This document shows, piece by piece, positions 1-64,000 of a stretch of 64,000 nt of DNA. The position numbers and the translations under genes were made by a program. The stretch is from Neorhizobium galegae (GTDB lineage Bacteria > Pseudomonadota > Alphaproteobacteria > Rhizobiales > Rhizobiaceae): positions 1,488,001-1,552,000 of the forward strand of contig NZ_JAGIPG010000002.1 of assembly GCF_017877055.1 (NCBI RefSeq), read 5' to 3'. The notes beneath the pieces are model-generated. The model did no database searches. It was not told where the DNA came from and saw only the letters and a list, made by a program, of their open reading frames with translations. Position 1 is the first letter of the stretch, and every line of letters starts with the position of its first letter.

Positions 1-2
1 GG

Positions 3-1190
3 ACCCATGATCTCAATGATCCGGTCGCGACCATCCCCTGCGAGAACCGCCACGCGCTGGTCGCCCCGTCCGTCATCCGGTTCAATACCGGCGCGACGGG
101 ACAGGATCTCAGGGAGCCGATATCGACGATCACGGCGAACAGCTTCATCAAGAAGCCCGGGGGTGCTGCGCCTCTAGGCGTGATCGCGCCGCACCTGATG
201 ACGATGCGGAACTCGGCGAAGCCCTACAATGGCGCGGACGAGCCTACGCACACGATCACCGCCGGCGGCGCCGGGCTCTCTGTCGTGGCTCCCGTGCTAA
301 CCCACGCACAACAAGGCGGTTCGGTGCGCAGCGTCGAGAAGCCTCACCACACGATCACGGCAAGCAAGAAAGACCAGAACTCGGTCATCATCCCGACGCT
401 CGTTGGATGCGGTGGCCGTGCCGGACAGAGCCGTCCGCGTGGCGGTGACGAGCCGATGGCGACGATCACGTCCAAGGCAGACGTATGCTCGGCGGTTGCC
501 TTCATTGCTCAGCACAACATTGATGGCCACAGCGGCCTCGGAAACCCGGGGCGCGCGGCCGATGAACCCTTGTCGACCGTGACGGCCAAGGGCGCGCAAC
601 AGGGCGTGATCAGCGCCTTCATATCCCGCCAGTTCGGAACCTCGACTGGACATGCGATCGACGAGCCTTCGGCGACCATCACCGCCGATGGCGGCGGAAA
701 GTCGGTCCTCGTCGCTCCCTACCTGCAGGCCTACTACGGCACAGGTGATGGCGGTGAGGAAAACCAGCCGACGCGGACGATCACGACGAAGGACCGGCAC
801 GGCCACGTCGAGGCTCGTCTTGATGTCCCGCCATTTACTGCGGACCAGATAGCGCGCGCGCGCCAGGTCGCGGACTTCCTGCGGGCACATGGCTTCTGGG
901 ATGACCGCGAAATCGTGACGCTCGATATCGGCGGCGAGACCTTTGTGATCGTCGACATAGGCATGCGAATGCTGACGCCGCGGGAGCTTTATAACGCCCA
1001 AGGTTTCCCGCCAGATTACATTATTGATGGCGGATGGGCCGAACCGGCGGGCGGCGGTGAGCCCGTGTGGGTGCCGTTCCCGAAATCCGTGCAGGTGTCC
1101 TGCGTTGGCAACTCCGTCTCTCCCTATCCCTATGCCGCCATCGTTGCGGCGAACTGCGGGCACCTTGCGGCGCTCAGGGAGGCGGCATGA
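3..1190 (+). CDS. DNA cytosine-C5 methyltransferase, C-terminal part (5' end outside window)
   Basis: The reading frame is open from base 3, so the N-terminal catalytic motifs lie upstream of the window. The last 100 residues match the end of C5-cytosine methyltransferases: LTPRE followed by QGFP, then a VGNSVSP motif (motif IX/X region). Before that lie eight degenerate units of about 30-45 residues, each opening with a DEPxxTITA-like signature, where these enzymes normally carry the target-recognition region. The role is probably methylation of phage DNA to protect it or to regulate it. The stop overlaps the next start as ATGA, so the two genes are coupled. The family is clear; the specificity is unknown. 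Confidence 0.85.
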   Translation, partial: THDLNDPVATIPCENRHALVAPSVIRFNTGATGQDLREPISTITANSFIKKPGGAAPLGVIAPHLMTMRNSAKPYNGADEPTHTITAGGAGLSVVAPVLTHAQQGGSVRSVEKPHHTITASKKDQNSVIIPTLVGCGGRAGQSRPRGGDEPMATITSKADVCSAVAFIAQHNIDGHSGLGNPGRAADEPLSTVTAKGAQQGVISAFISRQFGTSTGHAIDEPSATITADGGGKSVLVAPYLQAYYGTGDGGEENQPTRTITTKDRHGHVEARLDVPPFTADQIARARQVADFLRAHGFWDDREIVTLDIGGETFVIVDIGMRMLTPRELYNAQGFPPDYIIDGGWAEPAGGGEPVWVPFPKSVQVSCVGNSVSPYPYAAIVAANCGHLAALREAA

Positions 1191-2443
1191 GTGAACCCCG
1201 CCTTTCCATTATTCCCGGGTGGATCATCACCGACCCGCGTCTCAAGGGTAAGGACCTGCAGGTGCTGTGCATGCTTGGCCGGAACGCCAACACGCGCCAC
1301 GGATGGTGCCGCCGTAGCCAGGTGAAACTTGCTGCGGCGCTGGGCTGCGCACGTTCCACGGTGCAGGCGGCAATCGATAGGTTGGTCGAGATCGGGGCGG
1401 TCGAACGTCGCGAGGTGGTCAGTTCCAGCGGCCGGGACAGTGCTCATTGGTACCGGGTTATCTACGATTCCGAGGTGCCGAGCGATGCGTTTAATGCATG
1501 GGACGAAGAGGATGGAGAGGAATTTGATCCTATCGATCCGCACGAAATTCCCGCACCCCCTGCCGGTATATCGGCACCCCCTGCCGGTCCTGGGTCGGCA
1601 CCCCCTGCCGGTTCTGGACCGGCACCTATTAACGCCTCTCCTCTAACGCCTCCTGTTGAACGGGAAGAGAGAGCGCGCGCGGCTGAAGCGATTGAGGAAG
1701 GAAAGGAAAGCCCTGGCGCAATCGAGAGGGCATTCAAGAAATTCTTCGTTGGCTGGAAAACGGCGGTGAACGACAGCGAACCGGATGCCCGCCGCGAATG
1801 GTGGCAGCTCTCGCCGGATGAGCGGCGAGAGGCCTTGGACGGTTCGGAGGCTTACCAGGTCGCGGCTCTGTCGACAGGCCGGAAGTATCTGTGCTCGGCG
1901 GCGAAGTACCTCAAGGAAAAGCGCTGGACGAAGCTTGAGGCGCAAGCTGCGCCAACAGCGAGCCCAGAGCCCTACACCGCATATTCAAGGGCGGGCCGCG
2001 GGCTGTTGCTGACCGAGCTCCTGCGCCCCATGAGGCCTATCCAGCTCAATGCGATCGAAGAACGGATAATCGCGGCAGATCCCGACAAGACCGAGATGAT
2101 CTGGCGGGACAAGCGTGAGAAGCAGGGCTGGCCCGAAGCTGTACGGCTGATCGAAGCCACGATGCAGCGCAAGCGATTCCACGTTCCACCGCATATCGTC
2201 TCGCTGGCCAAGGATTTCGACAAGGTAAAGGTCGATGGGCCGATTTGGCATGCATGGCGAGAGCTGCACAGGCGCCGCTGCTGGCCATGGTTGCCCGCAC
2301 CGGATGGCTTGGAATGGATGCAGTTCCCACGACTTCTGCGCGATTTCGAGACCTTGGAGGATGTCGAGGAGGCGGTGGAAGAGGCGTTGAGAGCGTTTGA
2401 GACGAGGCTTAGAGAGGGCAAAGGCGATGACGATGCAGCATAG
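1187..2443 (+). CDS. Helix-turn-helix phage replication-type protein with Pro/Ala linker
   Basis: This 418-residue protein has a winged helix-turn-helix-like N-terminal domain at roughly residues 20-95 (RSQVKLAAALGCARSTVQAAIDRL). A Pro/Ala-rich linker with three APPAG repeats follows at about residues 122-150, then an acidic region and a C-terminal domain without a motif I can name. The ATG at 1187 overlaps the methyltransferase stop by 4 nt; a longer frame opening at 1067 lacks support. A DNA-binding domain, a linker with repeats and a C-terminal partner domain recall lambda O-type initiators. The replication role is an inference; a transcription regulator is the alternative. Confidence 0.65.
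   Translation: MSEPRLSIIPGWIITDPRLKGKDLQVLCMLGRNANTRHGWCRRSQVKLAAALGCARSTVQAAIDRLVEIGAVERREVVSSSGRDSAHWYRVIYDSEVPSDAFNAWDEEDGEEFDPIDPHEIPAPPAGISAPPAGPGSAPPAGSGPAPINASPLTPPVEREERARAAEAIEEGKESPGAIERAFKKFFVGWKTAVNDSEPDARREWWQLSPDERREALDGSEAYQVAALSTGRKYLCSAAKYLKEKRWTKLEAQAAPTASPEPYTAYSRAGRGLLLTELLRPMRPIQLNAIEERIIAADPDKTEMIWRDKREKQGWPEAVRLIEATMQRKRFHVPPHIVSLAKDFDKVKVDGPIWHAWRELHRRRCWPWLPAPDGLEWMQFPRLLRDFETLEDVEEAVEEALRAFETRLREGKGDDDAA
1553..1626 (+). repeat. Iteron-like array inside the HTH gene
   Basis: Three identical 15-bp copies of GCACCCCCTGCCGGT lie at 1553-1567, 1574-1588 and 1598-1612. A truncated copy (GCACC) starts at 1622, giving a 21-24 bp period. Each copy contains the dyad GCA-CCCCC-TGC. 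The array encodes the APPAG repeats, yet wobble positions are identical too, so conservation is at DNA level. A possible replication origin within the initiator gene is inferred by analogy with lambda O. Confidence 0.55.
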
Positions 2444-3152
2444 GAAGGGCAGCTTTTCGGGGATCGACATCGCTAGTTACGTCAGCATTCCGAGAAAGGA
2501 AGGCGGCGAAGTGATGATCCGCGGCGTTTCGATGCTCAAGTGTGATCATGTCGCCGACGAGATGAAGATCAGGATCGATCATCTGTCGATGGCCTCGCGG
2601 CCGGTGATCGAGCGAATCAGAGCGGACTATCCGCACATGAAACCCCACTGGTATTGTCTGCAGGTGAAGCCGAACTGCGAATTCGCTGTGGAAAAACTGC
2701 TCGACAAAGCGGAGGTGACGAGCCTCGTGGTGCGGAGCAATCCCTATAAAATCGTCCGGAGAGGCCGTGTTAGGACAATTGCGGCGAGGCCGGTTATAGC
2801 TGGCTACGTGCTGGTCTATTGCCTCGCTATCCCCGCCGCAGTGATGGGACTTATGTCGGTGAAGGACGTCCTTGATGTGGTCGGAGGAGGCGTTTCGCCA
2901 TGGAGGGCTGACGTCGATTCAATAGCTAGATTCAAGAAGATGGCTGATGAGGGAAAGTACGATCATCGTGTCCCGGCCAAGTACGATTTCATGGTCGGAG
3001 AAGAGGTGCGCGTCGCCGACGGCCCGTTCGCCTCTTTCGCAGCAATCGTCACAGCGGTGGATCTAGAAAAGTTTCGGGTGAAGGTGGAGGTCTCGATCTT
3101 CGGAAGATCGACGCCAATCGATCTCGATATTGCGCAGATCGAAAAAGTATGA
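2427..3152 (+). CDS. Phage-encoded NusG/RfaH-like transcription factor
   Basis: A 241-residue protein contains an NGN-like segment from about residue 70 (HWYCLQVKPNCE, then a VIAGYVLVY strand) and a C-terminal KOW-like region (FMVGEEVRVADGPFASFAAIV, then VSIFGRSTPIDL). NusG paralogues bind RNA polymerase and make it read through pauses or terminators. It is the last gene before the morphogenesis block and is followed by a terminator at 3329-3353, which suits a late-gene antiterminator; that role is inferred. The start at 2427 overlaps the upstream gene by 17 nt. A GTG at 2511 behind an AAGGAAGG-rich stretch is an alternative start. Confidence 0.75.
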   Translation: MTMQHRKGSFSGIDIASYVSIPRKEGGEVMIRGVSMLKCDHVADEMKIRIDHLSMASRPVIERIRADYPHMKPHWYCLQVKPNCEFAVEKLLDKAEVTSLVVRSNPYKIVRRGRVRTIAARPVIAGYVLVYCLAIPAAVMGLMSVKDVLDVVGGGVSPWRADVDSIARFKKMADEGKYDHRVPAKYDFMVGEEVRVADGPFASFAAIVTAVDLEKFRVKVEVSIFGRSTPIDLDIAQIEKV

Positions 3153-3328
3153 TCATGAATCCGCCACGGACAATCCTAGATCCCATGTGTGGGCTTTGAG
3201 TCGATGGCTCGATCATCGGCAAACGAGGTGAAATCTCGGAGCTGCTTACCGGTAGGACCCCGCCCTGACTGCCTCGACATGAGGCGCTGATTCAGGGCCA
3301 GTGCGAAAGCTATGACCAGATGAATTGC

Positions 3329-3353
3329 GAGGCGGCCTGACGGTCGCCTTTTG
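3329..3353 (+). terminator. Rho-independent terminator after the NusG-like gene
   Basis: GGCGGCC-TGAC-GGTCGCC forms a 7-bp stem with one G-U pair and is followed by TTTT. It sits 180 nt after the NusG-like gene and 84 nt before the first morphogenesis gene, so reading into the late genes would have to cross it. Nothing else stands out between 3153 and 3436. Confidence 0.65.
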
Positions 3354-3436
3354 TGTTCTACGGATAGAAGCTTCTCACAACATTCGTTTTCGATGGAGGT
3401 TGCCATGATCCCCGTCGCTGTAATGGCGACCAAGCC

Positions 3437-3973
3437 GTGAGCGCCGAACTTCGTTTCGATGCTTCCGAGATCGAGGCACTTTCCCGGGCAATCATGAAAC
3501 TGCCCGGTGAAATCAAAGCCAAGGCCATGGCTCGGGCGATGCGGCGCATGCGGGATATGGCGCGAACGCGCGTCGTCAAACGCAGTGCCGAGCGGACCGA
3601 TCTCCCACAGCGAATGGTCAGAGAGCTTACGACGGCGGTATTCAATGCCGGCGGCAATACTGTCGAGATAGTCGAGAAGTCCGGATGGATCGGACTCTAC
3701 CAGATCGGCGCGACGCAGACGGGGAAGGGGGTTCGGGTTCGAGGCCGGGGCTCCTACCGTTCCGCATTCATAGCGCAGATGGATAGTGGCCATCGCGCCG
3801 TACTGAAAAGGGTAGGCCGGAAACGCCTGCCCATCCGAGAACTGTTCGGCCCCAACCCTGCGCACGATATCACCAACAATCCGGAAGTGTTTCTCAAAGT
3901 GCTTGCGGAGTTGGTTGAGGAAGCGCTGCTTCCCCGGTTCCTTCACGAGCTTGGGCAGATCCTTCCTCGATGA
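3437..3973 (+). CDS. Minor tail protein Z-like (GPZ family)
   Basis: This 178-residue protein resembles lambda gpZ-type minor tail proteins: a basic N-terminal helix (MARAMRRMRDMARTR), a central beta region, then LFGPNPAHDI and a C-terminal LLPRFLHEL helix. Such proteins act in tail completion, joining the tail to the filled head. The start is GTG at 3437 with only a weak ribosome site. Its place upstream of the terminase, away from the tail genes, is unusual; lambda Z lies after the head genes. The family call is good and the role is inferred. Confidence 0.7.
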   Translation: MSAELRFDASEIEALSRAIMKLPGEIKAKAMARAMRRMRDMARTRVVKRSAERTDLPQRMVRELTTAVFNAGGNTVEIVEKSGWIGLYQIGATQTGKGVRVRGRGSYRSAFIAQMDSGHRAVLKRVGRKRLPIRELFGPNPAHDITNNPEVFLKVLAELVEEALLPRFLHELGQILPR

Positions 3974-4075
3974 GGTGAGGTTCGTTGGAGGTAGGGAGGG
4001 GGTTCGAAGGGGCCTGCACCCCCGGACCCCACCCCCCCTATCAAGGGACCGTACAAGGCAATCCTTGGCCTGCGG

Positions 4076-4169
4076 GCCGGGGCGACCCCGGAAACCGGTC
4101 CGATTTTTGTGTAAAAATATTGGGTTGACGGGGTTGACGAGGTTGACGCCCCGAAGTTGACGGTTGACG
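4076..4169 (+). repeat. Hairpin and five GTTGACG repeats before terminase (cos/pac candidate)
   Basis: The 212-bp gap before the small terminase gene holds a C/G-tract region (4017-4041), a perfect CCGGGG-CGA-CCCCGG hairpin near 4078-4092, and five copies of GTTGACG starting at 4124, 4133, 4142, 4156 and 4163. The first three are spaced exactly 9 bp apart. Packaging sites of lambda-type phages lie just upstream of the small terminase gene, whose product binds repeated sites by a helix-turn-helix. Assignment as cos or pac is inferred. Confidence 0.5.
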
Positions 4170-4185
4170 TGAGGCGCTTAGGGAC

Positions 4186-4785
4186 ATGACTGACGAGAGG
4201 CTGGTCATGTATTCGGTCGCGCAGATTGCTGAACGCGACGGAGTTTCGAAACAGGCCGTTTCGAAGGCCGTTAAGAAGCTGATTGAAGAGCGGCCTGACA
4301 CGCCAGTCGTGCGAGGCAATCAGGGTCAGGTTCTGCAGGTCTCACTCGCGCACTACGATGAATATCGCCAGCGTTTTGTGAACCCGGCGAAGGCTACCGC
4401 TCCGATCAGGTCGATCTCGACGGGCACCGGGGCCGGGTCGGTGGACCCCAGCGATAGTTTCGACGAGGCGCGCCGGCAGAACGAGTGGCTGAAGCTGGGC
4501 CGGGAGCGCATCAAGCATCAAGAAGACCTGAAGCAGCTGGTGCGTAAGGACAAGCTTGAGGAGGCGAACCGGATCATCGCTCGCGAGATCCAGAACATCG
4601 TCAAGCGCTTGCCCAACAATGCCGACCAGATCGCACTTGCCGTGTCGAAGGAGGGCGTCCACGGCGTCCGCGTCCTACTCCGGACCATCGCTTTCGATCT
4701 CGGCAATGCAATCGCCGATAGGCTTGTTGCCTTGTCCGGCGAAGCGCCAGAGACGGACGAATTGATTGAGGATCTAGACGCTTGA
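4186..4785 (+). CDS. Terminase small subunit (Nu1-type DNA packaging protein)
   Basis: This 199-residue protein starts with a helix-turn-helix (VAQIAERDGVSKQAVSKAVKKL, about residues 8-30), which in Nu1-type small terminases recognises the packaging site. A charged helical middle region (LKLGRERIKHQEDLKQLVRK) and a C-terminal helical part for binding the large subunit follow. It lies directly before the GpA-type large terminase and ends in a TTGA overlap with it. The GTTGACG repeats upstream are its natural candidate target. Confidence 0.8.
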   Translation: MTDERLVMYSVAQIAERDGVSKQAVSKAVKKLIEERPDTPVVRGNQGQVLQVSLAHYDEYRQRFVNPAKATAPIRSISTGTGAGSVDPSDSFDEARRQNEWLKLGRERIKHQEDLKQLVRKDKLEEANRIIAREIQNIVKRLPNNADQIALAVSKEGVHGVRVLLRTIAFDLGNAIADRLVALSGEAPETDELIEDLDA

Positions 4786-6752
4786 ACGCCCATCCAGGCG
4801 CGCTGCGCATTCAGTCGATTAGCCTGGCGGAAGGCATTCGTCCGACGCCGCCAATGCCGTTTCAGCTTTGGCTGCCGCAAAACATTGTGCTGGTCGATGG
4901 CTCGCGGAAAGGAGAGTTTTGGTCGGGCGAAGACGCGCCATACCTTCTGGAAATTGCTGAATGCCTGAGCCAGGAGCATCCTTGCAATCGCGTCTCGGTC
5001 CGCAAGGCGCAGCAGACTGGCGTGTCAATCCTCGCCCTGGCCTGGATGCTCTACATCGCCGAGATGTGCCCGGATAACGCGCTGTATGGCGCGCCTGGTA
5101 TCGACCTGCTGCAGGATTTGAACAGCGGCAAGTTTCAGCCATTGATCGACAAGTGGCAGGAAGAGACAGGCAAGCGGATTGTCGATGCGTCCGGATCGAC
5201 GACGTACACCAAGAAAATCGGCCAGGATACGTTCATCTATCTTGGCAATGCCAACACGAAGAAGGACCTTTCCGGCAAGACCGTCCGTTACGGCGTGAAG
5301 GACGAAGTCTCCAAATGGGAGCTTTTTCCGGATGGCTCCGATCCTGAGACGCTGTTCTTCGGCCGCTTCACCGCATTCCGCCGGCAGAAAACCTACAAGA
5401 TCCTTGAGCTGTCGACACCGGAACTCGACAGCGGCGATGCAATGGGTGAGGGACCTGGCCACTGCCGCATCGATCGTTCTTTCCGCGTGTCGGATCAGCG
5501 ATTCTGGTACATCCGGTGCGCTGAATGTGGACGGGAAATGGTGCAGCGAGACCAGTATCTCGTGATCGACAGGGCGCATCCGCACCGCACGATGATGCAA
5601 TGCATGCATTGCACCCACATGATTTCGGAATCGGAAAGAGTTCATGCGGTGCGCGCGGGGCGGTATATCCCGACCCTAACTGGGCCGGATCGGCATCCGG
5701 GTTTTCATGTCGATGCCTTCATGTCGCTTATGATGTCCTACGAGGCGATAGCGGAAGACAAGATCGCCTCTGAGGGCAAGGGCGAAAGCGGCGCAAAGGA
5801 CTATCATAACCTGGTGCTGGCGCTGCCATACCAGATGCGCGGCAACGCTCCCGACCATGTTAGGCTGATGGAGCGGCGCGAGGATTACGAGCCTGAGGTC
5901 ATCCCTCCCGGCGGATTGCTATTCACGGCTGGCGCCGACATCCAGTCACACGGCATCTATTTTGAGGCCGTCGCCTTCGCGGAAGATCGACAGACCTGGT
6001 CGGTGATAGCTGTTTACCTGCCGGGCACGACCGATAATCCGCAGGAGGGCGCATGGCTGCTGCTCGATGAGCTTTACAAGCGGGAGTTTGGCGATGCTCA
6101 CGGTGTGTTGCGACGCCTCGATGCCCTCGCGGTCGACGCCGGCTATCGCACCAACCAAGTGTTGGAGTGGTGCCGTCGGCGCCCTGGTACCTTTGCAGTA
6201 AAGGGTGAGCCCGGTCGTGGTAGGCCGGCGATAAGCCAACCGCAACGGAAGTCCATCACGAAAAAGGGCAAGCGCAAGCGTTTTGGGTCCACCATGTCAT
6301 GGCCGGTCGGTACCTGGGCGCTGAAGGCGGAATTCTACGGCAACCTGCACAAGCAGGGACTGGCTGCAGGCGAGCCGACGGACCCACCTGGATATTGCCA
6401 TTTCCATAAGGAATTGGGCGAGGAGTATTTCAAGCAGATCACTGCGGAAGCCTTCGTGCAGAAGATCCAGCGCGGCAAGCTCTTCGAAGAGTGGATGCCG
6501 CTCCGGGTTGATAACCACTGGCTCGATTGCCGGATCTACGCGATGGCGATCGCCGAGCATCTCGGTCTGTCTCGCATGTCGCCCGCTGAATGGGCTGCAC
6601 TGCGGGCCGATCGCGAGCCTGAAATCGCGATCGACCTGTTGTCGCCAACGCCTGTCAAAATCATGGCCGCTACCGCGGCGGCTGCCGCTGCTCCGGTTGC
6701 GGCACCTGAAAAGAAAACGGAAGCTGAAAATCGATGGAAGAAGCGGCGGTAA
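4782..6752 (+). CDS. Terminase large subunit, lambda GpA family
   Basis: At 656 residues it has the normal length of GpA terminases. The N-terminal ATPase contains the Walker A-like VRKAQQTGVS near residues 72-82. A Cys-rich insert (CAECGRE ... CMHCTH, about residues 246-280) is common in the family. The nuclease part includes the acidic strand DALAVDAGYRTNQV around residue 445. With the small subunit it cuts concatemers and pumps DNA into the prohead. It starts at a TTG overlapping the previous stop (TTGA), a strong sign of translational coupling. The Ala-rich tail overlaps the portal gene by 19 nt. Confidence 0.93.
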   Translation: MNAHPGALRIQSISLAEGIRPTPPMPFQLWLPQNIVLVDGSRKGEFWSGEDAPYLLEIAECLSQEHPCNRVSVRKAQQTGVSILALAWMLYIAEMCPDNALYGAPGIDLLQDLNSGKFQPLIDKWQEETGKRIVDASGSTTYTKKIGQDTFIYLGNANTKKDLSGKTVRYGVKDEVSKWELFPDGSDPETLFFGRFTAFRRQKTYKILELSTPELDSGDAMGEGPGHCRIDRSFRVSDQRFWYIRCAECGREMVQRDQYLVIDRAHPHRTMMQCMHCTHMISESERVHAVRAGRYIPTLTGPDRHPGFHVDAFMSLMMSYEAIAEDKIASEGKGESGAKDYHNLVLALPYQMRGNAPDHVRLMERREDYEPEVIPPGGLLFTAGADIQSHGIYFEAVAFAEDRQTWSVIAVYLPGTTDNPQEGAWLLLDELYKREFGDAHGVLRRLDALAVDAGYRTNQVLEWCRRRPGTFAVKGEPGRGRPAISQPQRKSITKKGKRKRFGSTMSWPVGTWALKAEFYGNLHKQGLAAGEPTDPPGYCHFHKELGEEYFKQITAEAFVQKIQRGKLFEEWMPLRVDNHWLDCRIYAMAIAEHLGLSRMSPAEWAALRADREPEIAIDLLSPTPVKIMAATAAAAAAPVAAPEKKTEAENRWKKRR

Positions 6753-8320
6753 AGCCACGCGTCAGGGTGAAGGCGGGCCGGAGTGCCGGCTATCTCCGTG
6801 ATACGCCGTCCGGCGTCATCGCGTCGCGGCCGGCCTCCCTGCGCGAACACAGGGACGAGGTTCGCCGCGTTTGGTGGCGTGCGGCAGGGCTCGCGACCGA
6901 TCTTATGCAGAACAGTGGCCGCCTGCGCGGAGTCGCCGACCAGATCATTGCCGACACTGTCGGCGTCGAGCTGACACTCAATCCGCAGCCGGACCTTTCG
7001 CGCTTCGGCTACGACCAGAAAGAAGCGACTGACCTGATCAATCTGATAAAGGGTCGTTTCAAGATTTGGGCGTGGAACGCCGCCGAATGCGATTTTCGCG
7101 GCAAGTTCACGCTGCCGCAGATGACCGATATCGGCATCCGCAACTGGCTTTCCTTTGGTGAGAGCCTCGGCATCGTCAGTTTCATGCCGCGCAGCGTCCG
7201 CCGCCGCTACGGCATCAAATCGGGCACGAAATTCCTTCTGGTATCGCCCTCGAAGCTGGTGCAGGACACCAACGAATTGGAGGGTCTCTTCCAAGGGATC
7301 GTTCATGATCCGAACGGCCGCCCGACGCATTACCGCTTTCAGGAGCGCGAAACCGGGATCGTCGTCAAACGCGACTATGCAGCGCGCGACGCGGATGGCC
7401 GGCAGCTCGTCATGCATGCCTTCGATCCGTTCTCGGCCGAAGACGTTCGCGGCGTCACGCCGTTGGCATCGACGTTCCGCAAGTACCTGATGGCCGAGAA
7501 CCTCGACGACGCGACGGCGCAGATGGCGTTCCTGCAGACGATCTATGCGATCATCCTGTCGAGCGATCGGCCGAGCGCCGATGCCTTCGAGGCGCTCGAA
7601 AGCCTGAAGGATACCGGCGCGGACGGTGCGCAGGATATCGCCAACGACTTTGTCAACTATTTCAAGGCGCAGCTCGACAAAGCAGCGGAATCGGAGATCA
7701 GGATCGGGGCCGGCGCCGGTGTGTCTCATCTCGCACCTGGTGAGAAGCTTGGTATCGAAACCGCCAAAATTCCCGGCCGTGACTACCTTCCGTTCGCAGC
7801 CGCGCTGCATCGCGAGACGGCTCGCGCGCTCGGCGTGACGTTCGGCGGCTATACGCTGGACTACACGGCCGCGACCTACGCCTCGACGATGATGGAGAAT
7901 GCGTCGATCTGGCCGATCGCGACGCGCCGCACCGATCGGATCGCGGCGCCGCATGTACTCGTGCCCTATTCCAGCTGGCTCGACGAGATGATCAGCGAGG
8001 GCGAAATCCAGTTCAAGGGCGGCGTCGAGGTCTATCAGGCCAATCGCGACGCTATCCTCTGGGCGCTCTGCCTCGGCCCGTCGAAGCCGACGGCGGACGA
8101 CGAGAAGGCTGCGAAGGCATCGAGCGAGCGCCTGCTCAACGGCACGAGCTCGATCGACGTCGAGGCCTCGGCCAACGGACAGGATGCCGAAGAGGTCTTC
8201 GAGAGCAACGCCCGCTGGCACAAGCGCTACATCGATGCCGGGATGCCGTCGCCGTTCGCCCGCAAGACCGGGAGCGAACCCGCCAAGATGGATGGTCAGA
8301 CGAGCAAGGAAAACGCCTGA
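6734..8320 (+). CDS. Phage portal protein, lambda gpB family
   Basis: This 528-residue protein belongs to the lambda-type portal family: an Arg-rich start, the segment LRGVADQIIADTVGVEL near residues 58-74, and the conserved block HRETARALGVTFGGYTLDYTAATYAS around residues 357-382. Twelve copies form the ring at the prohead vertex through which DNA enters and to which the tail joins. The gene overlaps the large terminase by 19 nt and the next gene by one base (TGATG). Confidence 0.92.
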   Translation: MEEAAVKPRVRVKAGRSAGYLRDTPSGVIASRPASLREHRDEVRRVWWRAAGLATDLMQNSGRLRGVADQIIADTVGVELTLNPQPDLSRFGYDQKEATDLINLIKGRFKIWAWNAAECDFRGKFTLPQMTDIGIRNWLSFGESLGIVSFMPRSVRRRYGIKSGTKFLLVSPSKLVQDTNELEGLFQGIVHDPNGRPTHYRFQERETGIVVKRDYAARDADGRQLVMHAFDPFSAEDVRGVTPLASTFRKYLMAENLDDATAQMAFLQTIYAIILSSDRPSADAFEALESLKDTGADGAQDIANDFVNYFKAQLDKAAESEIRIGAGAGVSHLAPGEKLGIETAKIPGRDYLPFAAALHRETARALGVTFGGYTLDYTAATYASTMMENASIWPIATRRTDRIAAPHVLVPYSSWLDEMISEGEIQFKGGVEVYQANRDAILWALCLGPSKPTADDEKAAKASSERLLNGTSSIDVEASANGQDAEEVFESNARWHKRYIDAGMPSPFARKTGSEPAKMDGQTSKENA

Positions 8321-8589
8321 TGCCGACCATGGTGAAGATCGACGGCGCATTGGTCGATATCGATGATCCTTGTGCCCTTGCGACGGCGCTGCGCGGTGTC
8401 CGCTACAAGCGGATATCGGGCGGCCAGATCGAGGAAAGCGAGATTCGTTCTCCGGTCATGCATCAGCGCATCAAGGTCGCATCGTCGACGTTGGCGCAGC
8501 TCGATGCGGAAATTCTGCGGCTCGATGATCTCTGCCGCCAGAAGAATGGCCAGTGCCGCGTCGGACGCCGTTGGTCTCTCCGCTACTGA
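8320..8589 (+). CDS. Small head-tail joining protein (gpW-like by position)
   Basis: This 89-residue protein follows the portal with a one-base overlap. It has a short beta start (MVKIDGALVDIDDP), an Ala-Leu helix, a YKRISGGQIEESEIRSP strand pair and a C-terminal helix (STLAQLDAEILRLDDLC), an order like gpW/adaptor proteins. In lambda, gpW lies before the portal gene, so the position is swapped. The role as connector or completion protein is inferred from size, fold outline and context. Confidence 0.55.
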   Translation: MPTMVKIDGALVDIDDPCALATALRGVRYKRISGGQIEESEIRSPVMHQRIKVASSTLAQLDAEILRLDDLCRQKNGQCRVGRRWSLRY

Positions 8590-8599
8590 GGAAACGCAG

Positions 8600-9529
8600 A
8601 TGAGCTTTGCTTACGGACACATCGCACAGCGGCTGTTCGACACGCCGCTGATGTATGACGAACGGAAGGCCGAGGCCTTTTTGCACGGGCTCGGCGGGCG
8701 CATCGCCGGAAACGAGATCGTCATCGCCAACCCCGTCGGTGCTGTCGAGCATGTCGCGTTTCAGTCCGGCCGGCCGTCGGCAGGGAAGCTTGGCGACCGG
8801 ACGGGGCGGCTTTATCAGGCGGCCAACGTTCTGCCGTTCTATGTCGTGGACAACGTCGCGATCATTCCGATCGAGGGAAGCCTCGTTCACAAGGGCGGTT
8901 GGCTTGGCTCCCAGTCCGGGCAGACATCCTATCAGGGGCTGCAGACGCAGATCGCCGCTGTGCGCCAAGCGGGAAGGGCCGGCCGCATCAAGGGCGCGGC
9001 CTTCGAGGTCGACAGCTTCGGTGGCGAGGTCAATGGCGGTTTCGAGACCGCGGCCGGCATCGCCGAATTGTCGAAGGAGATGCCAACGATCTCGATTCTG
9101 ACCGACTTTGCCTATTCCGCCGGCTATCTGCTCGCATCACAGGCCCGCCAGGTCATCATGCCGGAATTCGGCGGCGCGGGATCGATTGGCGTGATCATCC
9201 TGCACGCCGATTATTCGCAGGCGCTCGACGATGCCGGCATCAAGGTGACAATCGTCCGCGCCGGCAAGAAGAAGGCCGAAGGCAATCCCTACGAGCCGCT
9301 TCCGGAAGACCTGCTCACCCGCTGGGAGCAGCAGGCCGAGACGATGCGCGGCAAGTTTGCTGAGGTGGTCGCCAAGGGTCGCCGCGGCCGCGTCACCAAG
9401 GCCAAGGCACTCGCAACGGAGGCAGACGCCTTCGAAGCAAAGGATGCCGTCGCACTCGGCCTGGTCGATGCCATCGGCGATCCGACCGTAGCTTTCGAGG
9501 CCTTCGTCAAGGCCGTCAACCGGAGCTGA
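8600..9529 (+). CDS. Prohead protease, S49 (SppA/gpC) family
   Basis: This 309-residue protein is a phage head-maturation protease of the S49 family, related to lambda gpC. The block VEVDSFGGEVNGG near residues 131-143 and DFAYSAGYLLAS around residues 165-176 carry the expected nucleophile Ser. The AGKKKAEGNPYEPL segment near residue 220 holds the family's basic residue. It should cleave scaffold and portal in the prohead. I chose the ATG at 8600, preceded by GAGGA; the frame is open to 8363, but that part is the shadow of the preceding gene. Confidence 0.88.
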   Translation: MSFAYGHIAQRLFDTPLMYDERKAEAFLHGLGGRIAGNEIVIANPVGAVEHVAFQSGRPSAGKLGDRTGRLYQAANVLPFYVVDNVAIIPIEGSLVHKGGWLGSQSGQTSYQGLQTQIAAVRQAGRAGRIKGAAFEVDSFGGEVNGGFETAAGIAELSKEMPTISILTDFAYSAGYLLASQARQVIMPEFGGAGSIGVIILHADYSQALDDAGIKVTIVRAGKKKAEGNPYEPLPEDLLTRWEQQAETMRGKFAEVVAKGRRGRVTKAKALATEADAFEAKDAVALGLVDAIGDPTVAFEAFVKAVNRS

Positions 9530-9533
9530 AATC

Positions 9534-10094
9534 ATGAACAGTCTGATCGCATCCGTCCTGGCTGCCGTGCGGCCGTCGGCGGAATTTCATTCCCTTGATG
9601 AAGGGATTACGCCGGACGCGGAAGCGCCCTCGTTAGAAACGCCTCCGTCGGGGGCACCAACCGGAGAGTCAAGTATGACGACCCCATCCAATGCCCCGGC
9701 CGGCTCTGCGAGCGCCGAGCTGGCTACGGCAATTGCCACGGCGACCACCGGCGGCAAGGCTGACGGCTTCAAGGCCGCAACGGAACGCCTCGGCGCCATC
9801 ATGGGCGCCGAAGGCATCAAGGGCGACGGCAAGCGCATGGCCGCAGCCCTCGACCTCGCACAGCAGTCGCCGGACATGTCGGCGGAGGCCGTCACGGCCT
9901 TCGTGACTGCCAACGTCGCCGCATCCGCACCCGAGCCGGCCAAGACCGGCAAGGAGGCGGGGGCTTATGAGCAGCAGCGTCTTGCGGCTGCCGGTCTTGC
10001 GCAGCCCCAGGCTGCCAGCACCGGCGCTCCAAAGGCAACCATCGACCGCAACGCGATCTTCGCATCGCGCCGCGCAGCCGCAAAGGGAGTTTGA
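9534..10094 (+). CDS. Capsid scaffold-type protein (Nu3-like)
   Basis: This 186-residue, Ala/Thr/Pro-rich acidic protein has low-complexity ends and a helical centre. It lies between the S49 protease and the decoration protein, the usual place of the scaffold. A second ATG at 9675, with GGAGAG 6 nt upstream, would give an N-terminally shorter form of 139 residues; lambda makes Nu3 from an internal start within gene C. The assignment rests on position and composition. Confidence 0.6.
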   Translation: MNSLIASVLAAVRPSAEFHSLDEGITPDAEAPSLETPPSGAPTGESSMTTPSNAPAGSASAELATAIATATTGGKADGFKAATERLGAIMGAEGIKGDGKRMAAALDLAQQSPDMSAEAVTAFVTANVAASAPEPAKTGKEAGAYEQQRLAAAGLAQPQAASTGAPKATIDRNAIFASRRAAAKGV

Positions 10095-10097
10095 TCC

Positions 10098-10469
10098 ATG
10101 GCCGCAGCCACTGAAGGACCTCGTGATCTCGGTTTCATCCTGACCGAGCTTCCCGGCACGCTCTCGCGTGACGTCGTCACCATCGCCTCCGGTTCCGGCA
10201 AACTGGATCCAGGCACGTTGCTCGCCAAGCTCGCGGCGACCAGCAAATACGTTCCGTCCCCCGCCACCGGCGCGGACGGCTCCCAAACCGCAATCGCCGT
10301 CCTCGCGTATGGCGTCGACGCGACCAGCGCCGACGTCGATGCAGTCGTCGTCGCCAACGATGCCGAGGTGAAGGATCCAATGCTGGTCTTCCATTCCTCC
10401 GTCGACGACGACACCAAGCGCAACGCAAAGCTTACCCAGCTTCGCGCCGTCAACATCAAGGCACGTTAA
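10098..10469 (+). CDS. Head decoration protein, lambda gpD family
   Basis: This 123-residue protein has the gpD-like sequence order: an N-terminal arm, SRDVVTIASGSGKLDPGTLLAKL, then VLAYGVDATSADVDAVVVANDAEV. Trimers of gpD clamp the expanded capsid lattice so that a full genome can be held. It sits directly before the major capsid gene, as in lambda. Confidence 0.88.
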   Translation: MAAATEGPRDLGFILTELPGTLSRDVVTIASGSGKLDPGTLLAKLAATSKYVPSPATGADGSQTAIAVLAYGVDATSADVDAVVVANDAEVKDPMLVFHSSVDDDTKRNAKLTQLRAVNIKAR

Positions 10470-10480
10470 GGAGCGCCTCC

Positions 10481-11491
10481 ATGCCAGCACCCAACGCCCA
10501 TTCCGGCGACCCGTTCAGTCTTGAAAGCCTGACGTCCGCCGTCAACTCAGAACCCTATCGCCCGGGCCAGATCGGCGCCTCCGGCCTCTTTGAGGAAGAC
10601 AGCGTCACCACGACGATCGTTTCCGTCGAGCTTCGTGATGGCAAGCTCGCACTGGTCGAGCCGAGCGCCCGCGGCGGTCCCGGGGAAACTACAGACGATG
10701 AAAACCGCCGGAAGATTCCTTTCGAAGTCAGTCACTACCAGCGTGACGATAGCATTGCCGCCGATGAGGTGCAGAACGTCCGCGAATTCGGGACGGAAAG
10801 CACGCTGGAAACCATCGAAGGCCGCGTCAACCGCAAGGCGCAGCGCCATGCCCGCGACCTGACGATGACGCTCGAGCATCAGCGCGTCGGCGGCATCAAG
10901 GGGAACGTCACGTCGAAGTCCGGTAAGGTGCTGATCGACCTCTATGCAGCCTTCGGTATTGCCGTGCCTGCCGCCGTTTCGCTTGAGCTTGATAGCGATG
11001 CGACCAACGTTCCCGGGCTCTTCCAGGATGTCGTCTACAGCGTCGAAGATGCGCTCGACGAACAGTACACCGGTATCCGCGTTTTCACCGGCCGCGACTT
11101 CCACAAGGCCTTGTGGATGCATCCGAAGGTCCGCGAAACCTTCGTCATCAACACGGGGGCGGTTCTTTTGAAGCAGGACGTGCCTGACGTGTTTAACTTC
11201 GGCGGCGCGACCTGGGAGCGGTACAAGACCGGCGCGAAGGCAACGGCCGATCTCGGGGCGCCCTACATCGCCGCCAACGAAGGCCGCCTTGTCGTCGAAG
11301 GCGTTCCGGAACTCTTCATCACCCGCTTCGCGCCGGCGGATTACAACGAGACGGTCAATACGCCCGGCCTGCCGTTCTATTCCCGCGCGATCGAGAAGCG
11401 CAACGGCAAGGGTTACGACCTCGAAGTGCAGATGAACGCAATTTCGCTCTGCACCCGCCCGCAGGTGCTTCGCAAGCTGACGCTCACCTGA
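10481..11491 (+). CDS. Major capsid protein, lambda gpE family
   Basis: This 336-residue protein matches the length and order of gpE-type capsid proteins: an N-terminal FEEDSVTTTIVSVEL block, FEVSHYQRDDSIAADEVQNVREFG, and a C-terminal region ending in a strand-rich segment (EKRNGKGYDLEVQMNAISLCTRP). It forms the icosahedral shell. GAGCGC before the ATG is a modest ribosome site. A strong hairpin follows the gene. Confidence 0.92.
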   Translation: MPAPNAHSGDPFSLESLTSAVNSEPYRPGQIGASGLFEEDSVTTTIVSVELRDGKLALVEPSARGGPGETTDDENRRKIPFEVSHYQRDDSIAADEVQNVREFGTESTLETIEGRVNRKAQRHARDLTMTLEHQRVGGIKGNVTSKSGKVLIDLYAAFGIAVPAAVSLELDSDATNVPGLFQDVVYSVEDALDEQYTGIRVFTGRDFHKALWMHPKVRETFVINTGAVLLKQDVPDVFNFGGATWERYKTGAKATADLGAPYIAANEGRLVVEGVPELFITRFAPADYNETVNTPGLPFYSRAIEKRNGKGYDLEVQMNAISLCTRPQVLRKLTLT

Positions 11492-11517
11492 TTGTTCCGA
11501 TCAGGAACCAAGGCGGG

Positions 11518-11565
11518 AGCCGGGCTTGGCCCGGCTTCCTGTTTCCCGTCGCCTGCTGTTGCAGG
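11518..11565 (+). terminator. Hairpin pair after the major capsid gene
   Basis: AGCCGGGC-TTG-GCCCGGCT (11518-11536) is a perfect 8-bp stem followed by TCCTGTTT. A second small hairpin CCTGC-TGTT-GCAGG lies at 11552-11565. Partial termination here would make more capsid message than tail message. The T-run is short, so an mRNA-stabilising hairpin is the alternative. Confidence 0.5.
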
Positions 11566-11594
11566 CCTCCGGCAACAGGAAAAGGAGACAGGTC

Positions 11595-11939
11595 ATGGCA
11601 TCGAAGATCGGAATTGCCTTCGTCAAAGGCGGCATCATCCCAGCGGCGATCATGAAGAAGGACAAGGACGTACACGTTCCACCGCATGATGCAATCGAAG
11701 TCCCCGCCGACTACGCTCAGCATCTGATCGACGACAAGTTCGCCTATGCGAAGGACGTCGAGAAGCCCGCCAAGGACGACAGGAAGGGCAAGGGCGCTGC
11801 AGCGATGGTGGCCGCAGAGAAGGCCGTCGCCGACGCCGAGGCCAAGGTCACGGCAGCCGCCGATGACATCGCCGCCAAGGCCGACGCCGAACAGGAGCTT
11901 TCCGATGCGCAGGCAGCGCTGGCAACGCTGAAGGGCTGA
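11595..11939 (+). CDS. Small protein after major capsid gene, Ala/Lys-rich tail
   Basis: This 114-residue protein has a beta-type first half (GIAFVKGGIIPAAI ... IEVPADYAQHLIDDKFAYAK) and an Ala/Asp/Lys-rich helical second half likely to form a coiled coil. I chose the ATG at 11595 because AAGGAG lies 8 nt upstream; the frame is open to 11526. It fills the slot of lambda FI but shows no recognisable similarity to it. No function is assigned. Confidence 0.65.
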   Translation: MASKIGIAFVKGGIIPAAIMKKDKDVHVPPHDAIEVPADYAQHLIDDKFAYAKDVEKPAKDDRKGKGAAAMVAAEKAVADAEAKVTAAADDIAAKADAEQELSDAQAALATLKG

Positions 11940-11945
11940 CTGCTC

Positions 11946-12338
11946 ATGATCGACTGGGAAACGGCGCGGGCATTCACGGAAGAGGCCTGCGCCGAAATCT
12001 TCGACTATACCGAACTGACGCTGCATCCGCGCAAAGCCGGCCTGACATCCAATCATCCGGATGCCGATGATCCGGATCGCGTTTCCTTCGACTTCAAGGG
12101 GACAATCGATCTTGAGCCTCCGAGCGATCGTTTGCCACGTCATCAGTCTTCTGACATGGGCGTGCGAAATGGCACCGTTTCATATGACGCAGTGCTGACT
12201 GCTCGCATCTCGGCCTGGCAGTATCTGCCGCGAAGGAACGACCTGGTCGGGCCGATGGGCGGTGCCCCCAAGTGGAAAATCGCCGCGAAGGAAGAGGACG
12301 GCTCCGCTCGTCCCGCCTGGTATCTCATAAAGGCCTGA
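11946..12338 (+). CDS. Putative head completion / tail attachment protein (FII slot)
   Basis: This 130-residue protein of mixed alpha/beta composition contains several Trp and Asp-Asp turns and shows no motif I can name. It lies two genes after the major capsid, where lambda carries FII, and just before the tail genes. The call is positional. Confidence 0.5.
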   Translation: MIDWETARAFTEEACAEIFDYTELTLHPRKAGLTSNHPDADDPDRVSFDFKGTIDLEPPSDRLPRHQSSDMGVRNGTVSYDAVLTARISAWQYLPRRNDLVGPMGGAPKWKIAAKEEDGSARPAWYLIKA

Positions 12339-12340
12339 TC

Positions 12341-13036
12341 ATGCTTTCAGCTGAAGCTGTCCGGCTTCTCGCCGTCGAAATCCTATGCCCAACAGCAAGG
12401 GTTATAGCGGGAACTAGCCTGCCGACCCTTGCTGGCAAGAGGATCTTGGATAGCCGAGCGGCCGCACTCGAGGATCTCGATCGGGACCAGGACTACACGC
12501 CTGTCGTCGCGCTCTATACTCCGGAAAGTTCGGCTTCGCTTCGCGGGGACCTGTCATCAGTCGGTGACACGGATGCGAGTGCCGTCCTCGATGTCGTCGC
12601 CGAACTGGCTGTAGCGGCGCAGGAGGATGGCGAGCAATTCGCGGACGCGATGGCGGATACCGATCCTGTAGCGCGGATCGTTCTGATGGCATTGTGTGCC
12701 CAGGTGAGAATGCTGCTCGAACGTAGCCAAGCGGGCGGGATCTGGCGCCGGCTCGTCAAGCGCATCGTCCGTGTCGAATATCAGACCTTCGCGGTTCCGA
12801 CCCTCGGTCTGCGCTGGCAGCGGGTGACCATGCGGTTCCATCTCGAGATCCGCGACGACGACTTCGACATGGACGCCGGCGGCCTACCTGAGCCGATCCG
12901 CAGTGTCTATGAGGCGCTGCCGGCTGCCAGCTACGCCAAGGCCAAGCTCGGACAGCTCGCCGCCATCTTCGCCGGAGAACCGCTTGTGCCGTTCACCGGC
13001 GGGCAGATCGATGCCCAAAATACGAGTGAAACCTGA
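12341..13036 (+). CDS. Conserved phage protein between head and tail modules
   Basis: This 231-residue protein starts with a helical Ala/Leu segment, then TPVVALYTPESSAS, an acidic helical region and a C-terminal half with strands (VEYQTFAVPTLGLRWQRVTMRFHLEIRDDDF). Its place immediately before the DUF2635/sheath pair suggests a tail terminator or connector at the joint between the lambda-type head and Mu-type tail. I do not recognise the family. Confidence 0.55.
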   Translation: MLSAEAVRLLAVEILCPTARVIAGTSLPTLAGKRILDSRAAALEDLDRDQDYTPVVALYTPESSASLRGDLSSVGDTDASAVLDVVAELAVAAQEDGEQFADAMADTDPVARIVLMALCAQVRMLLERSQAGGIWRRLVKRIVRVEYQTFAVPTLGLRWQRVTMRFHLEIRDDDFDMDAGGLPEPIRSVYEALPAASYAKAKLGQLAAIFAGEPLVPFTGGQIDAQNTSET

Positions 13037-13061
13037 AAGGCCGTCGGCCGGAGGATCTCCC

Positions 13062-13232
13062 ATGACAAAGAACTATGTTCCCGCGCCGGGGCGGAAGATC
13101 CCTGGCGGCTGGCCTGAAGACGGCCGGCCGATCGATGACGCGAACCCGTTCGAGCGTCGTCTCGTCCTCGACGGCGATCTCGTGGAGGCTCGCGAAACCG
13201 AAGACAGCGCCGGCAAAGGAGGCCGCAAGTAA
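13062..13232 (+). CDS. DUF2635 protein (Mu gp38-like)
   Basis: This 56-residue protein has the DUF2635 pattern: PAPGRKIP, a Gly-Arg-Pro turn, then ERRLVLDGDLVEA. Members sit immediately before the tail sheath gene in Mu-type phages, as here, where its stop overlaps the sheath start by one base (TAATG). A GGAGGA ribosome site precedes the ATG. The molecular role is unknown. Confidence 0.8.
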   Translation: MTKNYVPAPGRKIPGGWPEDGRPIDDANPFERRLVLDGDLVEARETEDSAGKGGRK

Positions 13233-14713
13233 TGGTCAGCAACATTCCCGCGAACATAACGGCACCTCTGCTGGCCTTCGACGTCACGTCAGGCGGTGCA
13301 TTCGAGACCGAAAACCGTCTGATCCTGTTCGGTCATGGCCTCGATACCGGCACTCTTGCCGAAGGCGGAATTGCACTCTGCAACACCATCCAGGATGCCC
13401 GCCTTCTTGTTGGCGCGGGATCGATGCTGGAGGGCATGTTCCAGCGGACGCGCGTCAATGCGCCTGCACAGGAAATCTGGATTGGCCGGGTGGCCGCAAC
13501 CGGAACGGCGGAAGTCCGCACGATCACCATCGGCAGCGTGCCCGCCGCAGGCGGCCAGGCTGTGCTGGAAATCGCTGGCGAGCAGGTGTCCTTTTCGGTC
13601 GCCGCAGGAACCAGTGCCAACGCCGTCGCGACCGCGCTGGCGGCTGCCATCAACGCCTATTTCAATCCAGCCTCGAAGCTGTCGCTGCCCTTCACCGCGA
13701 CGGCTGCGACCAATGTCGTTACCATCACGGCCCGTCATGCCGGCGCCTACGCGACCGGTCTCGATATCTACGTTCCCGTGCTCGAAAGCAGCAACCTGTT
13801 CAAGGGTATCCTGACGTTCGCGACCACGACGCCGGGTGCCGGAGTGCCGTCCGTCGCAGCGGTATTGGCATCCATGAACGACGACCCCTTCGAGATGATC
13901 GTCAGCGCGTTCGGCGACGGGACCAACCTTGGTCTTTTCAAGACATTCCTCAATGAGGTGTCCGGTCGCTGGAGCTACGCGCAGCAGCTCTACGGCCATG
14001 TCTTCTATCCGAAGACGGACACGTCGTCGAACCTCGCGACCTCGGCGCTGACCCATGACAACTGGCACCTGACGATGGTGCCGCGTTTCACTTCGGGCGG
14101 GTTTGCCGAGCCGGATTATCTCTGGGTCGCGGCTTACGCCGGGCGGATCGCGCCGTGGTCTGGAGGCGGCGCCAACGGCGATGTCTCGCGCAACCAGACC
14201 GGCCTTGTCGTGCAGGGCATCAGCCCGCCGCGTGACCGCAACTACTGGATGGACTATGCCACGCGCGAAGCCCTGCTGAAGAACGGTGTTTCGACCTGGT
14301 CCGTGAGCCGAGACGGTGCGGTGACGATCGACAAGGTCATCACGCATCAGCAGACGACGAACGGGGCGCCGGACACTACTTTCCGGGATATCCAGAAGGT
14401 CTACCAGATCACCTATGCGCTGAAGAAGTTCCGCGCGGATCTCGCCTTCGAGCATTCCAACAAGGCAATCGCCGACGACAATCCAGCCAATCTCGATGCG
14501 ATCACCACGCCGTCGGACATCAAGGCGACGCTCTATCACAGTTACCGCCGGATGGCGGGTGTGCTGGAGAACTCCGAGAGGGCGCTGCTCGACATGAGGG
14601 TCGTGCGGGACAGCGATAACGCCGACCGCGTCAACATCACGTTGCTGCTCGACTTCACCAACCCGCTGGACATCTTCGCCGGCCTGGCGCGCGTCTACAG
14701 CCAGTTCAGCTGA
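13232..14713 (+). CDS. Contractile tail sheath protein (Mu gpL-like)
   Basis: This 493-residue protein is a tail sheath subunit. The C-terminal part holds the usual core: SRDGAVTIDKVITHQQTTNGAPD near residues 360-385, and the last 100 residues with the LYHSYRRMAGVLENSERALL helix. It polymerises around the tube and contracts on infection, which fixes the particle as a myovirus. It is coupled to DUF2635 by TAATG. Confidence 0.92.
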   Translation: MVSNIPANITAPLLAFDVTSGGAFETENRLILFGHGLDTGTLAEGGIALCNTIQDARLLVGAGSMLEGMFQRTRVNAPAQEIWIGRVAATGTAEVRTITIGSVPAAGGQAVLEIAGEQVSFSVAAGTSANAVATALAAAINAYFNPASKLSLPFTATAATNVVTITARHAGAYATGLDIYVPVLESSNLFKGILTFATTTPGAGVPSVAAVLASMNDDPFEMIVSAFGDGTNLGLFKTFLNEVSGRWSYAQQLYGHVFYPKTDTSSNLATSALTHDNWHLTMVPRFTSGGFAEPDYLWVAAYAGRIAPWSGGGANGDVSRNQTGLVVQGISPPRDRNYWMDYATREALLKNGVSTWSVSRDGAVTIDKVITHQQTTNGAPDTTFRDIQKVYQITYALKKFRADLAFEHSNKAIADDNPANLDAITTPSDIKATLYHSYRRMAGVLENSERALLDMRVVRDSDNADRVNITLLLDFTNPLDIFAGLARVYSQFS

Positions 14714-14744
14714 TCAATCCAACAAACCGATCTAGGAGCCAGAC

Positions 14745-15113
14745 ATGGGCAAGGATTTTGGCGGCAAGATGAGTCTCCGCCTTTCGAGCGGTGAACTCAT
14801 CTCGCTCCGGGGAACGTTCAACGTTTCCCCGACACGGCAGGAAATTTCCTCCGTTACCAACCAGGACAATTCGACCGATCGCGTTTCCACCCCGCAGGCA
14901 TCGAAGATCGAGATCGTCGTTGCCGACGGTGGTTTCGACTACGAGAAGCTGATGAACGGTCCGCGGTTCAACGCCACGCTCGTCGAGGAATTCACCGGCA
15001 TCACGCATTACATGACCAATGCGTTCTTCGTCGGCCGGCCGCAGATCAATCGCCTCAACGGCGAAGTCTCCGGCCTGTCACTCGACGGTGACTACAGCAA
15101 AGGCTCGAACTGA
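14745..15113 (+). CDS. Tail tube protein (Mu gpM-like)
   Basis: This 122-residue protein has the beta-rich tube-protein pattern (LSSGELISLRGTFNVSPT, then a long loop and GEVSGLSLDGDYSKGSN at the end). It directly follows the sheath gene as in Mu. A TAGGAG-like ribosome site precedes the ATG. Its hexamers form the inner tube. Confidence 0.88.
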   Translation: MGKDFGGKMSLRLSSGELISLRGTFNVSPTRQEISSVTNQDNSTDRVSTPQASKIEIVVADGGFDYEKLMNGPRFNATLVEEFTGITHYMTNAFFVGRPQINRLNGEVSGLSLDGDYSKGSN

Positions 15114-15537
15114 TGGTCGACAAGGTCGTAACCTTGACACGGACCTATTCCGCCGGGGGCGCGACATTCAGCAGCGTGACGCTGCGGGAGCCCACCTATA
15201 ACGAGATCTTCATGTCGGGGATCGGCGAGCCACAGGAGTGGCAGCCGGTTCCCGGCGGGCAAGCTTTGCTTACCTATCCCGAACGGGTCGATGCCTACAT
15301 GCAGATCCTGGTGAGGCAACCGGGATACGAATACCTTTCCGGATTGGGAACGATTGACGCGATCCGGCTGAAGGCTGCCGTCTGCGATTTTTTTATCGGA
15401 GATCCGATGCGCTCCAGTTCGCAGACGTCCTCGTCTTCCGCTTCGGATGGCGCGCTGCAGACGTCGGAAGAATGACGCTCACGGATCTGTTCTGGTGGAT
15501 TAACCGCCTCGTCGAACATCACAGGGAACACGGATGA
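15113..15537 (+). CDS. Tail assembly chaperone with programmed -1 frameshift (Mu gp41/42-type)
   Basis: The zero-frame product (15113-15475) has 120 residues and belongs to the tail assembly chaperone group. At 15388-15394 the heptamer T-TTT-TTT lies in the correct zero-frame phase for -1 slippage. The -1 frame then reads 47 codons without a stop, beginning YRRSDALQFA and containing LTDLFWWINRLVEHH. It ends at a TGA (15535-15537) that overlaps the tape-measure ATG as ATGA. The slipped product would have 141 residues. Such paired chaperones bind the tape measure during tail assembly. The slippery site and open -1 frame are seen directly; slippage itself is inferred. Confidence 0.85.
15388..15394 (+). 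promoter_or_regulatory. Slippery heptamer for -1 frameshifting
   Basis: Seven T residues are read as TTT TTT in the zero frame. A -1 slip re-pairs both tRNAs perfectly. It opens the 47-codon extension of the tail chaperone. Confidence 0.8.
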
Positions 15538-17393
15538 ACCGGGAAATCGAAGCCAGGCTGAAGATCAGCGGCCGGGACAATACCGGCAATCTGTTTTCCA
15601 GCATTGCCGGGAAGATGGCGCAAATCAACCGGCAGGCATCCGCCCTCAATCGCCAGCAGACGGTGCTTGCCCGGACGTCGGCCGCCACCTTCGCGGCGAT
15701 TGCCCGCTATGCAGCGCCTGCCGTGCTGGCATATGGCGCGAAGGCGGCACTGACGGATTTCGCGGCGCTCGAGCGACAGATGACAAGAATCGGCATCACC
15801 GCCGATGCATCCGCTAAGGATATCGAAGAGGCCCTGGGTGCGTTGAAGGGTATGTCTAAGGACATGGCATTCAGCGACTTTCAGCCGGCTATAGCCGCGC
15901 TCGACACACTCGTTGCATCGGGCATGAACCTAAAGGAGGCGATGGCCTTCCTGCCTTCTGTGCTGGCGACCGCTCAGGCTACGGGCGCCGCAACCGAGGA
16001 CATCGCGAACACGGGAATGAAGGCCGCGTCTGCGCTCAAGATCAGCGCCGATCAAATGCAACGCGCGTTTGACATCATGGTGGTGGGCGGTAAGGCCGGC
16101 CAGTTCGAGTTGAAAGATATGGCGCAGTACATTCCGGGCCTGGCGAACAGTTTCGCGTCGCTTGGATACTCGGGCGAGGAGGGCCTGAAGAAGCTCGTCG
16201 CAATCCTGCAGACTGTCCGTGAGGACACCGGGGACGCATCCAGCGCCGCTACGCAGGCCCAGAACATCTTCGGCAAGATCTATTCGGAAGAGACCGCCAA
16301 CAAGTTCAAGGACTTTGGCATCAACCTCCGGAAGGAGCTGGAGGCTGCGCGCAAGGCAGGTGAAGATACCGTTTCCGCGTTCGTCAGAATTTCCCAGGAA
16401 GCGATCAAGGGCGACATGAGCAAGCTGCCGTTGCTCTTTAGTGACCAGGAGTTTCGGCTTGGCATGCAGTCGTTGATCACATCGGAAGAGAGCCTGCAGA
16501 GGTTTATGCAGATCATGAATTCGACCGACGTCAGCGGGACCGTCTTTCGCGATCTTGGCAAGGTTCTGGGAGATACTCAGGCGAAGATCGACAAGATGTC
16601 CGTGAGCTGGGAGAAGCTGAAAAGCAGTTTCGGCGGCGCTATCGCGAAGCCTGCATCTGCCGCCATGGACGCGGTTTCGGCGGACATCGATTACGGCGAG
16701 GCGCTAAGGCAGACGCTTGAGAAGCGGGGAATGGGGTATTGGGAGCGAGAGTCGTGGATCGCCCGCAATCTTCCCTTCGGGGCGCTCTCCAGTAGTGACG
16801 AAGCGAGCGTCGCAGCCTACGAGGGCGGATGGCGTTCGTCCCCTCATAGCGACAAGGGACCCATGTCGGCAAGCCCTGAACTGCCCTCGCGGCGGCAGGA
16901 ATCGCCTTCATCTATTCCCATCCCGACCCCACGGCCATCGCCTTATCCAGATTTGCCGCCGCAGCTCCGAGGCCTTCCACCGGATCTGGTCCGCCCGCCC
17001 ACTGTTATCGCTCCGATGGTGCCGACGGTACCGGATGCCGTGAAAAATTTCTTCCGTGTTCCGTCACAAGACGAGGTCAAGGAAGCATTGAAGATCGACA
17101 CCTCGGCATACAAGCAAGCGAGTGATGAGGCCGGACAGAAGGTTGCCGAGGGCGGTCGCGAGGCCGGGAAACACATCGAGGAAAGCTCTGCCTTCCTGAA
17201 AGTTGCCGGCGTCGATGTCGGTGCGGCGATCACGTCCGCCGCAGACAAGCTCCTGCAAGCGGCCATTAAACTTGGTTCCCTCAACGTGACGGCGGCCGCA
17301 GCGGCAACCGGCACCTTGCCGAAGCCTAATGGTGATCCGGGGCGTTCCATGCCTCCGAGCGCCAATCGTCCCGCGGGTAGCGGACCTATTTAG
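15534..17393 (+). CDS. Tail tape measure protein
   Basis: This 619-residue protein has an N-terminal coiled-coil region, an Ala-rich hydrophobic stretch (YAAPAVLAYGAKAAL, about residues 58-72), then the TP901-like helical block with FAALERQMTRIG and MASGMNLKEAM-type repeats. A Pro-rich linker and a C-terminal Ala-rich helix follow. Tape measures set tail length at about 0.15 nm per residue, so the expected tail is near 93 nm. The start overlaps the stop of the frameshifted chaperone. Confidence 0.9.
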   Translation: MNREIEARLKISGRDNTGNLFSSIAGKMAQINRQASALNRQQTVLARTSAATFAAIARYAAPAVLAYGAKAALTDFAALERQMTRIGITADASAKDIEEALGALKGMSKDMAFSDFQPAIAALDTLVASGMNLKEAMAFLPSVLATAQATGAATEDIANTGMKAASALKISADQMQRAFDIMVVGGKAGQFELKDMAQYIPGLANSFASLGYSGEEGLKKLVAILQTVREDTGDASSAATQAQNIFGKIYSEETANKFKDFGINLRKELEAARKAGEDTVSAFVRISQEAIKGDMSKLPLLFSDQEFRLGMQSLITSEESLQRFMQIMNSTDVSGTVFRDLGKVLGDTQAKIDKMSVSWEKLKSSFGGAIAKPASAAMDAVSADIDYGEALRQTLEKRGMGYWERESWIARNLPFGALSSSDEASVAAYEGGWRSSPHSDKGPMSASPELPSRRQESPSSIPIPTPRPSPYPDLPPQLRGLPPDLVRPPTVIAPMVPTVPDAVKNFFRVPSQDEVKEALKIDTSAYKQASDEAGQKVAEGGREAGKHIEESSAFLKVAGVDVGAAITSAADKLLQAAIKLGSLNVTAAAAATGTLPKPNGDPGRSMPPSANRPAGSGPI

Positions 17394-17402
17394 GGGTAAG
17401 AC

Positions 17403-17861
17403 ATGCGTGATTGGGCACGGTCCCTGCGAGCGGCCTCCTTCAGAGGGGTGTCGTTCTGGGTCCTTAGTGACGATCTCAGCGGCGGGAAGCGGCTGGCGCT
17501 GCATGAATACGCTGGCGGCCGTGTCACGTTGATCGAGGAGATGGGGCTTTCCACGTCCTCGATCGACGTCACAGGCTATCTGATCGGAGATGATTCAGAC
17601 AGTCGTTCCCGCGCATTCGTCTCGGCTTGCCTTTCGGCCGGTCCCGGCCGGCTTACCCTGCCGCTCGACGGTGGAATGATGGCCTATGTGGAGAACTTCC
17701 GGCGCATGCGCGACAAGGACAGGGCTGGCTACATTGCTTTCGATTTCCGTGCCGTGCCGGTTTCCAACACGGCAGGTGCCTCGCTTTCCGCCGGAGATGT
17801 CATCTCCGTATTCGTGTCGGGACTGCCACTCGCCGTTCCCGGCTTCGGAGGTATTTTTTGA
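17403..17861 (+). CDS. DNA circularisation N-terminal domain protein (Mu gpN-like, N part)
   Basis: This 152-residue protein matches the DNA_circ_N domain: RDWARSLRAASFRGVSFWV at the start, HEYAGGRVTLIEEMG, then VTGYLIGDDSDSRSRAFVSACLSAGPGRL. In Mu, gpN is one baseplate protein of about 490 residues; here it stops after the N domain and the next gene follows with a TGATG overlap. A run of six T residues (17854-17859) sits at the junction. Confidence 0.8.
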   Translation: MRDWARSLRAASFRGVSFWVLSDDLSGGKRLALHEYAGGRVTLIEEMGLSTSSIDVTGYLIGDDSDSRSRAFVSACLSAGPGRLTLPLDGGMMAYVENFRRMRDKDRAGYIAFDFRAVPVSNTAGASLSAGDVISVFVSGLPLAVPGFGGIF

Positions 17862-18484
17862 TGGCGGTCGACCGCAATGTCATTCTGTCATGGTTAGGAG
17901 ATCTGGCGACGGCCCTTATGGGCGATGCGATCGATCTTGCCGATACCACGCGGAGGATCACGTCAGGGTTCGAACTCGATCCGCCCGATCTTGCGGGTGA
18001 GACGCTTTCGATCATGCGCGCAATAGCGGAGAGCGCCTCGTCGCCTGACGATTTCGGGAGATTGGCTGCACCTGAGGTCGATGCGGGGGATACGCGAGAT
18101 GCTGCCGCGGTGCTTGTTGCCATCGGCTTGTCGATCGCTGGCGCGAGGATTGCCTGGCCGTCCAGGCCCGCCGCGCGTGCTGCCCGTTCGAGGGTGGCTG
18201 ACGCAGGCGCCGCCGCACTTGCCGTCGCCTCATCTCTGGGGCCGGACGGTGCGGACCTGTTCGGCTGGATTTCCTCGGTGGTTGCGACCTCGGTTCGGGT
18301 GATCTCCGACATTGCGGCCAACGGCGTTCCGGTCGTGAGGGTCGAGACGGGCATATCCTTGCCCTCGACGTTTCTTGCGTACCAGCTCTATGGGGACGCG
18401 GCGAGGGCGCAGGGGCTTGTCGACATCGCCCGCAGCGGCACTCCCATGCTTATGCCCGCTGGCTTCGACGCGTTGGCAAAATGA
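17861..18484 (+). CDS. Probable C-terminal part of the gpN-like baseplate protein
   Basis: This 207-residue Ala-rich helical protein has no separate motif. It lies between the DNA_circ_N gene and the gp44-like gene, so it probably replaces the C-terminal half of Mu gpN. It starts one base inside the previous stop and its own stop overlaps the next start (ATGA). A -1 slip at the T-run would fuse the two products into one of about 360 residues. Confidence 0.6.
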   Translation: MAVDRNVILSWLGDLATALMGDAIDLADTTRRITSGFELDPPDLAGETLSIMRAIAESASSPDDFGRLAAPEVDAGDTRDAAAVLVAIGLSIAGARIAWPSRPAARAARSRVADAGAAALAVASSLGPDGADLFGWISSVVATSVRVISDIAANGVPVVRVETGISLPSTFLAYQLYGDAARAQGLVDIARSGTPMLMPAGFDALAK

Positions 18485-19533
18485 CCATGCTGGAAAATGT
18501 AGTTGCCTCTGGCCTGCCGCCGATCAAGCAGGTCAGCATAGAGGTCTCTGCCGAGGAGGCCGCGCGCTCGGCTTCGGTTGATTGCGTCATTACCGGCTCT
18601 GGCGTTCCCGTGTCGATCGGACAGCCCGTCACGTTGACGGCCAGCGGCGACCTGGTTCTGACTGGGTTCGTGCGGGACATCAATACCGGCTATTCGCAGG
18701 ACATGCGGACGTTGGGCGTGACGATCTTTTCGAAGACGATCGACATGGTGGAATGCAGCGCCGACCATCCGACCGGCGAATGGGTGAACATGGATATCGC
18801 GGCGATTGCCAAGGATCTCGACAAGTTCGGCGTCGGCATCGAGGCGGACGGCAAATTCCCGGCGGAGCCTGTCCATCGCCTCATTCCCGGAGAGAGTCCC
18901 TTCGCAACGATCGAGAGGCGGGCCAGAGGTCGCGGAATTCTTATCCACGACACCGAGAAGGGCCGGCTGAAGCTCTCGACGAAACCTGACGGGATGCACG
19001 CGGGCCGCCTGCAGCGCGGTGTCAATATTCGTGTCGGTGCGTCGGCGAGCTTTACGGAGCGGGACCGCTACAGCGAAGTGAAGGTGCGGGGCCAATCCAG
19101 CGACGGCGTTGGCAAGGCTCAGTTGCGACCGGAGGCGACGGCGAAGGATCCCGGCATTCCCCGCCATCGTCCGCTGGTCCTTTGGCACGAGGGCGAAGTC
19201 ACGGTGGATCGCCTCAAAAAGCGGGCCGAGTGGGCGTCGAACAGGGCAGCCGGCCAGTCGGTGACCGCCAGCATTCCCGTCAGCGGGTGGCGCGACGCGG
19301 CGGGCAAACTGTGGCAGGCGAATTACCTGGTCGACGTTTTCGACGACTGGCTCGGTATTGAGGGAACGATGATCATAAAGAGCGTCACGTTCATTCAGAA
19401 CGATACGGACGGCACTCTTGCGACGCTGTCGCTCGCAGATCCCAGATCCCTTGGTGGTGATAACCCGCGCGGCAAGACGGCGGCATCGTACTCGGCGCCA
19501 GGCAAGATCGTGGCGGAGTACAACGAGCAATGA
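18481..19533 (+). CDS. Baseplate hub protein (Mu gp44/P-like)
   Basis: This 350-residue protein follows the Mu gp44 (gpD of P2-like hub) pattern: a strand-rich start, VTLTASGDLVLTGFVRDI near residues 43-60, PTGEWVNMDIAAIAKDL, then GESPFATIERRARGRGILI and a C-terminal YSEVKVRGQS block. Hub trimers link the tube to the spike. Start and stop overlap the neighbours by ATGA. Confidence 0.87.
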   Translation: MTMLENVVASGLPPIKQVSIEVSAEEAARSASVDCVITGSGVPVSIGQPVTLTASGDLVLTGFVRDINTGYSQDMRTLGVTIFSKTIDMVECSADHPTGEWVNMDIAAIAKDLDKFGVGIEADGKFPAEPVHRLIPGESPFATIERRARGRGILIHDTEKGRLKLSTKPDGMHAGRLQRGVNIRVGASASFTERDRYSEVKVRGQSSDGVGKAQLRPEATAKDPGIPRHRPLVLWHEGEVTVDRLKKRAEWASNRAAGQSVTASIPVSGWRDAAGKLWQANYLVDVFDDWLGIEGTMIIKSVTFIQNDTDGTLATLSLADPRSLGGDNPRGKTAASYSAPGKIVAEYNEQ

Positions 19534-19991
19534 GGGGCGCGCGGATCGAACTCGACGGATCGATCGAGGAGAAGGGCGGCCAGCAGTTCGTTTCGGGGCA
19601 GGGGCTGTTTTCGGACAAATACACCCGGGTGCATCGGATCGAGCCGCACGGGTTCATGTCGAACCCGATCAAGGGCGCAAAGGCCCTGCTCGTAGCGCCA
19701 ACCGGGCGGCCTGACCATGCCTTTGTTCTCGGTGGCGAGCATCCGACGCATCGCCCGGCCGGCCTGCCTGCCGGCGCATCTGCGATCTACGACTCGGGCG
19801 GCAACATCATCCGCCTGGTCGGTGACGGGATCGTCGTGGACGTAGCTGGCCGGTCGATCACGATCACGGCCGGGACATGGACCCTGACCGGAAACGCGAC
19901 GATCAACGGTGACCTTGAAGTCAACGGGAACATTCATGCCACCGGTTCGATCATCGACGAGGGTGGCAATACCAACCATCACAGCCATTGA
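19530..19991 (+). CDS. Baseplate spike protein (Mu gp45-like) with C-terminal His motif
   Basis: This 153-residue protein has the gp45/gpV order: an OB-like N-terminal part with GQGLFSDKYTRVHRIEPHG, then a beta-helix (ITITAGTWTLTGNATINGDLEVNGNIHATG). It ends in NHHSH. The HxH at the tip binds iron in phage spikes. The trimer pierces the outer membrane. Confidence 0.88.
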   Translation: MRGARIELDGSIEEKGGQQFVSGQGLFSDKYTRVHRIEPHGFMSNPIKGAKALLVAPTGRPDHAFVLGGEHPTHRPAGLPAGASAIYDSGGNIIRLVGDGIVVDVAGRSITITAGTWTLTGNATINGDLEVNGNIHATGSIIDEGGNTNHHSH

Positions 19992-20052
19992 GCGGGGCAT
20001 TCCCGCTTCGATCGGACGAGCGGCCGTTCCGCTTAATCAAAGGAGAAGTCGC

Positions 20053-20283
20053 ATGAGCGAACAGTCAAGGCCCACGGTTCGGGCCAAATTTATGTGCACC
20101 GGCAAGGAAGGCGCGACCATCTTCCTGCATACCGTCTATTCCGCTGACATTCAGTCCGAGGACGGCCGCTTCACCAAGGCGACCCCTTGGGGCGAATTGC
20201 GCATGAACGTCGACAACCCGAACGCCGCGGTTCAGTTCGAGCCGGGCAAGTCCTATTACCTCGACTTCACGCCGGCTGAATAA
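20053..20283 (+). CDS. Small conserved baseplate-region protein
   Basis: This 76-residue protein starts at an ATG with AGGAGA 6 nt upstream; the frame is open to 19909, but that part overlaps the spike gene. It is beta-rich (RAKFMCTGKEGATIFLHTVY) with a C-terminal YYLDFTPAE. It lies between the gp45- and gp46-like genes. The function is unknown. Confidence 0.7.
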   Translation: MSEQSRPTVRAKFMCTGKEGATIFLHTVYSADIQSEDGRFTKATPWGELRMNVDNPNAAVQFEPGKSYYLDFTPAE

Positions 20284-20286
20284 ACC

Positions 20287-20823
20287 ATGCTCAAGATCAT
20301 CCCGGTCGACGACGAGCGTGAACCATACCGCGCCCCGGATATCGGCTGGGATGGTCAGGCCGGCGACATCATCGTCAACGCGCTGACGGACCCGGACGCG
20401 CCCGGTGACCTCCGTTCCGAACAGGGCCTGGCGACGCAGGTTCTTATTTCTTTGATGACCGACCGCCGCGTCGAGCCGGAAGAGCTGCGGGAAGGCGACC
20501 AGAACCGCGGCTGGATCGGCGACAGCTTCGACCTTGCGGAGGGTGAAACGCCGCTCGGCTCACGCCTCTGGCTGCTGCGCCGAACTTCGATCTTCGAGGG
20601 CATCCAGGTCGTTGTGGAAGACTATGTCCGCGAGGCTCTGCAGCCGATCATCGACCAAGGCGCCGTTGTCTCGCTCGACGTGGCGGTGACCGTCGATCGC
20701 CCGGGCAATCGGGTCGACTACCAGGTGAGCCTCTACGGCCGCAGCGGGTCGTTGATCTACGATCGTAAATTCGAACTTCTCTGGAGACAGGTCCATGGCG
20801 TGGAATATCCGCTCGCTCGCTGA
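20287..20823 (+). CDS. Baseplate wedge protein (Mu gp46-like)
   Basis: This 178-residue protein carries the gp46 signature: WDGQAGDIIVNALTDPD near residues 20-36, GLATQVLISLMTDRR, and GWIGDSF followed by LGSRLWLL. It forms the inner baseplate wedge (gp25-type). It overlaps the gp47-like gene by 29 nt. Confidence 0.88.
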   Translation: MLKIIPVDDEREPYRAPDIGWDGQAGDIIVNALTDPDAPGDLRSEQGLATQVLISLMTDRRVEPEELREGDQNRGWIGDSFDLAEGETPLGSRLWLLRRTSIFEGIQVVVEDYVREALQPIIDQGAVVSLDVAVTVDRPGNRVDYQVSLYGRSGSLIYDRKFELLWRQVHGVEYPLAR

Positions 20824-21877
20824 CGCATCCTCCCGCGTCCGCGGCGCTTTCCGGCAATATATGCCGGGCACGGATTCGGCGCTCAAGAACAACTTCGTGA
20901 CGGTGACCGGCAAGGTGCTTGCCGGGCTTGCGCATGAGTTCGAGCTGCGCATGGCGTATCTCGCCAAGCAGCTATTTGCACGGACGGCGACCGGCTCGTT
21001 TCTGGCGCTTCATGCGAGCGACGTGGGGATCTACCGAAAGCCCGCGGCGCCAGCCTCAGGTACAATCTCCGGCTTGGCGACCCCGTCGATGACGTTCCCG
21101 GCGGGTATCCGCTTTGCCTCGGGAACGCAAACCTACGTCTCCGTCACCCCGGCGACATCCGGCCTTTACGGGGCGGTCGCCTTCTCGGTGCAAGCAGAGG
21201 CGACAGGATCGCAGACCAATCGGGATGCGGACGGGATATTGACTGTCTCTGATCCGGTGCTCTGGCCGGATTTGCAGGAAGAATTCCTCGTGGGGAGCGA
21301 CGGGCTTGGCGGCGGCGCCGACATTGAGGATACCGACAGCCTGAGAACTCGGGTGCTGTTTCGCAAGCGCAACCCACCGGGTGGCGGCAGGCTGACTGAC
21401 TACGAGGGGATCGTTCTCGATGTTCCCGGCGCGATCAAGGCGTGGGCTTTCCGACGGCCGTTGTCGCCTGGCTTTGTCGCCGTCTTCTTCCTGTTCAAGG
21501 GGCGGCCGAACCTGATACCGACAGCGGGCGATGTGCTTGTCGTGCAGGCTGCGATCGATGCGGAGCGCCTGATCCGTGTCGACGACAGCGTCGCCGTCGC
21601 TCCGACGCCGAGGCCGATCGATCTTGTGATTAACGGGCTGGCGAACGATACGGCGACGGTGCGCGATGCGATCGAGACGGCGATCACCGCCATGTTTTTC
21701 GAGAAGTGCCGGCCGGGGATACCTGGCTATACCTTCACCCTGTCTCGCTCGTGGATAACGGAAGCGATCTCGCAGGCATCCGGCGAGAAGCGGCACGTTC
21801 TTTCGCTGCCGCTCGACGATGTGACGCTCACCAACGGCGAGTTTCCGGTGCTGGGCTCGGTGACCTATGGCGCGTGA
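20795..21877 (+). CDS. Baseplate J-like protein (Mu gp47)
   Basis: This 360-residue protein shows the baseplate J order: RALFARTATGSFLALHASDVG-type helix near residue 55-75, APASGTISG, then an EDTDSLRTRVLFRKRNPPGGG block near residue 180-205 and a C-terminal SQASGEKRHVLSLP segment. It is the wedge arm that carries the fibres. It overlaps both neighbours. Confidence 0.9.
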   Translation: MAWNIRSLADASSRVRGAFRQYMPGTDSALKNNFVTVTGKVLAGLAHEFELRMAYLAKQLFARTATGSFLALHASDVGIYRKPAAPASGTISGLATPSMTFPAGIRFASGTQTYVSVTPATSGLYGAVAFSVQAEATGSQTNRDADGILTVSDPVLWPDLQEEFLVGSDGLGGGADIEDTDSLRTRVLFRKRNPPGGGRLTDYEGIVLDVPGAIKAWAFRRPLSPGFVAVFFLFKGRPNLIPTAGDVLVVQAAIDAERLIRVDDSVAVAPTPRPIDLVINGLANDTATVRDAIETAITAMFFEKCRPGIPGYTFTLSRSWITEAISQASGEKRHVLSLPLDDVTLTNGEFPVLGSVTYGA

Positions 21878-22655
21878 CCCGGCATTCAACACGGTTACGC
21901 GTGCGGCCCGCGACCCGATCGGCGGTCCTGCTCTGCCGGCGCCCGAGGATCCGCTTGCCGCCCCCACCAACGACGATCTGATCACGGCAGCGCTAGTTCT
22001 GTGGCCGCAGGGTTCCGCCTGGGGGTCGCCGGACGGGCAGGCCATGCCGCTCAGTTCGACACTCGCGCGCTTCACCCGAGTGATGCTCGATCCCTTCGTA
22101 TGGCTCTATGGGCGCGCTTTTTCCCTCGCGCGTCAGGCGACCGTCCAGGGCATCACTGAGACGCTCGACGAGTGGGAGGCGGAGTACGGCTTGCCGGATG
22201 ATTGCTTTTCCGGCGTCGAGCAGACGACGGCGCAGCGGATGACGGCACTTAGCCGCAAGGTGATGGCGGCGGCTGTCAATCATCCGGAAGACTTCGTGCG
22301 CCTGGCGCTCGACTACGGTTTCGAAATCGAGATCGAAGAGCCGGCGATGTTCGAATGCGGATTTTCCGAATGCGGCGGCCGGCACACTGTCGGCAGCTAT
22401 ATCGAGGAAATCTACTGGATCGTCCGGATCCGAAATACGGCGATCAGCTATTTCGAGGTCAGCCTCAGTGAGTGTGGCTACGACGCGCTGTTCGATCTCG
22501 GAGCTGCGGAGCAGATCCTCTGCCTGTTGCGGCAGATGGCGCCCGCCTGGAGCATTCCCGTGCTCGAGCCATGGATCTCGTACGGCATACTTTCCGACGG
22601 CGCGGGCAATGCCTTTGCCGACGAACACGGCAACCCCCTGCTTGTCCCCCTTTAA
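21867..22655 (+). CDS. Mu gp48/YmfQ-like baseplate protein (DUF2313)
   Basis: This 262-residue protein has the DUF2313 pattern: LWPQGSAWGSPDG near residues 46-58, an LDEWEAEYGLPDDCF motif near 102-117, and a Cys-rich central part (FECGFSECGGRH). It follows gp47 in Mu and P2-like baseplates and links the wedge to the fibre. The frame overlaps gp47 by 11 nt. Confidence 0.85.
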   Translation: MARDPAFNTVTRAARDPIGGPALPAPEDPLAAPTNDDLITAALVLWPQGSAWGSPDGQAMPLSSTLARFTRVMLDPFVWLYGRAFSLARQATVQGITETLDEWEAEYGLPDDCFSGVEQTTAQRMTALSRKVMAAAVNHPEDFVRLALDYGFEIEIEEPAMFECGFSECGGRHTVGSYIEEIYWIVRIRNTAISYFEVSLSECGYDALFDLGAAEQILCLLRQMAPAWSIPVLEPWISYGILSDGAGNAFADEHGNPLLVPL

Positions 22656-22664
22656 GGATCGGTC

Positions 22665-23597
22665 ATGAAATACAAAGCACCTTACGGCAATCCGGATCCG
22701 AATGCCGCCTATGTCGACCGCAACACCGCGGCAGCCGTGCGAGGATCCGTCCCTCCAGCGGCAGCCATAGAGCATCCGCAGCGCGAGATCATGGCCGTGA
22801 TCACGGCTGCGGGATTGCCGCCTTCAGACGTCGACCTGACGCAATTGCTGCAGGCGATCAACGCACTGATCGCGGCCGCTACCGGTGGGGAGGGGGATCC
22901 GAACTACGTTCTGATGACCCAGGCGCGCGGACGCCTGCCGATTTTCCCCGAAGTGCTTACCGCCGACGGCAGGCTGGAGGTGACACAGCCGTCGACGGGT
23001 ACGGTACGGGTGCTACCTAGCTACGACTTCCTGCATCGCGGCATCTATGCGGTCACCACCGTCCAGACCGATTTTGCGACTGCCGCCAACAAGACCTATC
23101 ACCTGCGTTGGACGCCAGGCTCCGGCCTTGCTCTCAAGGATCTCGCTGATGGTGCCTATAATGCAGGCGCACTGGCCGAAGGCCATGTCGGGTTCGACAG
23201 CAGCTTCGACGACATGCTGATCGCAAGGATCGTGACCAATGCCAGCAACGTGGCAACGATCACCAAACTTGCCAACAAGGCGACGCTCGCCCTCGACCAG
23301 CTGCTCCACGCAACCAACCTGCGGCCTTCGGACTCCAACCCGACCTTCGCAGATTGCGTCCATGTGATGAACTGGGCGAGAAGGCCGACGTCGCACAGCT
23401 ACTATCCCGCCAAGTTCGTCAACAATGCGGACCGCCCCGACAGCGATTACATGCTGATGGCGCTGACGGTCGGCACGCCTCCGCAGCTGTCGATCTCCGA
23501 TGTGCCGGCGATCGACCTCGACCGCTATAGGCTCTCCTCGACCGTCGCCTGCGACTATACGCAGGATCTCTGGATGCACTTCTCGGCGAGGTCGTAA
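22665..23597 (+). CDS. Tail fibre protein 1
   Basis: This 310-residue protein begins YKAPYGNPDPNAAYVDRNTAA, a start typical of phage tail-collar or fibre proteins. A Ser/Thr/Ala-rich body with many turns follows, and its end contains TSHSYYPAKFVNNADRPDSDYML. It lies after the gp48-like gene, the usual fibre slot. It probably contacts the host surface. Confidence 0.72.
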   Translation: MKYKAPYGNPDPNAAYVDRNTAAAVRGSVPPAAAIEHPQREIMAVITAAGLPPSDVDLTQLLQAINALIAAATGGEGDPNYVLMTQARGRLPIFPEVLTADGRLEVTQPSTGTVRVLPSYDFLHRGIYAVTTVQTDFATAANKTYHLRWTPGSGLALKDLADGAYNAGALAEGHVGFDSSFDDMLIARIVTNASNVATITKLANKATLALDQLLHATNLRPSDSNPTFADCVHVMNWARRPTSHSYYPAKFVNNADRPDSDYMLMALTVGTPPQLSISDVPAIDLDRYRLSSTVACDYTQDLWMHFSARS

Positions 23598-23598
23598 G

Positions 23599-24390
23599 AT
23601 GAGCGATGTCGAATACCCGCTGATCCGCATCGATGAGCTGACACCCGAGGTTTTACCGTCGCGGACACATGTCCTGCCGGTGATGAAGGACGGCGTCGCC
23701 ACGCTCATGAGTGTAGGCCAGATCCTCGACCTCATCATAGGCACGGCACCTGGAGTCCTGGACACGATCGAGGAGCTGGCAGCCGCCTTCGGGAACGATC
23801 CGAACGCTATCGCCAATCTGACGACATTGATCAACGCCAGGCTGGCCAAGGCCGGCGGCACCATGTCCGGCAATCTCGACATGGCGTCGCACCTGTTGTC
23901 GAACGCCACTCTCGTCTCGGCGCTCATGGCCGACCCCACCAACAACACCAAGCGACTACAGCTTGTGCTTTCGGCCATCGCGAACGCCACGACGCAATCG
24001 CTGATCATGCCTGGCCGCGACGTGGACCTAAAGCGGGTGCCAACGGTCGACATCTATGTCAGTTCCGACCTGACGATTACCTCCGGCGGTGCGATTTCGC
24101 TCTCGCATGGAATGGGCGTCAAGCCCGATCTCGTCATCGTCGAACTGGTGAACCAAACGACTGAGGGCGGCTATTCGGCCGGTGAGGCAACGCCTATCGG
24201 CTACTTCGGCTACGTCGCCAGCGGCGCGGCGGTCGGTATTGGCGGCGCCGTGAGCGCAACGACGATCGACGGACGTTATTCGAACCAGGCGAACGTGTTC
24301 TTCATAAACAGAAAGGACACCGGCGCGAACATCGCGCTGACCAACTCAAGCTGGAAAATGCGCCTGACAGCAGTGAGGTTCTGGAGATGA
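23599..24390 (+). CDS. Tail fibre protein 2
   Basis: This 263-residue protein starts at 23599 one base after the previous stop. It contains the common fibre segment LDTIEELAAAFGNDPNAI near residues 53-70, followed by AKAGGTMSGNLDM. The C-terminal half is strand-rich and may form the receptor-binding tip. Its stop overlaps the next gene by ATGA. Confidence 0.75.
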   Translation: MSDVEYPLIRIDELTPEVLPSRTHVLPVMKDGVATLMSVGQILDLIIGTAPGVLDTIEELAAAFGNDPNAIANLTTLINARLAKAGGTMSGNLDMASHLLSNATLVSALMADPTNNTKRLQLVLSAIANATTQSLIMPGRDVDLKRVPTVDIYVSSDLTITSGGAISLSHGMGVKPDLVIVELVNQTTEGGYSAGEATPIGYFGYVASGAAVGIGGAVSATTIDGRYSNQANVFFINRKDTGANIALTNSSWKMRLTAVRFWR

Positions 24391-24884
24391 CGAAATATTA
24401 CTGCAATGGCGCCGGCCAATATCTCGGCGCGTTCGACGAGGCGCCGAACGGCACGATCGAGATCCCGGACGGGCCGGTTGACGCCAGCCAGATCTTCGAT
24501 TTCACGTCGGGGAAATGGGGGCCGTCTCTGGTCACCGTGGATCATGTGGCAGCCGAGCGCGATAGGCGACTGAAGTCAGGGTTCGCATATAACTTCGGAG
24601 ACCAGCGCGGCATTCATTATATAGGCACCTCGGATGCCGATATGCGGCGCTGGATGGACGAGGTGTGCCCGATAGCGCAGGCCTGCATCAATGTAGGTCA
24701 GCCGGAGGCAATGATCGGGATATCGACCGAAACCGGCCGCGTCGATGTGAGCGCGAGCGAATGGCAGATGATCCTGCTTGCCGCCGGGCAGTATCGCCAG
24801 CCGCTTTACCAGGCCTCCTTCGATCTTCAGGCGATGGACCCGATCCCTGCCGACTTCGCGACCAATCCAGCTTACTGGCCTTGA
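24387..24884 (+). CDS. Tail fibre assembly-type protein (DUF4376-like)
   Basis: This 165-residue protein has a beta-type N-terminal part and a C-terminal DUF4376-like region with AERDRRLKSGFAYNFGD and a following Trp-rich helix. Such proteins lie downstream of fibre genes and act as fibre chaperones or parts of the fibre. It is coupled to the fibre gene by an ATGA overlap. Confidence 0.65.
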   Translation: MTKYYCNGAGQYLGAFDEAPNGTIEIPDGPVDASQIFDFTSGKWGPSLVTVDHVAAERDRRLKSGFAYNFGDQRGIHYIGTSDADMRRWMDEVCPIAQACINVGQPEAMIGISTETGRVDVSASEWQMILLAAGQYRQPLYQASFDLQAMDPIPADFATNPAYWP

Positions 24885-24923
24885 GGGGGCGGCATCATGC
24901 CGATCCCTTAGCGCCATTGGCGG

Positions 24924-25052
24924 TCAGCGGCTGATTGCCTCAACGACAAACCATACTGGCACTGCAGCTACGATGCCACCCGCCGCCATGGCCGATAACA
25001 TTTTGAAGAGATTGGTCCGCCGTGCTCGGCGCTCGTCCCACTCGTAGACCAT
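24924..25052 (-). CDS. Tiny membrane protein, YEWD family, copy 1
   Basis: This 42-residue protein begins MVYEWDERRARR and continues with one hydrophobic segment (SAMAAGGIVAAVPVWFVV, about residues 19-36). A GAGGGA ribosome site precedes the ATG. It shares the N-terminal M-[AV]-YEWD signature followed by Arg with the next small gene, so the two are probably paralogues. They face against the late operon. The function is unknown. Confidence 0.65.
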   Translation of the reverse strand: MVYEWDERRARRTNLFKMLSAMAAGGIVAAVPVWFVVEAISR

Positions 25053-25128
25053 TGTTCGATCCCTCACACCTGCCCAAGAGTGAAACACCCACAGGCCCGG
25101 GAGTCGAGTGCATCTTTGCAACGGTTGA

Positions 25129-25239
25129 TTAGGAGATCCAAAAATAAAGGATGAGCAGGGTTGAGAGCAGCGTGATCGAGGTGCTGCGCCTCCTATCCTG
25201 CGCTTTCAGGTATCGTTCAATATCCCACTCGTAAGCCAT
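25129..25239 (-). CDS. Tiny membrane protein, YEWD family, copy 2
   Basis: This 36-residue protein begins MAYEWDIERYLKAQDRRR, followed by a single membrane span (TSITLLSTLLILYFWIS) that reaches the C-terminus. AGGGGA lies about 13 nt before the ATG. It lies upstream of copy 1 on the same strand, so both may be co-transcribed. The positive charge before the span predicts N-in topology. Confidence 0.6.
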   Translation of the reverse strand: MAYEWDIERYLKAQDRRRSTSITLLSTLLILYFWIS

Positions 25240-25296
25240 GCGTCTCGAATTCCCCTGGTTTTCGAAACGTCCATTAGTCATCTCTGCTTGAGCGAA

Positions 25297-25309
25297 GCTT
25301 AATTTAAGC
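25297..25309. promoter_or_regulatory. 13-bp palindrome, possible operator
   Basis: GCTTAA-T-TTAAGC is a perfect inverted repeat in the non-coding stretch upstream of the two YEWD genes. Its size suits a dimeric repressor. No promoter is clearly visible around it. Confidence 0.3.
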
Positions 25310-25390
25310 GATTCACGATGAAACTCATAGCCGACTAGTTCCGGTGCTTATGCGCCTTACCGAATCTCTAAGAACAGCGGTTGCCATGCA

Positions 25391-25703
25391 AGGGCCTGCC
25401 TCGGTCCGCCGGGATGCAGGCCCTCAACCCGATGGTGAACAACAGGTTCAGAGAAAAGAGAGGGCTCGCCCGTTTTTCCCGTCCGAGCCCTCAACAGTCT
25501 CTTGGCGATTGAATTAATTGCACAACTTTCAAGAGAGTGCATCACCCGAATGATTAGATCGATCGGTCTATTCCGCTTTCGATGCGCACCTGAGCGAATT
25601 CACCAGTTTCAAGGGCGGGCAGTGCCCCCGGACGGGCTGGCACGGAATCACATGCAAGAGGCCTGGCACACACGCCCTCGTGAGATCCGCCGCGCCAGGC
25701 CTC
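25391..25703. repeat. Three related long hairpins in a non-coding gap
   Basis: The 600-bp gap before the endolysin gene holds three perfect inverted repeats: AGGGCCTGC/GCAGGCCCT (25391-25424), GAGGGCTCG/CGAGCCCTC (25460-25492) and GAGGCCTGGC/GCCAGGCCTC (25658-25703). The first and third share the flank CATGCAAG. No credible coding frame covers them. They may be structured RNA, terminators or a repeat family. Two similar hairpins occur at 29334 and 29545. Confidence 0.55.
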
Positions 25704-25847
25704 CTGCCGCGCCAAGGGGGATCGGTCGCGACGCGGCACTCTTCTCCCCCTAATCGAAATGGTTCTACTTCCGTTATCAGACATACCTAACAGGCCGTAA
25801 ATACCCACAGCACCCGTATCAAAACGGGCCAACTTCAGGACATCACC

Positions 25848-26819
25848 ATGAGCGTCATCACTGCCGCACAGATCCGCGCGGCTGCAAAATCGCGTGTCAA
25901 CGAAGGCAATATGAAATCGGTCCTGGTCGCGCTGGACAAATTCGGGCTAGGGCTGGGACTGAACCGTCCGCACCGGGTCGCGCATTACCTCGCGCAGCTG
26001 ATGCACGAGAGCGGAGCTTTCCGCTTTGATCAGGAAATTTGGGGACCGACGGCTGCACAGGCCCGATATGATACCCGCACCGATCTCGGCAACACGCCGG
26101 CAGCCGATGGTGACGGTTACCTTTACCGCGGTCGGGCCGGCATTCAGATTACCGGCAAGGCGAACTATGAGGCCTTCCGTGACTGGTGCCGGGAGAAGGG
26201 GTTCAATCCGCCTGACTTCGTGGCGCATCCGGATCTCGTCAACACCGATCCGTGGGAAGGCCTCGTGCCGCTCTGGTACTGGTCGACTCGGAACCTGAAC
26301 GCCTACGCCGACCGGAACGACATCGAGACCATCACCAAGAAGATCAACGGCGGTAAGAACGGCCTGGTCGACCGCATCGACTACTACGGTCGGATCTCTC
26401 TCGTCCTGCTCGGTTACCAGTCGACCGAGGCAGACATCCGGCGCTACCAGTCCGAACGCGGCCTCGACGTCGATGGCGACGTCGGGCCGAAGACCCGCGC
26501 GGCCCTGCACAAGGATCTCCTCGCTCTTTCGGGGGCGTCGGTGCAGATGGCGGCCTTTTCCGCTTCGCCGGTGACCGAAGAAAAGGCTGTGGTGCCGGTC
26601 ACCGTCGAGACGCAGGTCAAACGCAAGTTCAGCCTCTTCGGCCTTTTCGGTGGTGGCGGATCGTTCGGTGGCCTTGGTCTGGCGGCCTTGACCGGCATGG
26701 ATTGGCAGGTGGTCGCGGTGCTGGCCATCGTGATCCTCGTCACACTGATCCTTGGCCTTTTGCTTCAGAACTCGATCGTCTCGGCGGTCGGCAAGATCCG
26801 TGCGGCGGTGGAGCCATGA
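25848..26819 (+). CDS. Endolysin: GH19 chitinase-like lysozyme with peptidoglycan-binding domain and membrane tail
   Basis: This 323-residue protein has a GH19-type catalytic domain at about residues 1-190, with LMHESGAFRFDQE supplying the candidate acidic residues, and YRGRAGIQITGKANY. A short peptidoglycan-binding repeat follows (YQSERGLDVDGDVGPKTRAAL, about 203-223). A C-terminal hydrophobic segment (VVAVLAIVILVTLILGLLL) comes last. It should cut the cell wall at lysis. The C-terminal membrane anchor is unusual for an endolysin and suggests built-in membrane localisation. Confidence 0.87.
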   Translation: MSVITAAQIRAAAKSRVNEGNMKSVLVALDKFGLGLGLNRPHRVAHYLAQLMHESGAFRFDQEIWGPTAAQARYDTRTDLGNTPAADGDGYLYRGRAGIQITGKANYEAFRDWCREKGFNPPDFVAHPDLVNTDPWEGLVPLWYWSTRNLNAYADRNDIETITKKINGGKNGLVDRIDYYGRISLVLLGYQSTEADIRRYQSERGLDVDGDVGPKTRAALHKDLLALSGASVQMAAFSASPVTEEKAVVPVTVETQVKRKFSLFGLFGGGGSFGGLGLAALTGMDWQVVAVLAIVILVTLILGLLLQNSIVSAVGKIRAAVEP

Positions 26820-27103
26820 TCACCGACAAGATCAGCATGGCGGTCGGTGCGGCCGGTGGGCTGGTGCTCGGCTTCGCCGTCTTCACCACCATCAATGCCG
26901 TCTGGTGGCTACCAGATGCCAAGGAGGAGGCGCGCGCCGTCGAGCGCGCCACCATGCAAGCAGCAACCGACAAAGCCGTAGGAGAACTGAGCAATGAAGC
27001 TGACAAGGCTCGCTTTAACCGTCGCATGTGCCGTGAGCGCGGCGGCGTGTACCTCAACTCAACAGGTCAGTGCCTCGAAGGGCCAGCTGTCCCGCACGGC
27101 TAG
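26816..27103 (+). CDS. Rz-like inner-membrane spanin candidate
   Basis: This 95-residue protein starts 4 nt inside the endolysin gene (ATGA). It has one N-terminal membrane span (AVGAAGGLVLGFAVFTTIN) followed by an Ala/Glu/Arg-rich helix, as Rz proteins do. A short C-terminal part has two Cys. Position after the endolysin and overlap with a lipoprotein gene in another frame support an i-spanin. No sequence motif proves it. Confidence 0.6.
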   Translation: MITDKISMAVGAAGGLVLGFAVFTTINAVWWLPDAKEEARAVERATMQAATDKAVGELSNEADKARFNRRMCRERGGVYLNSTGQCLEGPAVPHG

Positions 27104-27260
27104 GGCAATTGTCGGGACGTCGCTGATCGGCGCGCGTGGCGCAACGCCCGATGATCAGGATGCGATCGACGACACCGTCGCCGGTGTGTGTGGGGCGGGC
27201 GTCTGGACGCCGGGGGAGTGCCTGGCGCATGATCAGAAATCGGCTAAGAAGCCAGGATGA
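26994..27260 (+). CDS. Small lipoprotein overlapping the Rz-like gene (Rz1-type candidate)
   Basis: This 88-residue protein has a lipoprotein signal (LALTVACAVSAAAC, lipobox Cys at about 19). Its first 110 nt lie inside the Rz-like gene in a different frame, the classic Rz/Rz1 layout. It is not Pro-rich like Rz1 of lambda and has two further Cys, so it could be a different lysis lipoprotein. Confidence 0.6.
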   Translation: MKLTRLALTVACAVSAAACTSTQQVSASKGQLSRTARAIVGTSLIGARGATPDDQDAIDDTVAGVCGAGVWTPGECLAHDQKSAKKPG

Positions 27261-27272
27261 GCCATCGCCTCC

Positions 27273-27524
27273 TCAGGCTGCAGCGTTCGCCGAGGAAGTC
27301 AGCATAGCAAGCAGCTGAACCTCGCCCCAAAAGCCGCTCTGAGAGAGAGTGATTACATCAGCTGCAATATCCGCGGCAGAGGCGGAGGATTTCAGGATGC
27401 CCCGTTGGTCGCAGATTTTCTCCAGAACCTGCTGGAGCATCTGCAACTCCTCAGGCTCAAAGGCGCCGACAATAGGATTGTGGTTCTGGAGCATCTGCCA
27501 AACTAACACCTGGAGCGCCTTCAT
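27273..27524 (-). CDS. Small rhizobial hypothetical protein
   Basis: This 83-residue helical protein contains MLQNHNPIVGAFEPEELQML and a C-terminal ALF-type helix. The start at 27524 was chosen because the longer open frame to 27731 overlaps two better small genes. It lies last in a minus-strand group. Its function is unknown. Confidence 0.6.
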   Translation of the reverse strand: MKALQVLVWQMLQNHNPIVGAFEPEELQMLQQVLEKICDQRGILKSSASAADIAADVITLSQSGFWGEVQLLAMLTSSANAAA

Positions 27525-27568
27525 TCCAGATGGGCAAAGGTCTGATTCTTTTGTGGGTCCGTGAGAAC

Positions 27569-27715
27569 TTAGACTGCTGGTGGCGGTCGCTTGCTTGCAA
27601 AAAAGACCAGCAATCCCACGGCCGCTAGCAAGGCGAAGCCGAAAACGATCATGATGGGTGCAAGCGCTATCTGCTCCCCCAGACACAGAGATGATGTGGT
27701 GGTTTCTGGTTTCAT
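27569..27715 (-). CDS. Tiny membrane protein B of an overlapping pair
   Basis: This 48-residue protein has a polar N-terminus and a single long span (APIMIVFGFALLAAVGLLVFF, about 20-40), then KRPPPAV. The ATG overlaps the stop of the upstream tiny gene as ATGA, which argues for a real, coupled gene pair. The function is unknown. Confidence 0.65.
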   Translation of the reverse strand: MKPETTTSSLCLGEQIALAPIMIVFGFALLAAVGLLVFFASKRPPPAV

Positions 27716-27876
27716 TCCCGTACGAGGTCACTCTCCCAAGTCGGTGTAGAAATAGAGTAGACGTTCCACGCGGCCAGCAGGTCGTTGGACATTTTGCCGT
27801 GAAAATTCCTGCGAATGAGATAGAATCCGAACCAAAGCTGCAGCACGGCAGCTCCCCAAAAACACCACACGTCCAT
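27712..27876 (-). CDS. Tiny membrane protein A of an overlapping pair
   Basis: This 54-residue protein opens with a Trp/Phe-rich membrane segment (MDVWCFWGAAVLQLWFGFYL) followed by RRNFHGK and a short polar tail. GGAGAG lies 4 nt before the ATG. It is the first gene of a two-gene unit with protein B. Confidence 0.65.
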   Translation of the reverse strand: MDVWCFWGAAVLQLWFGFYLIRRNFHGKMSNDLLAAWNVYSISTPTWESDLVRE

Positions 27877-27984
27877 TATGCTCTCCGACTTGCCGACGCC
27901 AAACGTCGTGCGTGTGCCCTCGTTCCCGGCGGGAGAGCTTCCGGAGGGGCTTACGCTTAACAGCCCGTTACTGAGCCTGCCTGC

Positions 27985-28221
27985 CTATTCGAGCCGGAGA
28001 GCGGATCGGAAGGGGACCTCGCGTAGGACTGTCCCATCCTCAGCGCAGATCTCGAAGCGCTGGCCATCTATAATTTCGTTGCTCAGGACCTTTTCCGCGA
28101 GCATCTCCCTTGCGGCTTTGAGTGCTTCGTTTTGAGCCTCGTCGATGGTGGCGAACTCGGTTCCTTCCGGATCTTCTTCAAGGGCATCGTGTTTGCGGAC
28201 GTGAAAATAATACTCAGGCAT
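27985..28221 (-). CDS. DUF6894 family protein
   Basis: This 78-residue protein begins MPEYYFHVRKHDALEEDPEGTEF-like, followed by an Ala/Glu helix and FEICAEDGTVLREVPF. This is the DUF6894 pattern, very common in rhizobia with many copies per genome. GGAGA precedes the ATG. The function is not known. Confidence 0.82.
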   Translation of the reverse strand: MPEYYFHVRKHDALEEDPEGTEFATIDEAQNEALKAAREMLAEKVLSNEIIDGQRFEICAEDGTVLREVPFRSALRLE

Positions 28222-28363
28222 GCCGTCTCCATCAGATCAAAGGGTTCAAACTCCGCTCTGAACGTCAGGTTCCCCCACCGTCCGCGATCAAAATGGCCGG
28301 CTGTCAGAAGGTCCGTGTTGCTTGTCGAGGCCCGGCGGTTTTTGCGGCGTGCCGCCGAAGAGG

Positions 28364-28570
28364 TCAACTGAGGTTCTTGCCCGCCACGTGCGTCACAGAC
28401 CTGAAAATCTTCGAGTAGTCCGGCGGCTTGTCCCATGCGAACCGCGGAGAGCAGCGGGGGCAGGGCATCCCGGCAGCACCACAGCCGCATCCGTGTGTTC
28501 CCGTGAATGGCTTTGTCGGGTGTGTCCCGCACACCCACCCGGTGTCGCGGCAGTCTTTGCATGTCAGCAT
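28364..28570 (-). CDS. Cys-rich zinc-ribbon-like small protein
   Basis: This 68-residue protein has the cysteine pattern CKDC, VCGTHP, CGCG and PCPRC, which suggests a metal site. GGAGG lies 8 nt before the ATG at 28570; the frame is open to 28645. Similar small proteins are frequent in rhizobial prophages. It is divergent from the coiled-coil gene at 28682. Confidence 0.72.
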   Translation of the reverse strand: MLTCKDCRDTGWVCGTHPTKPFTGTHGCGCGAAGMPCPRCSPRFAWDKPPDYSKIFRSVTHVAGKNLS

Positions 28571-28681
28571 GATCGTGCCTCCGCACATGAGCGAACATGG
28601 AGTCGCCGGCCGCAGGTTCAACGAGACCGGAACCAGAACAATCAAAATTCAGACTGAAGCATTGAAAGGGCGGCAGGACCA

Positions 28682-29314
28682 ATGGCAGGGAACGACGATA
28701 TGGCCAACGGCATCGACCAGCGAACCTACACAGATGCCATGACTGCCCAGCTCGGTGAGCGGGTTACAAATCTTGGCCGGCGCCAATCTGACCTTGAGGG
28801 TGAGATGCGATCGGGCTTCAAGCAGATCGAATCGTCAATGGCCGCGATGTCATCGGAGATGCGCTCTTCTGTCGCCGCGCTCTCGACCAACATGGCGGAG
28901 CGCAACAAGCCGCAGTGGCAGGCTATCGCGGTAGCCCTCTCGTTCTGCACGATTGTCGGTGGGTTGGTTTACTGGCCAATCCAGAGCGCAACGACCGACC
29001 TCAAGGGCTCGATCACGATCATCACGGAGAAGATGGTGACGCAAAAGGAGATGGAATGGCGGACGAACCGCGGATCTGAAGACCGTGCGCGATCAGAAGC
29101 CTCGCTCAAGGAAATCCGTGACGCCCAGGTCCCGCGTGAAGAACTTGACCGCGTATGGGCGAACTACGATCAACGGTTCCAGGACCAGCAGCGCCAGATC
29201 GACGAGGTGAAGACTGCCCAGGGGAGCGTTTACGGTCAGCGGGATATCATTCTCGATCTTCGGGAACGCCTCGATCGGGTCGAGAGACAACGGGTGGCAT
29301 TACCGGGTAGCTAG
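28682..29314 (+). CDS. Membrane-anchored coiled-coil protein
   Basis: This 210-residue protein has an N-terminal coiled coil (LGERVTNLGRRQSDLEGEM), one membrane span near residues 80-100 (AIAVALSFCTIVGGLVYWPI), and a long C-terminal coiled coil rich in Arg/Glu/Gln. No enzyme motif is seen. In the lysis/accessory part of a prophage it could be a holin-associated or structural membrane protein; this is not proven. Confidence 0.68.
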   Translation: MAGNDDMANGIDQRTYTDAMTAQLGERVTNLGRRQSDLEGEMRSGFKQIESSMAAMSSEMRSSVAALSTNMAERNKPQWQAIAVALSFCTIVGGLVYWPIQSATTDLKGSITIITEKMVTQKEMEWRTNRGSEDRARSEASLKEIRDAQVPREELDRVWANYDQRFQDQQRQIDEVKTAQGSVYGQRDIILDLRERLDRVERQRVALPGS

Positions 29315-29333
29315 TAGGCGTTGATCCAATGAA

Positions 29334-29574
29334 AGCCCCACCGGCAGGACTGACCGGCAGGGCTCCATGTCGGGAGTAGAGCGCGGTCGCACTGCGTCCG
29401 ATCTCCCGGAAAAGTTCTCGCCGCCTTTCAGTCCTTCGACGACGTGAGCCTTTCCAGCCTCCGTATGCAAACCTAACCGCTGGAGGACGAAACCGTTCCG
29501 CGGTGATCGAGACAAGTAATGGAGGGGTGAGGATTCCAAGAGAAAGCCCTGCCAGTTAGGGACCGGGCAGGGCT
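29334..29574. repeat. Two copies of a GCCC/GGGC hairpin element
   Basis: AGCCC...GGGCT (29334-29364) encloses two direct copies of ACCGGCAGG. AGCCCTGCC...GGCAGGGCT (29545-29574) is a perfect 9-bp stem. Both begin GAAAGCCC and end GGCAGGGCTCC, so they are copies of one element. The 274-bp gap from 29315 to 29588 holds nothing else I can support. Confidence 0.5.
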
Positions 29575-29588
29575 CCCGGTGCGCAGCG

Positions 29589-29999
29589 TCAGCCTTCAAA
29601 GACGGTTCGCGCGCATCCTCGGTATCTAACCAGCGGGCCGCTGGACATGTTCCTAATTCGGCAGCGAGCCACCGGGGTACTCTCCCCTTCATTGCTGTTC
29701 AAGACAGCGTCGTTCTTGGCGTCGATGATGATCCTCAAAGCCCGGACCATGCCGGCGGCCTCCAACAGCGCCGCCTTGATCTCCTCATCGCTGAACATCG
29801 GCATCGACCTAGACATGGTGAGGAAGTCGATCGACGGATCCCGGCCCAGGCTATCTTGAGCCGTGCCGACCTGGTCGCGGCCGTCGCGGATCGCTCGGTA
29901 GGCGCGATCCAAGAGGTTGCCGCGCTCGAACTCGGAACACTTCCCCACCTCATTCGCGGCGCGCACCAGCTCAGCGATGAAGTCGGGAAGGGTGCTCAT
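29589..29999 (-). CDS. Conserved rhizobial prophage protein
   Basis: This 136-residue protein starts MSTLPDFIAELVRAANEVGK and is mainly helical, with an Arg-rich tail. Last of three genes that overlap by ATGA (30408 to 29589), it has GAGGAAA before the start. No function is known. Confidence 0.7.
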   Translation of the reverse strand: MSTLPDFIAELVRAANEVGKCSEFERGNLLDRAYRAIRDGRDQVGTAQDSLGRDPSIDFLTMSRSMPMFSDEEIKAALLEAAGMVRALRIIIDAKNDAVLNSNEGESTPVARCRIRNMSSGPLVRYRGCARTVFEG

Positions 30000-30193
30000 T
30001 GCAACGTTTCCTCGTCAGGTGTCTGATCGCCGGAATTCAGCAGGTCCACGTAGATGTCTGCTTCATCGAGCTTCAGCCGTGATCGCGGCTTCCCTCCGAC
30101 GAACACCGTCCTGCCTGTCGTGGTGTCGAATATCTCCCACGTCGCGCCGCTGTCCTTTCGGATATCGAAGCGAGGTCCCCCTTTCACCGTCAT
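29996..30193 (-). CDS. Small hypothetical protein, middle of a three-gene unit
   Basis: This 65-residue protein is beta-type at its N-terminus (GPRFDIRKDSGATWEIFDT) with an acidic C-terminus. Both ends overlap the neighbours by 4 nt. The function is unknown. Confidence 0.65.
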   Translation of the reverse strand: MTVKGGPRFDIRKDSGATWEIFDTTTGRTVFVGGKPRSRLKLDEADIYVDLLNSGDQTPDEETLQ

Positions 30194-30408
30194 AGGATTG
30201 CCCTCTGGAGCCGGTAGGTGGTCGGTGGTGGGAGAGCTTCATGTGCTTGAGCGAGCGTTTCCAGCCAAGCCGCAAGGCCAGCGGGCACCTCTTCGTTGCC
30301 CGTTTCCAGCGCTTCAATCCATGAAAGATCACATTGCAAAGCCGATGCAAAGTTGATTGGCGTCCAGCGGATATGGCGCAGGCATTCGTTGAATCGGTCC
30401 GGGCTCAT
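30190..30408 (-). CDS. Small helix-turn-helix-like protein
   Basis: This 72-residue protein shows a compact XRE-like helical pattern (FNECLRHIRWTPINFASAL, then DLSWIEALETGNEEVP). It opens a three-gene ATGA-coupled unit. Similar proteins recur in rhizobial genomes. It may be a small DNA-binding regulator; that is inferred from the helical pattern. Confidence 0.65.
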   Translation of the reverse strand: MSPDRFNECLRHIRWTPINFASALQCDLSWIEALETGNEEVPAGLAAWLETLAQAHEALPPPTTYRLQRAIL

Positions 30409-30505
30409 GTCATCAGCAATGACACCCTCTCAACGAGAGTCAAGTTGCCAGATACCGGTCACGAGCGGCGAAACGCACTTCCCAAACCATGTCGTAGTGC
30501 GATGG

Positions 30506-30934
30506 TCACTCGGTGGCGGAGACAAGGCCCAGCGCCAAGGCATATAGCGGAACAATCCAAAGCAAGGTCGCAACAAAACCGGAGAACCAAAACCGCCTTG
30601 GTATATCATCGTCCGCCAGCCGCCGTATCCGCGGTGGTGGCATGCGGGCCTCTGACCTCCTCCAGAACAGGCCGGTGAAAAACAACCAGCTTGCAATCCC
30701 GCCAATCAATGTCACGGCGCAGAACAACACCATACCTACACCGATCGCCAATGATGTGAGGAGCCCGCTAAATTCGTAGTTCAGGAAAGCGATGGCGGCG
30801 GCGGCGATCGACAGGCCGATTGCCAAAAAGGCCCTGTGGCCCCAAACGTTGAAGACGGCTTCTCTGGCTTCAGACGGCACGGCGCGTATCGCAGCCGACA
30901 TGTTGGCGTTCAACTCATCCTCCCGATGGCGCAT
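30506..30934 (-). CDS. Multi-span membrane protein
   Basis: This 142-residue protein has about four membrane segments (FLAIGLSIAAAAIAFL, LAIGVGMVLFCAVTLIGGI, WLFFTGLF, and FVATLLWIVPLYALALGL). A basic cytoplasmic loop lies before the last. Start 30934 follows AAAGG closely; an ATG at 30988 is also open. No family is recognised. Confidence 0.6.
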   Translation of the reverse strand: MRHREDELNANMSAAIRAVPSEAREAVFNVWGHRAFLAIGLSIAAAAIAFLNYEFSGLLTSLAIGVGMVLFCAVTLIGGIASWLFFTGLFWRRSEARMPPPRIRRLADDDIPRRFWFSGFVATLLWIVPLYALALGLVSATE

Positions 30935-31233
30935 CACCTTTCCGCGGTTTGCGCGGATTTGCATCATTTCAATTGAGATGAGGGGCAAAAGGTTCCGGAC
31001 GATGGGGGTCGTCGGAGCATTTTTAATGCGCTGCCGCTGCCATACATCCGGCCGAGGCTCCGATCTCTTTCGGGCGGGGGATGTTCATCGTTCGTTTCGG
31101 CGGTGCTGAACTCCCCAGACGACGGAAAATCAGAGAGATAGGCAAATCAGCCCGCACTCAATCACCCCTCAATATCCCCATCTAGCAACACCCCTGTATC
31201 CTTGATCGCGTGTGGTGTTCGCTGGAGGGTTGG

Positions 31234-31380
31234 ATGATGATCAAGACGGACTGGGTGATGTTGGCGGCAGTGGCAATACCGGTAGTGCCGGCTCTGTTGA
31301 AGGAGGTGCGGCTTTGTTGGGAAGCATGGCGAAAGCGTCGGCGAGGCGAATGCCAGCGGATTACCCGGCCGCCCGGCTAG
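31234..31380 (+). CDS. Tiny membrane protein, plus strand
   Basis: This 48-residue protein begins MMIKTDW, has one span (VMLAAVAIPVVPALL) and a strongly basic tail (EAWRKRRRGE). GGAGGG lies 5 nt before the ATG. A terminator follows at 31454. The lone plus-strand gene here faces the minus-strand SOS operon. Confidence 0.58.
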   Translation: MMIKTDWVMLAAVAIPVVPALLKEVRLCWEAWRKRRRGECQRITRPPG

Positions 31381-31453
31381 TCCGCAAGCGAATTTGATGA
31401 CCGCCCAATACTTCCTGAGCATATTCCGTCCGCCCATTCGATGGCGGACCTTA

Positions 31454-31498
31454 CGGTCTCCTCTGCCTTCACGGGCGGGGGAGGCCGTTTTTCGTTTT
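31454..31498 (+). terminator. Rho-independent terminator
   Basis: CGGTCTCC and GGAGGCCG pair over 8 positions with one G-U. An inner stem (CTGCC/GGCGG) lies within the loop, and TTTTTCGTTTT follows. It ends plus-strand transcription just where the opposing minus operon finishes. Confidence 0.65.
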
Positions 31499-31595
31499 AG
31501 CCCAGAGCGAATCCGAGGATAAGCCGCGCGGCTACCAGCCCGAACAAAACGCACATCACCGCGAAGACGAACCAGTCAGGAATCTTGTGAAACAT
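31497..31595 (-). CDS. Tiny membrane protein at the end of the SOS operon
   Basis: This 32-residue protein (MFHKIPDW start) is almost entirely one membrane span (FVFAVMCVLFGLVAARLILGF). Its start lies 20 nt inside the preceding gene. It is the last gene of the LexA-box operon; its function is unknown. Confidence 0.55.
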   Translation of the reverse strand: MFHKIPDWFVFAVMCVLFGLVAARLILGFALG

Positions 31596-31761
31596 CGGGC
31601 TTCCTGTCCCAATGGGGGTAGTGCTCGGCGCACCACCACCGCATCGGCTGTGCTCCCTTGCCGAAGCCAAGGCCGCCCCATTTGTTACAGCCCTCGACCT
31701 CGCACCAGTGTTCGAAATGAACCGGCGCGGAGGGATGGGTTGTCGTGCGTTCCTCACTCAT
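31576..31761 (-). CDS. Small Cys/His/Trp-rich protein in the SOS operon
   Basis: This 61-residue protein has HWCEVEGCNKWG and WWCAEHYPHW, a CxxxxC/CxxH arrangement that may bind zinc. Its ATG overlaps the SRAP stop as ATGA. A longer open frame to 31875 lies inside the SRAP gene and is not used. The function is unknown. Confidence 0.68.
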   Translation of the reverse strand: MSEERTTTHPSAPVHFEHWCEVEGCNKWGGLGFGKGAQPMRWWCAEHYPHWDRKPDVSQDS

Positions 31762-32432
31762 AGCAGCGGCGGTTCCTCTTCCATGGGCTTCGCCGGCGGC
31801 TCCACGATCACCAGCATGTTTCCCGGTAGCGGTCGCTGCAGGTGCTTTGCTTCTTCCCACGGCGCCGTGAGCCACATGTCGACCTCTTCCGGCGTTGTCA
31901 GGATCGCCGGCATTGCCTTTTCATGGATCGGAGAGACGATCTCGTTCGGCGAGGTGGTCAGGAATCCGAACAACTCATATTCGCGCTCTCCGTCGCGGAC
32001 CTTGCGAATACCGCGCCAGGGCGTCCAGAAGCCGGCGAAGAACATCAAGGGGCGATCCTCGCTGCCGGCGAACCAGGCGTTCGGCACGCGGCCGCCCATG
32101 ACCTTCCTTGCAGGATCCGGTTCCGCGAAAGACGTGAAGGGGACAACGCAGCGGCTGGTTGGGCCGAGCCAACGCCTCCAGTGCGGCGAGCTGACATTGC
32201 GGATGTTCGTCACGCCTGGATCGTAGTTTTTCACGAAGGCCGGCGGCGACGGCATGCCCCATGTCAGACTGGCGATCTCCCGCTGCCCATCCTCCCCGAC
32301 GCGGACGACAGGCGCCTGATAGCCGGGATAGACATCAAGCGAGGGCTGGTTCCAGCCGGCCTTGTCCCGGAAGGACTTGGTGAACTGCAGAACAGCCTCT
32401 CGGCTCGTGGTGACATTGTAGAGGTTGCACAT
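31758..32432 (-). CDS. SRAP/YedK-family SOS-associated peptidase-like protein
   Basis: This 224-residue protein starts MCNLYNVT, giving the catalytic Cys at position 2. It contains RCVVPFTSFAEP (the Glu of the family) and PIHEKAMPAIL (the His). SRAP proteins (HMCES/YedK) form a stable link to abasic sites in single-stranded DNA. It is slightly divergent from host copies and sits in a prophage operon with a LexA box, so it should be made after DNA damage. Confidence 0.9.
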   Translation of the reverse strand: MCNLYNVTTSREAVLQFTKSFRDKAGWNQPSLDVYPGYQAPVVRVGEDGQREIASLTWGMPSPPAFVKNYDPGVTNIRNVSSPHWRRWLGPTSRCVVPFTSFAEPDPARKVMGGRVPNAWFAGSEDRPLMFFAGFWTPWRGIRKVRDGEREYELFGFLTTSPNEIVSPIHEKAMPAILTTPEEVDMWLTAPWEEAKHLQRPLPGNMLVIVEPPAKPMEEEPPLL

Positions 32433-32438
32433 TCACTC

Positions 32439-32915
32439 TCACCTCGGCAGTGACGAAATATCGATTACGCTATCGTATTTTTTGCATTCTTTGCAAAGCA
32501 GCTTGCTCTCGAGCTCTTTTAAGCGGGCATTGGGTCCGTATCGTCGGGCGAGATTGCTCTTATTGAGCGGCCCACGCCGCCCGCAACGGCATCTGCCGTG
32601 GAGCACCTCCCATTCCTGAAGATCAGCCAGACGTTTGCCCAGAGCGATTTCATAGACCTCGCGGCTCACCATCCCGCTCTTCGCCATCCATTCCTCGTGT
32701 GTAAAATAGTAGACCAGGCTGCAGCGGTTATAAAATCCTTCCTTCGAACGTTTGCAGCCCAACGTTTTGCACAGATCGCCGAGTAGGCCCGGCATATCCG
32801 CATCGCCGTGGTCGTTGAAAAGAGCGTCACCCTCGAAGGTCTTTAGGATGTCGCAGTCCTCGCAGATCACTTTGATCTTCTGCCCTCGATAGTCGGAAAG
32901 CGTCGAGGACTTCAT
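32439..32915 (-). CDS. Cys-rich zinc-finger-like protein in the SOS operon
   Basis: This 158-residue protein begins MKSSTLSDYRGQKIKVICEDC. It has further Cys pairs (CRCGRRG and LLCKECKKY) that could hold zinc, and a central part CSLVYYFTHEEWMAK. The start at 32915 overlaps the previous stop by ATGA. Related proteins occur in rhizobial prophages. The function is unknown; a nucleic-acid-binding role is possible. Confidence 0.72.
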   Translation of the reverse strand: MKSSTLSDYRGQKIKVICEDCDILKTFEGDALFNDHGDADMPGLLGDLCKTLGCKRSKEGFYNRCSLVYYFTHEEWMAKSGMVSREVYEIALGKRLADLQEWEVLHGRCRCGRRGPLNKSNLARRYGPNARLKELESKLLCKECKKYDSVIDISSLPR

Positions 32916-33148
32916 GGGGTCTTGGTGTCCCCCGCGATGCGCTCGTATGCCGGCCGCCATCCGCGGGCGAAACCTCGGCTGCCGGCGAACTCAGCCAAAG
33001 CCAATTGCTTTCGTAAATGTCTGTTGTCCTCCAGCAGCGTCGCGATCGCCGCTTTCGCATCGTCGTCGTGCCAGGCGAGCACTGCCTCGATCTCCCATTG
33101 GGTGTCGATTTCGGCTGACGTCTGGGGTTCGGGCTGCATGGTCATCAC
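32912..33148 (-). CDS. Small acidic helical protein in the SOS operon
   Basis: This 78-residue protein has an acidic helix (TQWEIEAVLAWHDDDAKAAI) followed by LLEDNRHLRKQL, a short coiled-coil-like segment. ATGA overlaps occur at both ends. No family is recognised. Confidence 0.65.
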   Translation of the reverse strand: MMTMQPEPQTSAEIDTQWEIEAVLAWHDDDAKAAIATLLEDNRHLRKQLALAEFAGSRGFARGWRPAYERIAGDTKTP

Positions 33149-33393
33149 ATTTCCAGATTAAGGAGGAGGGGAGCAGGATCCGCGTCGACCGTCTCAACCG
33201 CGCGCGGTTTCCTGGGAGCGGCAGCGCGTCGCTTCGATCTCTTCTGCGGCAAATCAGACGACAGCTCCAGCGGAGCGGCTGGGGGTGGGCTATCTTCCCT
33301 TGCCAAAGGCGGTTCCGCCGCTTCTGGCTCCACGAGTACGGCAACAGCCGGGCTTGGCGTCGCTTTGCTTTCCGACTTTGCAAAACGTATCAT
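33145..33393 (-). CDS. Low-complexity basic/proline-rich protein in the SOS operon
   Basis: This 82-residue protein has a Pro/Ala/Glu-rich N-terminal half and a basic patch (PQKRSKRRAAAPRKPR). It looks disordered. The overlaps with both neighbours by 4 nt support it as a real gene. Confidence 0.6.
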   Translation of the reverse strand: MIRFAKSESKATPSPAVAVLVEPEAAEPPLAREDSPPPAAPLELSSDLPQKRSKRRAAAPRKPRAVETVDADPAPLLLNLEM

Positions 33394-33854
33394 TGGCGAG
33401 CCTCCTCAGGCTGTTCGTGGCCCAGAACCCGATAGTGCAGCTCCTCTCCATCGAAGCACTTGGTTATGCCGACGATTGGCGGCTTGCCGTCTTCCGCAAG
33501 CTTTTCCTGTTGACGCTTGATTGCGTGCTCCGGGCTATCACAATCGGGCCATCCCGCAATTGCCTGCTTGGGGATCTCGCTACCCGCATCGGCCGGTACA
33601 CCGCTGTTCCAGACGATGAGGCCGACCCTCGTGGTCGTGCTGTAAGCGACCTCCAGCCAAGAGATGGTTGGCCATTTGAGCGTACCCTGACGCGCTGAGA
33701 TGTCGGCCGAATAGACTTCGTACGCTGCTTGGCCGCCATAGCTCTCCATCAGCTCGATCAATTTCGGCGACGGCTCCCGATCGCTTTCCGCCAACTCCCA
33801 AAAATACTCGATATTGGGAACATCGGGATCAATGACCTCCAGAACGTCAGGCAT
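33390..33854 (-). CDS. First gene of the SOS operon, hypothetical
   Basis: This 154-residue acidic protein starts MPDVLEVIDPDVPNIEYF and includes SWLEVAYSTTTRVGLIVWN. I chose the ATG at 33854 because AAGGAG lies 6 nt upstream. An ATG at 33917, with GAGG before it, would add 21 residues but leaves a leader of only about a dozen bases after the predicted promoter. The function is unknown. Confidence 0.68.
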   Translation of the reverse strand: MPDVLEVIDPDVPNIEYFWELAESDREPSPKLIELMESYGGQAAYEVYSADISARQGTLKWPTISWLEVAYSTTTRVGLIVWNSGVPADAGSEIPKQAIAGWPDCDSPEHAIKRQQEKLAEDGKPPIVGITKCFDGEELHYRVLGHEQPEEARQ

Positions 33855-33929
33855 GGCTACTCCTTCGCGCCGAAGCGCGGTCAAACTGTAGGTGATACGT
33901 GGATAGCCGCCCGCCATGGCGGCCTCGAT

Positions 33930-33944
33930 GTTCTAATTATGTTC
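33930..33944 (-). promoter_or_regulatory. LexA (SOS) box, alphaproteobacterial type
   Basis: GTTC-TAATTAT-GTTC is a perfect match to the alphaproteobacterial LexA site GTTC-N7-GTTC. It overlaps the -10 element of the promoter that reads into the minus-strand operon, so LexA binding would block polymerase. Confidence 0.82.
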
Positions 33945-33963
33945 TCATATGCCGGCGAGTCAA
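33936..33963 (-). promoter_or_regulatory. Sigma70-type promoter of the SOS operon
   Basis: On the minus strand TTGACT (-35, 33958-33963) is followed after 16 nt by CATAAT (-10, 33936-33941). The first gene starts 76 nt beyond the LexA box. Confidence 0.68.
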
Positions 33964-34001
33964 TTAGGGCCAGAGAAGATTCATCCGAGCCTTTATCAGC
34001 T

Positions 34002-34253
34002 TCATTGATCACGCACGAAAACGTCGGCCTCTTTTGCCGCGTCCAGGAAAGCCTTCCTCGCCTCCGATGGCATGCGCTTCCCTTCCAGTACGTCAAGGCA
34101 CACTTGGCGCGCCCGGCGATATTGGCGACCATTGGCGATCGGCCATTTGTTCAGCAGAACTCGAGCGGCCTCGCCGGTGCTGGTGATCGTGCGATATCCA
34201 CCCCGGCCGTCTTCCTCATATGTGATTGGTTTACTCCAACGCTTCGGATCCAT
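34002..34253 (-). CDS. DUF982 family protein
   Basis: This 83-residue protein has the DUF982 pattern: RWSKPITYEEDGRGGYRTI, LLNKWPIANGRQYRRA, then a C-terminal AFLDAAKEADVFV. The ATG at 34253 fits the family start; the frame is open to 34292. DUF982 proteins are abundant in rhizobia and of unknown function. Confidence 0.82.
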   Translation of the reverse strand: MDPKRWSKPITYEEDGRGGYRTITSTGEAARVLLNKWPIANGRQYRRARQVCLDVLEGKRMPSEARKAFLDAAKEADVFVRDQ

Positions 34254-34305
34254 GACGCTATACCTCCGTGTGGAATCGAACGGCGTCGACAAGGAGTCGT
34301 TCCAG

Positions 34306-34542
34306 TCATTCCATCCTGCGCTTGATCGCCTTCAGCAGTGCGTCGAGCTCGGCGTTCGATCCGTGTGCCAGCACCAGGTTATCCGCCATCTCTATGATCG
34401 CCGTCAGCACCTCGGTCTCCTCCCATCCGGCTTTCACCGCGGCGTGAATTATCTCTTGCAGCGGGACCTCGATCGCCATCTGGCAGAGGAGGTGGCGGTT
34501 GTCGCGGTCGGGCGGGACGGGCGGGGCAGGGATATCGATCAT
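34306..34542 (-). CDS. Small helical hypothetical protein
   Basis: This 78-residue protein is helical after a Pro-rich start (EVPLQEIIHAAVKAGWEETEVLTAI) and ends in ALLKAIKRRME. It is well spaced from its neighbours and has GAGGA-type upstream sequence. The function is unknown. Confidence 0.62.
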   Translation of the reverse strand: MIDIPAPPVPPDRDNRHLLCQMAIEVPLQEIIHAAVKAGWEETEVLTAIIEMADNLVLAHGSNAELDALLKAIKRRME

Positions 34543-34712
34543 CAGGAGGATGATAGGGCGCTCACGCCATAAGGACAGATTCCGTGGTCGCGCGGCTAAA
34601 AATCATGTCGCGAGCGGACCCGACATCTGTTCACGAAGATCCGTTCGTGGTGTGGTTGATGAACCGCGCCACCGTGGCGCGCCCTCCGCAAAGGCCAACG
34701 ATCGGGATTTAC

Positions 34713-35441
34713 ATGGCAGAAGGTCAAGACCTGGTAATCGCAATAGCGACCGAAGTGGCGCAGCAGATCGCGAAAGACGCCTACTCTGATGGATTTTCAC
34801 CGGCAATGAGACAGTCCGGGTCAATCCTGTCAGATATGATAAAGACGCTGCACCTGGCCTTGGCGCCCATCCAGTTCACAGCTGCCATCCAAGACAGATA
34901 TCGTCAGTTTCTGAACACTGCCATCCGCAGGGTTCCCGAAGCCAGCAGAATTGCGCCACCGCCTCAGATCCTTGGCCCGGTGCTGGAAGGCATCAAATAC
35001 GAACCCATTGACGGAGATATCGCAAAGCTGTTCTCAAATCTGCTTTCCAGAGCATTTGACAAGGACCGTGTGAACGAGGCTCATCCCGCCTTCCCGTCGA
35101 TTATCCGTCAATTATCTTCTGATGAGGCTGTCCTGTTGGAGGCCATAGCCACACCAGGTGGACTTGGTTTTGAAGTGGAAATCATTAAGGATTACAGCGC
35201 AGACCCGCCAAGCCTTAAACGTCAACGCTCTTACAATCTGGCTCCCACAGCGCTGATTAGCTTTCGCGAAAATATCGAGATGTATGTATCGCACTTGGCC
35301 AACCTCGGGCTTACCGAGCATCATCAAGTGCGAATCGGAGAACCCCCCGATGAGCGAAACGGCGAATTATTTGAGATTTACTTCTATGAAATCAGCTTCA
35401 CTCGGTTCGGACGGACATTCTGGGAAGCCGTCAGTGACTAA
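34713..35441 (+). CDS. DUF4393 / Abi-alpha family protein, likely phage-exclusion gene
   Basis: This protein of 242 residues (from the ATG at 34713; the frame is open to a GTG at 34584) carries the DUF4393 pattern: QILGPVLEGIKYEPIDGDI, then LFSNLLSRAFDKDR, and HPAFPSIIRQLSSDEAVLLEAI. The family contains the abortive-infection protein Abi-alpha. It is the last gene before the attachment site, a common place for prophage defence cargo. It is noticeably AT-richer than the structural genes. Exclusion of other phages is inferred. Confidence 0.78.
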   Translation: MAEGQDLVIAIATEVAQQIAKDAYSDGFSPAMRQSGSILSDMIKTLHLALAPIQFTAAIQDRYRQFLNTAIRRVPEASRIAPPPQILGPVLEGIKYEPIDGDIAKLFSNLLSRAFDKDRVNEAHPAFPSIIRQLSSDEAVLLEAIATPGGLGFEVEIIKDYSADPPSLKRQRSYNLAPTALISFRENIEMYVSHLANLGLTEHHQVRIGEPPDERNGELFEIYFYEISFTRFGRTFWEAVSD

Positions 35442-35500
35442 TGAGGAGGATTCGTAGGTAGTCGGAGACGTAACGAAGGGAGAACATCGGCGCGGGAGTT

Positions 35501-35520
35501 CGGGACTTTTCCGGGACTTT
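35501..35520. repeat. Short direct repeat CGGGACTTT near the prophage end
   Basis: CGGGACTTT occurs at 35501-35509 and 35512-35520 in the gap between the Abi gene and the tRNA. It may be an arm-type site for an integrase near attR, but only two copies are seen. Confidence 0.3.
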
Positions 35521-35620
35521 ATGCACTGATCTTCGTATTTTGAGCGGTTTTTGTTCCGTTTTCCCCTTTCGGGGAGAACATCCAAAATCCTGATTTTGAC
35601 TGAGATTTCAAGGGGATAAT

Positions 35621-35697
<77 letters not shown>

Positions 35698-35809
35698 ACC
35701 TGCTCAATGAGCATGTTTTCCCTAGTCGCTCCGCTATCGCGGCGCAAGCTCAAAATCCCTCGATCGGAAGAAAAAGAGGATGGTCGGTACAAGAATGCGC
35801 CGGTGAACA

Positions 35810-35842
35810 TAAAAGCCGCGTCCCGAATTCGGGCGCGGCTTT
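35810..35842. terminator. Bidirectional terminator
   Basis: GCCGCG and CGCGGC enclose CCCG-AATT-CGGG with one bulged base. AAAA lies on the left and TTT on the right, so it can act for the minus-strand gene at 35877 and in the other direction. Confidence 0.65.
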
Positions 35843-35876
35843 CGAGGTCGGTCGCGCGATCAGCCCCGGCGGCAGG

Positions 35877-36200
35877 TCAGATTTCGGGGCAGCCGCGGCG
35901 GTTGGCGAAGGTGATGCGATCCGGCCCGTTGCGCGTGAAGCCCTCGACGGTGATGCTGCGGCTCGTCACGCGGACGACCTGGGCGTCGCGAAAGCCTTCG
36001 TGGCGGGCCGCGGCACGCGCTTCACCGGGGCTGCAGCCGCGACGATCATAATCGCGGTCCCGGTCGCGGATCATCGGCCGCACGCCATCTGGCCCGACGC
36101 GCAGCTTGATATCCTGTGCGGAAGCGGGAACGGAGAAGGCGCCGATGGCGCCTAACGAAAGGGCAACGGCAAGCCCGATATTCGAGATCAGTCTGATCAT
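35877..36200 (-). CDS. Secreted Arg-rich rhizobial protein
   Basis: This 107-residue protein has a signal peptide (VALSLGAIGAFSVPASAQ, cleavage after ASA), then an RDRDRDYDRRGCSPGEARAAA segment and FANRRGCPEI, with two Cys likely to pair. AGGAGGATAACC gives a strong ribosome site. Related proteins are common in Rhizobiaceae. The role is unknown. Confidence 0.78.
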   Translation of the reverse strand: MIRLISNIGLAVALSLGAIGAFSVPASAQDIKLRVGPDGVRPMIRDRDRDYDRRGCSPGEARAAARHEGFRDAQVVRVTSRSITVEGFTRNGPDRITFANRRGCPEI

Positions 36201-36383
36201 GGTTATCCTCCTTGTGCGCGGCGGTTCAACCGTCTAGGCGCCAATTGGTTCACGACAGACCAACTAGAAGAGGATGGCAAAGGTTCCTGTGAAGGGAGAT
36301 CTCAAGTGTAAGCCGACGCTACACAGGTCTCGACTTCGGCATGGAATCTGGGCAAAAAGTCGAACGGGATATCTGAAGGACGT

Positions 36384-36572
36384 CTAGCGGAAACGCGGTG
36401 CGCGGCTCGCATTCATCAGCAGCTCCTGCTGGGAGGCAAACGGTCCGAGAAGCTTCAGCAGGCGGGTTTCTTCTCCACGATCAAGACGATAACGCTTGGC
36501 GAATTCGGCAACGCTCCAGACTTTCTTCAAGCCTTTACTGTCGATCTCGTCGAGATTCATATGCGTGGTCAT
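36384..36572 (-). CDS. Small conserved rhizobial protein
   Basis: This 62-residue protein contains LKKVWSVAEFAKRYRLDRGEE, helix-turn-helix-like in outline, and ends SRAPRFR. AAGGGG precedes the ATG. It resembles a conserved rhizobial family of unknown function; a small DNA-binding protein is possible. Confidence 0.75.
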   Translation of the reverse strand: MTTHMNLDEIDSKGLKKVWSVAEFAKRYRLDRGEETRLLKLLGPFASQQELLMNASRAPRFR

Positions 36573-36675
36573 AAGTATCCCCTTTCTTGCTTATTTGAAA
36601 CTAAACTCACCGGGCGAATTTTGTTCCAGACAACTCTGAGCTTCTATCGTTAATAATGTATCCTCTAACGAACCC

Positions 36676-36825
36676 TCACTTCTCTTGGACTTTTATACCA
36701 TTCTGGCCGATGCTGAGCTCGACGCCCTTCGGCTTGGTTTCTTCGCGATAGACGTAAAAACCGAGGCCGACGACGGCTACGAGCAAAGCGCCGATAACCA
36801 GGTAGAGATTGTTCGTGCGTGTCAT
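36676..36825 (-). CDS. Tiny membrane protein
   Basis: This 49-residue protein has one span (LYLVIGALLVAVVGLGFYVY), then a charged segment (REETKPKGVELSIGQNGIKV). GGGGG lies before the ATG at 36825. The reading frame fits conserved single-span rhizobial proteins. The function is unknown. Confidence 0.72.
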   Translation of the reverse strand: MTRTNNLYLVIGALLVAVVGLGFYVYREETKPKGVELSIGQNGIKVQEK

Positions 36826-36899
36826 GCGTGCCCCCTGCATATCGTCTAATGGCGGGGAAACGCATGAGATCTCAAAGAGTTCCCGCGCTGCAGCGACTT

Positions 36900-37193
36900 T
36901 CAGTCGTCGTTGGCGGCGTTGAGGTTCTGGGGGCGGATTCCCTCGTCGTGAAACTGCTGTCGTAGCCTCAGCCCCGGCCCGGCGCCTGCGTCGTCCTCGC
37001 CCGCGCCGAGGAAAAGCACGCCCTTCGATTCAAATATGGAGCGTAGCCGATCGGTGACGGCTGCGTTCGCGAAGACATGCGAGGCCTCGGCTTCTTCGAT
37101 CACGGATTTGGAAAGCCCGGATGCGGCGGCGAGTTCCTCCACCGTCATTCCTGTCATCGCGCGTGCGGCGCGGATTTGAGAAACCGTCAGCAT
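36900..37193 (-). CDS. XRE-family helix-turn-helix regulator
   Basis: This 97-residue protein has an HTH at about residues 3-56 (IRAARAMTGMTVEELAAASGLSKSVI). A short Phe-Glu-rich part follows (LRSIFESKGVLFL), the layout of small rhizobial XRE regulators. The ATG at 37193 fits the family; the longer open frame to 37370 overlaps the polymerase gene and is not used. Targets are unknown. Confidence 0.78.
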   Translation of the reverse strand: MLTVSQIRAARAMTGMTVEELAAASGLSKSVIEEAEASHVFANAAVTDRLRSIFESKGVLFLGAGEDDAGAGPGLRLRQQFHDEGIRPQNLNAANDD

Positions 37194-37224
37194 AGTAGGA
37201 AATCTGGAGCGCCAGGCCTCAAAG

Positions 37225-38496
37225 TCAAGCGGTCTTGGCCGACGACGGAGGGGATCGTCGCTGCGACCGGATGAAGCGGTGTTCCAGCGCAATGCAGCCC
37301 CAGACGATGCCGAGCAGGAGGTAGAAATGCCGCCAGTGGTCGGTGTCGATAACGTTCCCGATGATCGCATGACCCAGTATCATCACCCACGCGATCATCA
37401 GATAGGCCTGCCACGGGCGTTCACGCAGCATGTAGCGGAAGCCGAAGCAGAGTGTCGACCAGATCATGATCTGATAGGTGATTGCGCCGAGCCAGCCGTA
37501 GGTGGTCAGTGTCTTCAGCCAGATATTGTGCTCGTCCTCGCCAAAGATCTTGCCAAAGGCCATGGGGCCTAGCCCGAGCGGCCGTTCCATGGCCATCAGG
37601 AAACCGATCTTGTGACGTTCGAAGCGGCCGAGGCGGGCGCCGTCATATTCCTGCACCAGCTTGGCGCGGTTCGTGAACAGGTCGGAGACCTGCGGAAACT
37701 GCAGCGCGATCGCCAGCGCCAGGATGAGGAAGATCGCGGCTCCGCCGGCGATCGCAAGAATCTTGAACCGGAACGCGGTGGTGCGCTCCTTCAGCAGCAT
37801 GACGATGACGAGCGCGATACCGGCAAATATCAGAAGGCCCCAGGCGGCGCGCGAGAAGGAGAGGAAGATGCCGAGCGCGAGAATGAGAATGCCGGCGATC
37901 AGCAGCGGAGCCTTCATCAGCGGTCCGGTCAGCAACCGGTAGAGGAGGTAGAGGAGGGGGGCGACGAGATAGGGGCCGAAGACGTTCGGGTCCTGAAAGG
38001 CGCCCATGGCGCGGTTGTAGCGGGTGAAGACGTGCGAGCCGGGAAAGGCGTTGAAATAGCCGAGGACGCCGAGCAGCGAGGTGATGATCGCAGCGATCAC
38101 CCAGGCCTTGAAGATCAGGTTCAGGCGCCGGTGGTCGTTCTCGATGATCGCCGCGTAAAAGACCGCGCTCAGTGCCAGGAAGGTGGAGACGGCGAAATAC
38201 ATGGGAGCCTCGCTCATGTCCTTCATGACGAACATGGAGAACAGGCCGCTCATGTTGAACGTCAGCAGCATCGCGAGAAGCGGCGCGACGGTGCGCGATA
38301 TCTTCAGGCCGAGCAGGAACCAGATGCCGATCTGGATCACCATGATCAGTTCGTAAGGGGCAGGCTCGGAAATGACGAAGCCGGACAGGAAGACGCCAAA
38401 CGCGATCAGGCCGGAACCAGCCAGCTTCACGGCGGCAAGCCGCCCGTCGAAACCCGCCAAATGGCCGCCCGGTCGGCTATAGTCGAGCGTGCTCAA
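37225..38496 (-). CDS. O-antigen ligase/polymerase-like exopolysaccharide protein (ExoQ/Wzy type)
   Basis: This 423-residue membrane protein has about 10-12 spans and the Wzy/WaaL-type loop with GLGPMAFGKIFGEDEHNIWLK near residues 312-332. It joins repeat units on the outside of the inner membrane. It begins at a TTG that overlaps the stop of the glycosyl-phosphate transferase (TTGA), so the two are coupled. Confidence 0.85.
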   Translation of the reverse strand: MSTLDYSRPGGHLAGFDGRLAAVKLAGSGLIAFGVFLSGFVISEPAPYELIMVIQIGIWFLLGLKISRTVAPLLAMLLTFNMSGLFSMFVMKDMSEAPMYFAVSTFLALSAVFYAAIIENDHRRLNLIFKAWVIAAIITSLLGVLGYFNAFPGSHVFTRYNRAMGAFQDPNVFGPYLVAPLLYLLYRLLTGPLMKAPLLIAGILILALGIFLSFSRAAWGLLIFAGIALVIVMLLKERTTAFRFKILAIAGGAAIFLILALAIALQFPQVSDLFTNRAKLVQEYDGARLGRFERHKIGFLMAMERPLGLGPMAFGKIFGEDEHNIWLKTLTTYGWLGAITYQIMIWSTLCFGFRYMLRERPWQAYLMIAWVMILGHAIIGNVIDTDHWRHFYLLLGIVWGCIALEHRFIRSQRRSPPSSAKTA

Positions 38497-40046
38497 TAGG
38501 CGTTATCCGTGTTGAGAAGCCGGATCGGCGTCAGGAACAGGATCTTCAGGTCGAAAAGCAGGGACCAGTTCTCGATATAGTCGAGGTCGTAGGCCGTGCG
38601 GGCGCGGATTTTTTCGTCGCTGTCGAGCTCGCCGCGCAGGCCGTTGATCTGGGCCCAGCCGGTGACGCCCGGCTTCACGCGGTGGCGGGCGAAATAGCTC
38701 TCGACCACGTCGACATATTTGCGCGTTCCCGTCTGGGCGAGCACCGCGTGCGGGCGCGGGCCGACGAGCGAAAGCTGGCCGCGCAGAACATTGAACAGCT
38801 GCGGCAGTTCGTCGATCGAGGATTTGCGCAGGAAGCGGCCGACCGGCGTGACGCGCGGGTCGCCCTTGGTGACGGCCTTGACCGCCGTCTGGTCGCTGAG
38901 GTCGGCATACATCGAACGGAACTTCAGGACGTCGATGATCTCGTTGTTGAAGCCGTGGCGCTTCTGGCGAAACAGGATCGGCCCCTTCGAGGTCGCCTTC
39001 ACAGCGACAGCCGCGCCCAGCATGATCGGCCAGGTGAGGAGAAGGCCGACCACCGAAAAGACGATGTCGAAGACGCGCTTGGCGACCGAATCCCAGTCGC
39101 GGATCGGCTTGTCGAAAATGTCGAACATCGGCACGGCGCCGACGTGCGAGTAGGAGCGGGGGCGAAAGCGCAGTCGATTGGCATGGGCGGCAAGGCGGAT
39201 ATCGACCGGCAGCACCCAGAGCTTGCGCAGCAGCTGCAGGATGCGGGCCTCGGCACTGGCCGGCAGCGCGATGATCAGCATGTCGATGCGGGCGAGGCGG
39301 GCGAATTCGATGAGCTCCGCGAAGGTCCCGAGCTTCGGGTAACCCGCGACGACGGTCGGCGAGCGTTCGCTGTTGCGGTCGTCGAAAATGCCGCAGATGC
39401 GGATGTCATTGTCGGGCTGCTGTTCGAGCTGGCGGACGAGCTGCTTGGCCGGTTCACCGCCGCCGACGATGATGGCGCGGCGCTCCATCACGCCGTTGCG
39501 GCCCCAGTGACGGATGGCGAAGGCCGTGAGCTGCCGTTCGAGGAACAGGAAAGCGGCGCCGGTGACCAGCCAGGCGAAAAGGCCGGTAAGCGGATAGGGC
39601 TTGGGTTCGACGAGATAGAGGGTGGATGCGGTCAGCAAAAAACCGATCGTCCAGCCGACGAAGACCCGCTTGGCGCTGCGCGAGGCGCCACGCAGCGACG
39701 GGATCTGATAGGTGTCGGCCACCTGCAGAAGCAGCACCGTGAGTGTCGAGCCCCAGGCGATGAGGGCGAAGCGGGCGAGAAAGCCGGTGAGATCGATCGG
39801 TGCGAAAAGCGCCCCGACGCCAAGTCCGATGGCAAGCATCGCCAGGAGCTCGAACAGCCGGAACAGGCCGATCAGCATCGTCGGCGAATAGCTGTCGTTG
39901 CGGAACTGCTCGGCGATCTGGCGGGCGAACGGATTGAGCACCGTGGCGTTCGCCGGATCGTGCTTTTCGTCGGCTGCACGGAGTTCCGAAACCTTCTTGC
40001 GAAGGCTTTCGACATCGAACTGCTCGGACTTGTTCGGCTGGTTCAT
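38493..40046 (-). CDS. Undecaprenyl-phosphate glycosyl-1-phosphate transferase
   Basis: This 517-residue protein has four N-terminal spans, a CoA-binding-like central domain (AIIVGGGEPAKQLVRQLE), then the transferase domain. The transferase has KRVFDIVFSVVGLLLTWP, KFRSMYAD and RKSSIDELPQLFNVLRG, ending LKILFLTPIRLLNTDNAY. It loads the first sugar of the exopolysaccharide unit onto the lipid carrier. The start at 40046 has AGGGAT upstream; the frame is open to 40109. Confidence 0.92.
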   Translation of the reverse strand: MNQPNKSEQFDVESLRKKVSELRAADEKHDPANATVLNPFARQIAEQFRNDSYSPTMLIGLFRLFELLAMLAIGLGVGALFAPIDLTGFLARFALIAWGSTLTVLLLQVADTYQIPSLRGASRSAKRVFVGWTIGFLLTASTLYLVEPKPYPLTGLFAWLVTGAAFLFLERQLTAFAIRHWGRNGVMERRAIIVGGGEPAKQLVRQLEQQPDNDIRICGIFDDRNSERSPTVVAGYPKLGTFAELIEFARLARIDMLIIALPASAEARILQLLRKLWVLPVDIRLAAHANRLRFRPRSYSHVGAVPMFDIFDKPIRDWDSVAKRVFDIVFSVVGLLLTWPIMLGAAVAVKATSKGPILFRQKRHGFNNEIIDVLKFRSMYADLSDQTAVKAVTKGDPRVTPVGRFLRKSSIDELPQLFNVLRGQLSLVGPRPHAVLAQTGTRKYVDVVESYFARHRVKPGVTGWAQINGLRGELDSDEKIRARTAYDLDYIENWSLLFDLKILFLTPIRLLNTDNAY

Positions 40047-40145
40047 GGACCGATCCCTTTGGTCTTCCGAGCCCGGCGGCGGCGGAAGCCCGGGCGACAC
40101 TGGAAGCAATGCGAAACGCTTACCAAAAAGAGGTGAAGGAAGCCT

Positions 40146-41306
40146 TTAGTCGCGGCCGGAATCAGACCTCGAACCTGTCAGATCTTGATACAGGTTCAGC
40201 ATTTCCCGGCCCATGACCGAGGCGGAAAACACCGCTTTGAAAGCGTCCGGTTTCGGCATCACCGCGTCCTGCCAGCCAGGCGTGGTGACCGCCTGTGTCA
40301 TGACGCGGGCGAGATCCTCGGCATCGCCGGGATTGGCAAGGGCAGCACTGGTCTCGCCGAGCACTTCGGGAATGCCGCCGACCCGCGAGGCGATCACCGG
40401 CTTGCCGGCGGCTAAGGCCTCCAGCACGATATAGGGCATCGCCTCTGCACGGGAGGGGACAACGACGATCTTTGCCATGGCAAACGCATCGCGCGCCGGC
40501 ATCGCCGGCCTCATCTGGATACGGCGGCCCAGTCCCCGCTCGGCCATCATCGCCTCGTAGCGGTCGCGATCCGGGCCATCGCCGACCATCAGGGCCGAAA
40601 GCGGATGACCGACCGCCCTTTCGGTGCGGGCGAAGGCATCGATGAAGACGTCCGGCCCCTTGAGGTCGCGCAGCATGCCGATATAGAGGAAATGTGGTGC
40701 CGCCGGGCCGGTGGCAATCGGTTCGAACTCGGCATCCTTGATGCCGTTGTAGATCACCCGCGACACCTTGCGCGGCTTGCCGACCTTGGCCTCGTAGGTG
40801 CGCCGCTCGTAGTCGCAGACGAAGACGAGAGCGTCGCCGAGATGCTCCTGGAAACGTTCGAGCCGCAGCACGGCCTGGCCGGAAAGGCTCGACCGGCTGA
40901 AATGCAGGCTGCCGCCATGCGGCGAATAAAGGCGGGCTACGCGATACCTGTTGACCCGCAGGGCTGAGCCGATCAGCCGGGCAATGGCGCCACCCTTGGC
41001 GCCGTGCCCGTGCAAGATGTCCGGCTGCAAGCTCTTGATATGTTTGTAACTCCTGTAGATGGCGGCGAAATCGGAAGGGGCGATTGCGCGGCGCATCGGA
41101 ATGCGGGTGAGGCCGAGCGAAAGCAGCGGCCGGATGCTGTCGAAGAGGCGGTCCTCATGCGCTCCGCCGGTCGAACTGTCGCACAGGATGCCAACCTCAT
41201 GGCCGGCCGCCCGATGCTCCTCGACGAGGTCGCGCACGTGGCGAAAAATCCCGCCGACGGGCGACCTGAAGCAGTGGAGTATCCGCAAGGGAGGGCTCTG
41301 CGCCAT
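40146..41306 (-). CDS. Glycosyltransferase family 4
   Basis: This 386-residue GT-B enzyme has SPVGGIFRHVRDL near the N-terminus, HGHGAKGGAIAR, and a C-terminal E-x7-E-like block (PSRAEAMPYIVLEALAAGKPVI). It adds a sugar to the growing exopolysaccharide unit. The start at 41306 leaves 7 nt after the export gene; the frame is open further to 41354 inside that gene. Confidence 0.88.
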   Translation of the reverse strand: MAQSPPLRILHCFRSPVGGIFRHVRDLVEEHRAAGHEVGILCDSSTGGAHEDRLFDSIRPLLSLGLTRIPMRRAIAPSDFAAIYRSYKHIKSLQPDILHGHGAKGGAIARLIGSALRVNRYRVARLYSPHGGSLHFSRSSLSGQAVLRLERFQEHLGDALVFVCDYERRTYEAKVGKPRKVSRVIYNGIKDAEFEPIATGPAAPHFLYIGMLRDLKGPDVFIDAFARTERAVGHPLSALMVGDGPDRDRYEAMMAERGLGRRIQMRPAMPARDAFAMAKIVVVPSRAEAMPYIVLEALAAGKPVIASRVGGIPEVLGETSAALANPGDAEDLARVMTQAVTTPGWQDAVMPKPDAFKAVFSASVMGREMLNLYQDLTGSRSDSGRD

Positions 41307-41313
41307 GGACCGG

Positions 41314-41898
41314 TCAGAACAGCCGCTCGCGAACGTAGATCGTGTCGCCGGCAAGCACCGTGGAAGAGATGACGGTGCGGCCGGTGATCACCTGGCCGTT
41401 GATCTTGCGGGTGACGTCGACATCGCGCTGGTTGCCGCGGGAGGTGAAGCCGCCGGCGATCGCGATCGCGTTCTGGGCGGTCATACCCGGCACGTAGGAA
41501 TATTGTCCCGGCCGGCCGACTTCGCCCATGACGAAGACGGGACGGTAGCGGTCGATCTCGGCGGTAACGTCCGGATCGCGCAGATAACCCTGCTTCAGGC
41601 GCGACGCGATCGAGCCTTCCAGCGCCGGCAGCGTCTGGCCGCGGGCAGCCACCTGGCCGATCAGCGGAAAGGCGATGTAACCGGCCTGATCGACCGTATA
41701 GGTATTGGTGAGGCCGGGCTGCTCAAAGACGCTGACGCGCAGGCGGTCGCCGCTATCCAGCCTGTACGGCTGCATAGCTGCCTGCTGGAAACTTTTCGGA
41801 GCGGGCGCGTAGCTCGTGCAGCCGGCAAGCGCCGTCGCAGCGAGGGCTAACGCCAGCACCTGTTTGGCCATCACGCGTTTGAAGGGGGCGAAGGACAT
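41314..41898 (-). CDS. Polysaccharide export lipoprotein (Wza/ExoF-type)
   Basis: This 194-residue protein has a lipoprotein signal (LALALAATALAGC), then the Poly_export domain (YRLDSGDRLRVSVFEQPGL) and an SLBB domain (VFVMGEVGRPGQYSYVPGMT). It forms or serves the outer-membrane export channel. First gene of the minus-strand exo operon; divergent from the Wzz-like gene. Confidence 0.9.
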   Translation of the reverse strand: MSFAPFKRVMAKQVLALALAATALAGCTSYAPAPKSFQQAAMQPYRLDSGDRLRVSVFEQPGLTNTYTVDQAGYIAFPLIGQVAARGQTLPALEGSIASRLKQGYLRDPDVTAEIDRYRPVFVMGEVGRPGQYSYVPGMTAQNAIAIAGGFTSRGNQRDVDVTRKINGQVITGRTVISSTVLAGDTIYVRERLF

Positions 41899-41953
41899 TT
41901 CCGCGTTCGAGGCTCCGGCTGTTCATACCATCTGTCCCCGTTATCGATCCGTT

Positions 41954-42032
41954 AGGGTTAATGCCCGGTAAAGAGGCCGGGAATTTGGGGATTTTCTTGG
42001 AGCTTTAACGGCTGTACTTGGCCATTAACCCT
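41954..42032. promoter_or_regulatory. Inverted repeat in the divergent exo promoter region
   Basis: AGGGTTAATG (41954-41963) and CATTAACCCT (42023-42032) are a perfect 10-bp inverted repeat separated by 59 bp, in the 187-bp gap between the two divergent exo genes. It could let one regulator control both directions. TTAA-type half sites also recall CtrA, but the spacing does not match its consensus. Confidence 0.45.
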
Positions 42033-42085
42033 CGCGTTACCATGATCCTTTACTCTTCGCCGAAACCGATCAGTTGGAGCGTATC

Positions 42086-44311
42086 ATGTCAGGCGTAAAC
42101 GGTGGCAATCAGGACGTGGATATCGACCTCGGGCGGGTCATCTCGGCGGTCTGGGAACGCAAGGGCAGGATATTGGGCGCGACGATCGTCGCAGCCGCGA
42201 TCGCACTGGTCGGCACGAGCCTGATGAAGCCCAGCTACAAGGGCGAGACGCGGCTGCTGATCGAATCCCGCTCGCCGAACCTGTCGGGAGGGGACGCTGC
42301 CGCACAGGCCAACGACCCGCTTCTGGACTCGCTCAACATCACCAGCCAGGCGCAGCTGCTGCAATCGACCGATCTCATCAAGCGCGTTGCCCGCGACCTC
42401 AACCTCGCCAAGCTCAAGGAATTCGATCCGGCCGCGCAGTCCTTCCTGCCAGACCCGCTGGTTCTGATCGGCCTGAAACAGGATCCGATGAAGCTCGATC
42501 CGGAAGACCGGGTGATTCAGGAGTTCCGCGAGAAGCTGGATGTCTATGCGGTCGAGAATTCGCGCGTCATCGCCATCGAGTTTTCCTCGCGCGATCCGAA
42601 GCTTGCCGCCGACATCCCGAACAGGATGGCCGATGTCTATCTCCAGCTCCAGAGCGGTGCCAAGCTCGACACCCACTCCGAGACCGCCAAATGGCTGGAG
42701 CCTGAGATCGCCAACCTGACCCAGAAGGTCAAGGAGGCCGAAAAGAAGGTGGCGGACTACCGCTCCTCCAACGGCCTGTTCCAGACCACCGAGACCAACA
42801 GTTTCTCGACCCAGCAGCTCAACGACATCTCGACCGAGCTTGCCCGCATCCGCGGCGAGCGGGCAAATGCCGAGGCCCGCGCCGAAAACGTCCGGGCGGC
42901 GCTGAAGGCCGGCCGCGCTTCCGACACGCTGAGCGATGTCGTCGGTTCGCAGGTCATCCAGCGGCTGAAGGAAGCCGAAGCCAACCTGCAGGCGCAGATC
43001 TCCGACTCCGCGACCTCGCTGCTCGAAGGTCATCCGCGGCTGAAAGGCCTGCGCGGCCAGCTTTCCGGTATCCGCCAGCAGATCGAGAGCGAGACCAAGA
43101 AAATCCTCGCGAGCCTCGACAACGAAGCCGAAATGTCGCGCATCCGCGAACGCCAGTTGATGGGGCAGCTCAACGGGTTGAAGGCGGATTCCGCCAAGGC
43201 GGGCGAAGAGGAAGTCGGTCTGCGTGCGCTGGAACGCGAGGCCGCCGCCCAGCGCCAGCTTCTCGAGACCTATCTGGCACGCTACCGCGAAGCGAGCTCC
43301 CGCCTCGAGGGCAATTCGAGCCCGGCCGATGCCCGCGTCGTCTCGAAAGCCGTCGAACCGTCGGAACCCTATTTCCCGAAGATCATCCCGATCGTCATCG
43401 TCGTCTCGCTCGCGACGTTCATTTTCGGCTGCCTGATCGTCATCGTCATCGAGCTCTTTTCCGGCCGCGCGCTGCGCCCGTCCGGCGTTCGTGACGGCGA
43501 GGATGATACCGTGCTGGAACCTGCCGTATCGGCGCCCGCCGCGGCGCCGCTGCCGGTCCATCAGATGCAGGCCGAGGCCGCCCGTTTCGACCGGCCGGAT
43601 CCGGCCCGCGAAAGCGCGAAGAACGCGGCAGCACTCGCCTATGCCAGGATCGCCGAACAGTCGCTGTCGGAAAAGGAGAGCGAAGCAGAGGAAGCCGTAG
43701 CGGAGGTCGATGATAGCGGCTTCACCATCGGCTCGGTCGCGCACTACCTGCAGCGGCACGATGTGCCTGTCGCGATCGCCATTTCACCAGGCGGTGACGA
43801 GGGTTCCACCGCGACCGTCATGCTTGCCCGCGAGATTGCCGAGAGCGGCCGCACCGTCGTGCTGGTCGACATGACCGGTTCTGCCACCCCGACCCAGATG
43901 ATGGCAGAAAATCCGAAACTGCCCGGTATTACCGACCTCCTCTGCGGCGAGACCGCCTTCGGCGACGCGATCCATCCGGATCGGCTTTCCGACGCGCATA
44001 TCATTCCGCACGGCGCCTCGGACCCGGCGCGTGCGATGCGCGGCGTCGATCGCCTGTCGATGATCATCGATGCGCTGGCGGATGCCTATGACCTGGTGCT
44101 GATCGAATGCGGCCCGGCCGAGATCGCCGGCATCTCCCGCCTGACCCGCAACGCGATGGCAGAAATTATCCTGTCGGTTCCGGGCTTCAAGGATGAGGAG
44201 GTTGCCGAACTGGTGACGGATTTCGATGCGGCCGGTTACGGCAACCTGCTGATCATGGCGCAGACCGCCGACCGGCATTCGCCACGTCCCGGCAAACGCC
44301 ACGCCGCCTGA
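42086..44311 (+). CDS. Wzz/ExoP-type exopolysaccharide chain-length protein with degenerate kinase domain
   Basis: This 741-residue protein has a Wzz domain with a first span near residues 30-47, a long coiled coil (about 190-400) and a second span near 435-460 (VIVVSLATFIFGCLIVIVIELF). A C-terminal BY-kinase-like domain lies at about 545-735. There SPGGDEGSTATVM replaces the usual Walker A GKS/T, so the lysine is missing, and the Walker A' reads VVLVDMTGS. It sets polymer length. GGAG precedes the ATG at 42086. Confidence 0.88.
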   Translation: MSGVNGGNQDVDIDLGRVISAVWERKGRILGATIVAAAIALVGTSLMKPSYKGETRLLIESRSPNLSGGDAAAQANDPLLDSLNITSQAQLLQSTDLIKRVARDLNLAKLKEFDPAAQSFLPDPLVLIGLKQDPMKLDPEDRVIQEFREKLDVYAVENSRVIAIEFSSRDPKLAADIPNRMADVYLQLQSGAKLDTHSETAKWLEPEIANLTQKVKEAEKKVADYRSSNGLFQTTETNSFSTQQLNDISTELARIRGERANAEARAENVRAALKAGRASDTLSDVVGSQVIQRLKEAEANLQAQISDSATSLLEGHPRLKGLRGQLSGIRQQIESETKKILASLDNEAEMSRIRERQLMGQLNGLKADSAKAGEEEVGLRALEREAAAQRQLLETYLARYREASSRLEGNSSPADARVVSKAVEPSEPYFPKIIPIVIVVSLATFIFGCLIVIVIELFSGRALRPSGVRDGEDDTVLEPAVSAPAAAPLPVHQMQAEAARFDRPDPARESAKNAAALAYARIAEQSLSEKESEAEEAVAEVDDSGFTIGSVAHYLQRHDVPVAIAISPGGDEGSTATVMLAREIAESGRTVVLVDMTGSATPTQMMAENPKLPGITDLLCGETAFGDAIHPDRLSDAHIIPHGASDPARAMRGVDRLSMIIDALADAYDLVLIECGPAEIAGISRLTRNAMAEIILSVPGFKDEEVAELVTDFDAAGYGNLLIMAQTADRHSPRPGKRHAA

Positions 44312-45571
44312 CTATTCGGCTGGCGGTTCTGCGTCGGAGGCGGGAGCTTCCGACGCTTTTGGGCACCGGCGGGACCGCCAGCGTTGCACCATCGCATAGA
44401 GATGCGGATTGCGCTTGACTGCTGCCTTCGCTCTGGTCACTCCGATCAGGAACGGCCGCATCACCGAACCTTTCCAGGTCAGCGGCAGCAACATATCGTA
44501 CTGAACCGTTTCCTGGGTGCACCAATTGCGTTTGTAGGGCTGGTCGCCGACGCCGAAATCGAACACCGAGGCGTCCTCCCGGCAGGATTGCTCGATCATC
44601 AGCCAGAACAGCAATTCGCCGGGGCTCGCCTCCGGGCAGATCGTCTCGTCGATCGAGCTGAACTGGCAGATGACATGGTCGCCCTTGCGCGACAGGCCGG
44701 CGATCGCCGCGATATGCCCGTCATGCTCGCCGCGCAGCCGGATGGCATGCAGCGTCAGCGGCGTATCGGTTCCCTTGGCGGGGACATCCATGAGGTGATG
44801 GAAGAAATCTTGGATGCCGGGCAATTGAAAGACGTCCGGCAGGCCGAACAGTCTCAGCCGTTCGCCTTTCTGGCGGAAGAAGATTTCGAGCAGGGCGTGT
44901 TTTTCGGCGGGATCGGTCGGGGTGAAATGGTCATAGCCGCCGATCGCCTCGATCTTGCGGCTCTGCGAGCGGAACTTCTTGCGGCGGCTTTTCGCATTGA
45001 GCTGCGCCAGCGTCGCCTCGAAATTTGGAAAGAGCGGCAGCTGGAAGGAATGGTTCTGGTTCTCGATCGAAGCAAGCGCGGCGAGCGGATGTCGCATGCC
45101 CCGCCAGACGAGCGGGATATTGTCGAGAACGACCAGATCCGCCTTGTCGGAGAGCGCGTGCCTTAGGCCATAGGCGAAATTCTGCAATTCTTCCGCATCG
45201 GGTGCCGCAAGTTCGGCATCGAAGAGGCCTGTATTGACGTTGTTGAATCGGTGCCCAAGCAGGCGGGCGATCCGGGCGCGGCGTTCCGGGATGATTTCCA
45301 GCGGCAGGATGAAAAGCGTGCGACCATCGACGACGCCTTGAACGATCACGAGCTCGCTTTGATGCGCCTGGGCCCAGGCGAAACACCACTCGAAACCCTG
45401 ATGCAAGGAGTTCTTGGCCAGGCTTTCGAGGCGCCGCCATTCCGCTTCTACGGAGCGTAGATCGTTGCTCAATACGAGGGTGAGGTCGGAGAACCGGATC
45501 GTCGGATCACTGGTTCCGGGAAAGCTCTCTTCCTCGGTCTGCTCTTCGTTTTGGATTTTCCGCTGCTGCAT
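44312..45571 (-). CDS. CelD/BcsL-like GNAT acyltransferase
   Basis: This 419-residue protein belongs to the acetyltransferase-6 (FemAB-like) family: EWRRLESLAKNSLHQGFEWCFAW near residue 40-62, LNAKSRRKKFRSQSRKIEA near 190-208, then VFDFGVGDQPYKRNWC near 360-375. It probably acylates a sugar of the polysaccharide. Its stop abuts the Wzz-like stop with no base between the convergent genes. Confidence 0.78.
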   Translation of the reverse strand: MQQRKIQNEEQTEEESFPGTSDPTIRFSDLTLVLSNDLRSVEAEWRRLESLAKNSLHQGFEWCFAWAQAHQSELVIVQGVVDGRTLFILPLEIIPERRARIARLLGHRFNNVNTGLFDAELAAPDAEELQNFAYGLRHALSDKADLVVLDNIPLVWRGMRHPLAALASIENQNHSFQLPLFPNFEATLAQLNAKSRRKKFRSQSRKIEAIGGYDHFTPTDPAEKHALLEIFFRQKGERLRLFGLPDVFQLPGIQDFFHHLMDVPAKGTDTPLTLHAIRLRGEHDGHIAAIAGLSRKGDHVICQFSSIDETICPEASPGELLFWLMIEQSCREDASVFDFGVGDQPYKRNWCTQETVQYDMLLPLTWKGSVMRPFLIGVTRAKAAVKRNPHLYAMVQRWRSRRCPKASEAPASDAEPPAE

Positions 45572-45690
45572 GGCTTCGCCCGCTCATCCCGTTTGGCCGG
45601 CAAGATAGGGGGAGGGCACCAAAAATCGGTTTACCGCCGGGCTTGAGCCCCGCGAAACCGTTGCCGCTGGTTAACCGCCGGTAAAACCGT

Positions 45691-45930
45691 TCAAGGTTTC
45701 GGCCGTGGCCCGGCCATCCATTTGATGATCAGCATGGCCGGCAGGATCCAGAGGAGGCCGCTGATCAGGAAGTAGAGGAAATGCACCCACCAGGGCGCGG
45801 TGCCAAGCAGCAGCGTCGCGAAGGTCGTCGCGGCAAGCGCATAGAAGATCACCAGAATGATGATCAGGATGGTGCCGATGAAACTTCTCAAACGCGGGAC
45901 CAAGACGTCTTCTCCTATCCGCGACCGCAT
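45691..45930 (-). CDS. DUF2842 membrane protein
   Basis: This 79-residue protein has the DUF2842 pattern: [22 protein letters not shown] and a second span ending in [14 protein letters not shown]. It is found across alphaproteobacteria, often next to ctaA. The ATG at 45930 is chosen; the long frame upstream overlaps the ctaA leader. The function is unknown. Confidence 0.82.
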
Positions 45931-46046
45931 GCCGCAAAGCGCCGGGGCTTGTTTTGCATGGGTTGATGGGGCAAAGCAACGCGAAATGCTTGATGGATGC
46001 TTGCCATGTGCCGCGTCCCTTTGGCTTGAGCGACAGGAGCATACCC

Positions 46047-47147
46047 ATGTCGGCAACCGATGCTGTAATCATCGATGTCCTGAACCATACCACGCGCCGC
46101 AAGCGCGACCGCAAGGCCGTGCGCATCTGGCTCGGCGTCGTCGTTTTTACGCTGTTCTGTCTGGTCCTGGTGGGCGGCGCGACGCGGCTTACCGGCTCCG
46201 GCCTGTCGATCACCGAATGGAAGCCGATCCACGGCGTCATCCCGCCGCTATCGGCTGCGGAATGGGACGAGGAATTCCGCCTCTACCAGCGCATTCCGCA
46301 ATATCAGGAGATCAACAAGGACATGACCGTCCAGGAGTTCAAGTCGATCTTCTGGTGGGAATGGGCGCACCGGTTCCTCGCCCGCTCGATCGGCATGGTC
46401 TTCGCCCTGCCGCTGATCTTCTTCTGGTTCACCGGCCGTATCGAAAAGCGACTGCGCGGACCGCTGGTCGGCCTGCTGGCGCTCGGCAGTTTCCAAGGGT
46501 TCATCGGCTGGTGGATGGTGTCCTCCGGCCTCACCAAGCTGGTCAGCGTCTCGCAATACCGGCTCGCCACCCATCTGGTCATCGCCTGTCTGATCTTCGC
46601 CGCCTGCATCTGGATTATGCGCGGGCTGGCGCCGCACAGCCGCGACCTCCCGCCGACCGCAAGATCCAAGTGGGCAGCGGGCGGGATCGCCTTCCTTGTC
46701 CTCTTCCAGATTTATCTCGGGGCGCTGGTGGCCGGGCTCGATGCCGGCCTCTCCTACAATACCTGGCCACTGATGGACGGTGCCCTTATCCCCGCCGATC
46801 TCTTCGTCCAGCAGCCTTGGTGGATCAATCTCTTCGAGAACCCGAAGACGGTGCAGTTCGTCCATCGCTGCGGCGCCTATGTTCTGTGGGCGGCGACCCT
46901 CGTGCACATGATCGCCTCGCTTCGGCTGGCTCCCGGCTCGACCCATGCCCGCCGTGCCGTCCTGCTGTTTGGGCTGGTGACGGTTCAAGCGATCATCGGC
47001 ATCTCGACGCTCGTCATGCAGGTGCCGCTCGATCTGGCGCTGACGCATCAGGCCGTCGCCCTGATCGTGCTCGGCTTTGCCGTCGCCCATTGGCGCGGTT
47101 TCGTCGGCGAATATCCGCCTGAGACCGCGATCGTCACGCGCAGCTGA
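46047..47147 (+). CDS. ctaA: Heme A synthase (CtaA/COX15)
   Basis: This 366-residue membrane protein has about eight spans with the COX15 signatures [18 protein letters not shown] near residues 32-49, [13 protein letters not shown] near 110-122, and TNLVMQV-type C-terminal helices with His residues. It oxidises heme O to heme A for cytochrome aa3. AGGAG lies 7 nt before the ATG. Confidence 0.95.
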
Positions 47148-47305
47148 TCTCCGGCCTATTGAATGGAAACCTTGCCTAAGCGGGCGGATCGATTCCCGCC
47201 TGTCTTTTCTCCGAGAAAAATTTTCGGCCGCGTGTCGGAAGTGGTGGCCATCGCCCGTCCTTGGGACATAGTTCAAAGGGCTTCGGCCAAGGAGAGGGCA
47301 GGGTT

Positions 47306-47713
47306 ATGGCAAAGACAATCGCAATTCTCGTCGCAAGGCTGATCTTCGGCGGCCTGTTCGTCATGGCGACAGTATTCAAGTTTCTCGACATGCAGGCGAC
47401 GGCCGGCTTCATCTCAGGCGCCGGATTTCCGTTCCCGCTGTTCCTCGCCTGGGTTGCGGCGATCTTCGAGGTGGGGCTGGCCATCGCATTCCTGACCGGC
47501 GCGTTCTTCTCGGAGGCCGCCTTGCTCGCCGGCGCCTATGTCATCTTTCTGGCCTTCGCCTTTCATGGTCCGAGCCATTGGGAAGCCAATCAGGCGGAGT
47601 TCGGCTTCTTCGTCGACCACTTCACCTTCCTCGCCGGCCTCCTGTTTGCCGCCGTGCATGGCCCGGGCGAGAAGCTCGCCGTCCATCTCGGCCTGAAGCG
47701 GACATTCGCCTAA
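47306..47713 (+). CDS. DoxX family membrane protein
   Basis: This 135-residue protein has four spans with the DoxX start (VARLIFGGLFVMATVFKFLD) and GFPFPLFLAWVAAIFEVGLA. The ATG at 47306 follows AGAGGGCAGGG. Its last 4 bases overlap the end of the convergent kinase gene. Confidence 0.82.
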   Translation: MAKTIAILVARLIFGGLFVMATVFKFLDMQATAGFISGAGFPFPLFLAWVAAIFEVGLAIAFLTGAFFSEAALLAGAYVIFLAFAFHGPSHWEANQAEFGFFVDHFTFLAGLLFAAVHGPGEKLAVHLGLKRTFA

Positions 47714-48549
47714 GCTTGTCGCAACACGCTATGGACCGCGGCGGCGACCGCAAGCTCGTCGTCGCGGTCCTTGGCATTGCCGTCTTCGTCATGCCACGCG
47801 GCCGAGAGGCAGCCATAGGCGAAGGCATAACGCAGGATGGTACGGACGTCCCGCCCCAGCGTTTCGGCAAACACGCCAGCCATCGACGCGATGCGCTCCT
47901 CGTCGCGCGTCAGGTCGAAACGGTCGAGCGGATTGGAAAACATGTTGGCGACGTCGAGCGCTGCATCGCCGATGAGGCCAGCCGGATCGATGATCAGCCA
48001 GCCGCGCGGGCCGAGCATGATGTTCTCGTGGTGCAGGTCGCCATGCAGCGGCTTGATATCCCGTTGATCGGCGATCAGCATCTCCGCCAATTCCGCCGCC
48101 TCGATGAACGGGCTAGCAACACCGTCGCGGCGGTCTGCTTCGGTCTTCTCGAACAGGCTTTGGAAATAACGGGAAAGCGGCATCAGGCTCGCGGGCGGAG
48201 CCATGTCGAACGGGCGATGATATTCCGTCAGCACCTCGGCCGCGATCCTGGTCGCATCCCGGTCGCCATGCGTTTCCATATGCTCGCGCAGTGTCACCTT
48301 GCCCGCATGTTCCATCAGCAGGAGTTCGTCCGTACGCGCGATCAGCCGAATGCAGCCGACGCCATCCCGCCACGCCATGAAATCGGCCCCGCGAAGACTG
48401 TCTTCCAGCACCTTGGGTTTCAGGATCTTGACGATATCGATCTCACCGCCGGCACGCGTCACTTCAAGGACGGTGCCGACGACGGTATCAGCGATCTGTC
48501 TGGCGGTTTCGATCCGCCAGTCGTCAGGAAAGGAAAAGCTTCCCGCCAT
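47710..48549 (-). CDS. Streptomycin 6-phosphotransferase-like kinase (APH family)
   Basis: This 279-residue protein has HGDLHHENIM (catalytic Asp near residue 165) and LIIDPAGLIGDAALD (metal site), as in APH(6)-type enzymes. The conserved N-terminal nucleotide loop is less clear. It starts one base inside the argC stop (TGATG). It may phosphorylate a natural substrate rather than the drug; resistance is not shown. Confidence 0.83.
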   Translation of the reverse strand: MAGSFSFPDDWRIETARQIADTVVGTVLEVTRAGGEIDIVKILKPKVLEDSLRGADFMAWRDGVGCIRLIARTDELLLMEHAGKVTLREHMETHGDRDATRIAAEVLTEYHRPFDMAPPASLMPLSRYFQSLFEKTEADRRDGVASPFIEAAELAEMLIADQRDIKPLHGDLHHENIMLGPRGWLIIDPAGLIGDAALDVANMFSNPLDRFDLTRDEERIASMAGVFAETLGRDVRTILRYAFAYGCLSAAWHDEDGNAKDRDDELAVAAAVHSVLRQA

Positions 48550-49481
48550 CAGGCCGAAAGCATCAGGTCCATGTTCTGGACGGCAGCACCCGAAGCGCCC
48601 TTGCCGAGGTTGTCGAGCAAGGCGACGAGATTGACATGCGCACCGCCCGGCGTGCCGAACACGAAGAGCTTCATCGTGTCGGTATCGACCAGTTCTTCCG
48701 CATCGACGCGCGGCAGGGCCTTGCTCTCTTCGAGCGGCACGATGGTAACGATGTCCTGGCCGGCATAATGCTCGACCAGCACCTTGTGGATGCTTTCCAT
48801 CGTCGCGCCTTCCTTGAGATCTTCAAGGAAAAGCGGCACCTGGACGATCATGCCCTGCGCAAAACGGCCGACCGACGGCGAGAAGATCGGCGCCCGGTCG
48901 AGCTGGCCGTGGATCTTCATCTCCGGCACGTGCTTGTGCTTGAGGTTCAGGCCGTAGAGGAAATTGTTGGCCGAGATCGCGTCTTCACGCGACTGGTCTT
49001 CCATCTGGCCGATCAGCTGCTTGCCGCCGCCGGTATAACCGGAGACCGCGTTGACCGTGACCGGATAACCGTCGGGCAGGATGCCGGCGGCGCGCAGCGG
49101 CCGGATGAGGGCGATTGCGCCGGTCGGATAGCAACCCGGATTGGCGACATGCCGCGAGGCCTTGATCTTGTCCGCCTGCGCCTTGTCCATTTCCGCAAAG
49201 CCATAGGCCCAGGACGGATCGACGCGGAAGGCGGTCGAGGTGTCGATCACCCGCACCTTGTTGTTGCCGGCAAGCATGGTCACGGCTTCCCGCGAGGCAT
49301 CGTCCGGCAGGCAGAGGATGGCGACATCGGCGCTGTTCAGGAGATCCTCGCGCATGGCGGCGTTGCGCCGCTCCGCTTCCGGGATCGACAGCAGTTCGAC
49401 GTCGCGGCGGCCGGCCATGCGGGTGCGGATCTGCAGTCCCGTGGTGCCGTGTTCGCCATCGATGAAGATTTTCGCTGTCAT
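48549..49481 (-). CDS. argC: N-acetyl-gamma-glutamyl-phosphate reductase, type 2
   Basis: This 310-residue enzyme has the start [15 protein letters not shown], the active-site Cys in [13 protein letters not shown] (near residue 117) and SGYTGGGK. It catalyses the third step of arginine synthesis. Its length fits the short argC class of alphaproteobacteria. Confidence 0.95.
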
Positions 49482-49545
49482 GGTCTTGTCCTGTTAGATC
49501 AGTGCCTTGGATTGGATGCCGGATTCATTTTACCAGCAAGTTGAT

Positions 49546-50505
49546 TCAGAAATTTAACGCGCCCGCGCGGCGTTCCGCGCGAAGTCCGAGCATATACATT
49601 GCAACCGTCGCGCCCGCAATGGCGGTGATATCCGCATGGTCATAAGCCGGCGCCACTTCGACGACATCGGCGCCGCGGATATCGAGCGGCCCAAGCTGGC
49701 GCAGGACCGAGAGGATTTTCGCGCTCGAAGGCCCGCCGGCAACCGGCGTGCCGGTGCCCGGCGCAAAGGCCGGATCGAGGCAGTCGATGTCGAAGGTGAG
49801 ATAGGCCGGCGTTGCCCCGACGTGATCGAGGATCGCCTTGGCAATCTCGGCCGCCGTCATCTCCTCGACCTCATGGCCGTAGAGGAGGCGGATCCCGAAA
49901 TCTTCCGGCGCGTGGGTGCGGATGCCGACCTGGATCGACCGGGCGGGATCGATGATGCCGGTCCGTACCGCCCGCGCCACGAAGGAGCCGTGGTCGATCC
50001 GTCCCTCGTCGTCGAGCCACGTGTCCTGGTGCGCGTCGAACTGCACCAGCGCCATCGGTCCGTGTCTGGCGGTATGCGCTTTCAGCAGCGGCCAGGTCAC
50101 ATAGTGGTCGCCGCCGAGCGTCAGCAGGAAGGCGGCGCTGTCGAGAATGACATTCGCCTGGGCCTCTATCGCAGCCGGGGTCTTCTGGTGGTTGCCGTAG
50201 TCGAGCAGGCAGTCGCCGTAATCGATGACGGCCATCTCGGCGAAGAGATCGCGTCGGAACGGATATTGCGGATCGTTGTCGAAGATCGCCGACGCCCGCC
50301 GGATCGCCTGCGGTCCGAAGCGGGCGCCGGGCCGGTTGGAGGTCGCGGCATCGAAGGGAATGCCCCAGACGACGGCATCGACACCCGCCAGATCCTTGCT
50401 GAAGCGGCGGCGCATGAAGGACAGCGCACCGGCAAAAGTCGGGTCGGTTGCGGCCGAGGTCAGGTTCTTTGCAGTGAAGGCATGGTCGATCGACTTTTCT
50501 GCCAT
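49546..50505 (-). CDS. speB: Agmatinase/ureohydrolase
   Basis: This 319-residue protein has the binuclear manganese motifs GGDHYVTWP, DAHQDTW and DIDCLDPAFAPGTGTP. It turns agmatine into putrescine and urea, or acts on a related guanidino compound. It lies with argC and phhA in an amino-acid region. Confidence 0.9.
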   Translation of the reverse strand: MAEKSIDHAFTAKNLTSAATDPTFAGALSFMRRRFSKDLAGVDAVVWGIPFDAATSNRPGARFGPQAIRRASAIFDNDPQYPFRRDLFAEMAVIDYGDCLLDYGNHQKTPAAIEAQANVILDSAAFLLTLGGDHYVTWPLLKAHTARHGPMALVQFDAHQDTWLDDEGRIDHGSFVARAVRTGIIDPARSIQVGIRTHAPEDFGIRLLYGHEVEEMTAAEIAKAILDHVGATPAYLTFDIDCLDPAFAPGTGTPVAGGPSSAKILSVLRQLGPLDIRGADVVEVAPAYDHADITAIAGATVAMYMLGLRAERRAGALNF

Positions 50506-50584
50506 GGCGTCCCTCCATCGTTAGGTGGCGGGACGTTGGACAATAAGGCCCGACAAGGCAAGCCGGAGGGAGAAAATTCCCCGT

Positions 50585-51376
50585 TCAGGAAGCCTTGGCT
50601 TCGAATACCGGTGGAAAATCCCCAAGCGCCTTGGCATCCCTGATGCGCGCGCCGATATCCTCCTCGATGATCGATTCCAGCTGCGCAAAGCTGTCGATGA
50701 CGTAGTAGATCGGCTGGACGATATCGATGCGATAGGGGGTCCTGAGCACCGTCATCAGATCGAAGGGCCGGAATTCGGCCTCACGGCCTTCCATAGCGGC
50801 CCGCGTCTCGTTGGGAGAGGAGACGATGCCGGCGCCGAAGCAGCGGCGTCCCTGCGGCGTCTCGATCAGACCGAACTCGACGGTGAACCAGAAGATCCGG
50901 AACAGGTGCCAGGAATATTCCTTCCCGAGCCCGACGGCCTTTTCGCCGAAGCGGCGAACGAAATGGGCATAACTCCGGTTGGTGAGGAGCGGGCAGTGGC
51001 CGAAGACCTCATGGAAGATATCCGGTTCCTCGATGTAGTCGATGTGTTCGCGGCGTCGGATGAAGGTCGCCAGCGGAAACTTGCCCTGCGACAGCAATTC
51101 GTAGAAACGCGACGGTGGAATGAGGGCGGGTACGCCCTCCACGCCGAATCCGGTTGTCTCGTTGAGGCGCCGGTCCACATCGCCAAGCTGGGGAACCTTG
51201 TCCGGCTTCAGCCCGAGCGCCTTGACCCCGTCCAGATATTCCCGGCAGGCCTTGTCGGCCAGAAGCGTCATCTGGCGCTGGTAGAGCTCGCTCCAGATCA
51301 GGTCTTCTTCGCTTGTGTAGCGGTAGATGCCGTCTGCATCCGGCAGGTTTGCCGTGTAGGTGCTTAGCTTGGCCAT
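50585..51376 (-). CDS. phhA: Phenylalanine 4-monooxygenase
   Basis: This 263-residue enzyme has the iron ligands HEVFGHCPLL (His-x4-His near residue 125) and the following Glu in FWFTVEFGLIETPQG. It hydroxylates phenylalanine to tyrosine with a pterin. An Lrp-type gene is divergent with a 152-bp shared promoter region. Confidence 0.95.
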   Translation of the reverse strand: MAKLSTYTANLPDADGIYRYTSEEDLIWSELYQRQMTLLADKACREYLDGVKALGLKPDKVPQLGDVDRRLNETTGFGVEGVPALIPPSRFYELLSQGKFPLATFIRRREHIDYIEEPDIFHEVFGHCPLLTNRSYAHFVRRFGEKAVGLGKEYSWHLFRIFWFTVEFGLIETPQGRRCFGAGIVSSPNETRAAMEGREAEFRPFDLMTVLRTPYRIDIVQPIYYVIDSFAQLESIIEEDIGARIRDAKALGDFPPVFEAKAS

Positions 51377-51528
51377 CAGCGCCCTCCCGTTCGGTGATGA
51401 AATAAAGCCGGGTGCTCCAGCCGCCGGCTGTCAGATCATCATTATATCTCCGAAAGCGCGGGTAATCATTTCAGCTTTGCCGGAATGAGCGTAGATAATG
51501 GGAGGATATTTCGGGAGGAGATGCCGTC

Positions 51529-51990
51529 ATGAAAGAAAACCTGCAGGCCGCCCGCAAGCTTCTGCAGCTCGTGCAGGCGGGGGATGGCTCGTCGCTGGCC
51601 GAACTGGCGGAGAAGGCCGGCATGTCGCAAAGCACCGCCTGGCGGAAGATCCAGGAACTGGAGGCCGAAGGCGTCATCCGCAAGCGGGTGGCACTTCTCG
51701 ATCCGGCAAAGCTCGACCTCAAGCTCTGCATCGTCGCTCATGTGACGCTCGAGGATCACCACGAGGAGGCGATCGAGGCCTTTGCTGCGGTCGTGCGCGA
51801 CCGGCCGGAGATCATGGAATGTTATGCGCTCTCTGGAACCTTCGACTACATGCTGAAGATCAGGGCGCGGGATGTCGAGGCCTATGAGGCTTTCATGACC
51901 CGCCATCTGATGCGCAACCCGCATGTGCGCAACGTGGTGTCCAGCTTTGTCCTGCGCGAGCTGAAATCGACGACCGAACTGCCGATATGA
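51529..51990 (+). CDS. Lrp/AsnC family regulator
   Basis: This 153-residue protein has an HTH (LAELAEKAGMSQSTAWRKIQELE) and a RAM domain with YALSGTFDYMLKIRARDVEAYE. GAGG-type sequence precedes the ATG. Divergent from phhA, it probably controls phenylalanine use. Confidence 0.92.
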   Translation: MKENLQAARKLLQLVQAGDGSSLAELAEKAGMSQSTAWRKIQELEAEGVIRKRVALLDPAKLDLKLCIVAHVTLEDHHEEAIEAFAAVVRDRPEIMECYALSGTFDYMLKIRARDVEAYEAFMTRHLMRNPHVRNVVSSFVLRELKSTTELPI

Positions 51991-52016
51991 GCCCAATGTG
52001 AAGGACGTCCGCAAAC

Positions 52017-52042
52017 GAAAAAGGCGGAGCCGAAGCCCCGCC
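52017..52042 (-). terminator. Terminator of rplM-rpsI
   Basis: On the minus strand GGCGGGGC-TTCG-GCTCCGCC is an 8-bp stem with one G-U pair and a stable TTCG loop, followed by TTTTT. It ends the ribosomal operon and faces the Lrp gene. Confidence 0.85.
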
Positions 52043-52068
52043 CTTTGAAAGTCTGAAACCAGAAGCGA

Positions 52069-52536
52069 TTAACGCTTGGAGAACTGGAAGGAGCGGCGGG
52101 CCTTTGCCTTACCGTACTTCTTACGCTCGACCACACGGCTGTCGCGGGTCAGGAAGCCACCCTTCTTGAGCACGCCGCGCAGGCCCGGCTCGAAATAGGT
52201 GAGGGCCTTGGAAACGCCGTGACGAACGGCGCCGGCCTGACCGGAGAGACCGCCACCGGTGACGGTCGCGACGATGTCGAACTGGCCGGTGCGGGCAGCG
52301 GCGATGACCGGCTGCTGCAGGATCATCTGCAGGACCGGGCGGGCGAAGTAGGTCGAGAAGTCACGACCGTTGACCGTGATCTTGCCGGTGCCGGCCTTGA
52401 CCCAGACGCGGGCGACGGCGTTCTTGCGCTTGCCGGTCGCGTAGGAGCGGCCGAGGCTGTCGACCTTGCGGACATAGACCGGAGCGGCAGCTTCGGAAGC
52501 CGGCGCGAGGTCCTTCAGGGAGGAAAGATCGGCCAT
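52069..52536 (-). CDS. rpsI: 30S ribosomal protein S9
   Basis: This 155-residue protein has the S9 features [35 protein letters not shown] and the basic end [11 protein letters not shown] that reaches the P-site tRNA. It lies two bases after rplM. Confidence 0.98.
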
Positions 52537-52538
52537 TA

Positions 52539-53003
52539 TCAGGCGCTCCTTACGTTCTTGCTGTTCAGCGATGCCACGTCGAGAGCGACCGGCTGCTGTG
52601 CTTCATGGGGATGGTTGGAACCGGCGTAGACGCGCAGGTTCTTCATCTGGCGACGGCCGAGCGGACCACGGGGAACCATGCGCTCGACAGCCTTCTCGAT
52701 GACGCGCTCCGGGAAGCGGCCTTCGATGATCTGGCGCGCAGTGCGCTCCTTGATGCCACCCGGATAACCGGTGTGCCAGTAGTAGGTCTTGTCGGAATAT
52801 TTCTTGCCGGTGAGGACACACTTTTCCGCATTGATGATGATGACGTTGTCGCCATCATCGACATGCGGGGTGTAGGTGGCCTTGTGCTTGCCGCGGAGAC
52901 GGTTTGCAACGATGGTGGCGAGGCGACCGACAACGAGGCCTTCGGCATCGATGATCACCCACTTCTTCTCCACCTCGGCGGGCTTCTGAACGAAGGTTGA
53001 CAT
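52539..53003 (-). CDS. rplM: 50S ribosomal protein L13
   Basis: This 154-residue protein has [38 protein letters not shown] and [19 protein letters not shown]. The ATG at 53003 is the family start; the open frame to 53198 is not used. An upstream AT-richer region holds its promoter. Confidence 0.98.
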
Positions 53004-53802
53004 GTTTTTAACTCTTTCATCTAGAACCCGTGACACTCGAAAGGTTCGAATGCAGGGCGTTTCTTGTTGCTTGGATTGCCTTGGCCGAGGCCGGCAAAAA
53101 GAAAGCGGGCCGAGAGGGTCCGCAATCTGGGGCGGCTTATATCGAGGGAGACCGAAAGCGTCAAGGTGACGGTTTTGTCGGGCTGAAAAATAGATCAAGC
53201 AAAATCAATAGCTTATCTATGTGGTTTTATGATACCACACTTTTTCGAGCGAAATGGAAGGCAGGTTATACCAAATTGCTGGCCCAGCCCGTCGCGGCTG
53301 TCAAACCAGACGAGCGGCCCCATCTTTTTGTCTCTTCTAATGGGAAAGAAAACCCATCCTATACCCGCGAGCCGGAATCCGGCCGCGCGGCAAATCGGGC
53401 TTGGGAACGGCTGTCGGAAGCCCGGAAAAACCTGTTGGGATGGCAGGGCGAGTTGCCCACCCATCGTGCTTATTGCTTGTTATGCGTATATCAAAGGTTG
53501 TATAGGCAGAAAGGTGGCGAGTGGGAACCGAATTGGCGAGGTCCATGCTTTTTGAAGGTTTTATGCGGATTCCGTCGCCGCGGAATAGCTGTCACGTGCT
53601 CACATTTCAACAGCATGCGCAATCCGGAGGAAAACTGACAAATGTTCAGAGAAATAAGTTCGCCTCAGCAAAATCTAGTAGCGTTCTCTAATTCAACCAT
53701 AAGATGGTGCTAATATGTGCAGGTACAAAGAGGGAATCTAATCTGAACGTTCGAAGAACGTCAGCATGCTGGGCATTCTCGATTTTTCACTCAAGAAGCC
53801 GC
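53004..53802. other. Long intergenic stretch, no credible gene
   Basis: About 800 bp separate rplM from the secreted-protein gene. It is AT-richer than its surroundings in parts (53170-53240 and 53620-53720). A plus-strand frame (53030-53638) lacks a good start, codon bias or a family. I see no tRNA, hairpin terminator or repeat; a small RNA cannot be excluded. Confidence 0.5.
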
Positions 53803-54162
53803 CTAAAATCTCAGGCAGCCTGCCTGGAGAGGAAAACAATCTTCCGGATCGGGTCTTCTTTTGCAGGCCCGAACGGGACAGCTCGGCGTATCGGCCGCCG
53901 GTACCGTCACCCGGTCGGCGAACTCATGGCCGTCGCAGTAGCCGCTGTCGATGACATAGCGGTCGTAGAGTGTCATCCGCGCCTTGTTGCGGGAGGGATA
54001 ACGCAGGATCACCGCGCCCTCCCGGCCGATCGCCCGCTGCACGGCGGCGCAGGACATGCCGGTGGAATTGTAGCGCGATATCGCGGCGGCCGGCTCGCCC
54101 GAGAGGAGGGTGCCGGAGGCAATGACTGCGAGACAGCCGAGAATTTTTTTCATGATCCTCAT
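53803..54162 (-). CDS. Small secreted rhizobial protein
   Basis: This 119-residue protein has a signal peptide (ILGCLAVIASGTLLSGEPAAA), then YNSTGMSCAAVQRAIGREGAVILRYPS. It has six Cys after the signal, which suggests disulfides in the periplasm. The pattern recurs in Rhizobiaceae. The function is unknown. Confidence 0.78.
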   Translation of the reverse strand: MRIMKKILGCLAVIASGTLLSGEPAAAISRYNSTGMSCAAVQRAIGREGAVILRYPSRNKARMTLYDRYVIDSGYCDGHEFADRVTVPAADTPSCPVRACKRRPDPEDCFPLQAGCLRF

Positions 54163-54240
54163 CCCTTTTGACGAGACCCGGACTTACATAGCGCAGAAGC
54201 GGTGCGCCGCCAGAGGTACACTATTGCAGGAGCCACCGTC

Positions 54241-54669
54241 ATGAACCATGACCATTACGACAATGCCTATATTGCCGACATCCTGAAGGGCACCAGGACT
54301 ATCGCGCTTCTCGGCGCCTCCCCGAATGCGGACAGGCCAAGCAACCGGGTCATGGGGTTCCTGCTCTCCAAAGGCTATACGGTGTTTCCGGTCAATCCCG
54401 GCCAGGCCGGCAAGCAGATCCTCGGCCAGACGGTCTACAGGACGCTTTCGGACGTGCCGCAGCCGGTCGACATGGTCGACGTTTTTCGCGCCGCTGAATA
54501 TCTGGACAGTGTCGTGGACGAGGCGATCGGGCTCGAAACCAGGCCGAAGGTGATCTGGGGCCAGCTCAGCGTGCGTGACGACAAGGCTGCCGAAAAGGCG
54601 GAAGCCGCCGGCATCAAAGTCGTCATGGACCGCTGCCCGGCGATCGAATATCCCCGCCTGGTCGCCTGA
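54241..54669 (+). CDS. CoA-binding domain protein (YccU-like)
   Basis: This 142-residue Rossmann protein has TIALLGASPNADRPSNRVM near residues 19-37 and VDMVDVFRAAEYL, the CoA_binding_2 pattern. It may bind CoA or a nucleotide; the substrate is unknown. The ATG at 54241 starts the family-length protein. Confidence 0.88.
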   Translation: MNHDHYDNAYIADILKGTRTIALLGASPNADRPSNRVMGFLLSKGYTVFPVNPGQAGKQILGQTVYRTLSDVPQPVDMVDVFRAAEYLDSVVDEAIGLETRPKVIWGQLSVRDDKAAEKAEAAGIKVVMDRCPAIEYPRLVA

Positions 54670-54689
54670 GACGTCCACCGAAGCCGGCG

Positions 54690-55115
54690 TTATTTAGCGA
54701 GCAGTTCCGGTCGACTGCACATATCGTCGAGCAGCTCGGCATTGCCGCAATAACTCGCGAAGTCGGCGGCGGCGCTGCCGTCGGCAAGTTCGCGCCGGCA
54801 GCGGGTCTTCTCGCCGCAATGGACACAGGTGACGTGCATGTCTCGGAATTCCGCCGGATCCTCCAGTCTGGCTTCCTCCGGATCGATGTTGAGCAGCTTC
54901 ATCAGCGCCAGCATCTCGTCGGCCGCATGCGGGCCTTTGGCGATCAGTTCGCGCAGTTCCTGCTCCGACAAGGCGTTGTCCTGCGCCAACAGCTTGACGG
55001 TCTCGTCATCGAGGCTGGCGAGAAGCTTCGCCTCGTTGATCGCCGCCCATGTGGCGGAACACCAGCGCTTCAGCCTGCCGGTAAGATTTTCCGGGGTAGA
55101 GATCGTGTTGCCCAT
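54690..55115 (-). CDS. DUF6455-like protein with a Cys cluster
   Basis: This 141-residue protein has a helical first part, LSEQELRELIAKGPHAADEMLALM, and a C-terminal Cys set (HVTCVHCGEKTRCRREL ... ASYCGNAELL). This fits a DUF6455-type metal-binding protein. The ATG at 55115 is chosen over an open frame to 55181. The role is unknown. Confidence 0.7.
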   Translation of the reverse strand: MGNTISTPENLTGRLKRWCSATWAAINEAKLLASLDDETVKLLAQDNALSEQELRELIAKGPHAADEMLALMKLLNIDPEEARLEDPAEFRDMHVTCVHCGEKTRCRRELADGSAAADFASYCGNAELLDDMCSRPELLAK

Positions 55116-55240
55116 TGTGAACTCCTCTCTATTTCCTGGGAGGATAGGTTCTGGAGAACGATGTACCTTGATCGTGATCAACCGCCGGGGTCTGTTGCAG
55201 CGCCATCAAAGCGAGCGCCATTTCAAGGGGAGGGACTAAA

Positions 55241-56524
55241 ATGCCGACACTCAATCCGGGGTTTTCGACGCTGGCCGTGCATGCGGGCGCGCAGCCCGAT
55301 CCGACAACAGGGGCGCGGGCGACGCCGATCTATCAGACGACGTCTTTCGTCTTCAACGACGCGGACCACGCCGCTGCCCTTTTCGGCCTGCAGCAGTTCG
55401 GCAATATCTACACCCGCATCATGAACCCTACCCAGGCGGTGCTGGAGGAGCGGGTGGCGGCGCTCGAGGGCGGCACCGCGGCGCTCGCGGTCGCCTCCGG
55501 CCATGCGGCGCAGATGCTGACATTTCACACGATCATGCAGCCCGGCGACAATTTCATCGCGGCGCGAAAGCTCTATGGCGGCTCGATCAACCAGTTCGGC
55601 AATGCGTTCAGGAACTTCGACTGGCAGGTGCGCTGGGCCGATACCGACGATCCGGCGAGCTTCGAGGCCGGCATCGACGAGCGTACCCGGGCGATCTTCA
55701 TCGAGAGCCTCGCCAATCCCGCCGGCACGTTCGTGGACATCGCGGCGATTGCCGAGGTTGCGCAAAGACGCGGCATTCCGCTGATCGTCGATAACACGAT
55801 GGCGACCCCCTATCTCGTCCGCCCGCTCGAACACGGCGCGGATATCGTCATCCATTCGCTGACCAAGTTCATGGGCGGCCACGGCAATTCCATGGGCGGC
55901 GTGATCGTTGACGGGGGCACGTTCAACTGGTCGAAATCGGGCAATTATCCGATGCTCTCGGAGCCGCGCCCGGAATATGGCGGCATCGTCCTGTACCAGG
56001 CTTTCGGCAATATCGGCTTTGCCATCGCCTGCCGGGTGCTGGGCCTGCGCGATATCGGGCCTGCGATCTCGCCCTTCAACGCCTTCATGATCCTGACCGG
56101 CATCGAGACGCTGCCGCTCAGGATGCAGAAACATTGCGACAATGCCGCCGCTGTCGCGAAATGGCTGAAGGCGCATCCGAAGGTCGCCTGGGTCAGCTAT
56201 TCCGGCCTCGAAGACGACCCGAACCACACCCTGCAGATGCGATATTCGCCGAAGGGCGCCGGCTCGGTCTTCACCTTCGGCGTCACGGGCGGCTACGAGG
56301 CGGGCAAGACGCTGGTCGAAAGCCTGCAGCTCTTCTCCCACCTCGCCAATATCGGCGATACCCGTTCGCTGGTCATCCATCCGGCTTCGACGACGCACCG
56401 GCAGCTGAGCGAAGAACAGCAGATCGCCGCCGGCGCCGGGCCGGACGTGGTGCGCCTGTCGATCGGCATCGAGGATGCCGCCGACATCATCGCCGACCTC
56501 GATCAGGCCTTGTCGAAGATCTGA
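55241..56524 (+). CDS. metY: O-acetylhomoserine sulfhydrylase (Cys/Met metabolism PLP enzyme)
   Basis: This 427-residue enzyme has the PLP lysine in [15 protein letters not shown] (near residue 210) and [22 protein letters not shown]. Its length fits O-acetylhomoserine sulfhydrylases rather than the shorter MetZ. It makes homocysteine or methionine from acetylhomoserine. The leader (55116-55240) was checked for a SAM-II riboswitch without success. Confidence 0.88.
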
Positions 56525-56605
56525 GAGAAGGGATAACAGCGCTGGTGAGGCGACGAATCCGCCGTCAATCGTCCGCCGGAAGCCGGTGGCAAAGGGGACC
56601 CAACA

Positions 56606-56950
56606 ATGAGCGCCTGGATCAAATTCGACCTCTCGCCCATCGCGCCGGAAGAGGGCGCCCCGGCACCGGACAGGCTGGTCTCCGGCACCCCGACATTCCG
56701 CACCTGGAACGTCGAGGAAGCCGACGGCGGGCTCTATGCCGGCATCTGGGAAGCGACGCCCGGTAAGTGGCGGATCGTGTATGAGGAGTGGGAATATTTC
56801 CACATCCTCTCCGGCCGTTCGATCGTCACCGAAGAGGGTGGCGAGCCGGTCCACCTCAAGGCCGGCGACAGCATGATCCTCAGACCCGGCTTCAAGGGAA
56901 CCTGGGAAGTCGTTGAAACGACTCGCAAGGACTATGTGATCAGGGTCTGA
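56606..56950 (+). CDS. Cupin domain protein (DUF861/EutQ-like)
   Basis: This 114-residue protein has WEATPGKWRIVYEEWEYFHIL and LKAGDSMILRPGFKGTWEV, a single cupin barrel. It follows metY by 81 nt and may be in the same transcript. The substrate is unknown. Confidence 0.85.
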   Translation: MSAWIKFDLSPIAPEEGAPAPDRLVSGTPTFRTWNVEEADGGLYAGIWEATPGKWRIVYEEWEYFHILSGRSIVTEEGGEPVHLKAGDSMILRPGFKGTWEVVETTRKDYVIRV

Positions 56951-56970
56951 GGGCGGGGGCCGCCGACCTT

Positions 56971-57459
56971 TCAGTCATCCCGCTTAAAGACCTTCGCGAA
57001 TTCATCGGACGAAATGAACGCCAGCGTCCGCCGCAGTTCTTCCGATCTCTCCTTGCCGAAAGCCTTGTCGAAACGGTTCTGGGCGATCTGCCAGCGGGCG
57101 GTGAGGTCGCGTTGCATGGCTGCGGCGGCGTCCGTCAGGCGGACGCGCTTGGCGCGACGGTCCTGGGCGTCGGGAACCAGTTCCACCAGCCCGTCGCGGA
57201 TCAGCGGCTTCAGCGTATGGCCGAGCGCCGAGAGGTCCATGACCATCGCCTCCGCGAGGTTTTTCAACGTGGGTTCGTTGGATCTGGCGATCTGCGACAG
57301 CAGCGAAAACTGCGTTCCCTTGAGGCCTGTATCGCCCATCGCATCCTCATAGAGCTGGCCGAGATGCCGCGAGGCGCGGCGCACTGCGGTATTGCTGCAG
57401 TGAAGCCAGACGCCGTCTTCGTTCTGCCCCTGCCTGTCCTGCTTGTCTTTGTCCGTCAT
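56971..57459 (-). CDS. MarR family regulator
   Basis: This 162-residue protein has the MarR winged helix: LTLKNLAEAMVMDLSALGHTLKPLIRDGLVEL-like region near 72-100, then RAKRVRLTDAA. The ATG at 57459 is chosen; the open frame continues to 57513. It is divergent from the SDR gene and probably represses it. Confidence 0.88.
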   Translation of the reverse strand: MTDKDKQDRQGQNEDGVWLHCSNTAVRRASRHLGQLYEDAMGDTGLKGTQFSLLSQIARSNEPTLKNLAEAMVMDLSALGHTLKPLIRDGLVELVPDAQDRRAKRVRLTDAAAAMQRDLTARWQIAQNRFDKAFGKERSEELRRTLAFISSDEFAKVFKRDD

Positions 57460-57571
57460 GTCTTGTTCCGATCCTGTCGCGGGACAATGCCCGCTTTTGG
57501 CTGGCCCTTCCACTCCGATGAAAAATTTGCGGCCGCCCCTTGCAGCTTCAAATCGTGCCTTTCATATATAG

Positions 57572-57583
57572 TGGCATATACCA
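57572..57583. promoter_or_regulatory. Candidate MarR operator
   Basis: TGG-CATATA-CCA is a 12-bp palindrome in the AT-rich gap between marR and the SDR gene. MarR proteins bind such short dyads in divergent promoters. No experimental support is visible in the sequence. Confidence 0.35.
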
Positions 57584-57644
57584 GTAAATTCCAGATGCCG
57601 GAAACGCCGGCCAGAATCCCAGCCAAAACCAAAGGAGATGGACC

Positions 57645-58454
57645 ATGACCAATACCTCGAAACTCGGAACCGCACTCGTGACCGGCGCGTCGTCGGGCAT
57701 CGGCGCGACCTATGCGGAAAAGCTCGCCAAGCGCGGCTATGACCTCGTCCTGGTCGCCCGCGACGCGGATCGCCTGAAGGCGCTTGCCGGCCGACTGGCG
57801 AGCGAACATGGCATCAAGGCAGACGTGCTGCGCGCCGACCTCAGCCAGCGTGCCGATGTGGTCGTGGTCGACAAGCGCCTGCGCGAGGACGATTCGATCA
57901 CGCTCTTCGTCAACAATGCCGGTATCGGCCCGAAGGGTCCGCTGCTGAAGGCCGATCCGGATTATCTCGACCAGATGGTCGATCTCAACGTCACCGCCGC
58001 CAATCGTCTCGCCGTTGTGGCAGCCCAGGCCTTCGCCGCCCGGGGTAAGGGCGCCATCGTCAACATCGCCTCTGCCGTCGCACTCGCCGCAGAATTCTTC
58101 AGCGGCACCTATGCCGCCAGCAAGGCCTTCGTGCTTGCTCTGACGGAAGCGCTGGCTTCCGAGCTGAAGGACACCGGCGTCACGATCCAGGCAGTCCTGC
58201 CGGGCTATACCCGCACCGAAATCTTCGATCGCGTCGGCGGCTCGATGGATGGTCTCGACCCGAATACGGTCATGGAAGTGGGCGACCTCGTCGATGCGGC
58301 GCTTGCCGGTCTCGACCGCGGCGAACTCGTCACCATGCCGTCGCTCGCCGATACGCAGCTTTATGACACTTACACGGCCGCCCGAGGCCAGCTGCGTCCC
58401 TACCTGTCGCTCAACAAGCCGGCGGCCCGGTACGGCGTTGCCGCTAAGGCTTGA
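57645..58454 (+). CDS. Short-chain dehydrogenase/reductase
   Basis: This 269-residue SDR has the cofactor loop TGASSGIGATYAE near residues 11-23, NNAGIGP near 88-94, and YAASKAF with the catalytic Tyr/Lys near 156-162. The substrate is unknown. AAGGAG precedes the ATG. Confidence 0.93.
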   Translation: MTNTSKLGTALVTGASSGIGATYAEKLAKRGYDLVLVARDADRLKALAGRLASEHGIKADVLRADLSQRADVVVVDKRLREDDSITLFVNNAGIGPKGPLLKADPDYLDQMVDLNVTAANRLAVVAAQAFAARGKGAIVNIASAVALAAEFFSGTYAASKAFVLALTEALASELKDTGVTIQAVLPGYTRTEIFDRVGGSMDGLDPNTVMEVGDLVDAALAGLDRGELVTMPSLADTQLYDTYTAARGQLRPYLSLNKPAARYGVAAKA

Positions 58455-58468
58455 TCGCGACAATCGAT

Positions 58469-58499
58469 GCGCAACTGCGGCATGCGTCCGCAGTTGCGC
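58469..58499. terminator. Perfect 12-bp hairpin between convergent genes
   Basis: GCGCAACTGCGG and CCGCAGTTGCGC pair perfectly around a 7-nt loop. It lies between the SDR and P450 ends and is followed by a T-rich stretch. It probably ends transcription from the left and perhaps from both sides. Confidence 0.6.
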
Positions 58500-58574
58500 G
58501 GTGGTTCTTTGCATTGTTTTCAGCGGTTTACGCGACCGTTTTGATTCGCTGCCGATAAGCCGTTTCTATGCCGC

Positions 58575-59822
58575 TCACCAAGCCAGATCCAGCCGCTCCA
58601 GCCCGTGGAAATGGTAGACGTCCTTGACCACCGGCGGCGTGGCGATCCGCATTCCGGGCAGCCGCCGGAAGAGGATCGGCAGCACGGTGTTGAGTTCCAG
58701 CCTTGCAAGCGGTGCGCCGATGCAGAAATGGATACCGGCGCCGAAGGAGAGGTTTGGCACCTCCTGCCGATCGGGCCTGAAGGCCAGCGGGTCGGAGAAT
58801 TTCTTCGGATCGAGATTGGCGGCGGCAAGGATGAGGCTCACCTTGTCGCCGTGTTTGAAATCGAGCCCGTCGATCTGGACATCCTCGAGCGCCCAGCGCT
58901 GGAAGATGTGCACCGGCGCACAGATGCGCAGCGTCTCCTCGACCGTCCGCTCGGTCGCCGCCTCGTCGCGGAAAAGGTCTGCTGGCGGAATGCCGCTCTC
59001 CAGGATCACCCGCACCGAATTGCCGATCTGGTGCACCGTCGCCTCGTGGCCGGCATTGAGCAGCACGATGGTGGTCGAGACCAGCTCGTCGTCGGTGAGA
59101 TACTGGCCCTTGTGCTCCGTGTGGATCATGTGGGTGAGGAGGTCTTCGAGCGGCTCCCGGCGGCGCTCGGCGATCAGGCCCTTGACGTAATCCGCGAATT
59201 CCTTGGCCGCGCGGTCGGCGGCATGCTCATCCGCCTCGGTCCGCTTGAACATGTACATGCCGACATAAGCGTGCGACCATTTGAGAAGCTGCGGCCCCAT
59301 CTCGTCCGGAATGCCGATCATCCGGGCGATCATCGTCACCGGAATGATGTCGGCGAAGGAGGAAAGCAATTCCGTCTCGCCTTGGCCCTCGAACCCGTCG
59401 ATCAGCCTTTCGGCAAGTTCTGCGATCTCCGGCCGGAGCCGTTCGATATGGCGGGAGACGAAGGCGCGGTTGACGAGCGTGCGGAGCCGCGTGTGTTCAG
59501 GTGGTTCGAGCTCCAGCAGCGAATACCGCTCGGCGAGATCGAAGTTTTCGAGATGCGGCAGGGGTTCGGGAAGCCCGAGTTCCTCGCGGCTGGCGATATG
59601 CAGGATCTGGCGTCCGAACCGCCGGTCACGCAACAGGCCGTTCACATGGTCGTAGCCGGTGAAGAACCACTGCCGCTGCTCTTCCCAATAGAAGGTCGGA
59701 CAATGTTCGTGGAGGAGCGAGTAGACGCGATTCGGGTCGCCGTAGAAGGCCGGGTCGCGACCGTCGAGCGAGACGCGGCGGGTTTCGGGATCGATGCGGA
59801 GGAAATCGGGCAGAATGGTCAT
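58575..59822 (-). CDS. Cytochrome P450
   Basis: This 415-residue soluble P450 has the heme loop FGAGIHFCIGAPLARLE (Cys near residue 347), the I-helix LLNAGHEATVHQIGN, and EETLR (ExxR). It is of the bacterial class with separate redox partners; none is nearby. The ATG at 59822 fits the family. Confidence 0.94.
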   Translation of the reverse strand: MTILPDFLRIDPETRRVSLDGRDPAFYGDPNRVYSLLHEHCPTFYWEEQRQWFFTGYDHVNGLLRDRRFGRQILHIASREELGLPEPLPHLENFDLAERYSLLELEPPEHTRLRTLVNRAFVSRHIERLRPEIAELAERLIDGFEGQGETELLSSFADIIPVTMIARMIGIPDEMGPQLLKWSHAYVGMYMFKRTEADEHAADRAAKEFADYVKGLIAERRREPLEDLLTHMIHTEHKGQYLTDDELVSTTIVLLNAGHEATVHQIGNSVRVILESGIPPADLFRDEAATERTVEETLRICAPVHIFQRWALEDVQIDGLDFKHGDKVSLILAAANLDPKKFSDPLAFRPDRQEVPNLSFGAGIHFCIGAPLARLELNTVLPILFRRLPGMRIATPPVVKDVYHFHGLERLDLAW

Positions 59823-59937
59823 GCCTGGAGACCTAGCGAATTTCGGCGGGTGGGAAAAGTGGGCCGATTTGACGCAATTCAAGATTGCGCTCATGGTCGG
59901 TGATGCAAGGGATGCTGCGGCCTTGGGGAGGGAATGG

Positions 59938-60759
59938 ATGAAGCTGTCGTCTCGCGAATACAAGCTGATGCTGCACGCGCAGGAGTTTGCCGGCGACGAA
60001 GCCGCCTGCCGTTCGAGGGCCGCGGATTTCTGGACGGACACCGGCAGTCGGCTGGGTGACGCCGGGATCGAGGCAAGGGGCAAGCTGGATCTGTTGGATC
60101 CGGACAAGCAGCGAAACGTGTTTTTCCTGGATACGCCGGACAAGGCCCTCTACGAGCGGTCGGACCTCGTTTTCCGGTTGCGACGGCCGGTCGCCGGCAA
60201 GGGCGACTGGAATGCGACGCTGAAATTCCGCCATGGCGACCGCCTGCTCGCTGGGGCACAGGCGTTCCGGCTGCGGGAGGGGCGCGGACGGGGCAAGTTC
60301 GAAGAGGACGTCAAGGCGGTTCCGCGATCCGGAATGCCGGGCTTCTGGGCGCTTTTCAGCCGCTCCGTCGAGGCCGGGATCGGCCCCCGGAAAAAACTCC
60401 CGACCGTTGGCGCCTGCCTCGCTCCTTTCGAGAAACTCGACGGCGGGTCGCTGCCGCCGCTGAAGGAAAAGGTTGAGACCGTTTCGGGTTTGAAAGTGAT
60501 CGAGCACGTCTTCGAGGATGGCTGGCTGGGCTTCTCGAAAAAGGTGAAAGCCGAATGCGCGTTGATCCTCTGGTGGAAGGAGGACGAGGCGCTGGAGCCG
60601 ATCGCCGCCGAATTCAGCTTTCGTTTTCCCCTCGATGACGGCGAGGCGGATGCCAAGGTGGTCCGCAATGCCTGGACGGCGATGACCGTGCTCAGCGGTT
60701 CGCCGTTCGTCGATCAGAAAGGCAGGACGAAGACAGCGCTCGTTTACGGCGCCGATTGA
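59938..60759 (+). CDS. CYTH domain protein
   Basis: This 273-residue protein begins SSREYKLML, a variant of the ExExK start of the CYTH family, and has VFFLDTPDKALYERSDLVFRLR and TLKFRHGDRL. Such proteins bind triphosphates. The ATG at 59938 has GGGAGGG upstream. Its stop abuts the ggt stop. Confidence 0.78.
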   Translation: MKLSSREYKLMLHAQEFAGDEAACRSRAADFWTDTGSRLGDAGIEARGKLDLLDPDKQRNVFFLDTPDKALYERSDLVFRLRRPVAGKGDWNATLKFRHGDRLLAGAQAFRLREGRGRGKFEEDVKAVPRSGMPGFWALFSRSVEAGIGPRKKLPTVGACLAPFEKLDGGSLPPLKEKVETVSGLKVIEHVFEDGWLGFSKKVKAECALILWWKEDEALEPIAAEFSFRFPLDDGEADAKVVRNAWTAMTVLSGSPFVDQKGRTKTALVYGAD

Positions 60760-62547
60760 TCACTCACCGACCGCCACGCCCTCGCGGCGCGGGTCCGCAC
60801 TGCCGGCAAGTCCGTTCGCGGTGATCTCGATCGCGTGCAGGCCGGAATTCATCTCGCCCGGCTTCACCTCGTAACCCAGCGCCTTCAATGGTTCGGCAAG
60901 CTTTTCGGCCTCGGTGCCCGCCTCGATCTCGTAAGGTCCGAACCGGTTGATGAAATGCGGCTGGGCGACGATCTGCTCTACCGGCATGCCCCAGTCGATA
61001 TAGGCGATCAGCGCCTGGGCGACGTAACCGATGATCTGGCTGCCGCCGGGCGAACCGATCGCGAGCAGCGGCTTGCCCTCCTTCATCACGATCGTCGGCG
61101 CCATCGAGGAACGCGGCCGCTTGCCCGGCTCGACGCGGTTGGCCACAGGCAAACTGCCGTCATGGGTCTTGAAGGAGAAGTCGGTGAGCTCGTTGTTGAG
61201 CAGGAAGCCGTTGGTCATCAGCCGCGAGCCGAAACCGCTTTCGATCGTCGTAGTCATCGACACGACATTGCCCTCTTCGTCGACGATGACGAAATGGCTG
61301 GTGGAAGGCATCTCGATCGCCGCATCGCGGCCGAACAGCAGCGCATGGTCCCATTCCGGCTCGCCGGCCTTCACCTGGTCGGAGACAAGAGCTTTGGTGC
61401 CGTCAAGCAGGGCGGCGCGCTTGCCGAGATAGTCCTTCTTCAACAGGCCCTTGATCGGCAAGGGCTGGAAATCCGGGTCGGCGAGGTAGCGCTCGCGGTC
61501 GGAAAAGGCGAGGCGCTGCGCGTCGCCGATGATCCGCCAGCTGTCGGCGTTGCGGGGGCCGAAGCCCTTGATGTCGAAATTCTCGATCACGCCGAGCATC
61601 TGGCCGATCGCCACCGCGCCGGAGGAGGGCGGACCCATGCCGCAGACGTCCAGCGCCCGGTAGGCGGCGCAGACCGGCTCGCGTTCCTTGATGCGGTAAT
61701 TGGCCAGATCGGCGAGCGACAGGACACCGGGATTGCCCGGCGCTTCGCGCACCGTCTTGACGATTGCCTCGGCGATCGGCCCCTTGTAGAAGGCATCAGC
61801 GCCGCCGGTCGCAATCGCCTTCAGCGTTTCCGCATAGGCAGGGTTTCTGAGCACGGTACCGGCCTTCAGCGGCGCGCCGGATGGGTCGTAGAAGTAACCC
61901 CTCGGACCGTCGTATTTCTTCAGCCGGTCACCCTCGCCGGCGATCAGCGAAGCCAGACGGGGAGAGACCTGGAAGCCGTCGGTGGCAAGCTTCTCCGCCC
62001 GTTCGAACAGGCTCGCCCAGTCGGCCTTGCCGTAGCGCTTATGGACTTCGGAGAGGAGGCGCACGGTGCCTGGCGTGCCGACCGAACGGCCGCCGACCAC
62101 CGCATCCATGAATTTCAGCGGCTGGCCCTGTGCATCGAGAAAAAGTTTCGGCGTTGCCTCCATCGGCGCCGTCTCGCGGCCGTCGAAGGTGGTGAGCTTG
62201 TTGGACGCCGCATCGTAATAGACGAGGAAGGAGCCGCCGCCGAGGCCTGAGCTCTGCGGCTCGACAAGGCCGAGCACGGTCTGCACGGCGATCAGGGCGT
62301 CGATCGCATTGCCGCCGCTGGCGATCACGTCGCGCCCGGCTTCGGCCGCCAGCGGATTGGCGGCGGCGACCATGAAATTTTTCGTCTCGACGCGCTTGGC
62401 GGACGTGAACCCCGTTGCCCGCTCCGGCGCAACGGTATCGGACGCCTGCTGCGCAAGCGCTGTACCGGCCGAAAACATCGAGACGGAAAGCAGCGAGGAA
62501 AGAAAAATGCCCGCGAAAAGTCCGATCCCCGAAAATCCTGCCCGCAT
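60760..62547 (-). CDS. ggt: Gamma-glutamyltransferase
   Basis: This 595-residue protein has a signal sequence (LFAGIFLSSLLSVSMFSAGTALA). The catalytic Thr is in TSHFVIVDEEGNVVSMTTTIE near residue 420, with GSPGGSQI following. It breaks glutathione in the periplasm and matures by self-cleavage before that Thr. Confidence 0.95.
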   Translation of the reverse strand: MRAGFSGIGLFAGIFLSSLLSVSMFSAGTALAQQASDTVAPERATGFTSAKRVETKNFMVAAANPLAAEAGRDVIASGGNAIDALIAVQTVLGLVEPQSSGLGGGSFLVYYDAASNKLTTFDGRETAPMEATPKLFLDAQGQPLKFMDAVVGGRSVGTPGTVRLLSEVHKRYGKADWASLFERAEKLATDGFQVSPRLASLIAGEGDRLKKYDGPRGYFYDPSGAPLKAGTVLRNPAYAETLKAIATGGADAFYKGPIAEAIVKTVREAPGNPGVLSLADLANYRIKEREPVCAAYRALDVCGMGPPSSGAVAIGQMLGVIENFDIKGFGPRNADSWRIIGDAQRLAFSDRERYLADPDFQPLPIKGLLKKDYLGKRAALLDGTKALVSDQVKAGEPEWDHALLFGRDAAIEMPSTSHFVIVDEEGNVVSMTTTIESGFGSRLMTNGFLLNNELTDFSFKTHDGSLPVANRVEPGKRPRSSMAPTIVMKEGKPLLAIGSPGGSQIIGYVAQALIAYIDWGMPVEQIVAQPHFINRFGPYEIEAGTEAEKLAEPLKALGYEVKPGEMNSGLHAIEITANGLAGSADPRREGVAVGE

Positions 62548-62613
62548 GATGCACCCTCCGCGTTTATCCCTGCGGACGAATGTGGGTTTCAGGACGAAGA
62601 GGACAAGAGCACG

Positions 62614-63864
62614 TCAGCGCTTGCCGAGCGATGCCAGGCGTTTGAGAGCTGCGACCTGGTGGCTGGCACGCACGTCGGCCGGTGCCTCGTCCTCACCCTG
62701 TCGGTCGACGGCCGGGACGACCGAGGCCTCGGTGCCGGTATCGATCGCGGTGCGATCACGACCGCTCTCCTTTGCGGTATAGAGCGCCCGGTCCGCGGCA
62801 CTGAGTAGAAGGTCGAGGTCGGCGGTTTCGGCTGGCGCGAGCGCGATGCCGGCACTGACGGTGACCGTGATACTATGCTCGCCCGCGTCGATGGTCTGGC
62901 GCTTGAGCGTCAGGCGGATCGCCTCGGCGATGCTCGCGGCCTCGATCATGTCGGCGACGCGCAGGATGGAGGCGAATTCCTCGCCGCCCATGCGACCGAA
63001 GAAGCCGCGGCCGCGCAGCGAAGTCTGGCCGACCTGCGAAAAGGCGATCAGCACCGAATCGCCGGCCTGATGGCCGCAGCGGTCATTGATCTGCTTGAAG
63101 TTGTCGAGGTCGAAATGCAGGAGCGCGATCAGCGGCTTCTGCTCGTTCTCGAGCTTCTTCAAGGCATGGAACTGGTCGATCAAGCCGCGCCGGTTGAGAA
63201 CGCCGGTCAAGGGGTCGGTGACGGCAAGCGTCTTGAGTTTGTGTTCCGACCGCTCGGTCAGCAGCTTTGCACCGGTCATGATGCTGGCGATGAAACAGAT
63301 TGCCGCCGGGAAGAGCAGCCAGGCGGAGTGCGGTGAAACGCCGATGGTTTTCGCCTCGCCGGCAACCACCAGAACGGCGACGACGCCGTTCGCGCAAAAT
63401 TGTATGGCGAGGAATACCGACAGCACCCGTCGCGTTATCTTCGACGCGCTGTCGTTGCTCAGAAGGATATAGATCATGATCGCATGGCCGACCATGGTCG
63501 CGCCGTTGTGAAGGGCCACCCGATAGGCGAAGTTCTCGCGTATCGGATAAAGGAACATGCCGGCCACCCAAAGAAGTGCCGGGATGGCGATGTAGGCTTC
63601 AACGGGCTTCCGGTCGAACTGCAGGAGGCCTGCGATCCACAGGCCGACACCGGCGAGTACCAGCGTATTGGCGATCTGGATGGAGATGAAATCGGGGATA
63701 TCGCCGCGCAACGTGACCAGCACGACACCGATGCCGTGCAGCGCAAAGCCGCTGCCCCAGCTCAAATAGAAGCGGTCCCGTTCGTAATACCAGCGTGAGC
63801 ACAGGAGGACGGCGAGCGTCAGCGCTTCCGCCGCCCAGATCATCAGGCCCGTTAAAATATCCAC
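62614..63864 (-). CDS. Membrane diguanylate cyclase (GGDEF)
   Basis: This 416-residue protein has about six spans (residues 1-200) and a GGDEF domain with FGRMGGEEF near residue 310. The GGEEF signature is active in the family. The I-site RxxD position reads R-G-R-G, so feedback inhibition may be lost. I chose the GTG at 63864 with GGGAG upstream; the frame runs further to 63990. Confidence 0.88.
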   Translation of the reverse strand: MDILTGLMIWAAEALTLAVLLCSRWYYERDRFYLSWGSGFALHGIGVVLVTLRGDIPDFISIQIANTLVLAGVGLWIAGLLQFDRKPVEAYIAIPALLWVAGMFLYPIRENFAYRVALHNGATMVGHAIMIYILLSNDSASKITRRVLSVFLAIQFCANGVVAVLVVAGEAKTIGVSPHSAWLLFPAAICFIASIMTGAKLLTERSEHKLKTLAVTDPLTGVLNRRGLIDQFHALKKLENEQKPLIALLHFDLDNFKQINDRCGHQAGDSVLIAFSQVGQTSLRGRGFFGRMGGEEFASILRVADMIEAASIAEAIRLTLKRQTIDAGEHSITVTVSAGIALAPAETADLDLLLSAADRALYTAKESGRDRTAIDTGTEASVVPAVDRQGEDEAPADVRASHQVAALKRLASLGKR

Positions 63865-64000
63865 CCGAAACTCCCATACTCGATGTCGAGCGCGGCAAGA
63901 ATGCCACGCAGTCTTTAAGACGACGTTGCACGGATCGCAGAAAATCCTGGGTTTGGCCGGTCGCGGCGGAATTTTCGAGACGATATTCACGCCTGCTTTA

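Follow-up and report, generated by a model that had tools for sequence, protein, structure and literature searches.

What controls an operon that encodes a protein of the SRAP/YedK/HMCES family at the edge of an integrated prophage, and what might such an operon do there? This question is raised by a locus of Neorhizobium galegae contained in the window, that is, the whole analyzed stretch of 64,000 nucleotides. In agreement with the original prediction, the operon belongs to a prophage, which spans 54 kb and carries an integrase, att repeats, a terminase and a portal, the features by which an integrated prophage of the lambda type is recognized; the operon is located near its edge. The attR repeat (35597-35665, minus strand) is the 3' end of tRNA-Pro(ggg) and is repeated at the left end of the prophage (L133, 1788-1858).

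The operon consists of seven tightly packed genes on the minus strand, and all six joints between them are, as predicted, overlaps or gaps of less than 10 nt (overlaps of 4 nt for g1/g2, g3/g4 and SRAP/g6 and of 20 nt for g6/g7, and a gap of 6 nt for g4/SRAP; the g2/g3 joint depends on the start codon, with a gap of 2 nt for ATG and an overlap of 4 nt for GTG). Among the seven proteins, only the product of g5 (31758-32432, minus strand, 224 aa) has an above-cut-off Pfam match, namely to the SRAP family (PF02586, E-value 2.5e-24, 86.5 bits against a cut-off of 27.1, residues 1-207), which bears out its predicted identity. Residues C2, N76, E104 and H170 are invariant among 18 aligned sequences and presumably correspond to the active-site Cys2, Asn, Glu and His of YedK. 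In YedK and HMCES, Cys2 couples to abasic sites in single-stranded DNA and so protects replication forks from strand breakage. AGR_pAT_140 (PDB 2aeg) belongs to the same SRAP subfamily as g5 (E-value 1.8e-63), a relation of sequence alone.

Searches of NCBIfam and PADLOC with SRAP, g1, g3, g4 and g6 gave no match up to an E-value of 0.01; in PHROGs, SRAP and g6 correspond to phrog_1599 and phrog_29777, respectively, both of unknown function, and g4 was matched weakly. The two predicted Cys-rich candidate zinc proteins, g4 and g6, retain their Cys and His positions across homologs. The former (32439-32915, minus strand, 158 aa) contains two Cys clusters (C18, C21, C54, C65 and C109, C111, C141, C144); its AF2 model is weak (mean pLDDT 70, pTM 0.42), and a Foldseek search returned nothing under an E-value of 0.001, the rubredoxin and WWE domain that appeared among the first matches being discarded because the best E-value exceeded 1. 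The latter (31576-31761, minus strand, 61 aa) is a putative zinc finger of the form C-x4-C-x18-C-x2-H (C20, C25, C44, H47) that scores 13.2 bits against the EsV-1-7 cysteine motif (PF19114), below the cut-off of 25, compared to 27.5 bits for its homolog in L051. The g3 protein (32912-33142, minus strand, 76 aa, or 78 aa from the GTG at 33148) has a conserved GxxRGWxP tail and is predicted to form a two-helix hairpin (pLDDT 79). The dN/dS values of SRAP and g3 are about 0.04-0.07 in comparisons with L049 and L050, and that of g3 is 0.20 in comparison with L056.

Upstream of these genes are g1 (33390-33854, minus strand, 154 aa, without a family match, dN/dS about 0.10-0.13), for which the start at 33854 is likelier than that at 33917 (175 aa) given the AAGGAG ahead of the ATG, and g2 (33145-33393, minus strand), an open reading frame for a Pro/Ala-rich protein of 82 aa. 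The last gene, g7 (31497-31595, minus strand), had been described as a micro-membrane protein. A 32-codon candidate open reading frame with one hydrophobic stretch, possibly encoding a membrane peptide, is indeed present; at an E-value of 1e-3 it was matched only in L048, a 100%-identical contig, and in the close relative L049, from which it differs by one synonymous and one non-synonymous codon change, too few differences to establish it as a real gene. Of the partners of SRAP, g3, g4 and g6 show both conservation and constraint; g1, g2 and g7 are restricted to close relatives.

The predicted perfect GTTC-N7-GTTC box overlapping a promoter was located ahead of g1. The putative LexA operator, GAACATAATTAGAAC as read on the operon strand, occupies positions 33930-33944 of the minus strand, and the sigma70-type promoter occupies 33936-33963 of the same strand (TTGACT at 33963-33958, CATAAT at 33941-33936, spacer of 16 nt), such that the -10 hexamer falls within what is, by its sequence, a perfect alphaproteobacterial LexA operator. 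A GTTCN7GTTC operator over a promoter is the pattern by which members of the alphaproteobacterial LexA regulon are recognized. The operator is the only box with an AT-rich spacer in the stretch bounded by the att repeats and lies 1.65 kb from attR. The number of boxes in the whole window is not significant by itself (3 against 1.85 expected, with at least 3 in 28 of 100 shuffles); what sets this box beyond chance is its AT-rich spacer, its position on the -10 hexamer and its conservation. Similarly, the combined promoter-operator pattern occurs twice in the host genome and once in the reversed control, which makes the host alone weak proof.

Conservation was assessed around SRAP. An AT-rich box (at least five of the seven spacer bases A or T, a filter chosen after the host and first phage sites had been viewed) is present within 2 kb upstream of SRAP in 14 of the 22 non-redundant phage cluster representatives, or in 15 of the 22 clusters if any member is counted, compared to a mean of 0.19 (maximum 3, 200 rounds) for shuffled representatives and 0/22 for reversed ones; in the other 8 of the 22 representatives, no AT-rich box is found within 2 kb. 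When the AT filter is omitted, the box precedes SRAP in 15/22 representatives (shuffle mean 1.3, maximum 6) and in 16/22 clusters against 3/22 reversed. Two loci, L064 and L099, in which the start of SRAP is missing, were excluded from these clusters.

The box also accompanies g3. An AT-rich box is located upstream of g3 in all 33 viral clusters, which overlap with the SRAP loci (reversed control 0/33); of 132 control windows taken from other parts of these viral loci, only 3 contain one. All 33 boxes have a single orientation, with TTGAC and the hexamer within the box separated by 16-20 nt; such a promoter arrangement accompanies only 1 of 72 GC-rich GAACN7GAAC sites in viral loci. The leaders of these 33 clusters were also folded, and many are predicted to contain a GC-rich hairpin directly after the box. 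The box is found at 25 of the 29 g3 loci in the family genome set (29 of 30 loci, the window's own excluded, drawn from 59 genomes with a g3 match; control 0) and at 73 of 80 g3 loci, or 42 of 44 clusters, in named-record genomes (best 80 of 115 loci; control 0), although the viral contigs and genomes in these counts may derive from the same strains. In R. johnstonii 3841, three g3 loci are preceded by the box, and TTGAC stands at promoter spacing in two of them (L359 and L387) but not in the third (L373). Taken together, sequence comparison strongly supports the predicted control of the operon by LexA. SRAP is located within 3.5 kb of g3 in 19 of the 33 viral clusters; the 14 clusters in which it is not all have the box, and among the best 80 of the 115 named-record loci, SRAP is absent from the 3.5 kb around g3 in 29 of 44 clusters. 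Given these numerous clusters, SRAP is not obligatory. Of 247 genomes sampled from the family to which the host belongs, 59 contain g3, which is thus common there; in a class-wide sample, it was detected in 3 of 385 genomes and is, therefore, confined mainly to rhizobia and their near relatives. The promoter-operator pattern was found in 16 of the same 385 genomes (19 sites against 1 in the reversed control).

The partners of SRAP itself were surveyed in 26 clusters, among which g6 is present in 18, a second zinc protein in 13, g4 and an ATP-dependent ligase in 7 each and g3 in 6; the Cys and His residues of g4, g6 and the second zinc family are conserved. A search with g6 retained the best 80 of its 174 loci. 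Random association with SRAP does not apply to g3, g4 and g6, which travel together with it in diverged phages, but g1, g2 and g7 were found solely beside close relatives of the window SRAP, apart from g1 in L106. The ligase is on the SRAP strand in only 2 of 12 cases and hence looks like a neighbor outside the operon. Occurrences of Ku are rare: it was found near SRAP in 1 of 57 loci (L060) and near g3 in 2 of 29 family genome loci (L338, L339) and in none of the best 80 of the 115 named-record loci. A nuclease-like family seen in three SRAP clusters (four open reading frames) looked SNase-like by eye; its representative had no Pfam or NCBIfam match.

The suggestion that these genes may form a new DNA-damage system is partly anticipated by earlier work. 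Passages of a 2013 study by Aravind, Anand and Iyer already place SRAP beside Ku, ATP-dependent ligase and two Zn-ribbon-like domains, and in temperate phages (PMC3765255); g4 or g6 may be among these Zn domains. The neighborhoods described there are defined by co-occurrence with dinB, umuCD, imuAB-dnaE2 or Ku, none of which is found in the window operon, where neither a translesion polymerase gene nor a ligase is present. Conversely, the LexA operator-promoter and g3, both features of the window operon, do not figure in the relevant passages of that study, and a literature search found no paper on either. Among phages, Sinorhizobium phage phi2LM21 (MF614627) resembles the window in that its SRAP gene, p58, is downstream of a g3 homolog, a g6 homolog and a g4-like C-terminal domain, the cluster being located behind GAACATTATAAGAAC with an ATP-dependent ligase nearby; the gene order of its right arm differs from that of the window operon. 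SRAP and the ligase were reported as extra genes of this phage in a paper whose main text does not mention LexA (PMC5537653). Agrobacterium phage Rivra (PV764937) has the box, g3, g4, SRAP and g6 in the same order as the window, with these genes annotated as hypothetical proteins, but lacks g1, g2 and g7 at an E-value of 1e-3.

The reading that we favor, with a probability of about 0.62 given the sequence comparisons, is a repair island under LexA repression that a temperate phage carries at its edge and that would shield abasic sites during DNA damage or prophage induction. In the undamaged lysogen, host LexA bound to the conserved operator over the -10 hexamer would keep the operon off; once RecA filaments form, LexA would be cleaved and the seven genes co-transcribed. 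The SRAP protein, as its residues predict, would then attach via Cys2 to abasic sites of single-stranded DNA and spare forks from strand breakage, with g4 and g6, both putative zinc proteins, and the small helical g3 possibly binding DNA or SRAP in support of repair. Some other versions of the island include an adjoining ATP-dependent NHEJ-like ligase and, in a few cases, Ku. The beneficiary could be the phage genome at induction, the damaged lysogen, or both.

A repressor encoded by the phage, or some other one, might occupy the GAACN7GAAC element in place of host LexA, whose binding there is predicted from sequence. This appears highly improbable because the motif is shared with host recA, uvrA and a Y-polymerase gene and GTTCN7GTTC is the published LexA motif of Caulobacter (PMC12700426). 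In the host genome, GTTCNNNNWWTGTTC occurs 13 times in 6.35 Mb, compared to 4 times for the reversed control, and 7 of the 12 other sites are at DNA-repair or recombination genes: six identified with Pfam (uvrA, HhH-GPD, recA, ComM-like, RadA-like and Y-polymerase) and an imuA-like gene identified by eye. The remaining 5 sites, one of them intragenic, are away from known repair genes, and no box was found in the 3.7 kb examined for the SRAP gene that belongs to the host chromosome itself. Equally hard to sustain is a role in counter-defense, whereby SRAP, assisted by the zinc proteins, would shield phage DNA made abasic by host glycosylases such as Brig1: this type of defense does create abasic sites (PMC11078745), but in the same study deletion of yedK in Escherichia coli, a host rather than a phage copy, left Brig1 immunity unchanged. 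Furthermore, SOS control would be odd for an anti-defense gene required at entry, and PADLOC yielded no match for SRAP, g1, g3, g4 or g6.

The operon could also act on the phage cycle as an induction switch: one product, for instance the small g3 or g1 or SRAP itself, would be made under LexA control and set off induction of the prophage, either as an antirepressor or by sensing damage. Antirepressors under LexA control are known, Tum of coliphage 186 being one that triggers prophage induction, and g3, whose product is small, almost always comes with a LexA box; for SRAP itself, an induction role of this kind was proposed in the passages cited above (PMC3765255). Such an antirepressor is expected where the repressor has no RecA-sensitive domain of its own, but the CI-like repressor of this prophage contains a Peptidase_S24 domain. 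In this repressor, a Ser, a Lys and an Ala-Gly bond are visible by eye, which we take to be the motif of Peptidase_S24 repressors, so RecA probably relieves it directly and the prophage switch looks separate from the operon. Given also that the operon is distant from the repressor within the prophage and that g3 occurs at chromosomal and plasmid loci as well (taken regardless of prophage status), we consider a switch unlikely. An island that serves chiefly to keep a DNA-damaged lysogen alive, with no role in the phage cycle, would fit the edge position, with the box 1.65 kb from attR, the 34 of 72 g3 anchors upstream of which the contig extends for less than 4.9 kb, and the g3 loci on plasmids pRL11 and pRLN2; however, the presence of the island in Rivra, a soil record with an Agrobacterium host, extends it beyond integrated or decayed prophages. 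We regard this purely lysogenic reading as doubtful, and benefit to the lysogen and a role in the phage cycle are mutually compatible.

With the LexA-repressed repair island as the preferred reading, the operon is better described as a modular SOS island with g3 as its signature and SRAP as frequent but not constant cargo. More tentatively, g3 might mark a mobile rhizobial island with a conserved LexA-operator promoter, in which it would be the common adaptor coupling interchangeable cargo (SRAP, zinc proteins and sometimes end-joining components, namely ligase and rarely Ku) to stalled forks or to RecA/LexA; the rarity of Ku lowers the odds of this scheme. The regulatory context thus gained by g3, g4, g6 and the second zinc protein is testable by one reporter assay. 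The apparent link between SRAP genes of phages and the SOS response of the host is also relevant to the question of why shields for abasic sites should be found in temperate phages.

The host is a Rhizobium-group bacterium with a 6.35 Mb genome in 11 contigs. Its prophage of about 54 kb, the larger part of which occupies the left 35.7 kb of the window, is flanked by direct repeats corresponding to the 3' end of a tRNA-Pro gene and encodes an integrase, a Peptidase_S24 repressor, a gpA-type terminase and a lambda-type portal. The operon (genes g1 to g7, with g5 encoding SRAP) lies on the minus strand close to the right end of the prophage, with 1.65 kb separating the right-end repeat, attR, from the box GTTC-N7-GTTC, the candidate LexA operator. 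The promoter, the box and the seven ORFs are all present as originally described, and the tight packing was confirmed at all six joints, each being an overlap or a gap below 10 nt; 33854 is the likelier start of g1. The ORF of g7 is there, but it is a weak gene candidate. Its matches at E 1e-3 are limited to L048, a 100%-identical contig, and L049, a close relative, from which it differs by one synonymous and one non-synonymous codon, too few to decide anything. Between the operon and attR, a gene at 34584-35441 (+) matches Abi_alpha (PF14337, 3e-32) and the PADLOC candidate PDC-S47 (2e-27); it is adjoined by a DUF982 gene and a small phage gene, and the group is possibly defence cargo at the prophage edge. 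A DUF5131 gene (PF07505, 4e-85) lies in the same prophage, at 9124-10224 (-) of locus L133.

The box by itself is no more than chance, with 3 occurrences in the window versus 1.85 expected. Genome-wide, there are 185 sites versus 126 for the reversed motif; with WWT ahead of the second GTTC, 13 remain versus 4 reversed. One of the 13 is this operon, seven of the other 12 are at DNA-repair or recombination genes, and five are elsewhere: three are close to greA, to a gene for a penicillin-binding protein and to one resembling a 2'-5' RNA ligase, one is within a gene and one is unassigned. The box combined with a -35 element at promoter distance occurs at 2 sites in the host genome versus 1 in the reversed control; the second TTGAC-N-GAACN7GAAC site (G000:C2:250382-250419, +) points away from a penicillin-binding-protein gene. 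The host chromosomal SRAP (G000:C2:1338317-1338979, +), a stronger PF02586 match than the operon SRAP, has no GTTCN7GTTC across the 3.7 kb scanned.

Fresh searches of viral contigs with the g3 and g6 alignments yielded 72 g3 loci in 33 clusters, all with the box within 1.5 kb upstream of g3 (reversed control, 0/33) and in one shared orientation, compared with 3/132 control windows elsewhere in these loci. The hexamer within the box reads CATAAT in 19 of the 33 and is 16 nt from TTGAC in 24, 17 in 6 and 18-20 in 3; SRAP lies within 3.5 kb of g3 in 19. Many of these promoters have a GC-rich stem (GCCGCC..GGCGGC-like) a few bases downstream of the box, possibly a 5' leader hairpin or a second operator. 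For g6, the best 80 of 174 loci form 36 clusters, of which 28 have 1 kb or more of upstream sequence; SRAP was found in 16 and the box within 1.5 kb upstream in 14 (control, 0). In relatives' genomes, a first set of 29 g3 loci has the box at 25 (control, 0), TTGAC at promoter spacing in 21 and SRAP in 9. Among the best 80 of 115 genome loci, where the closest g3 relative is from Neorhizobium tomejilense (96%), the box is present at 73 loci and in 42 of 44 clusters (control, 0); TTGAC is found in 40 clusters, SRAP in 15, a ligase in 12 and Ku in none. The g3 gene is found in 59/247 genomes of the host's family versus 3/385 class-wide.

SRAP relatives are encoded at 53 loci on viral contigs and in 8 of 50,697 phage records. 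The viral-contig loci and four phage records, clustered at 90% identity, gave 22 representatives whose upstream sequence reaches 1 kb or more. An AT-rich box (at least 5 of 7 spacer bases A/T, a filter set after the host and first phage sites were seen) lies within 2 kb upstream in 14 (0.19 in shuffles) and is absent from these 2 kb in 8; the reversed motif was found upstream in 0/22 clusters. Two phages labelled with Synechococcus hosts encode SRAP 50% identical to that of the operon; the one examined, Ssp-JY39 (L047), has GAACAAAAAAAGAAC upstream of SRAP and a g6 homologue, and the Synechococcus label may be worth checking. Paracoccus phage Pyei1 (L046) has GTTCTCTAAATGTTC 356 nt upstream of its SRAP gene but yielded no homologue of g3, g4 or g6 at E 1e-3; phage SRAP genes may thus have SOS-type boxes outside the g3-marked island as well.

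Residues C2, N76, E104 and H170 of SRAP, which we take to correspond to those of YedK, are kept in 18/18 aligned sequences; 2aeg is a solved structure of an SRAP relative. In the putative zinc proteins, C20, C25, C44 and H47 of g6 are invariant (23 sequences) and eight Cys of g4 are well conserved. The g3 protein, predicted to fold into two helices, has invariant H, D, A, L and Q residues and a GxxRGWxP tail. Compared with L049 and a further locus, L050, dN/dS is about 0.04-0.07 for SRAP and g3, 0.10-0.13 for g1, 0.11-0.15 for g6 and 0.15-0.25 for g2; it is 0.15 for g4 against L049 and locus L056, and 0.20 for g3 against L056. Neighbours of SRAP in 26 clusters are g6 (18), a second zinc family (13), g4 (7), an ATP-dependent ligase (7) and g3 (6); the second zinc family is on the SRAP strand in 5/18 cases and the ligase, which matched NHEJ ligase models with scores under their cut-offs, in 2/12. 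Ku follows SRAP in locus L060, the only Ku match around 57 SRAP loci. Two other loci each have a pair of Ku-like ORFs in the vicinity of g3, upstream of the box in L338 and downstream of g3 in L339, one of each pair detected by tblastn and the other by eye. Locus L106 has a g1 homologue just downstream of an SRAP that, judged by eye, belongs to the more usual subfamily. At the sequence level, the operon, its promoter and operator can be considered established, and the SRAP active site and partners conserved.

Aravind et al. (2013; PMC3765255) described SRAP in SOS neighbourhoods, among whose members are Ku, ligase and two Zn-ribbon-like domains. They also described it in temperate phages, where they proposed it as a damage sensor for lysis. 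The available text on phi2LM21 (PMC5537653) lists SRAP and ligases without mention of LexA, and that on Marinobacter phage PS3 (PMC8424206) suggests that SRAP protects phage replication. A literature search, with subscription journals mostly outside it, found no account of g3, nor of phage SRAP operons that have a LexA operator. LexA would bind the operator and come off after DNA damage, upon which SRAP would shield abasic sites, assisted by g4, g6 and g3. Prophage induction itself is probably direct, via the S24 repressor, which would make the operon damage-response cargo and not the induction switch.
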